Positions 1 to 36,281 of a DNA stretch of 36,281 nucleotides are shown here, one piece after another. Where the stretch lies: the NCBI GenBank assembly GCA_913020395.1, contig CAJWCA010000007.1, positions 1-36,281 on the forward strand, read 5' to 3'. The stretch is from an uncultured Cellvibrionales bacterium (GTDB lineage: Bacteria; Pseudomonadota; Gammaproteobacteria; Pseudomonadales; Cellvibrionaceae). The notes under the pieces are model-generated. The model was given only the letters and a program-made list of their open reading frames with translations, made no database searches and was not told the origin of the DNA. How positions within the stretch are numbered: the first letter of the stretch is position 1; the number at the start of each line of letters is the position of its first letter. A program made the position numbers and the translations under genes.

Positions 1-1032
1 GTGGCTGTAACCATTCACCTGGTAGAGGTTGCGCTCGGGGTGTTTATTGGTGCGATCACATTTACAGGCTCCGTTGTTGCCTTCGGTAAACTCAACGGCG
101 TAATCAATTCCGCTGCCTTGATGCTGCCTCACCGGCACAAACTTAACCTGGCGGCCGGCATCGTTTCACTGCTGTTGATGATGCAGTTTGTACAAAGTGG
201 TGATTCTGATCTGTCGCTCTACCTGATCACCTTGATCGCTTTTGTCTTTGGCTGGCATCTGGTCGCCTCTATCGGCGGCGCCGATATGCCCGTGGTTGTT
301 TCCATGCTCAACTCTTATTCCGGTTGGGCGGCGGCTGCCGCAGGATTCATGTTAAGCAACGACCTGCTCATTGTTACCGGCGCCCTGGTCGGCTCATCCG
401 GTGCAATTCTTTCTTACATCATGTGTAAAGCCATGAACAGATCCTTCATTAGTGTCATCGCCGGCGGGTTTGGCACAGACACGGTCATCGATACAGACAC
501 GGATTATGGTGAACACATCGAGGTACACGCAGACGGTGTGGCCGACCTGCTCAGGCAGGCCAAATCCGTGATTGTGACACCCGGTTATGGCATGGCCGTT
601 GCCCAGGCTCAATACCCTGTATACGAATTGACACAAGCAATGAAAGACAAAGGCATTGATGTCAGATTTGCGATTCACCCAGTCGCCGGTCGACTGCCCG
701 GGCATATGAACGTTCTTCTGGCGGAAGCCAAAGTTCCCTACGATATCGTGTTGGGCATGGATGAAATCAATGATGACTTTGCTGAAACGGATGTTGTTCT
801 TGTAATTGGTGCAAATGACACCGTCAACCCTGCGGCGATGGAAGACCCCGCCAGCCCCATTGCGGGAATGCCTGTTCTGGAAGTGTGGAATGCCAAAGAC
901 GTGATTGTATTTAAGCGTTCTATGAACCCCGGTTATGCCGGTGTCCAGAACCCCTTATTTTTCAAAGACAATACGCAAATGTTGTTCGGCGACGCCAAGG
1001 ATTCCGTGGAGCAAATATTCAAAGCGCTGTAA
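1..1032 (+). CDS. pntB: NAD(P) transhydrogenase subunit beta, 5' end missing
   Basis: This is the C-terminal 343 residues of the membrane subunit of proton-translocating transhydrogenase, which exchanges hydride between NADH and NADP+ using the proton gradient. The family is about 460 residues long, so roughly the first quarter lies outside the window, and the GTG at base 1 is an internal valine, not a start. The visible part begins in the membrane domain (helices to about residue 155) and continues into the NADP(H)-binding domain III, with the motif [13 protein letters not shown] near residues 192-204, then [14 protein letters not shown] and [14 protein letters not shown]. The C-terminus is intact and a hairpin terminator follows 28 bases after the stop. 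Its pntA partner would be expected upstream, outside the window. Family identification is very secure. Confidence 0.96.
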
Positions 1033-1059
1033 CAGAGCAAGCCGCATTAGAAAAAAACG

Positions 1060-1092
1060 CTAAACAGGCGAGCTCCTTGCTCGCCTGTTTAG
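1060..1092. terminator. Bidirectional hairpin terminator between pntB and the small minus-strand gene
   Basis: A perfect 14-bp stem (CTAAACAGGCGAGC, loop TCCTT, then the reverse complement) lies between the convergent ends of pntB and the small minus-strand gene. A run of seven A at 1051-1057 becomes a U-tract when read on the minus strand, giving a textbook intrinsic terminator in that direction. On the plus strand the distal arm itself ends in TGTTTAGTCT, a weaker U-rich tail, so it probably also ends pntB transcription. Confidence 0.85.
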
Positions 1093-1109
1093 TCTGCAGA
1101 CACTATCGT

Positions 1110-1250
1110 TTAATTTGCGGCAACAAGCGCAATCAGCAGAAAATAGTCCAGCACACCTGCCAGAACGGGCACCCCAACAAGAAAAGCCAAATAACTAAGT
1201 GGTGTGAATATCCACGAGTGTGATTGAACAGCCTGGTCTGAATAGTTCAT
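1110..1250 (-). CDS. Small hypothetical two-helix membrane protein (46 aa)
   Basis: I do not recognise a family. The reading frame could extend upstream to 1301, but the ATG at 1250 is preceded by AAGGA with a 7-base spacer, a good ribosome binding site, and gives a 46-residue protein. It has a short polar N-terminus (MNYSDQAVQSHSW) and two hydrophobic stretches, residues about 17-33 and 37-45, separated by a single Asp (VLDY). It ends just before a strong minus-strand terminator, which supports it being a real transcribed gene. It lies 321 bases downstream of the sigma-54 activator gene on the same strand and could be the tail of that transcript or independent. Confidence is limited by its size. 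Confidence 0.5.
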   Translation of the reverse strand: MNYSDQAVQSHSWIFTPLSYLAFLVGVPVLAGVLDYFLLIALVAAN

Positions 1251-1571
1251 GTGATCATCCTTGTTCATGTCAATGGAACGTGGCGAGTTTTCTTGCCACA
1301 ACCCTGAGGCTAGTAGCCCCCTTGGGGCTTTGCAAATTACCCTTTAGTTATTTTTCCTTATTTTTAAGCATTAAAATCATAAAAGAGTCCTGGCACTAGA
1401 AAAACGAAGAAAGCGATGACGCAAACAAAGAAATAGAGGCCAAATTGTGGATTCGCGCGAACCTTGTGGTATTCAGTATTATTATAAAAAATTATAAGCT
1501 TGCGTCGCCGGGATCTACATGCAGGGTTTCCTACCGTAATTCTGCTGAGTACAATACGGTCTGGATCACGT
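1251..1571. other. 321-bp spacer without a recognisable gene
   Basis: This AT-rich stretch separates the end of the sigma-54 activator gene from the small membrane protein gene. I see an inverted repeat ACCGTA (1533-1538) / TACGGT (1555-1560) with a 16-base loop just past the activator stop. Around 1480-1500 there is an A/T-rich self-complementary stretch. Neither has the GC-rich stem plus T-run of a convincing terminator. A promoter for the small gene probably lies here but cannot be assigned by eye. Confidence 0.5.
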
Positions 1572-2939
1572 TCATGCCTTAACTTTTTTATCCTTCACCG
1601 CCAACTGATAACGCTCTATTTTTCGATCCAATGCAGGCCTGGAAATCTTTAGAATCTCACAGGACTTTCCCTTATGGCCCGAGCAGTGGTTCAGAACAAA
1701 CTGTATGTGTCTGGCTTCCATTTCATCCAGTGAAAGGGGCGTATCCATACTAGCCTGCGTACTTTTCGCCCCTGATGGGGAGGGTAAACTCAGATGTTGC
1801 TCGTCAATTGGCGCACCACGCCCTCGAAGCAGCGCCTGCGTTAGGACGTTCTCTAATTCTCTGATATTCCCGGGCCAGGCATATTGATTAATCAGTGCCT
1901 TTGCACTTTCCGTAACGGACACGAGCGGCAAACCTTCATTGCGACAAATACGCTCCAAAAGCCCTTCTACTAACATGGGGATATCTTCTCGGCGATCGCG
2001 CAGCGGTGGCAGTGAAATTTGAATGGTGTTCAGCCGGTAGAGAAGATCTTCCCTGAAGCGCCCCTCTTTGACCTCGACGGCCAAATCGCGATTCGTAGCG
2101 GCAATCACACGCGCATTACTTTCGAGCATTTGAGTCCCACCCAGGCGTTCAAACGTGCCCTCTTGCAATACTCGCAAGAGTTTTGCCTGTAAAGGCAGGG
2201 TCATTTCACCCACTTCGTCTAGAAACAGAATGCCGTTGGCCGCTAATTCAAACTTTCCACTTTTACGGCTGTTGGCCCCTGTGAACGCGCCACGTTCGTG
2301 ACCAAACAATTCACTTTCTAACAGATTGTCTACCAGCGCGGCACAATTCAGTGCGAGAAAAACCCCGGCGCAGCGACTGTGATTATAAATAGCCCTGGCA
2401 ATCAATTCTTTGCCAGTACCACTCTCTCCTGTAATTAAGACACGAGTTTGACTCTGGGCAACCAGTGCAATGTCTTTGCTGATATTTAACATCGCTTCAC
2501 TGCGTCCTAACAGTTTGGGCAGATCATTAATGGCGGCTTTAGAGGTACTGAGTTCCTCAACCTGACGACGGAGCTGTCGATGCTCCAGTGCAATCTTTAC
2601 GGTGTGTTCAAGCTCTTCCGTTGTAATCGGTTTGTGAATAAAATCAAAGGCCCCTGCCTGAATCGCCGCAATCGCCAAGTCCAGGTCATGTTGAGCGGTC
2701 ATCATAATCACCGCCATATCCAGGCCTTCTCGCTCAAGTGACACCAGGAAATCAATGCCTCTACCATCGGGCAAGCCCTGATCAAGAACAACCAGGTCGG
2801 GCTGCTTCTCGTCAATGAGTTGGCGTGCGAGTTTGAGCGACGCGGCATGAAAAACTTCATGCCCACCCTCTTCAAAATGAAGGGTTAATATCTGTGCCAG
2901 CGCGCTGTCATCTTCAACTAAAAGAATTCGCGCTTTCAT
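1572..2939 (-). CDS. Sigma-54-dependent response regulator (NtrC family)
   Basis: A complete bacterial enhancer-binding protein of 455 residues. The N-terminal receiver domain (about 1-120) has the acidic pair D10/D11, the phospho-acceptor D53 in VVLDQGLPDG and the conserved K103. The AAA+ domain (about 143-370) carries Walker A GESGTGKE (171-178), the sigma-54 contact loop GAFTGA (217-222) and Walker B LFLDE (D241/E242). A Fis-type helix-turn-helix lies at about 412-448. All residues needed for phosphorylation, ATP hydrolysis and sigma-54 contact are present, so it should be a functional activator. Its start overlaps the kinase gene stop by 4 bases (ATGA), so the two are translationally coupled partners. 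It is the last gene of the bufferin operon. The two sigma-54 promoters and three dyads at 7119-7336 are its obvious candidate targets, which would make the operon autoregulated. The target assignment is inferred. Confidence 0.95.
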   Translation of the reverse strand: MKARILLVEDDSALAQILTLHFEEGGHEVFHAASLKLARQLIDEKQPDLVVLDQGLPDGRGIDFLVSLEREGLDMAVIMMTAQHDLDLAIAAIQAGAFDFIHKPITTEELEHTVKIALEHRQLRRQVEELSTSKAAINDLPKLLGRSEAMLNISKDIALVAQSQTRVLITGESGTGKELIARAIYNHSRCAGVFLALNCAALVDNLLESELFGHERGAFTGANSRKSGKFELAANGILFLDEVGEMTLPLQAKLLRVLQEGTFERLGGTQMLESNARVIAATNRDLAVEVKEGRFREDLLYRLNTIQISLPPLRDRREDIPMLVEGLLERICRNEGLPLVSVTESAKALINQYAWPGNIRELENVLTQALLRGRGAPIDEQHLSLPSPSGAKSTQASMDTPLSLDEMEARHIQFVLNHCSGHKGKSCEILKISRPALDRKIERYQLAVKDKKVKA

Positions 2940-4201
2940 GGCGTTACCAAAGGCAGGTGTATATCGACGGTAGTGCCATCGTTTACTTTGGACTTAATTG
3001 ACACGCTGCCCCCCTGGGACTTTTGCAAGGACTCTACAATCGCTAAACCTAAACCCGACCCGTTAGCCTTAAAGCTGACAAAGGGTTCAGTGATGATACG
3101 CAATTTATCAGATGGTATCGTATCACCAAAATTGTGAACACAAATACTGCCTGTGCTGTCATTTTTCTCCACTCGCAGGGAAATGGTGTCTTCAGGGTCT
3201 GCAGCTTCACACGCATTCCGAACGAGATTCAACATAACCTGGGTGAGCTTGTCTCTGTCAGCGGTTACCTCTACTGCGTGACTCGCCGTTAACTGCAATG
3301 TCTGACGTCGCTCACTGGCAATTGAGTCAAAGGTAGAAATAAAGTCCCGGCAGAACCCCGATAGTTCTAGCGGGCCTGCGTTAACCTCTATCGGCTTGGC
3401 ATATAACAATAACTCGTTGAGCATTCTTTCAAGCCTGGCCACCTCTCCAATGCCTAGTTCGAGCCTCTTCTCCGGATTCCTTTCCGGGTGTTTCATGATG
3501 TATTCCAGCGTCAAGCGAATGGTTGTGAGGGGATTGCGAATTTCATGGGTAATATGTGAGGCAAACTCCCCCAATGCGGCCAACTTCTCCTTGTGTGCCA
3601 ATTCTTTATGAACTTCTAACAATTGTTCAGAGCGATCCTGAACCTGCACCTCCAGTGAATCTGAGTACTCTTCCAGCTTTTGAAATAGGTCGTAATTATC
3701 GAGCGCAATGGCTATACGCTCTGCAAATAATTCCGCTGTTTGCTCTTCACGAGCAGTATACTGCCTGGCTTTCCTGTCGAAATAACACAGTGTGCCAACC
3801 ACCTCACCTCCTGGTGAGCGTAGGGGAACTCCCATATACGAACAAAAACCCTCGGGTGGAATACCATATTGCGTATTTCGAAGGGCGTCTTCAACGGTCA
3901 GTATGGTATTGGTATTCAACACATGTGTGGACAATTGCCCGTGCACATCCATGGAACCACAGGATAGGCAGTCGGTTTCAGGCTTGGTAGCCAATACTTG
4001 TTTGGTGCCGTATCGATAGAGAGTGATTGCCGATAGACCACTTCCCATTAACTCCAGCAAGGCTTCACACACACTATCCAGGTAAGACTGTAACTCGCCG
4101 GCCCTGTAACTGACCGTTGTTAGTGTCGCCAGGATTTTTTCCGCCGGGTGTAAAGAATCAGGCTCTACGGCTGTTGGTCTCTGGCTGGGTACGTCACTCA
4201 T
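2936..4201 (-). CDS. Soluble GAF-domain sensor histidine kinase
   Basis: A 421-residue kinase with no membrane segment or signal peptide, so it should sense something in the cytosol. Domains in order: a GAF domain (about 22-172), a coiled-coil linker (about 172-207), the HisKA dimerisation domain with phospho-acceptor H219 in HITHEIRNP, and a HATPase domain with N-box LNLVRNACEA and G-box GSGLGLAIV. The GAF domain contains a CxxC pair (C78, C81) with M84 and H87 close by, which could bind a soft metal such as Cu(I) or react with an electrophile; this is inference. I chose the ATG at 4201 because GGGAG sits 6 bases upstream, and the 17 extra N-terminal codons of the longer frame lie inside the preceding gene. 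It overlaps the preceding gene by 8 bases and the response regulator by 4, so it is the regulator's cognate kinase. Confidence 0.93.
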   Translation of the reverse strand: MSDVPSQRPTAVEPDSLHPAEKILATLTTVSYRAGELQSYLDSVCEALLELMGSGLSAITLYRYGTKQVLATKPETDCLSCGSMDVHGQLSTHVLNTNTILTVEDALRNTQYGIPPEGFCSYMGVPLRSPGGEVVGTLCYFDRKARQYTAREEQTAELFAERIAIALDNYDLFQKLEEYSDSLEVQVQDRSEQLLEVHKELAHKEKLAALGEFASHITHEIRNPLTTIRLTLEYIMKHPERNPEKRLELGIGEVARLERMLNELLLYAKPIEVNAGPLELSGFCRDFISTFDSIASERRQTLQLTASHAVEVTADRDKLTQVMLNLVRNACEAADPEDTISLRVEKNDSTGSICVHNFGDTIPSDKLRIITEPFVSFKANGSGLGLAIVESLQKSQGGSVSIKSKVNDGTTVDIHLPLVTP

Positions 4202-4853
4202 AGTATTCTCCCAAGGGTGTTGCGACTGCGGATTGCAACAGGCCCATGTCATTGAGGCGGCTGACCACCTTTAGCCCCTGTTCAACAAATTCCACCACGT
4301 TCTCAATATCCCAACATTCAGCAATATCCAACAGAGATTCAGTTGCCCCCAGAGCACACTGATTATCTGAGGCCATTCGCAAGGCCAACACCAGAGTATA
4401 AACAGGAGGAGGCAACTCTAGGAAGGACACTTTTCCCTTTTCTACGCTATATAACAATAAGAAGGTTAACTTTGGAGTGTTTGTATCAAGCCCTACCGCG
4501 CCATTCTGTATCGGATAGTCATAAACTTGCGGCAATGCGTGTTTTGATAATAGCAGTGGGCTGTGGGCCAGATCTGCCGACTCTAATGACGGCCCGTATC
4601 CACGCGTTCCAGCAGGTGCAGGCAACGTAGACAATCGCAATTTGCTTAATTCAAATGACACCATTACCTGACTAAAAGGCAGTACTGGGCGAACCAGATC
4701 CGTCATCGAGCAGCGCTCTAAGCGCATTGCACGAGTATTACCAGTGGCATACACCGTCTCGCCTTGCCACTGTTGACTCGCCTGAACTGACGTTAATGCT
4801 CGCCTCACATAGGTGTTTAACGACTGGAGCCCGGGTTTGTTATTCAGTTCCAT
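4194..4853 (-). CDS. Unrecognised 219-aa protein of the bufferin operon
   Basis: I cannot name a family. It has no signal peptide or membrane helices and few cysteines (C48, C166, C180), so it is probably cytosolic. The N-terminal two thirds has no motif I know, apart from a conserved-looking RCSMTDLVRPVLPF segment. Residues about 143-205 (starting SFLELPPPVYTLVLAL and ending NDMGLL) follow the same leucine pattern as the C-terminal domain of the DUF2063 protein encoded just upstream. It may therefore be a second peptide-recognition or docking partner, or an adaptor linking the biosynthetic enzymes to the kinase. It overlaps bufC by 14 bases and the kinase gene by 8, so its production is tied to both. 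There is no clear Shine-Dalgarno sequence, consistent with coupling to bufC translation. Its position between the peptide-modifying genes and the two-component genes is the best clue to function. Confidence 0.75.
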   Translation of the reverse strand: MELNNKPGLQSLNTYVRRALTSVQASQQWQGETVYATGNTRAMRLERCSMTDLVRPVLPFSQVMVSFELSKLRLSTLPAPAGTRGYGPSLESADLAHSPLLLSKHALPQVYDYPIQNGAVGLDTNTPKLTFLLLYSVEKGKVSFLELPPPVYTLVLALRMASDNQCALGATESLLDIAECWDIENVVEFVEQGLKVVSRLNDMGLLQSAVATPLGEYYE

Positions 4854-5625
4854 ACAATACGCCTATCAAACCTTGTTGCGCCCATTTCGACAGCGTGCTC
4901 ACCGCAAAAACACTGACCTCATCATGGGGGATAATTTCCAATAGCGCTTCACACACTCGGGCAAAATTTGAGCCGTGTTGAAACTCTTTAACCATACACA
5001 ATTCTGCTGCGCCCACATGTAAAAACTCGGTCATTTTCTCCCGGTTTCGCCACAACAAACACTCCTCTGTGCTCCAGCGGCTATCCGGCGGGGATTGTTC
5101 TTCTTTGATTGCCTGCCACACAGACACAACATTCCACGGGCTCTCAAAGAGTCTCACACTCGGGTGAAAATGTATTTTCATCTCTGGCCAGTTTTGAGGG
5201 GGTAACTCACCCAGTGCTTCAACGCTGACCGTGGCCGCATCGGGTGCATCAAAAACACAGAGCAGGAGACGCTCGAAACGGGCCAATTCGGCAATTTGTG
5301 GGTGTTCACTGAACGGTTTGTTATCAGCGAGAAATACCGGCAAATCATCACAAAAATGTCGCAGCGAACGATAGTGGGACGGGTAGATATTTATGTATTG
5401 CTGCACCATTTGGTCAAACAAGTCGTCACCGAGATAAACACCCGTTAAGGGGTGATCGGTATCAATAGTTTCTCTCAACCTCACCTGATAGGCGTTGCGA
5501 TAGATATGCAACCGGGTATCGACGGAGATAGCACCTTGCTGAACAATGTGGTTCGCAATCTTTTTTTCCCCCTGCAACAGGAATTCCATCATCTGCTGCT
5601 GCCTTACACACAATGGCTCTTTCAT
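4840..5625 (-). CDS. bufC: DUF2063 / BufC-HvfC-type partner of the MNIO enzyme
   Basis: A 261-residue protein with the DUF2063 N-terminal helical domain. Recognisable segments are MMEFLLQGEKKIANHI and the signature RLHIYRNAYQVRLRETI followed by HPLTGVYLGDDLF (about 11-100), then a C-terminal winged-helix-like domain (about 185-258). In characterised MNIO systems the equivalent protein (HvfC, BufC, MbnC) binds the precursor peptide and presents it to the DUF692 enzyme. The gene order precursor - DUF692 - DUF2063 here is the canonical one. Its ATG overlaps the stop of bufB (ATGA) without a strong ribosome binding site, indicating coupled translation and a likely 1:1 complex. The length is normal for the family. 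Confidence 0.9.
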   Translation of the reverse strand: MKEPLCVRQQQMMEFLLQGEKKIANHIVQQGAISVDTRLHIYRNAYQVRLRETIDTDHPLTGVYLGDDLFDQMVQQYINIYPSHYRSLRHFCDDLPVFLADNKPFSEHPQIAELARFERLLLCVFDAPDAATVSVEALGELPPQNWPEMKIHFHPSVRLFESPWNVVSVWQAIKEEQSPPDSRWSTEECLLWRNREKMTEFLHVGAAELCMVKEFQHGSNFARVCEALLEIIPHDEVSVFAVSTLSKWAQQGLIGVLYGTE

Positions 5626-6479
5626 AATACAATCTGCCGCTGACTGGATTCGGAACTATCGTTGAGTGTTTTGTACGCAATGTCTCTAGCGATATCCAGC
5701 TCAGCAAGCAGTTCGCCCAGCGGGGGAATATTGTCATCCCGCTCTATCATTGTGCTGGTTGCACCAAACCGCTTAAGGCTCTGCTCATAGAGATCCCAGA
5801 CCGGGTCGGCGATATCGTGATCGTGGGTATCGATCACATAATCACCATAATCAGAGTGCCCGGCCAGGTGAAATTGTTTGACTCGGCTTGGATCGATCGC
5901 ATTGATATAATCAAGCGGATCGAAACCATGATTGCGTGCACTCACATAGATATTGTTAATGTCTAACAGAATATTACAATCAGCTCGCTTAACAATCTCG
6001 GACATAAACTCCCACTCACTGCACTGGGAGTCAGAATATGTCAGGTAACTGGACACATTTTCCAATAGAATTTGCCGGCCCAGAAAGTCCTGAACCTGAA
6101 TAATTCTATTGGCCACATGATCAATCGCCTCCTCACTATAAGGCAGAGGCAATAAGTCGTGACTATTGACATCCCCCATGCCGGTAAAACATAAGTGATC
6201 GGACAACCAAAGCGGTTCAACTTCGTCCGCCAACTGTTTAAGAGAGGATAAATAACGTTTATCTAAAGGGTCAACGGAACCAATTGAGAGAGACACACCG
6301 TGCATAAACAGAGGATAATCCCGCCGTATCTGGTGTAGGTAGTGTTTAGGTTTTCCACCTTCGACCATAAAGTTTTCGGTCACAACCTCAAACCAATCGA
6401 CCTTGGGTTGTGTTTCAAGTACATCGACAAAGTGATCGGTTCGTAGCCCCAGACCAAATCCATAGTTTTTGTTATTCAT
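5622..6479 (-). CDS. bufB: MNIO family (DUF692) peptide-modifying iron enzyme
   Basis: A 285-residue TIM-barrel protein of the multinuclear non-heme iron oxidative enzyme family, which modifies cysteines of ribosomal peptides (for example to thiooxazole or oxazolone-thioamide groups). Visible family segments are GFGLGLR (7-13), WFEVVTENFM (29-38), HGVSLSIG (H60), SDHLCF (H95), LENVSSY (E130), LLDINNIYVS (D163, N165), HLAGHSD (H194, H198), DTHDH (H209, H211) and MIERDDNIP (E236). These cover the expected metal ligands. The ATG at 6479 with GGGGA 8 bases upstream is preferred over a TTG 15 bases further upstream. It lies 87 bases downstream of the precursor gene and overlaps bufC by 4 bases. 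The likely substrate is the adjacent Cys-rich precursor. Confidence 0.93.
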   Translation of the reverse strand: MNNKNYGFGLGLRTDHFVDVLETQPKVDWFEVVTENFMVEGGKPKHYLHQIRRDYPLFMHGVSLSIGSVDPLDKRYLSSLKQLADEVEPLWLSDHLCFTGMGDVNSHDLLPLPYSEEAIDHVANRIIQVQDFLGRQILLENVSSYLTYSDSQCSEWEFMSEIVKRADCNILLDINNIYVSARNHGFDPLDYINAIDPSRVKQFHLAGHSDYGDYVIDTHDHDIADPVWDLYEQSLKRFGATSTMIERDDNIPPLGELLAELDIARDIAYKTLNDSSESSQRQIVL

Positions 6480-6498
6480 CAAGCTGATCCCCAAAAGA

Positions 6499-6534
6499 CC
6501 TCCGGCAACAGGTTTTGTGACTCTGGACCGGAGG
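6499..6534 (-). other. Possible hairpin in the bufA-bufB leader
   Basis: On the minus strand, CCTCCGG pairs with a downstream CCGGAGG across a 22-base loop. The distal arm contains GGAGG, 20 bases before the bufB start codon. Such a hairpin could damp bufB translation or protect the upstream bufA message, giving an excess of precursor over enzyme. It lacks a U-tract, so it is not a normal terminator. The 7-bp stem is short. Confidence 0.35.
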
Positions 6535-6566
6535 GATCGATTTTAATACCAGGGTTAGAGGCAGTT

Positions 6567-7049
6567 TTACGCCCCGACTTTACCCGCGACATCGCCACAA
6601 GCTTTTTCTGACATAGCGACAAAACCATGACCTTTACAAGCCGCTTTACCCGCGCAGGCATTCTCCGCTGTTTTGCAATCGTTGTGCCCCTTACACTTGT
6701 TCACCCCATAACAATGAGACAACTCAGCCACGGCGACTTTGCCTTTCCAGTCATCCTGGGTTGTGCCACCAATATCCGCACAACTCTTTGACGGCATGGC
6801 GACAAAACCATGTCCTTTGCAAATCGCATGACCGGCACAGGCATTTTCAGCTGTTTTACAGTCGTTATGACCCTTACAGGTATTCACGCCGTAACAGTGC
6901 ACTAAATCGGTGGTGGCTGATGCAGCAGAAGCTCCGGCAGCCGCAGCTGCGCTTGAGGTGCTGGTGCCCGCATTTGCACAACCCATCAATCCCGCTGCAG
7001 CAAGTGCCAAAGCAGTGCCAGATAGAGTCGATTTAAATTTACGTTCCAT
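6567..7049 (-). CDS. bufA: Bufferin-type Cys-rich precursor with two tandem core units
   Basis: A 160-residue exported precursor. Residues 1-24 form a signal sequence (MERKFKST then a hydrophobic stretch) ending LMGC, which fits a lipobox. A low-complexity Ala/Ser/Thr linker follows (27-48). Then come two near-identical units, 51-95 and 112-156, each with six cysteines (C52, 58, 64, 71, 77, 90 and C113, 119, 125, 132, 138, 151) in the pattern [23 protein letters not shown]. This pattern resembles BufA2-type bufferins, copper-sequestering peptides matured by DUF692/DUF2063 enzymes, which are encoded immediately downstream. The ATG at 7049 has AAGGA 7 bases upstream; the in-frame extension to 7130 would start inside the sigma-54 promoter and is rejected. 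The usual family member has a single unit, so the duplication is notable. Metal identity is inferred from the family. Confidence 0.88.
6582..6899 (-). repeat. Internal tandem duplication within the bufferin precursor gene
   Basis: Two direct copies of a 135-bp unit (6765-6899 and 6582-6716, period 183 bp) encode the two six-cysteine cores, separated by a 16-residue linker ([16 protein letters not shown]). About 34 of 45 residues are identical. DNA similarity is also visible, for example in the stretches covering the CKGHGFVAM codons, which points to a fairly recent duplication or continuing gene conversion. Confidence 0.85.
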
Positions 7050-7118
7050 GATGCATTCCTTCATTAAAGTTAAAAATAAATAGATGTGACCGCACAAACA
7101 CGGGCGACACCTCAGAAG

Positions 7119-7135
7119 TGCAAAGCGCATGCCAA
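7119..7135 (-). promoter_or_regulatory. Sigma-54 (-24/-12) promoter of the bufferin operon
   Basis: Read on the minus strand the sequence is TTGGCATGCGCTTTGCA, a full match to the sigma-54 consensus YTGGCAYRNNNNTTGCW with the required spacing between the GG and GC dinucleotides. Predicted transcription start is near 7108, about 59 bases before the bufA ATG. It is the only promoter-like sequence upstream of the six-gene operon, whose last gene encodes a sigma-54 activator. Confidence 0.8.
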
Positions 7136-7194
7136 AACATAAGATGTTGATTTATATGGGGTTTTAACAAAAACCTCCCCGCAGGTGTTAATGG

Positions 7195-7266
7195 AACGTT
7201 GCGTTATTCAATGTCTGCTTGTAACGAATCGTTCAACAAATAAATACAAAGACGTAACACGTCGTT
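7195..7266. promoter_or_regulatory. Three repeated 11-bp dyads, candidate activator (UAS) sites
   Basis: AAC-N4-CGTT occurs three times: AACGTTGCGTT (7195-7205), AACGAATCGTT (7223-7233) and AACACGTCGTT (7256-7266). The second and third share the longer form GTAAC-N4-CGTTCAA. Centres are 28 and 33 bp apart, close to three helical turns. They lie about 92, 120 and 153 bp upstream of the bufA start site and about 85, 118 and 146 bp upstream of the doxX start site. These are normal distances for NtrC-type activators and nearly the same for both promoters. Assignment to the activator encoded at 1572-2939 is inferred. Confidence 0.65.
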
Positions 7267-7278
7267 CAAAGATAATTC

Positions 7279-7315
7279 AGGGTTAAAAAAAAACCCTTTG
7301 AAAATCAAGCACATA
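7279..7315. promoter_or_regulatory. A-tract and IHF-like bend sequence upstream of the doxX promoter
   Basis: AGGGTT (7279-7284) and AACCCT (7292-7297) flank a run of A. Just after it, AATCAAGCACATA (7303-7315) matches the IHF consensus WATCAANNNNTTR with one mismatch. It lies between the dyads and the plus-facing promoter, where IHF bending commonly assists sigma-54 activators. AT-rich DNA gives such matches by chance, so this is tentative. Confidence 0.3.
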
Positions 7316-7320
7316 AAAAT

Positions 7321-7336
7321 TGGCACGGGAATTGTA
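7321..7336 (+). promoter_or_regulatory. Sigma-54 (-24/-12) promoter of the DoxX-led operon
   Basis: TGGCACGGGAATTGTA, preceded by T, matches the sigma-54 consensus at every defined position except the C of the -12 GC, which is T here. Spacing is correct. Predicted start is near 7346, about 33 bases before the doxX ATG. It faces away from the bufferin promoter and shares its upstream dyads. Confidence 0.75.
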
Positions 7337-7378
7337 ATAGCTCCGCTCAAACAAGCACATTTTGAGAGGAAATTTCCA

Positions 7379-7999
7379 ATGATTGATCGGATAAACAAAT
7401 TACAAGACGTATTTAACCTTAGTCGAAAGGCCGACTTTGTCGCACCGCTGTTATTGCGAGCCTACCTTATTCCCATTTTCTGGATGGCGGGATCGCAAAA
7501 ACTTTCACACTTCAGCAACACCGTAGAATGGTTTGGAAACGCTGAGTGGGGGCTGGGTATGCCTTTCCCCTTATTGATGGCCTCACTGGCAATCGCCACC
7601 GAACTCGGTGGCGCAATCCTTTTGACTCTTGGGCTTGCGACCCGCTGGATCAGCATCCCGCTTATTTTTACCATGGCGGTCGCTGCCCTTAGTGTGCATT
7701 TGAAAAATGGCTGGTTGGCTATTGCCTCGGCAAGTGGCCCATTTGCCACCGAGCAAAGTATCGGCGCCATCGAAAGGCTTGACCGGGCTAAATCAATTTT
7801 ACAGGAACACGGGAACTATCAATGGCTGACTGAGAACGGCCCTCTGGTTGTGCTCAACAACGGGATCGAGTTTGCCGCAACCTATTTAATTATGTTGCTC
7901 GCACTGCTGTTCATGGGCGGCGGACGTTATGTGAGCGTGGACTATTGGCTGGCCCGTCGTTTTCGTCAATCACACATCACGCAAAATTTAAAAGGATAA
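7379..7999 (+). CDS. DoxX-family membrane protein
   Basis: A 206-residue integral membrane protein with the DoxX fold. An N-terminal helix contains RAYLIPIFWMAGSQKLSHF, followed by MASLAIATELGGAILLTLGLATR, a third helix IPLIFTMAVAALSVHL, a soluble loop of about 65 residues, and a C-terminal helix AATYLIMLLALLFMGGG. DoxX proteins are standard members of bufferin and related MNIO operons (BufD/HvfX/GigT), probably acting in the membrane on redox or metal handling, although their chemistry is unsettled. Here it is first in the divergent operon. The ATG at 7379 has GAGAGGA upstream at an 8-base spacing, and the longer frame from 7298 would overlap the sigma-54 promoter. The gene ends 4 bases before the next start, so it is cotranscribed. 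Confidence 0.88.
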   Translation: MIDRINKLQDVFNLSRKADFVAPLLLRAYLIPIFWMAGSQKLSHFSNTVEWFGNAEWGLGMPFPLLMASLAIATELGGAILLTLGLATRWISIPLIFTMAVAALSVHLKNGWLAIASASGPFATEQSIGAIERLDRAKSILQEHGNYQWLTENGPLVVLNNGIEFAATYLIMLLALLFMGGGRYVSVDYWLARRFRQSHITQNLKG

Positions 8000-8003
8000 G
8001 ACA

Positions 8004-9659
8004 ATGAACACAGATAAAACCGCGTTAAACGGGGCCGAGCTTTTTGTTCAGTGTCTTGAAAACGAAGGCGTAGACTACATATTTGGCATTCCAGGTGAAG
8101 AGAATATTGGCGTAATGGACGCCCTTCTCGATAGCTCGATTGAATTTGTACTGACCCGCCACGAACAGGGCGCCGCGTTCATGGCCGACGTCTATGGTCG
8201 ACTGACAGATAAGCCGGGTGTCTGCCTGGCAACCCTGGGGCCAGGCGCTACCAATCTCATCACCGGTGTGGCAGATGCCAACATGGACTTTTCCCCCGTT
8301 GTTGCAATTGCTGGACAGGGCTCGACTACCCGCTTGCACAAAGAGAGCCACCAGGTGCTCGATCTGGTTCGAATTTTTGAACCCATTTCGAAATACAGCG
8401 CACAAATTCGCAGCCCTGAAGTTATTCCGGAAATTGTGCGCAAGGCCTTTAAAGATGCCTGCAAAGAAAAACCCGGGGCCAGCTTTATCGAATTCCCTGA
8501 GAATGTTGCGGGCATGGACGCAGGCGGAATTGTTCCACTAAAACAACAGTCCCCCACCACACCGATGCCAGCGGTCAATAAAGTTCGCGAAGCCGCCGAA
8601 CTCATTAACGCCGCTAAATTCCCCATTATTATGGCGGGCAATGGCGTGATTCGAGCCGGTGCAAGCCAAGCCCTGATTCAGTTTGCGGAAATGCTCAATA
8701 TTCCAGTTGCAAGCACATTCATGGCCAAAGGGGTTATTCCGAATGCTCACCCCCTCAGCCTGGGTACGGTGGGTTTACAAGCACACGATTATGTCGGCTG
8801 TGGTTTTGATCGCGCTGATCTGGTGATCTGCGTGGGATACGACATGATCGAATATCACCCTCACCTTTGGCACAAAGATTCAAACAGCCAGATCATCCAC
8901 ATTGACTCAGTGTCTGCAGAGGTGGATAGCTATTATCAGCTGGCGACAGGTGTTTTAGGAGACATCAACGCGAGTTTGAAGGAGATTTCTAAGCTGGCAA
9001 GCGTGCACCAGGCCAATAATTTTGAATCCCTTCGCGATACACTTTCCGACGTCATGGAAGAGCATGCACACGATCAGGCTTTTCCTATTAAACCCCAAAA
9101 AATACTGTGGGACCTACGCGAAGCAATGAACAATGAAGACATCTTGATTTCGGATGTGGGCGCTCACAAAATGTGGGTTGCAAGAATGTTTCAAGCAGAA
9201 CAAGCCAATACCTGTATCGTATCCAATGGTTTTGCATCGATGGGCATTGGTGTTCCGGGGGCGATTGCCGCCAAGCTGGTACACCCCGAACGCAATGTTG
9301 TGACCGTCACCGGAGACGCCGGATTTCTCATGAACTCCCAGGAAATTGAAACGGCCATGCGTTTGAATCTGCCCGTCGTTATTTTGGTTTGGAACGACGG
9401 CGAGTACGGTTTAATCAAATGGCACCAGCAGCGAACGTTTGGCCGGGAAAGTCATATTCGTTTTAATAACCCGGACCTGGTGGCCTATGCCAAAAGTTTT
9501 GGGGCTAAAGGTTATCGCATTGAGAGTACCGAGCAATTGCTACCGACCCTGAAACAGGCCTTTGAAGACAACACGGTGGTGGTGATCGATTGTCCAGTAG
9601 ACTACCGTGAGAATATGAAACTCACGGAACAACTGGGCGAACTGGTGTGCCCGATCTAA
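8004..9659 (+). CDS. Acetolactate-synthase-like TPP enzyme, large subunit type
   Basis: A 551-residue thiamine-diphosphate enzyme of the acetolactate synthase group. It has the catalytic Glu of the N-terminal PYR domain (E54 in RHEQGAAFMADVYGR), the central domain, and the cofactor-binding GDAGF...WNDGEYG motif in the C-terminal PP domain. The reaction would be condensation of two pyruvates (or pyruvate plus another 2-oxoacid or aldehyde) with loss of CO2. No regulatory small subunit follows, which fits the stand-alone type rather than the branched-chain biosynthetic IlvBN/IlvIH holoenzyme. The ribosome binding site AAGGA overlaps the doxX stop codon, so the two are tightly coupled. The next gene is an aldehyde dehydrogenase, so its true product may be an aldehyde or ketoacid rather than acetolactate. 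The exact substrate is not visible from sequence. Confidence 0.88.
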   Translation: MNTDKTALNGAELFVQCLENEGVDYIFGIPGEENIGVMDALLDSSIEFVLTRHEQGAAFMADVYGRLTDKPGVCLATLGPGATNLITGVADANMDFSPVVAIAGQGSTTRLHKESHQVLDLVRIFEPISKYSAQIRSPEVIPEIVRKAFKDACKEKPGASFIEFPENVAGMDAGGIVPLKQQSPTTPMPAVNKVREAAELINAAKFPIIMAGNGVIRAGASQALIQFAEMLNIPVASTFMAKGVIPNAHPLSLGTVGLQAHDYVGCGFDRADLVICVGYDMIEYHPHLWHKDSNSQIIHIDSVSAEVDSYYQLATGVLGDINASLKEISKLASVHQANNFESLRDTLSDVMEEHAHDQAFPIKPQKILWDLREAMNNEDILISDVGAHKMWVARMFQAEQANTCIVSNGFASMGIGVPGAIAAKLVHPERNVVTVTGDAGFLMNSQEIETAMRLNLPVVILVWNDGEYGLIKWHQQRTFGRESHIRFNNPDLVAYAKSFGAKGYRIESTEQLLPTLKQAFEDNTVVVIDCPVDYRENMKLTEQLGELVCPI

Positions 9660-9702
9660 ACTTAAAATATCGTCATTAAACACAACGGGAAGGAATGCAA
9701 TT

Positions 9703-11103
9703 GTGACTGAATCGACAGCAACATTAACCGTAAACTCACCCTACAATGGTGAATTACTCGCTGAACTCGTACCCGCCTCTCAGGGGGATATTGAGCAGGC
9801 CCTATCGGCCGCCACGGCGCTTAATGATGAGCTTAAGGGGCCACTACCGCTGCCAACCCGAATTGACATTTTGTTAAAAGCCGCCGGCATCATGGCCTCG
9901 CAAAAAGAAGCGTTGGCCCTGCTAGCTGCCAGTGAAGGGGGTAAACCTCTCAGTGACTCACGGGTGGAACTGGAAAGAGCCATAGAGGGTCTTCACCTGT
10001 CTGTGGATAGCTTGCGGCGCGACGGCGGCCAGGTAATTCCAATGAACCTGAATAGTGCCTCCGCCGGAAAATCGGCCTTTACTCAAAAAGAACCGATTGG
10101 TGTGGTGGTGGCGGTTAGCGCGTTCAATCATCCTCTCAATCTCATTGTGCATCAGGTTGCTCCCGCCGTTGCAGTGGGGTGTCCGGTCATTGTGAAACCG
10201 GCAGATGATACTCCCCTGTCCTGCTTGCGGTTTGTAGAGATCTTACATGAGGCCGGGCTACCCAAGGCCTGGTGCCAAGCGCTGGTTGTTCCCGACCTGT
10301 CTCTCGCGGAGTCATTAGTGACTGACCCTCGAGTGGCGCTCTTTAGCTTCATAGGCAGTGCCAAAGTAGGCTGGATGCTGAGAAGCAAAGTGGCCCCGGG
10401 CACTCGCTGCTTGCTGGAGCATGGCGGCGCCGCACCTGCCATTGTCTTTGCTGACGCCGATATTCCTGCGGCGGTAAAAGCTCTGAGCAAAGGGGCTTTT
10501 TATCACGCAGGCCAGGTGTGTGTATCAGTGCAACGTATCTTCGCCCATGTCGATATCATTGACTCTCTTGCGGAACAACTCGCTTACGCCGCCAATGTCT
10601 TGGTTGTTGGTGACCCTACAAGCGAGAGCACAGAGGTCGGTCCTCTCATCCGGACAAGGGAAGTAGAGCGGGTGGATAAATGGGTACAGGAAGCTATTGG
10701 GCTCGGGGCAACAGCCTTAAGTGGCGCCCAGCCCAAGGGGACGACTCATTACCTGCCAACGGTCCTTACCCAAGTGCCAGCTCAGTGTACCTTGAGTCAA
10801 AATGAAGTATTTGGTCCTGTGGTCTGCCTTTACGCGTTTGACGATGCGGCTCAAGCCTATCAACAAGCCAATGATCTGCCTTTTGCTTTTCAGGCAGCCG
10901 TGTTCACTCAGAACCTTGAAAACATGATGTCGGCTTTCCGCGGTTTGCAGGCTTCGGCCGTCATGGTCAACGAGCACACAGCTTTCAGAACTGACTGGAT
11001 GCCCTTTGCCGGCTTGAAACAATCAGGGCTCGGTGTTGGTGGCATAGAGCACACCATGAAAGAGATGCAAATCGAGAAAATGTTGGTGCTGCCTTCGTTT
11101 TAA
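9703..11103 (+). CDS. NAD(P)-dependent aldehyde dehydrogenase
   Basis: A 466-residue enzyme of the aldehyde dehydrogenase superfamily, oxidising an aldehyde to its acid. The general base E239 (LEHGG) and catalytic C273 (GQVCVSVQRI) are both present, with the cofactor-domain segments AFNHPLNLIVHQVAPAVAVG and VIVKPADDTPLSCL and the C-terminal NEVFGPVV motif. The GTG start at 9703 is chosen because GGAAGGA lies 8 bases upstream and the nearby ATG is followed almost at once by a stop. It follows the TPP enzyme by 43 bases in the same operon. The substrate is unknown; removal of a reactive aldehyde made by, or fed into, the TPP enzyme is a reasonable inference. Confidence 0.93.
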   Translation: MTESTATLTVNSPYNGELLAELVPASQGDIEQALSAATALNDELKGPLPLPTRIDILLKAAGIMASQKEALALLAASEGGKPLSDSRVELERAIEGLHLSVDSLRRDGGQVIPMNLNSASAGKSAFTQKEPIGVVVAVSAFNHPLNLIVHQVAPAVAVGCPVIVKPADDTPLSCLRFVEILHEAGLPKAWCQALVVPDLSLAESLVTDPRVALFSFIGSAKVGWMLRSKVAPGTRCLLEHGGAAPAIVFADADIPAAVKALSKGAFYHAGQVCVSVQRIFAHVDIIDSLAEQLAYAANVLVVGDPTSESTEVGPLIRTREVERVDKWVQEAIGLGATALSGAQPKGTTHYLPTVLTQVPAQCTLSQNEVFGPVVCLYAFDDAAQAYQQANDLPFAFQAAVFTQNLENMMSAFRGLQASAVMVNEHTAFRTDWMPFAGLKQSGLGVGGIEHTMKEMQIEKMLVLPSF

Positions 11104-11235
11104 CGCACCAAAAACAGTTTTAAACGCCACTACAGAACATGAGACGACGGGTCGATATCGATGGCCGGGTCGCCCTGTATCAAAAAACACATATTTGTCT
11201 CGATTAAAAGAGACTTGCAATGAGAGGTATTAACA

Positions 11236-12795
11236 ATGGAACCTTCCCACATGGATTCGATCAGTCAACTGACGATGAACGTACTGAACATCAGTGCATT
11301 ATTATTTGTTTTTTTCCTTGGTGTCATGTGTCTGGTGCTGTTGTATATGTACCTTGCAGACATCGCGCAAACAAAGCAGGCAATCAGAAGAAATTATCCG
11401 ATTGTTGGTCGCTTTCGTTATTTCTTTGAACACTTAGGTGAGTTTTTTCGCCAGTACTTTTTTGCCCAGGACCGGGAAGAACTCCCCTTCAATCGCGCGC
11501 AGCGCGCCTGGGTTTACCGCGCTGCAAAAAACGTTGATTCCACCATTGCCTTTGGCTCTTCACGTCCCTTGAATCAAGCGGGCGATGTGATCTTTATGAA
11601 TTGCTTTTTCCCAACATTAAGCACCGACGCCGTGCCTGCTTCTGCCCTCACTTTTGGCCAGGGATATGCAAACACCCCTTACAGCACCGACTCATTGTTT
11701 AATATCTCTGCCATGAGCTTTGGCGCCCTGTCTGTGCCCGCTGTTAGAGCACTGTCAAAGGGCGCAAAAAAAGCCGGCATATGGATGAATACCGGGGAAG
11801 GTGCTTTATCACCCTATCATCTGGAAGGCGGTTGCGATTTGATTTACCAAATTGGTACTGCCAAATATGGGGTCAGAGATTCCGAAGGTCAGTTGTCAGA
11901 TAAAAAATTGCAGGAGATAGCCGCTCACGAGCAGGTCAGAATGTTTGAAATAAAAATGAGTCAAGGTGCCAAACCAGGTAAGGGCGGCATTTTGCCCGGC
12001 GCTAAGGTCACGCCCTTGATTGCACAAATCAGAGGTATTGATGAGGGTCAGGATTCCATCAGCCCGAACGGCCACATAGAAATTCGAAATGTACACGACC
12101 TTCTGGATATGATTGTGAGAATTCGCGATGTCACCGGCAAGCCGGTCGGATTTAAAACGGTGATTGGCAGTGTCGGCTGGATCGATGACATGTGTCTGGC
12201 CATTCATGAGAGAGGCCTCGACAGCGCCCCGGACTTTATCACCATTGATAGTGCAGATGGTGGCACCGGCGCCGCACCCCAAAGTTTGATGGACTATATG
12301 GGTCTCCCCATTAAACGAAGCCTGCCTCTTGTGGTCGACAAGTTGATCGAGTATGGGCTACGCCAGCGAATCAAGGTGATGACCTCAGGCAAGCTGGTCA
12401 ACCCAAGCGACGTGGCCTGGGCACTCTGCATGGGGGCGGACGCTGTCAATTCCGCGCGAGGATTTCTGTTTTCACTCGGTTGTATCCAGGCCCTGCAGTG
12501 TAATAAAAACACCTGCCCAACGGGTATTACCACCCACAACAGTGACCTTCAAAAAGGTTTGGTCGTTCAGGACAAAGCAGAACGTGTGGGCAACTACGCC
12601 CGCAACCTGGCATACGAGGTGGGTATCATCGCTCACTCCTGCGGCGTAAAAGAACCGAGGGCTTTAACACGTGACCATGTGCATATTATCAATGCCAATG
12701 GCCTGCCCAGCCCTAGTAGTGAACAGTTCCCTAACGCCACCACAAACAAGCAATACGTGATCGCCAGTGACCGCGAAATTGGCGTGCCACATTAA
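11236..12795 (+). CDS. FMN-binding glutamate-synthase-family protein
   Basis: A 519-residue protein with one N-terminal membrane helix (about 16-38) followed by the FMN/synthase domain of glutamate synthase. Family segments are FNISAMSFGALSVPAVRALSKGA, MNTGEGALSPYH, the glycine-rich TIDSADGGTGAAP, and the cluster motif CIQALQCNKNTCPTG, whose cysteines hold a 3Fe-4S centre in classical GOGAT. It lacks the glutaminase domain, so it resembles the stand-alone archaeal-type or membrane-linked form. Its electron donor and its reaction (glutamate synthesis or another FMN redox step) cannot be settled from sequence. GAGAGG 8 bases before the ATG sets the start. It is the fourth gene of the DoxX operon, after a 132-bp gap in which I see no hairpin terminator. 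Confidence 0.9.
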   Translation: MEPSHMDSISQLTMNVLNISALLFVFFLGVMCLVLLYMYLADIAQTKQAIRRNYPIVGRFRYFFEHLGEFFRQYFFAQDREELPFNRAQRAWVYRAAKNVDSTIAFGSSRPLNQAGDVIFMNCFFPTLSTDAVPASALTFGQGYANTPYSTDSLFNISAMSFGALSVPAVRALSKGAKKAGIWMNTGEGALSPYHLEGGCDLIYQIGTAKYGVRDSEGQLSDKKLQEIAAHEQVRMFEIKMSQGAKPGKGGILPGAKVTPLIAQIRGIDEGQDSISPNGHIEIRNVHDLLDMIVRIRDVTGKPVGFKTVIGSVGWIDDMCLAIHERGLDSAPDFITIDSADGGTGAAPQSLMDYMGLPIKRSLPLVVDKLIEYGLRQRIKVMTSGKLVNPSDVAWALCMGADAVNSARGFLFSLGCIQALQCNKNTCPTGITTHNSDLQKGLVVQDKAERVGNYARNLAYEVGIIAHSCGVKEPRALTRDHVHIINANGLPSPSSEQFPNATTNKQYVIASDREIGVPH

Positions 12796-12817
12796 ATTAG
12801 CCGGAGGGAGATGAGTG

Positions 12818-14044
12818 ATGGGAATACAATTATTTATGGGGCAGGCGTTGTTCTTGGCGACCGTCGTTGTCAGCGGGCTCGTGCTCAGACGCCTGTTACG
12901 CCTGGAACTCGGTCTCGCCTGTCTGTGCTGCGGCGTTGTGGCAGGTCTGCTTTTACCCTGGTTAGGCTTGGATACCGGTATCCGCGCATCCAATATCCAC
13001 GACCTGGTTTTTTATGTCATATTGCCGGTACTGATCTTTGAGGCGGCATGGCACTTAAAACCCTCGCTATTAAGGCGCTGGTTATCCCCTATTCTTGTTT
13101 TGTCCACTTTCGGAATGTTAGTCAGTTGTGCCGTCGCCGGTACCCTGCTCTACTATGTCATGGCGGAACCCGAGGGATTCCCCTGGATCGCCGCGTTTCT
13201 GGCGGCCGCAATTTTGGCGGCAACTGATCCCGTCGCCGTGGTCTCCTCCCTTAGAAAACTCAATGCCCCCGATGAACTCACAACATTAGTTGAAGGGGAA
13301 AGTCTGTTTAACGACGCCAGTGCACTGGTCATCTTTGGTGTGATTCTCAGTTTAGCAATGAACACCGAATCATCCCTGGACGCAGGTTTCTTATCGGTAT
13401 TTGCAGTTACATTTATAGGCGGATTGTTGGTTGGCGCGCTACTGGGTTTGATAGCGGCCGTCATCGCTCTGCTAATCAAACAACGTTCCGCGTCGAATAT
13501 TCTGCTCGTATTGCTCGCTTTCTCAAGCTTCTTTGTGGCGGAACACTTCTTTCACGTTTCCGGCATTATGTCGGTTGTAACGGCCGCCATTGTATCCAGA
13601 GTGTTACTCAGGGAGCATGAAGAGCACCTTCTGTGTGACGTTCTCAGTACCTGGAATTGGCTCGGTTTATTTTTTAATGCGCTGATCTTTGTTTTGATGG
13701 GTCTGGTGATCACCTTCGACATGTTTACCCAGCAGTGGCTGGCCATTGCCATCGCAATCCCCGCCGCACTTATTGCTCGCCTAATAGCCGTATTTGCGAG
13801 CGATCTCATAGGTGGTCGTTTTGTTCGGCCCATTCCACTGGGGTGGCGTTACATTCTAGTCTGGGGTGGCCTGCGCGGCGCCATTGCGATTGTATTGGTT
13901 CTGAGTTTGCCATTGAACTTGCCCTACTGGTGGACAATTCAATCAATGGTTTTTGGCGTAGTTCTATTTTCGCTACTGATTCAAGGCACCAGCGTACACC
14001 ACCTGATTAATCGTTACGCCTCCGATCACAATCCGAAGTTTTAG
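12818..14044 (+). CDS. CPA1-type sodium/proton antiporter
   Basis: About 408 residues with 11-12 hydrophobic helices and the CPA1 core motif ATDPVAVVSSLRKLNAPDELT followed by VEGESLFNDASALV, which contains the ion-binding ND pair. It should exchange Na+ (or K+/Li+) for protons at the inner membrane and regulate internal pH. No long cytosolic C-terminal tail is present. GGAGGGAG lies 7 bases before the ATG at 12818; a GTG immediately before it is an equally possible start. It follows the glutamate-synthase-like gene by about 20 bases and precedes the hybrid kinase by 17, so it is part of the operon. It could counter acidification or cation imbalance during the stress that induces the operon. 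Confidence 0.9.
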   Translation: MGIQLFMGQALFLATVVVSGLVLRRLLRLELGLACLCCGVVAGLLLPWLGLDTGIRASNIHDLVFYVILPVLIFEAAWHLKPSLLRRWLSPILVLSTFGMLVSCAVAGTLLYYVMAEPEGFPWIAAFLAAAILAATDPVAVVSSLRKLNAPDELTTLVEGESLFNDASALVIFGVILSLAMNTESSLDAGFLSVFAVTFIGGLLVGALLGLIAAVIALLIKQRSASNILLVLLAFSSFFVAEHFFHVSGIMSVVTAAIVSRVLLREHEEHLLCDVLSTWNWLGLFFNALIFVLMGLVITFDMFTQQWLAIAIAIPAALIARLIAVFASDLIGGRFVRPIPLGWRYILVWGGLRGAIAIVLVLSLPLNLPYWWTIQSMVFGVVLFSLLIQGTSVHHLINRYASDHNPKF

Positions 14045-14061
14045 TTAGGAAGGAGCTACCT

Positions 14062-15273
14062 ATGCAATCGACAGAGAAGCAACGTAAGCCGCTAAACCGA
14101 GAGAGCCAGCTGATTCAATCCAGGAAAAAGGCACTGGCGGCATCAAACGCAAAGTCAGAGTTTTTGGCGCAAATGAGTCACGAAATCCGAACGCCAATGA
14201 ACGGCATTATCGCGATGGCTGACCTCCTTCTGGCCACGGCTCAAAATGATGAAAACCTGGAGATGATGCGTATTATAAAACAGTCGGGCACCGATTTATT
14301 GAAGATAATTAACAACATTCTGGATATCTCAAAAATCGAAGCGGGTAAAGTAGAGTTAGACAATCACCACTGGCGGCTCCGTGACATTATCGCCGATTGT
14401 TTTTCCATATTAGGCACTGCCTTCAGCCAAAAAAAGCTGCAATTACACTGCAAGGTTGATGACGATGTACCGGAGCACGTTATCTGTGACTCTACACGCT
14501 TGCGGCAGATACTGTTTAATGTGTTAGGAAATGCCATTAAATTTAGCCCGGAGGGTGGTGAAATTAACCTGCAAGTTGCCCTGTTGGAAACCGGGGTCGA
14601 ACAGTCCGCCAGCAGTGAGACTTTCCTGGAGTTTAAAGTGATAGACCGCGGAATAGGTATTCCAAAGAAGAAACTCGAGACTATTTTTGATGCGTATTCA
14701 CAAGCCCACATTGGCAAGAACCATGCGTATGGTGGCACCGGGCTGGGACTCAAGATCAGCCGAGGGCTGTGTCACCTCCTGGGTGGTGAAATGAGCATAG
14801 AAAGCACAGAAGGCGCCGGCACCTGCATTACTTTTTCTATCAAAGCGGGTGTTGGAAAGCCCCAGGTAGCGCGTTGTGAAAAAAATACCGCTGGCAGCAT
14901 ACGCCCCCCTAGTGAAATTACAGTGTTGTTGGTAGAAGACAACCCCGTCAATCAGAAAGTCGCCTGCGCCGTACTAAAGAAGCTTGGCTATAATACAACG
15001 CTTGCAAGCAATGGGCAGGAGGCGATAGATGCTTTGTCTTTGAGACCCTATGATCTGATACTGATGGATTGCCAGATGCCAGTCTTGAATGGATATGATG
15101 CCACTCAACGGCTGCGTCAAGACCGGCGATTTGCCCAGCAGACTATTATCGCCATGACCGCCAGCGCCACCGTTGAAGAGCAAAAAAAATGCCGCGAGGT
15201 TGGAATGAATGACTTCATCGCCAAACCCTTCGACATGGAGTCCGTTAGACGTCTATTGGCGGGTCACCATTGA
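14062..15273 (+). CDS. Hybrid histidine kinase/receiver without a sensor domain
   Basis: A 403-residue protein. A short charged N-terminus leads straight into HisKA with phospho-acceptor H40 in MSHEIRTPMNG. A HATPase domain with N-box NVLGNAIKFSP and the G-box GGTGLGLKIS follows. After a linker comes a C-terminal receiver domain (about 290-403) with D336 in LMDCQMP and K386 in IAKPFD. There is no input domain or membrane helix, so it must take its signal from a partner or from another kinase's substrate. No Hpt or output protein is encoded nearby. AAGGAG 6 bases before the ATG supports the start. It is the last gene of the DoxX operon, ending 29 bases before a convergent gene. Confidence 0.92.
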   Translation: MQSTEKQRKPLNRESQLIQSRKKALAASNAKSEFLAQMSHEIRTPMNGIIAMADLLLATAQNDENLEMMRIIKQSGTDLLKIINNILDISKIEAGKVELDNHHWRLRDIIADCFSILGTAFSQKKLQLHCKVDDDVPEHVICDSTRLRQILFNVLGNAIKFSPEGGEINLQVALLETGVEQSASSETFLEFKVIDRGIGIPKKKLETIFDAYSQAHIGKNHAYGGTGLGLKISRGLCHLLGGEMSIESTEGAGTCITFSIKAGVGKPQVARCEKNTAGSIRPPSEITVLLVEDNPVNQKVACAVLKKLGYNTTLASNGQEAIDALSLRPYDLILMDCQMPVLNGYDATQRLRQDRRFAQQTIIAMTASATVEEQKKCREVGMNDFIAKPFDMESVRRLLAGHH

Positions 15274-15302
15274 GCCTACGAACATCACTTTGTGATAAAA
15301 CA

Positions 15303-16367
15303 CTAAGAATGGCAACGTTCTAGAAAAGGCAGAAGAGTTGATAGAAATTCAGACTGTTTTTCGATAAAGGGGCTGTGCCCAACATCCTGCATAACCACTT
15401 CCTGAATCGAGCCACCCCGGTTTTGGTACTGTTGAAAAAAGGCCCGGGTTTGATCCAGCATTGGCTGTGGCGGGCAGACCTCTTCGCCTGGCCAGCCAGG
15501 GACATAATTTAACTTTCCCAACACGGCCAAATCAGACAGAGATTGATTGTCTATCACAATATCTTTATTGCCTCGCACCCAGAGAACCGGAGGTTTTGGT
15601 TCAACATCCAACAAACCCTCCAGCCTCAAATACCGAGCGCTCACGGCATTCATTGGACCGTATTGACCCGGCGCGACATGGGGCCAGTGAACAGACTCTT
15701 CACAGTCTCCCGGGTAGCGTTGCGCTCCTGTTTTCTGCTTTAGGGAGGCCTCTAACATGAAGTCCAACAGGGTTGTCGAAACAGGTTTATAAAAATAAGC
15801 TCCCTGTATGACATTGCGAGGAGATAACGGATCATCGCCGCTTAAGTCTTTCATTTCTATGCGCCTGACAAAATCTGGCGATACCAGACCGCCGCCTGAA
15901 CCGGCATGGTCCGGATAACAAGCATTACCTTCCACGTCGCGGCTTCCTCCAAACCCCCAAGGGCTCACCGGCGCCACAAGTGTTAGAGACAAGGTGCAGG
16001 CTGGATGGTCCTTGGCAAGCTGCATAATCGCCGCAGCGCCGGCCGACCACCCGACCCAGTGAGCCGCTGAAATTTCCATGGTCTGCAACAATGAGAAGAG
16101 ATCGTCTGACCAATCCCCAGCGCCACGACGGGCATCAATGATTTTATCTTCAGTATCGCCATACCCCCTAAGGTCCACCGCCAAAGCACGATATCCTTCG
16201 GGCAATGCTTGCATCAGATTTTCAAAATAAGCCGAGGACGAAAAATTTCCGTGTATAAAAATAATCGGTATAGCCTGTTCATCCCCACAACTGCAAACAC
16301 GCATTTTTAAACGGTCGGTTTGCACATCAAACCGACTGATCCTGCCAAAGCGTTCAGGTAGATTCAC
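15303..16367 (-). CDS. Alpha/beta-hydrolase
   Basis: A 354-residue cytosolic alpha/beta-hydrolase. FIHGNFSSSAYF forms the oxyanion-hole HGN motif, AVDLRGYGDTED is the typical strand after it, GWSAGAA is the nucleophile elbow with the catalytic Ser, and the late HSPFIEK supplies the His. The late segment VLWVRGNKDIVID probably supplies the acid. No signal peptide is seen. It starts with GTG at 16367 (GGGGA 6 bases upstream), 18 bases after the stop of the TonB-dependent receptor, so the two form an operon. The substrate is probably an ester or lactone imported by that receptor; the exact compound is unknown. Confidence 0.88.
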   Translation of the reverse strand: MNLPERFGRISRFDVQTDRLKMRVCSCGDEQAIPIIFIHGNFSSSAYFENLMQALPEGYRALAVDLRGYGDTEDKIIDARRGAGDWSDDLFSLLQTMEISAAHWVGWSAGAAAIMQLAKDHPACTLSLTLVAPVSPWGFGGSRDVEGNACYPDHAGSGGGLVSPDFVRRIEMKDLSGDDPLSPRNVIQGAYFYKPVSTTLLDFMLEASLKQKTGAQRYPGDCEESVHWPHVAPGQYGPMNAVSARYLRLEGLLDVEPKPPVLWVRGNKDIVIDNQSLSDLAVLGKLNYVPGWPGEEVCPPQPMLDQTRAFFQQYQNRGGSIQEVVMQDVGHSPFIEKQSEFLSTLLPFLERCHS

Positions 16368-16385
16368 GATTTATCCCCTAAACAA

Positions 16386-18701
16386 TTAAAACTGATAGGT
16401 AGCGTTGAGGCTGTAGGTGCGCGGGGCATTATAATAACCCAGTTCCACTCCCGGGAACGCAGACAAATCAAAGGCATGGGTGCGGTAGGCTTTGTCCGAC
16501 AGGTTCTTTCCACCCAACATGAACTGCCAATGACCGTCGAAGGATTCAAACATTAAGGCCGCATTAAAGAGGGAATAACCCCCCTGGGCGAGATTTTCAC
16601 TGCTGTTGACCTCTAAGTAAGTTTTACTTCGATAGCTAATGTCAGCCAGTAGCGTTAACTGCCCCACATTCTCGAGTGTAAAATCGTAACTCAATCCCAC
16701 AAAGGCATCCCACTCAGGCGCGTTGACCATCTCCCTTTCATCACTCACGTCAATCACGGTATTGGTTAGTGTGTCGGCGTCGGCAAAAAACTCCTGATAC
16801 TCTGCATCGAGGTATCCGATATTGGCACTTAGCGTTAGCTGCTCGCTCAAGAGTGCGGTAATTTCAATTTCCACCCCTTGAATCAAAGCCTCGCCGGCAT
16901 TAGAAAATACGGGAAGCAATGCGCTGCCATCAGCGGTCGCCTCAAAACTACTCACTTGCAGATCATCGTATTGATTGTAAAAAGCGGCGGCATTCACACG
17001 AACGCGATCATTCAGTACTTGTGTTTTAATGCCCACTTCCGCGCTTGTGAGGGTTTCTTCATCATAGGGCTCTAATTGTCCGTCAGCCAAACGGCCGTTG
17101 AATCCACCACTTTTAAAGCTGCTGGAAAGGGTGCCATAGAGATTGGTATTTTCGTTCAGCATGTATTTCAAACCGAACTTGGGAGAGAAATTATCAAACT
17201 CGGCGCTGTCTGGATCTGCAAACGGCCTCGGCACGCCGATTCCGCCACCCAGAGCCAGATCGGCACTGGAGGGGTTTAACAACTCCGCTTGAGTGTAGCT
17301 CACTGCAAATGTGACAGGATCAAAGGTGATGCCCGCCAGTGCGGTGAGATCAAAATCTTCGGTTTGACGCTGGTAATCTTTTTCTTCTTCGGTATAACGA
17401 AAACCTACCGTCGCCGTTAAGCGCTCGCTGAGGTCGTAATCCAACTGGCCAAATAGCGCAACGCTGTCGGTACTAAATGAAGATTCCCCCGATGAGGCGA
17501 TCAGAAAATTACTAAAGACCCCGCCATCAAAAGTGCTGCCATCTTCTTTAAAGGCATATAAGCCACTGACCAGAGACACTTTATCGCTCTCATAGGAGAG
17601 CTGAAATTCCTGGCTAAACTGATCCTGATCGTTGAAATAGAAAATGCCAAATGCATTTAAAGGCGTGCCATCCAGGTCCACCTCGGTGCCGTACTCCATT
17701 TCTCGATAGGAGGTGATGGACTTAAGCTTAAGTTGGTCGCTCAACTCCCAGCTGGCATTGAGACTATAACCCGTGGTTTCGGTGAATTCGGTTTGGTTAA
17801 AGTCAGCGTTCACCTGATAGGGATCATCATCCGCCTCGAAACTCTGCACACTCGCCCCAAAAGTATAAGGGTCCACAACCAGTACATTGATAGGCGTTTC
17901 TTTAGAAGGGGTTCTCGAACGATTTGGGTTGCCGTCAGAAACATCCATCGCAAATTGAACAGACAGACGATCATTGGGCTGATATTTGAGTACCCCGCGA
18001 CCGAATCTCACATCTCTGTCACCGTCCTTTTTGCCGTCGTAGAGATTGTCGGTATAACCTTCGTGACTCATGTTGGCCAGAGTCAACCGCCCGGTTAATA
18101 CATCACCTACAATCGGTCCGCTAAGAGTAGTTTTCAGGTCCACTCGATCGTTGCTGCCAATCGTGGCGGATACGTCACCCGTGAATTCACTGGTGGGTTG
18201 AGCGGACACATACTTGATGGCACCACCGACCGTGTTGCGACCATAAAGGCTGCCCTGAGGGCCTCGCAATACCTCAATGCGTTCGACATCAACCACATCG
18301 AGAAAGGCACCCTGGGCTCGGCCCAGATAAATATCATCCAGATAAATCCCCACACCCGGCTCGAAAAAAGCAATTGAATCAATCTGGCCAATGCCACGAA
18401 TATAAACGACCGCGTTATTGGCATCACCCACGTGAATGCTCAAATTGGGTACCAGTGCTTGCAGATCCCCAATGCTCGAGACCTGCTGGGCTTTTAAGTC
18501 TTCGGGAGAAAAAGAACTGACGGCAACCGGAACACTCTGAAGATTGGCTTCCCGTCGTTCTGCGGTCACGGTCACCTCTTCGATGGCAAACTTTTCTGCG
18601 TCAGGGATTCCGGCCTGCAAAGCGCCTGCGGGTAGCAAACTCAATGCTAGTGTTGTTTTAAGTGGTAGCCCAGACCTTCTGTTGGTTGTGGTCTTACGCA
18701 T
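16386..18701 (-). CDS. TonB-dependent outer-membrane receptor
   Basis: A 771-residue receptor with a signal peptide (basic start MRKTTTNRR, cleavage near LQA), a TonB-box-like EEVTVTAERRE at about 41-51, a plug domain (about 55-165, with VYIRGIGQIDS and RIEVLRGPQGSLYGRNTVGGA), and a 22-stranded barrel ending in the aromatic terminus LNATYQF. It imports a substrate across the outer membrane using the proton gradient via TonB-ExbBD. The extra-long plug of SusC-type proteins is absent. It resembles the many receptors in this group of bacteria that accompany hydrolases of hydrophobic or plant compounds, rather than a siderophore receptor with ferric-reductase neighbours. AGGGA 6 bases upstream of the ATG supports the start. 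It is cotranscribed with the hydrolase, and an AraC-type gene lies 152 bp upstream on the same strand. Confidence 0.93.
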   Translation of the reverse strand: MRKTTTNRRSGLPLKTTLALSLLPAGALQAGIPDAEKFAIEEVTVTAERREANLQSVPVAVSSFSPEDLKAQQVSSIGDLQALVPNLSIHVGDANNAVVYIRGIGQIDSIAFFEPGVGIYLDDIYLGRAQGAFLDVVDVERIEVLRGPQGSLYGRNTVGGAIKYVSAQPTSEFTGDVSATIGSNDRVDLKTTLSGPIVGDVLTGRLTLANMSHEGYTDNLYDGKKDGDRDVRFGRGVLKYQPNDRLSVQFAMDVSDGNPNRSRTPSKETPINVLVVDPYTFGASVQSFEADDDPYQVNADFNQTEFTETTGYSLNASWELSDQLKLKSITSYREMEYGTEVDLDGTPLNAFGIFYFNDQDQFSQEFQLSYESDKVSLVSGLYAFKEDGSTFDGGVFSNFLIASSGESSFSTDSVALFGQLDYDLSERLTATVGFRYTEEEKDYQRQTEDFDLTALAGITFDPVTFAVSYTQAELLNPSSADLALGGGIGVPRPFADPDSAEFDNFSPKFGLKYMLNENTNLYGTLSSSFKSGGFNGRLADGQLEPYDEETLTSAEVGIKTQVLNDRVRVNAAAFYNQYDDLQVSSFEATADGSALLPVFSNAGEALIQGVEIEITALLSEQLTLSANIGYLDAEYQEFFADADTLTNTVIDVSDEREMVNAPEWDAFVGLSYDFTLENVGQLTLLADISYRSKTYLEVNSSENLAQGGYSLFNAALMFESFDGHWQFMLGGKNLSDKAYRTHAFDLSAFPGVELGYYNAPRTYSLNATYQF

Positions 18702-18853
18702 GATGAATCCCTCTCGAGTCAGTAGTCGCTTTTTCTCGCCTGGCTTTTGCCCTGCTCTGGAGGATAACTATAAGGGATGATTTCCATGTGCATAATGACC
18801 GATTGGATTGACTTACAGGGGTCTTTTTCGCTCACAGGGCTCGAATAGAATTG

Positions 18854-19894
18854 TTAACGGAGTAGTTGATGGTTCCTGACATAAGCGCTTGGAGACACCC
18901 CATACCAGCGTTTGAAGGCCCGTTTAAAGCTGCGAATATCACTGTAACCCAAGCGCTCAGCAACATCTTCCGGCGCAATCTGCTCATGCAGGTCGTTCAC
19001 CGCAAGCTCACTGTTTACCTTGTCCAATAGCTTTTGAAAGCTCGTGTCCTGATGGCTTAAACGTCGTCGCAATGTCGCAACACTCATATCCAGCTGCCCG
19101 GCAACAGACTCCTGGCTGCGTGTTTTTTCTATAGCAGAGCCCTGCTTGATGGTATTGATCACCCCCTGGATAAAACTGTCTTCATAGATCCCGTGGGGCC
19201 GCGACTGCAACATCGACAGATAATGGGCGTAAATATTGCCCGCGATATCAATATCGTGGTTTGCCTGAATGGGCAATTCGGCCTGATCACTTTGGTAGGC
19301 CAATTCGTAGGTCTCTTGCCCGAGCAGTAACTGGGTATCAAACAATTTTAAATGGTGGTGATGCCGGGGCATCTCGGCACGCTTGGTGGCCATCCGAACC
19401 AACTTCAGTTGGCGACCACTGAGAAATGAGAGTGCGCAATGAACCTTCAACAGTGCAAATTCAATGGCAAAGACATTGGGAACAACCTGGTAGTGAAAGT
19501 CCCGGTCATCCACTACAAAACTGAGTGTATTGCCGTGTTTGCGGACAAAATTATAGTCACCACCGTGCACCACGTTATAGGTTTCGGCGAGCACCTGTAA
19601 GCCCTCTAACAGGTTTTTGCTGTGATAGAGCCCCGAGAATACCAAGCGGGTGGTACCCCGTTTCAGGGGGCGTGTTGACATTAAATGGGATTCTTCCTGA
19701 ATGGCATTCTGGTTGGCAATAATGATTCGCCAACAATCTTCCATATCGATCAATGCTGAGGGGTCATCCAATGTATCAAGGGGCAATTCCAGGTCACTGA
19801 GCAAGGTGTGTATCGACATGCCCTGGTCGATGGAGTGCGCCATCAAATCCATGATATCTCTGACTTCTACGCTAAAGCTCTCGGGGCTGCTCAT
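18854..19894 (-). CDS. AraC-family transcriptional regulator
   Basis: A 346-residue regulator. The N-terminal two thirds resembles the arabinose-binding-like domain of OruR/ArgR-type AraC proteins (for example RLVFSGLYHSKNLLEGLQVL and DYNFVRKHG). The C-terminal 100 residues hold the double helix-turn-helix, with SQESVAGQLDMSVATLRRRL and the signature IAPEDVAERLGYSDIRSFKRAFKRWYGVSP (read in two parts around GYSD). It probably activates the receptor-hydrolase pair downstream, in response to the substrate or its hydrolysis product. No good Shine-Dalgarno precedes the ATG, suggesting weak translation. The FadR-type gene diverges from it. Confidence 0.9.
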   Translation of the reverse strand: MSSPESFSVEVRDIMDLMAHSIDQGMSIHTLLSDLELPLDTLDDPSALIDMEDCWRIIIANQNAIQEESHLMSTRPLKRGTTRLVFSGLYHSKNLLEGLQVLAETYNVVHGGDYNFVRKHGNTLSFVVDDRDFHYQVVPNVFAIEFALLKVHCALSFLSGRQLKLVRMATKRAEMPRHHHHLKLFDTQLLLGQETYELAYQSDQAELPIQANHDIDIAGNIYAHYLSMLQSRPHGIYEDSFIQGVINTIKQGSAIEKTRSQESVAGQLDMSVATLRRRLSHQDTSFQKLLDKVNSELAVNDLHEQIAPEDVAERLGYSDIRSFKRAFKRWYGVSPSAYVRNHQLLR

Positions 19895-20052
19895 CTGTTG
19901 TGTATCTGTTTATGCATGCTCAGGCAGGTCATTATTATCATTCCTAAATACCACGATAAATGTTTTTCCAGACAGAGACAAATCGGCATAGCTTATAGCC
20001 ACGATCTGTTTTAACATATAAATCTTAATAAAATACAGAGTGGTAACAAACG

Positions 20053-20769
20053 ATGGACCGAGAACAATCTGGCCGAAACCTAACCTTGCAGTTGGTTCAT
20101 ACCTTGGGTGCGGCCATCGTACAGGGAAAATACGCCGAACAACAAGGGCTGCCCTCTGAAGCCGAACTCTGTGAAGAATTTGATATCAGCCGAAGTGCCA
20201 CCCGCGAAGCCGTTAAAATGCTGACGGCCAAGGGTTTGATTTCTTCCCGCCCCCGCCAGGGTATTCGCCTGAAACCCAGGGAAAGCTGGAACATGTTTGA
20301 CCCGGATGTGCTGAATTGGATCTTGAAAGGCACTCCGACCTTGAGCATGCTGAAAGAGTTTCTGCAGCTGCGCATCGCCGTTGAACCCGAAGCGGCCGCA
20401 TTGGCAGCCGACCACCAGGACGACGCTCTGATTGCACGTATCGGGGACGCACTCGATCGTATGCGAGCCGCCGAACGCGGCCTTGAAGACCCTCTGGAAG
20501 CCGACATTGCTTTTCATTTAAGCATTCTCGCGGCCAGCGGCAATCCTTTTTACATTCAGTTACGCAGTTTTATTGAGACCGCTCTGCGAGTGAGTATTCG
20601 ATACACCAACAGAATTAAAGGTGTGAGTACCGCAAGCAACGAAGATCATAAAAAAATCTATGACGCGATTGTTAAAGGTAATAGTCAGGCTGCACGAAAA
20701 GCGTCAAAAGAGATTCAGGAAGAAGCTCTGGAGCTGATCATCAGTGAGCTGGAAGCCCAGCCCTGCTGA
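20053..20769 (+). CDS. FadR/GntR-family transcriptional regulator
   Basis: A 238-residue regulator. A winged helix-turn-helix (about 10-75) carries LPSEAELCEEFDISRSATREAVKML, typical of GntR proteins. The all-helical FCD domain (about 90-230) contains the likely metal-binding residues in DIAFHLSIL and EDHKKIYDAI. FCD regulators of this kind control sugar-acid and sugar catabolism and usually repress until an acid or sugar ligand binds. Its position next to the beta-galactosidase operon (convergent, 48 bp apart) suggests it regulates galactoside use, possibly in response to a galactose-derived acid. That link is inference. The ribosome binding site is weak. Confidence 0.9.
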   Translation: MDREQSGRNLTLQLVHTLGAAIVQGKYAEQQGLPSEAELCEEFDISRSATREAVKMLTAKGLISSRPRQGIRLKPRESWNMFDPDVLNWILKGTPTLSMLKEFLQLRIAVEPEAAALAADHQDDALIARIGDALDRMRAAERGLEDPLEADIAFHLSILAASGNPFYIQLRSFIETALRVSIRYTNRIKGVSTASNEDHKKIYDAIVKGNSQAARKASKEIQEEALELIISELEAQPC

Positions 20770-20787
20770 TCCCACCTGGAAGGTATG

Positions 20788-27218
<6,431 letters not shown>

Positions 27219-28682
27219 TTACGCCCGCTCTTCGGCAGGGTTTATTGTGTTGTTACCACCAAGGGAGAAAGTCAAAGTTGCTTTTTGACCAAACACAACA
27301 CGATTAATTAGCAGTGCAGCCACAACACAGGTGACCAGTGTAACCAACATCATGTGAATATAATGAATCGGCATCCAAACAAAGGTGAAAAACGCATAGA
27401 GCAAGGTGCCAAAAATCACTGCGGCAATCGCCGCTTTGGCGTTCACATTATCAAACAACAAACCGACAATGAAGACGGATAATATCGGCATGCTAACCAA
27501 GCCCCAGAGCTCCTGAATCAAGTTGATAATGCTGTCTGCACCCTGATAGACAGGCACCAGCATGATAGACACCGCAACAAATATCAGTGTGGTGATGCCG
27601 CTGAGTCGCTTAACGTTAGGTTTGTCGTTGACATAATTTTCATGAATGTCACACACATACAAAGCTGCAGACGAATTCAGCAAGCTGTTGTAGGTGGTAA
27701 GTACCGCTGCCGCAATGGCCGCTGCAAATGCACCAGACAACCAACCGGGCAAGAGGTCACCCACCAGACGACCATAGGCTTCGTCACCGATATCGCCATA
27801 CAGCTTAAAGGCAACAATGCCTGGCACCACGATAATCGTAGGCACAATCAACAGGCGAATGGCAGCCGCCGCAAACACACCTTTTTGCGCCTCGGCCAGT
27901 GTCGGTGCCGCCATTGCTCGCTGGGTAATGGTCTGATTGGTGCTCCAGTAAAAGGTCTGAATGAAAATCATGCCCGTCAGCAAGACATGCCAGGGAAGCG
28001 GCGAATCGTCACCACCGATAAGGGTCAAACGCTCTGCAGGTATGCCACTAAAGTCAAAATCGATTGCCCTCACGGCGAGGAATACCACCAACAGGCTCAT
28101 GCTCAACAAAATCACACCGGAATAGGTATCTGAAACTGCCACCGCTCGCAGCCCGCCAAACACCGCATAGGCTGCGCCGGCCAAGGCAAAAACGACCACA
28201 AGCACCATCAGATTGATATCAAACTGGAACATTGATTTCATAAACAATGAACCGGTATAGATCACCGTGGGCAGGAATATCAATACGTTTGCCAATAAAA
28301 ACAAGACGCTAATCACCGCTCGAATGTTCTTTTCACCGTAACGTTTTTCTAATAACTCAGTGGTGGTTGTACAGTCATTTTTGTAATACACCGGCAAGAA
28401 GACTTTCGCCAATATAATCAAACCCACAACCGCAGACAGCTCCCACCACGCCAGCAATGCCATTTGGTTGCCGTTCATGCCAACCAATTGATCGGTGCTG
28501 AGGTTAGTCAGTGTGATAGAGCCTGCCACAAAGACCCAGGAGAGGCCGCCGCCGGCCAGAAAATACTCTTTGTTAGAGTCAGAAGCCTGTCTGGGTGCGG
28601 CACTGCATTTAACATAGGTGATCCCGGCGATTAACGCTGTGACCAAGAAAAAAACGCCCACCTGAACTAACTCTAACTGCAT
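27219..28682 (-). CDS. Sodium:solute symporter (SSS family), probable galactoside carrier
   Basis: A 487-residue inner-membrane transporter with about 13-14 helices and SSS features: the early SNKEYFLAGGGLSWVFVAGSI and LTNLSTDQLVG segments, the helix-5-to-6 region AAYAVFGGLRAVAVSDTYSG, and AAAIAAAVLTTYNSLLNSSAAL, which in vSGLT-type carriers holds Na+ ligands. It resembles vSGLT-like sugar carriers. Gene context, first in an operon with two beta-galactosidases, points to uptake of galactose or short galactosides with Na+. GGGAG 7 bases upstream of the ATG gives a confident start. It diverges from the GH36 gene across a 133-bp AT-rich control region. Confidence 0.92.
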   Translation of the reverse strand: MQLELVQVGVFFLVTALIAGITYVKCSAAPRQASDSNKEYFLAGGGLSWVFVAGSITLTNLSTDQLVGMNGNQMALLAWWELSAVVGLIILAKVFLPVYYKNDCTTTTELLEKRYGEKNIRAVISVLFLLANVLIFLPTVIYTGSLFMKSMFQFDINLMVLVVVFALAGAAYAVFGGLRAVAVSDTYSGVILLSMSLLVVFLAVRAIDFDFSGIPAERLTLIGGDDSPLPWHVLLTGMIFIQTFYWSTNQTITQRAMAAPTLAEAQKGVFAAAAIRLLIVPTIIVVPGIVAFKLYGDIGDEAYGRLVGDLLPGWLSGAFAAAIAAAVLTTYNSLLNSSAALYVCDIHENYVNDKPNVKRLSGITTLIFVAVSIMLVPVYQGADSIINLIQELWGLVSMPILSVFIVGLLFDNVNAKAAIAAVIFGTLLYAFFTFVWMPIHYIHMMLVTLVTCVVAALLINRVVFGQKATLTFSLGGNNTINPAEERA

Positions 28683-28754
28683 GCCAACTCTCCCGTTTAA
28701 GAACTATTATTGTAGGATCTCTTCCACCCTGCTGAGAATGGATATAATATAATA

Positions 28755-28769
28755 AGTATGATAAATACT
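28755..28769. promoter_or_regulatory. Candidate operator between symporter and alpha-galactosidase genes
   Basis: AGTAT-GATAA-ATACT is a 15-bp perfect dyad (5-bp arms, 5-bp centre) in the 133-bp divergent region, close to TATAAT-like hexamers. It has the GT...AC core common to FadR-type GntR sites, so the regulator encoded at 20053-20769 is a candidate binder. AT-rich composition makes chance dyads likely. Confidence 0.4.
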
Positions 28770-28815
28770 ATTATGCATATTTCCACCCGTCAATCACTTT
28801 GTAGTCAGGCCCCCT

Positions 28816-30945
28816 ATGACAGACACCCCATTTATTAGACTGGACAGCAATACCTGCTCTTTAGTGCTCGATTGCAGAGGGCTGGCGCCTTCATTGCTCT
28901 ACTGGGGCGCCCCTCTCTCAGGCACAACACCGGAGATGCTGGCACTGCTCTCAACCCGCCAGGAGGCACCTTGTTGCGCGGCGGAAGAGTCTCCGATTAC
29001 CCTGAGCCCTTGTGATGGCAGCGGTTTTCTCGGTCAGCCTGGTTTAAATGTACATCGCGATGGACTCAACTGGACAATCTACCCCAGCATCGAGTCAATC
29101 ACCCAGGCGGATGCCCATCAGCTAACTATCCTCTCAAAAGACAGTACCCACAATATCAGCCTGATTCACACGCTAACACTAGACCCCGACAGCGGCGTTC
29201 TGAGCGCAGAGACAGAAATCATTAACACGGGTGACAATGCTCTCACCGTAGACTGGTGTGCGGCCCCCACCCTGCCGGTGCCCGCACACCTGGAGCAGAT
29301 CGCGGCATTTGAAGGGCGTTGGGCCAATGAGTTTCAACTGCGCACCCTTGAGCGTTTTACGGGCACCTATAACAGAGACAATCGCTGCGGCCGAACCTCC
29401 CACGACGCCTTTCCCGGGCTTATTGTAAAAAGCAGCACCACCAGTGAACACGGCGGCGAAGCCTATGCCTTTCATTTAGGCTGGAGCGGAAACCACCGAC
29501 TGCACACAGAAATCCTCTCCGATGGGCGAGGTTATGTGCAAATGGGAGAGCTATTGCTTCCCGGCGAAGTCATTTTGTCACCCGGCCAGCATTACAAAAG
29601 CCCAAGCCTTTATGCCAGTTACAGCAATGAAGGATTGAGCGCGTTGTCTCGACAATTCCATCGTTTTGTGCGCCAGCAACTTACGGCGCACCGCACCCAG
29701 GGTCGCCCAAGACCGGTGCACTATAACACCTGGGAGGCCGTCTACTTTGACCACAAACACGACACGCTTTTCACCTTGGCCGAAACCGCAGCCGAGCTGG
29801 GTGTAGAAAGATTTGTACTGGATGACGGCTGGTTTAATGGGCGGCGTAACGACCGTGCCGGTCTGGGCGACTGGTATGTTGATACCTCAATTTACCCCGA
29901 GGGGCTGGGGCCACTCATCAATAAAGTAGAAAGTTTGGGCATGGAGTTTGGCCTGTGGTTCGAACCCGAAATGGTCAACCCCGATAGCGACCTCTATCGC
30001 GCGCACCCAGACTGGGTGCTCGGGGCGACACCAGGCCCTCAAATTCTGGCGCGCAATCAACTGGTGCTTAACCTTGCCCTTAAAGAAGTGCAAGACTATT
30101 TATACGAGCGCCTTGATTCCTTACTTAGTGAATACAACATTGCTTATATTAAGTGGGACATGAATCGCGAGCTTCATCAGGCAGCGGGCGCCACCGGCCG
30201 GGCATCAGTGCACCTGCAAACACGCAGCCTTTATCAACTCATTGAACGTTTGCGCCTTGCTCACCCTGCGGTGGAAATTGAAAGTTGTGCCTCAGGCGGT
30301 GGACGAGCAGATTTTGGTATTTTGCAATACACCGATCGCATCTGGACCTCCGATAGCAACGACGCACTGGATCGCTTGAAAATACAAAAAGGTTTCTCGC
30401 ACTTTTTCCCCGCCGAAGTAATGGGCTCCCATGTCGGACCTGAGGAATGCCATATTACCGGCCGTAAAAGCGCTTTGAGCCTGCGGGCAGGTGTGGCGTT
30501 GTTTGGCCATATGGGCCTTGAAATGAACCTGCTGGAACTCGCGCAAGCAGAGCGCGAGACCCTGCAGGCGGCCATCACACTGCATAAAACTTATCGCGAC
30601 CTGGTACACAGCGGTGAACTATTCCGGCTTGAAACACCGGCATATGCACACAGCTTCGGTATTGTTGCCACAAATAAAGCCGAGGCTTTGTTTTCCTATA
30701 CACAAACCGATAATCATATCAGCACCCTACCCGCCCGACTGCGCTTTGCAGGTCTTGCGGCCGACTCTCTCTACCGCATTAATGTGATCTGGCCGGCCGA
30801 ACCAAAAAATGAAACGCCGTCTATTCTGAACCGCTTGGACAACGCTCTCCTGTCTGGAGAATCCCTAACGGTACACGGCCTTCAAATGCCACTAATGAAT
30901 CCGGAAAACCTCTTACTCATTTCACTTCACAAAGAGAATGCATAA
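28816..30945 (+). CDS. GH36 alpha-galactosidase
   Basis: A 709-residue family 36 enzyme, hydrolysing terminal alpha-1,6-galactose from raffinose-type oligosaccharides or galactomannan fragments. The N-terminal beta-supersandwich (about 1-310) precedes a TIM barrel with RPVHYNTWEAVYFDH and FVLDDGWFNGRR. The catalytic nucleophile D448 is in YIKWDMNR, and the acid/base D513 is in IWTSDSND after ESCASGGGRADF. No signal peptide is present, so it is cytosolic. Only a weak AGG precedes the ATG. It is divergent from the symporter and slightly overlaps or abuts the following esterase, forming a two-gene operon. Combined alpha- and beta-galactosidase activities suggest the locus handles mixed galactosides. 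Confidence 0.95.
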   Translation: MTDTPFIRLDSNTCSLVLDCRGLAPSLLYWGAPLSGTTPEMLALLSTRQEAPCCAAEESPITLSPCDGSGFLGQPGLNVHRDGLNWTIYPSIESITQADAHQLTILSKDSTHNISLIHTLTLDPDSGVLSAETEIINTGDNALTVDWCAAPTLPVPAHLEQIAAFEGRWANEFQLRTLERFTGTYNRDNRCGRTSHDAFPGLIVKSSTTSEHGGEAYAFHLGWSGNHRLHTEILSDGRGYVQMGELLLPGEVILSPGQHYKSPSLYASYSNEGLSALSRQFHRFVRQQLTAHRTQGRPRPVHYNTWEAVYFDHKHDTLFTLAETAAELGVERFVLDDGWFNGRRNDRAGLGDWYVDTSIYPEGLGPLINKVESLGMEFGLWFEPEMVNPDSDLYRAHPDWVLGATPGPQILARNQLVLNLALKEVQDYLYERLDSLLSEYNIAYIKWDMNRELHQAAGATGRASVHLQTRSLYQLIERLRLAHPAVEIESCASGGGRADFGILQYTDRIWTSDSNDALDRLKIQKGFSHFFPAEVMGSHVGPEECHITGRKSALSLRAGVALFGHMGLEMNLLELAQAERETLQAAITLHKTYRDLVHSGELFRLETPAYAHSFGIVATNKAEALFSYTQTDNHISTLPARLRFAGLAADSLYRINVIWPAEPKNETPSILNRLDNALLSGESLTVHGLQMPLMNPENLLLISLHKENA

Positions 30946-30946
30946 C

Positions 30947-32278
30947 ATGGTATCGACATTTTTTAAAAAACGGCCACTGTGGTTGATTGTTCTTTTAGCC
31001 CCCATATGGCTAGCGGCCTGTGCAAGCCAAGCCCCGCTACCAGAAAAACAAGCGGAGCAACTGTATCATCCAATCAGTGAAGATCTGCTGCCTTCTCTTT
31101 CTCACTCAGGCCAGCACACCGTTGGCGTAAAAACGCTGACGATCACCAACCCCGAGCACATCAAGATGGGAACAGGGGAAAAGTCGGAGCGGTCTCTGGT
31201 ACTTGAGATGTGGTACCCCTCAACGGTAGACGTTACTACGGCATCACCTCTCGCTGAATACAATAATGTAACAAGGCTGGGCACCCCCTTCTCTGTACAG
31301 GGAACCGCATACCGCGACAGCCCCATCATCGAAGGCAAACAATCCCTGCCACTGATCGTTTTGTCTCACGGTTATACCGGCTACAGAACCCTGATGTTTT
31401 ATCTGGGTGAACACCTCGCGTCCCATGGCTATATTGTTGCTGCCATTGACCACACCGACTCGACCAATGCCGATGTCGACATGCTGAAATCTCCGGGGGC
31501 AGGATTTCCGAGCACCTTGTATAACCGCGCCAGAGACCAACAACTGACACTCGATTATCTTACCAAAGAAAATACCTTCATCTCCTCCCACATCGACCCA
31601 CACAAAGCGGGACTTGTTGGCTACTCCATGGGTGGATACGGTGCACTCAATACCCTGGGTGCCTGTTATCGTTTTACTGAAGACACGATTGCTGCCTTTA
31701 CCGGCGTGAGCGATACAAAACAATCAGCGGCACTCGCAAAGCTGCTTAACAGCTGCGCGGGCGGACAGCATCAGGGCACAAGTGCCGACCCCCGCTGGCA
31801 GGCAGCTCTGGCAATCGCTCCCTGGGGCAATCAACATAAAGTGTTTGATGAAGGCTCTATTGCCAACATTAAAACGCCCCTGCTTTACATCGCCGGAGAG
31901 CACGACGACATCTCAGATTACAGTAGCATTCAGGACCTGTTCGAAAAGACAGGCGGAAAAGACACTTACTTGCTGACCTATTTCAACGCCCGCCACAATA
32001 TTGCGGCTCACCCCGCACCCAAAGCGGCACTGAACACTGAACTGGAGATAGGGCATTACTTTGAACCGGCCTGGGACAGCCAGCAACTCAACGCCATTAA
32101 TAAACATTTTGCCCTGGCCATGATGGACTGCCACATCAAACAAAAGGCTGACGCCTGTGTTTATTTACAACTCAAAGGCAACTCTAATCAGGCGGCAAAA
32201 CAGGGTGAGAAATCAGCCCCTTGGCCCGGATTTGCAGAACGTTATTCCATTGGCATGGGATGGAATCACAAACAATAG
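30947..32278 (+). CDS. Lipoprotein alpha/beta-hydrolase (PAF-acetylhydrolase/dienelactone-hydrolase-like)
   Basis: About 443 residues with a signal peptide ending WLAAC (lipobox), so an envelope lipoprotein. The catalytic fold is seen in LPLIVLSHGYTGYRTLMFYLGEHLASHGY (oxyanion region, quoted around SHGYTG), the nucleophile elbow GYSMGGYG, an acid in IAGEHDDIS and the His in FNARHNIAAHP. This is the PAF-acetylhydrolase/chlorogenate-esterase-like group. The ATG at 30947 is 1 base past the GH36 stop; another ATG at 30938 overlaps it but has the ribosome binding site too close. In this locus it could deacylate decorated galactosides before uptake, which is inference from context. A strong terminator follows. 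Confidence 0.87.
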   Translation: MVSTFFKKRPLWLIVLLAPIWLAACASQAPLPEKQAEQLYHPISEDLLPSLSHSGQHTVGVKTLTITNPEHIKMGTGEKSERSLVLEMWYPSTVDVTTASPLAEYNNVTRLGTPFSVQGTAYRDSPIIEGKQSLPLIVLSHGYTGYRTLMFYLGEHLASHGYIVAAIDHTDSTNADVDMLKSPGAGFPSTLYNRARDQQLTLDYLTKENTFISSHIDPHKAGLVGYSMGGYGALNTLGACYRFTEDTIAAFTGVSDTKQSAALAKLLNSCAGGQHQGTSADPRWQAALAIAPWGNQHKVFDEGSIANIKTPLLYIAGEHDDISDYSSIQDLFEKTGGKDTYLLTYFNARHNIAAHPAPKAALNTELEIGHYFEPAWDSQQLNAINKHFALAMMDCHIKQKADACVYLQLKGNSNQAAKQGEKSAPWPGFAERYSIGMGWNHKQ

Positions 32279-32352
32279 AGCAAAATATTTTAAGTTCAGC
32301 CAAATAATTTTTTGTCTTGCCCTGCCCCCAGCACCAAGCTAAATCGTCCACA

Positions 32353-32375
32353 AGCCCCGCCAGCCGGGGCTTTTT
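32353..32375 (+). terminator. Intrinsic terminator after the GH36-esterase operon
   Basis: AGCCCCG, loop CCAGC, CGGGGCT, then TTTTT: a perfect 7-bp GC-rich stem with a T-run, 75 bases after the esterase stop. It separates this operon from the receptor gene that follows. Confidence 0.9.
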
Positions 32376-32409
32376 AGCACCTCAGTGTCTTACATAAGAC
32401 TTATTTTAC

Positions 32410-32429
32410 TATTTATATGATTTATTATA
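32410..32429 (+). promoter_or_regulatory. AT-rich element shared with the symporter/alpha-galactosidase control region
   Basis: This 20-base AT-rich element, 58 bases before the receptor start codon, matches the reverse complement of 28748-28767 at 16 of 20 positions. Both begin TATTTAT and end TTATTATA. It could be a shared operator of the galactoside regulon or simply a coincidence of promoter AT-richness. Confidence 0.3.
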
Positions 32430-32486
32430 CGATAGCTATTCTTGAGAGAGATACGTTAACCATAATAATTGAGAGGAATACAGATA

Positions 32487-35222
32487 ATGCTGTTAGAGAA
32501 AGAGCACTCAATACTAGGCAAAAGACATGCCCTCGCCGCTGCCATTGCGGGCGCATTAACCTTTGGTGGTTCCGCCGTTATGGCACAGGAGTCACAGGAG
32601 TCGCTAGACAAGCTTCTGGAAGAAGTGACCGTAACCGGTATTCGTGGCAGCCTGAAGCGTGCCCTGGATGTTAAACGCGATGCAGTCGGTGTAGTAGACG
32701 CCATTGCCGCAGAAGACATCGGCAAATTTCCAGACCAAAACGTTGCAGAATCGTTGCAGCGCATTTCCGGCGTCTCTATCGACCGTACCGGTGGTGAAGG
32801 TCAATATGTGACGGTGCGTGGTTTTGGCCCTCAGTTTAACTCGGTATTAGTGAACGGTCGTCAAATCGCAACCGAAAACGAAGGTCGTGAATTCAGTTTC
32901 GACACTCTGGCATCCGAGCTCATCGCCGGCGCCGACGTTTACAAAACCCCCACCGCCGCAATGCAGGAGGGTGGCATTGGTTCTACCATCAACGTAAAAA
33001 CTGCTCGCCCTCTCGACCTGGACGGATTTACCGCAACGGGTAGCATCAAAGGTGTGTTCGACGATTTAACCGAAGAGACTTCTCCACAAGCCTCTGGACT
33101 GATCAGCAATACCTTCGCCGATGGCAAAATGGGTGTATTGTTTTCCCTGTCTCATCAAGAGCGTCAGTCTCAAAACAACATCATTGAAACACGTTACTAT
33201 CGCCCAGGCGTGAGTTTTACCGCACAAAACGGTGAATCTTTTAACAACGTGTTTGTACCACAGAATTTCGACGTTATGGTCGACGAACAGGACCGTACCC
33301 GCACCAGTGGTTCAGCGGTTTTCCAGTTCGCCCCCAATGAAAATGTCACCATTACCGCTGATGCAATGGTTTCTGAATTTCAAATTGAGTCAGAAACTCA
33401 CTCTGCCGGTCACTGGTTTTCTGAAAGTAATTTCATCGACGCCGAAGTTGATGAGAACAACACCGTTGTCTACATCGACAATGCCAACACCGGTGCAACC
33501 GACTTTATTCGTCGTTCTTATTCTCGTGACGCCTCTATCGAAAGTTTTGGCCTCAACGTAGAGTGGGCAATCAAAGAAGACTTGGTGGCAACCTTTGACG
33601 TATCTTCATCAACAGCTGAAGATAACAGCGGTGGTAACATTCCTTTCACCGTAATTGGCTACAACAATGCCTACCAGTGGGACAACCGCAATGGCGGCGA
33701 CTACGCCTCCATTGACATTGTAGGTGGCGACGCAGCACTGCATGATGCAGCGGCTGGACGCGCTCACTACAATGAGCGCAATGGCTGGGACCGCGAAGAC
33801 GAAATCACAGAATTGAAAGCCGATTTTGAGTGGACTCCCGCTTCAGAGACGTTCACCTCACTGAAGTTTGGTGGTTATTATCAAGACCGCACCAAAGACA
33901 ACCAAAGAAAGTATGCCAGTGATTGTAGCTTCTATTGCGGTTATGGAACCGACGTGCCAGATACCTTGCTAAGCGACTACAACGCACAGGGATTTTTCAG
34001 CGGCGTTCCAAATAACTGGTTAACTTATGACCCTGAAGCCTATTTCGATTATCTTGCTACAGGTGGTGTAGCTGCCCTGCAGGCCGCCTCAGACGCTGCC
34101 GGTGAAAATCGCGATATCGCGGCAGAATACGCGGCACTTGGCATGGACAACCCCGCCACCGCTGCAGACAAATTCACCGTAGAAGAAGAAATCTTCAGTG
34201 CCTATATCGATCTGACCTTTGAAGGCGAAATGGGTGACTTGCCCTGGCAGCTCAACATGGGCGTTCGTTACAGCCAAACAGAATCTACTCTGAGTGGTTT
34301 CACCCAAACGCTGACGGATCTGGAAACGATTCCCAATGATCCCTCGCTGTTAAATGCTGTTTATGCAGATGCGGGTACCGATGTCAGTGCAGACAATGAA
34401 TACACAAATTTATTGCCGAGCATGAACCTGAGAGTGAACCTGCAGGATGACATGATCATGCGGTTTGCGTACTCAGAGACACTCACTCGTCCCACCATGG
34501 ATTCTCTGGTTCCTTCTACAGGCATCACCGTAACCCGCCCTGGCAACCTGCAGGCAAACGGTGGTAACCCGGATCTGAAACCTTACTTGTCCAGTAACTG
34601 GGACTTGTCCTATGAGTGGTACTACGACAACGGCGGCAGCTATTTTGCAGCGGCAGTGTTCAGTAAAGAAGTCGAAGACTTCATTACCAACTCCATCGCA
34701 ACGGAAACCTTTAACCTGGACAGCGGTTCCTATGATTTCAATGTGCGCCGCCCCCGTAATGGCGAAGTCGCTGAAGTCACTGGTCTGGAACTGGCCTGGA
34801 CCCACTTGTGGGAAAATGGCATCGGCATCCAGTTGAACGCCACGATTGTTGATAGCGATGCGGAAATCGACTTTTCCAATATTTCAGAAACCTTTGCACT
34901 AGAAGGTCTGGGCGATTCTCAAAACGCCATTCTGTTTTATGAAAAAGGACCGATTCAAGCTCGAATCGCATTCAATAACCGCGAGGAGTTTCTGCAGAAC
35001 ATTGTTAACCCACGGGGTGGCAGCGAGCCGCTTTACACTGAAGAGTATGGTCAGTGGGATATCAGTGCCAGCTATGACATCAATGAAAACATGACTGTGT
35101 TTGTTGAAGGTGTAAACATTACCGACGAAGAGACCCGTCGCCATGGCCGCTTCACCAACCAGTTGATTAGCCAGGAAAACAACGGTGCTCGTTATGCCGT
35201 TGGTGTACGCGCTAATTTCTAA
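32487..35222 (+). CDS. Large TonB-dependent receptor (Xanthomonas/Caulobacter type), carbohydrate-associated
   Basis: A 911-residue receptor of the large TonB-dependent group common in Xanthomonas, Caulobacter and Cellvibrio relatives. A signal peptide ends near AVMA-QES. The TonB-box region EEVTVTGIRGSLKRAL is followed by the characteristic AEDIGKFPDQNVAESLQRI and the plug motif YVTVRGFGPQFNSVLVNGR, then a barrel ending ARYAVGVRANF. Such receptors import oligosaccharides, consistent with the flanking galactosidase genes. The ATG at 32487 (GAGGA 9 bases upstream) is favoured over an in-frame TTG 18 bases earlier. It has its own control region after the upstream terminator and a very strong terminator after it. 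Confidence 0.95.
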   Translation: MLLEKEHSILGKRHALAAAIAGALTFGGSAVMAQESQESLDKLLEEVTVTGIRGSLKRALDVKRDAVGVVDAIAAEDIGKFPDQNVAESLQRISGVSIDRTGGEGQYVTVRGFGPQFNSVLVNGRQIATENEGREFSFDTLASELIAGADVYKTPTAAMQEGGIGSTINVKTARPLDLDGFTATGSIKGVFDDLTEETSPQASGLISNTFADGKMGVLFSLSHQERQSQNNIIETRYYRPGVSFTAQNGESFNNVFVPQNFDVMVDEQDRTRTSGSAVFQFAPNENVTITADAMVSEFQIESETHSAGHWFSESNFIDAEVDENNTVVYIDNANTGATDFIRRSYSRDASIESFGLNVEWAIKEDLVATFDVSSSTAEDNSGGNIPFTVIGYNNAYQWDNRNGGDYASIDIVGGDAALHDAAAGRAHYNERNGWDREDEITELKADFEWTPASETFTSLKFGGYYQDRTKDNQRKYASDCSFYCGYGTDVPDTLLSDYNAQGFFSGVPNNWLTYDPEAYFDYLATGGVAALQAASDAAGENRDIAAEYAALGMDNPATAADKFTVEEEIFSAYIDLTFEGEMGDLPWQLNMGVRYSQTESTLSGFTQTLTDLETIPNDPSLLNAVYADAGTDVSADNEYTNLLPSMNLRVNLQDDMIMRFAYSETLTRPTMDSLVPSTGITVTRPGNLQANGGNPDLKPYLSSNWDLSYEWYYDNGGSYFAAAVFSKEVEDFITNSIATETFNLDSGSYDFNVRRPRNGEVAEVTGLELAWTHLWENGIGIQLNATIVDSDAEIDFSNISETFALEGLGDSQNAILFYEKGPIQARIAFNNREEFLQNIVNPRGGSEPLYTEEYGQWDISASYDINENMTVFVEGVNITDEETRRHGRFTNQLISQENNGARYAVGVRANF

Positions 35223-35251
35223 CCCTTATCCCTGTCGTTAAGGTGACCTTT

Positions 35252-35280
35252 GGGAGGGCAATTTGCCCTCCCTTTTTTTT
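35252..35280 (+). terminator. Intrinsic terminator after the large receptor gene
   Basis: GGGAGGGCA, loop ATT, TGCCCTCCC, then eight T: a 9-bp stem and long T-run 30 bases after the stop. The very high receptor mRNA level expected for such genes should therefore fall before the SapC-like gene. Confidence 0.95.
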
Positions 35281-35323
35281 GCCTGAATATTCCCTCATGA
35301 CAGTAGTCTAGGTAAGATACCGT

Positions 35324-36082
35324 ATGAAGATTACATCCATTGATAACACCCTGCACCGCAACGCCACAGTCAAAGGCACTGAGGGGCACCCCCACGCGGC
35401 CTCAATCAACATCATTCCACTGGTTTTGTCTGAGATTACAAAAACCTCGCTAAACCTGCCGGTGGTATTGGTGAAGGATAGTTATTCGGGGCGTTTTTAT
35501 TCCACGGCCCTCATGGGGCTAAAAGACGCTGAAAACCTGATCTATAACAAACACGGCTGGAATACGGCCTACATTCCGCTGAACATTAAACGTGTGCCAT
35601 TTGCTATTGGCGAAAGTCAGAAAGGAGATGGTTCTCTAGGTCCCTGCATTGATGATGAGAGTCAATATGTGCAGTTAGACGGCGGATTGGAATCAAGCGG
35701 CGAGCGCCTTTTTGATAATCAGGGCAACAAAACCACGTACTTAAAAAGCGCCGAGTCTTTTCTCGCTAACTTGTATGAACAGGAATTAGCCAGCCAACAT
35801 TTTATCAACACACTAACATCACTCAAACTGATTGTGCCGCTCTCCGTTAAAATGAGTCAAAGCGATGGCACACACCCAAGCCTATCCGGTTTGTATACGG
35901 TGAGTGAAAAACGTCTGAAAGCGCTGTCGGATGAACAGTCCCTTGATTTGTTTCGCGGTGATTACTTAAACGCGATCTATGCAATGATTGCATCACTTGG
36001 GCAGGTTAACCGTCTTGTGCAACTGCGCAATATGCAACACGAAAACAAGATTCAAGCCGCCGAGCTGACACTCGACGACTGA
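35324..36082 (+). CDS. SapC-like family protein
   Basis: A 252-residue protein of the SapC family (Pfam SapC, named after a Campylobacter S-layer-associated gene). Recognisable parts are the early IIPLVLSEITKTSLNLPVVLV, the middle GWNTAYIPLNIKRVPFAIG, QYVQLDGG and ERLFDNQGN, and the C-terminal GLYTVSEKRLKALSDEQ. No signal peptide or membrane helix is present. The biochemical role is unknown. In this group of bacteria the gene very often follows a large carbohydrate TonB-dependent receptor, as here, so a supporting role in uptake or its regulation is likely. It is 101 bases past the receptor stop and beyond a strong terminator, so it depends on read-through or its own promoter. Confidence 0.88.
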   Translation: MKITSIDNTLHRNATVKGTEGHPHAASINIIPLVLSEITKTSLNLPVVLVKDSYSGRFYSTALMGLKDAENLIYNKHGWNTAYIPLNIKRVPFAIGESQKGDGSLGPCIDDESQYVQLDGGLESSGERLFDNQGNKTTYLKSAESFLANLYEQELASQHFINTLTSLKLIVPLSVKMSQSDGTHPSLSGLYTVSEKRLKALSDEQSLDLFRGDYLNAIYAMIASLGQVNRLVQLRNMQHENKIQAAELTLDD

Positions 36083-36092
36083 AAAACGCGGC

Positions 36093-36281
36093 TCACCAAG
36101 GCAATACATCGCCATTGGAATGCCAAAACGTTCCACTGTTTTCAAGCGTGAGCCCATCGATGCGCTGGGCCAGGCGATCGGCTGCCTCGTCAGGAGAAAT
36201 ATCTCCATGCCCCCCAATCATCTCGGTGCCCACTAAACCCGGGTGTAAAATAGCGACTGCCACACCCTTCGGTTTGAGATC
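36093..36281 (-). CDS. Short-chain dehydrogenase/reductase, C-terminal fragment
   Basis: Reading the minus strand from the window edge gives 62 codons ending in TGA at 36093-36095. The fragment contains LKPKGVAVAILHPGLVGTEM, the conserved PG motif with the following T that closes over the nicotinamide in classical short-chain dehydrogenases. A tail with ISPDEAADRLAQRID and LENSGTFWHSNGDVLPW follows, typical of the group annotated as SDR oxidoreductases. The catalytic Tyr/Lys and the Rossmann nucleotide motif would lie outside the window. The gene converges with the SapC-like gene, only 10 bases apart, and its substrate is unknown. Confidence 0.88.
   Translation of the reverse strand, partial: DLKPKGVAVAILHPGLVGTEMIGGHGDISPDEAADRLAQRIDGLTLENSGTFWHSNGDVLPW

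What the first reader, a model, noticed from the sequence alone, without database searches (positions are those of the whole stretch)
6582..6899. Two-core bufferin precursor made by internal tandem duplication
The precursor has two nearly identical 45-residue units with six cysteines each (12 in total), joined by a short linker. A single unit is the usual form of this type. Two cores could double metal capacity or create a clamp between them, and would require the DUF692 enzyme to act on two sites in one substrate.
Basis: seen in the sequence. Interest (0 to 1): 0.65.

Follow-up and report, generated by a model that had tools for sequence, protein, structure and literature searches.

The report
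Two-core copper-binding peptide precursor (Buf2)
This bacterial gene encodes a secreted copper-scavenging peptide with two matching cysteine-rich halves; it is real, but this double form is an old, widespread and already published variety rather than a novelty.

Summary
On the minus strand, ORF 6567-7049 (160 aa) has a lipoprotein-type signal and two six-cysteine units, 36 of 46 residues identical, joined by 22 residues. It is a BufA2 bufferin precursor (NF050166, 137.5 bits against a cut-off of 60), followed by bufB and bufC.

The claim of unusualness mostly fails. PMC12452194 reports 6 conserved Cys in 90% of Buf2 precursors and 12 in the rest, and a model showing duplicated domains. All 80 homologous loci kept (best of 184) have two cores, as do 9 of 13 above-cut-off genomes among 145 relatives.

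The duplication is old: units resemble the same-position unit of other proteins, not their sibling, in 154 of 160 cases. Maturases of two-core precursors fall together (bootstrap/SH-aLRT 90/64, below the tool's threshold for firm support).

One feature I did not meet in the passages read is the linker: 22 residues in 81 of 81, Trp in 79, and the best-predicted part of a weak AlphaFold model. That suggests one fixed two-lobed unit.

The parts
6567..7049 (-). bufA2: two-core Buf2 bufferin precursor, 160 aa
   Evidence: NF050166 E=1.2e-40, 137.5 bits vs cut-off 60, two stretches; 80 two-core homologous loci
6978..7049 (-). signal peptide with lipobox LMGC (residues 21-24); read as a lipoprotein export signal
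   Evidence: read from sequence; no signal-peptide predictor was run
6897..6977 (-). low-complexity Ala/Ser/Thr spacer before core 1 (residues 25-51)
   Evidence: AlphaFold pLDDT under 50 for residues 1-42
6780..6896 (-). core 1, C1 to C6, spacing 5-5-6-5-12
6714..6779 (-). 22-residue linker with W101 and conserved GG, G and L
   Evidence: length 22 in 81 of 81, Trp in 79 and Tyr in 2 of 81; pLDDT 84 for residues 91-100 and 91 for 101-110
6597..6713 (-). core 2, C1 to C6, same spacing
5622..6479 (-). bufB: MNIO (DUF692) maturase
   Evidence: PF05114 E=9.8e-112; NF050167 384.9 bits vs cut-off 310
4840..5625 (-). bufC: DUF2063 + RRE-type partner protein
   Evidence: PF09836 E=3.1e-16; NF050145 48.6 bits, below its cut-off of 142
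4194..4853 (-). orfD: second partner-like protein, matching only the C-terminal half of HvfC; overlaps bufC by 14 bases
   Evidence: NF050145 39 bits over profile 95-235 (below cut-off 142); PF22106 E=0.0015, below cut-off; in 1 of 80 two-core loci, the same-genus L032
7379..7999 (+). divergent DoxX / HvfX-family gene
   Evidence: NF050144 236.4 bits vs cut-off 80; PF07681
1572..4252 (-). GAF histidine kinase (2936-4252) and NtrC/AtoC-type response regulator (1572-2939), reading on from orfD; putative regulators, link inferred from overlap
   Evidence: same order in the same-genus locus L032

Best explanation
The gene makes a two-core Buf2 bufferin. The ribosome makes a 160-residue precursor with a lipoprotein-type Sec signal. 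In the cytoplasm the BufB-BufC pair oxidises core cysteines to 5-thiooxazoles in both cores, one core after the other. The product is exported, probably anchored by its lipobox cysteine, and binds copper in the cell envelope under copper stress. I expect the inner four cysteines of each core (C2-C5) to be modified and C1-C6 to form a disulphide, as the first and last cysteines do in Buf1: eight rings in all. The two cores are held in fixed register by a constant-length linker, so the product behaves as one two-lobed chelator. Shown here: gene, family, both cores, neighbouring enzymes, an old origin, the conserved linker. Inferred from the literature: modification, export, copper binding. Inferred only: number of rings, disulphides, fixed geometry.
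For: NF050166 with two matched stretches, NF050167 and the HvfX family over their cut-offs; DUF692 and DUF2063 domains. bufB hit in 79 of 80 and bufC in 78 of 80 two-core loci (in L057 only part of bufB is on the contig). Twelve core cysteines in 81 of 81, spacing 5-5-6-5-12 in 79 (unit 1) and 80 (unit 2) of 81; the exceptions are one 13-residue last spacing in each unit and one extra Cys in unit 1. Linker 22 in 81 of 81 and best-predicted region of the model. Lys is the commonest residue after C2, C3 and C5 in both units, matching the Cys-Lys substrate class of BufA2 (passages). [quoted passage not shown]
Against: No modification, copper binding or export was tested here. I saw no solved chemistry of a two-core bufferin in the passages I read, and PMC12452194 says the modification of Buf2 is not identified. 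The AlphaFold model is weak (mean pLDDT 62.8, pTM 0.54). bufC scores below the HvfC equivalog cut-off. In L075 neither bufB nor bufC was found near the precursor, so local pairing is not universal.
Confidence: 0.82

Rival explanations
1. Only one core is modified and binds copper through thiooxazoles; the other core is a plain cysteine-rich domain (structural, or a thiol store).
For: PMC12668002 (passages) reports that of two short FonA substrates the one-repeat form was not modified and the two-repeat form was, so repeats need not be handled alike.
Against: Both cores keep all six cysteines in 81 of 81 proteins, and Cys-Lys steps dominate in both.
Confidence: 0.1
2. The two-core gene arose by fusion of two neighbouring one-core bufA genes, not by internal duplication.
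For: Tandem one-core bufA genes, the first with a lipobox and the second without, stand before bufB in L163 and L164; their BufB lie beside the two-core group in the quick tree (there under the loci L133 and L141).
Against: Profiles of unit 1 and unit 2 do not assign tandem gene 1 to unit 1 and gene 2 to unit 2 (unit 1 minus unit 2: 1.5 and 1.3 bits for L163, 0.0 and 2.8 for L164), although the same profiles sort 152 of 162 of their own units (not held out). In the tandem pairs of L168 and L169 the lipobox is on the second gene. L165 and L166, also near the group, show one gene each.
Confidence: 0.4
3. The two cores are independent beads on a flexible tether and merely double the copper capacity.
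For: Each unit matches the family model on its own over the cut-off; most of the chain is predicted with low or middling confidence.
Against: A tether would be expected to vary; this one is 22 residues in 81 of 81, with GG, G and L invariant and Trp in 79 of 81, and is predicted as an ordered strand. Further two-core proteins found by the family model also have 22, though one (L027/L174) has Ser for the third Gly.
Confidence: 0.35

Closest known systems
12-Cys Buf2 (Buf_6/12Cys) bufferins; PMC12452194 Fig. 3h models WP_010947964 (Legionella) and WP_077285100 (Cognaticolwellia aestuarii)
   Same: Duplicated 6-Cys domains, Sec or lipoprotein signal, bufABC order; a two-core homologue from C. aestuarii is among my loci (L066, 62% identity in the best segment, query residues 1-159)
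   Different: Nothing that changes the class. The legend seen does not say which of the two models is the 12-Cys one, and I did not match the accession to L066.
One-core Buf2 / BufA2 of Caulobacter vibrioides type
   Same: Same six-cysteine core, MNIO and DUF2063 partner (comparison made with one-core loci, not with the Caulobacter gene itself)
   Different: One core; no 22-residue Trp linker; the BufB of the 30 one-core rows fall outside the two-core group
Buf1 (DUF2282) bufferins
   Same: Function by analogy, thiooxazoles, bufABC
   Different: Four conserved cysteines; different precursor family; the window protein has no Pfam match at E up to 1
Oxazolin, fontiphorin, gonophorin, bulbicupramide (captophorin class)
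   Same: Several 5-thiooxazoles installed on repeats by an MNIO-PME1 pair
   Different: Short repeats such as EGKCG in place of two 46-residue cores (passages)

Membership tests
BufA2 / Buf2 bufferin precursors | Match to the curated family model above cut-off | tested here: met
   NF050166 137.5 bits vs 60; own-genome search gives both units over cut-off
BufA2 / Buf2 bufferin precursors | Six conserved Cys per domain (12 in the duplicated form) | tested here: met
BufA2 / Buf2 bufferin precursors | N-terminal Sec-type signal peptide | tested here: inconclusive
   basic start, hydrophobic stretch and lipobox read by eye; no predictor run
BufA2 / Buf2 bufferin precursors | Gene order bufA-bufB-bufC with MNIO and DUF2063 partner | tested here: met
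BufA2 / Buf2 bufferin precursors | Cysteines converted by the MNIO; copper binding | not testable with these tools
   needs expression and mass spectrometry
12-Cys two-core subgroup | Two domains in one chain, shared with other species | tested here: met
   80 of 80 homologous loci examined, linker 22 in 81 of 81 with the window
Buf1 (DUF2282) | DUF2282 domain with four conserved Cys | tested here: not met
   no Pfam family at E up to 1

The most novel reading that the evidence does not exclude
The two-core bufferins are not two beads but one composite metallophore: the constant linker strand locks the cores together and creates a copper site, or an assembly-line register for the maturase, that no one-core bufferin has. 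It arose once and took its own maturase lineage with it.
Probability: 0.2. Interest if true: 0.5.

Novelty: new member of a known kind. Interest (0 to 1): 0.17.

Why it matters
As given, it matters little: it adds a member to a published form of a copper-buffering peptide family. If the linker result holds, it changes how the 12-Cys form should be viewed: as an old lineage with a fixed two-lobed scaffold and a matching enzyme lineage, which makes the question whether the MNIO works through two cores in order directly testable with a natural substrate.

Tried and rejected
Recent internal duplication: rejected, since units group by position across proteins (154 of 160) and 24 of 46 third codon positions differ between the two units. 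Concerted evolution: only 3 of 160 units are closest to their sibling. A second partner protein (orfD) as a companion of two-core precursors: rejected, found in 1 of 80 loci, the same-genus one. Fusion of tandem genes against internal duplication: left open by the profile test. Structure search of the two-core model against the PDB: nothing at E <= 0.001. One-core AlphaFold model as comparison: pLDDT 59.9, pTM 0.38, too weak for more than the order of elements. BLASTP of bufC against orfD: no alignment of note.

Sampling and dropped rows: one search found 184 relatives and kept the best 80; its patterns were cut from the two-core query, one of them from the linker. L077 and the genome G265 are the same contig by length, and L032 and G001 likewise, so samples overlap. 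Most two-core rows came by similarity to the window protein and the one-core rows are the best-scoring matches of two family-model searches, so the tree is not an even sample. The unit comparison used 80 of 81 proteins (one has a longer unit). The AlphaFold job used 30 of the 81 two-core proteins, chosen by me.

Full report
What is there. The finding's coordinates were given without a strand. On the minus strand they read through without a stop and hold two six-cysteine units; the plus strand has stops in the frame translated. The gene is 6567-7049 (-), 160 residues, with a lipobox LMGC at residues 21-24. The units match at 36 of 46 residues and 101 of 138 bases, far beyond shuffled halves (score 222 against a maximum of 65 in 1000 shuffles). 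It matches the NCBIfam model for BufA2 bufferin metallophores at 137.5 bits against a cut-off of 60, with two matched stretches, and no Pfam family at E up to 1. Downstream on the same strand are bufB (PF05114; NF050167 over cut-off) and bufC (DUF2063; below the HvfC equivalog cut-off). A DoxX/HvfX gene lies divergently upstream.

Is two-core unusual? It is already in print. [quoted passage not shown] the family's earlier name was Buf_6/12Cys (passages). Its Fig. 3h shows models from Legionella and from Cognaticolwellia aestuarii; the legend as seen does not say which is the 12-Cys one. The C. aestuarii locus L066 came up among my two-core homologues, so I take it to be the published example, but I did not match the accession. 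A search for 'bufferin' with '12 Cys' listed nine papers, of which by title this is the only one on bufferins. The original bufferin paper was not held under the DOI I recalled, so I have not seen it.

How common among relatives? One search found 184 relatives in the GTDB genome set and kept the best 80; all 80 have two cores, but they were fetched with a two-core query. A less biased look used the family model. In 145 relatives, 13 genomes (own included) have a match over the cut-off; 9 of them have the two-core form (G000, G001, G010, G037, G054, G066, G100, G122, G143), and 4 have one-core genes only (G015, G050, G090, G117) (two-core judged from two matches in one frame, and confirmed by reading loci of all nine). 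In 370 genomes drawn from the class, 70 have a match over the cut-off, and in the listing, which is cut at its weak end, I find the two-core geometry only in G000 and G265 (G265 confirmed). So it is the usual form near the window and a minority form in the family. Below the cut-off, G132 holds a divergent double protein of another make (L015, ten cysteines, beside an MNIO-like gene).

How old? In 80 proteins with equal unit lengths, 154 of 160 units are closest to the same-position unit of another protein, 3 to their sibling and 3 to the other unit of another protein. Mean identities are less stark: 79% between the units of one protein, 78% among units 1, 75% among units 2, 74% across. The maturases tell a similar story. 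In a tree of 110 distinct BufB rows, the 80 from two-core loci lie on one side of a branch with ultrafast bootstrap 90 and SH-aLRT 64, below the tool's threshold for firm support (quick tree: SH-aLRT 93); 92% of 200 bootstrap trees need a single change. One genome, G122, carries a one-core and a two-core system with separate BufB.

Origin. In the quick tree the nearest one-core BufB rows include L133 and L141, and there two one-core bufA genes stand in tandem, the first with a lipobox and the second without. That would suit fusion of neighbours as the source of the two-core gene, and a lipobox-like motif stands in 51 of 81 two-core leaders by one pattern and 53 by another (PMC12452194 gives about 16% lipoprotein signals for Buf2 as a whole). 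But profiles of unit 1 and unit 2 do not sort the tandem genes, and in other tandem pairs the lipobox is on the second gene (L168, L169). I leave it open.

The linker. From C6 of core 1 to C1 of core 2 there are 22 residues in 81 of 81 proteins. Positions 4, 5, 13 and 20 (G, G, G, L) are invariant there, and position 11 is Trp in 79 and Tyr in 2. Eleven stretches from the family-model searches, some of them the same genes, also give 22 and Trp; one gene (L027/L174, G143) has Ser at position 13. An AlphaFold model from a 30-row alignment is poor overall (mean pLDDT 62.8, pTM 0.54), but its best block of ten is in this linker: pLDDT 87, 84 and 91 for residues 81-90, 91-100 and 101-110, with a strand at 96-106 between two copies of the same strand-helix module. 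Most of the cysteine loops are predicted poorly (blocks of 48 to 56). A one-core model shows the module once (pLDDT 59.9, pTM 0.38). I read this as a fixed two-lobed scaffold; it is an inference from conservation and a weak model, and no coordinates were inspected.

How it likely works. From the literature: MNIO-PME1 pairs install 5-thiooxazoles, and bufferins sequester copper in the periplasm (passages, and section 21 whole). [quoted passage not shown] From the sequence: Lys is the commonest residue after C2, C3 and C5 in both cores, as in the Cys-Lys substrate class of BufA2. My prediction of four rings and one disulphide per core leans on Buf1, where the first and last Cys form a disulphide. 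Multi-repeat substrates are modified at many sites in fontiphorin (seven) and Microbulbifer MmrA (six) (passages), so acting on two cores asks nothing new of such enzymes.

Surroundings. bufC is overlapped by orfD, which matches only the C-terminal half of the HvfC partner family (39 bits, below cut-off). Outside its genus the best match in 145 relatives, 35% identical over residues 88-214, lies in a 296-residue protein between an MNIO-like and a DoxX-like gene (those neighbours named by eye from their sequences). orfD, a GAF histidine kinase and an NtrC-type regulator follow in the same order in the same-genus locus L032 only (1 of 80). PMC12452194 reports sigma and anti-sigma genes in Buf1 but not Buf2 clusters, so a two-component pair here would be a local addition. 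None of this is needed for the two-core form.

Verdict. It is a new member of a known, published kind, with one detail, the constant linker, that I did not see described in the passages I read.

Noticed in passing
window 4194-4853 (-): orfD, a second partner-like protein with only the HvfC C-terminal half, overlapping bufC; full-length relatives seen only in the window and its same-genus locus L032/G001.
   Followed up: partly
window 1572-4252 (-): GAF histidine kinase and NtrC/AtoC-type regulator directly after the bufferin genes, same order in L032; possible dedicated control.
   Followed up: partly
window 7379-11103 (+): DoxX/HvfX gene followed by an acetolactate synthase and an aldehyde dehydrogenase gene; doxX and als relatives also follow bufABC in Porticoccaceae loci L046 and L068.
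   Followed up: partly
L163 1747-2313, L164 3067-4045, L168 2395-3129, L169 2772-3421: Tandem one-core bufA genes, one member of each pair with a lipobox-like motif and the other without; first gene in L163 and L164, second in L168 and L169.
   Followed up: partly
L171 2778-3164 and L169 3792-4256: One-core bufferins expanded inside the core by extra short cysteine repeats: another route to more cysteines.
   Followed up: no
L015 1204-1725 (+): Divergent double-unit precursor with ten cysteines just before an MNIO-like gene in G132, below the BufA2 cut-off: perhaps a separate doubling.
   Followed up: no
G000 contigs C21 and C30: Two further MNIO genes in the same genome, the one on C21 beside an HvfC-type partner piece.
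   Followed up: no
window 20818-27209 (-): Two adjacent, overlapping LacZ-type beta-galactosidase genes whose best family models differ.
   Followed up: no
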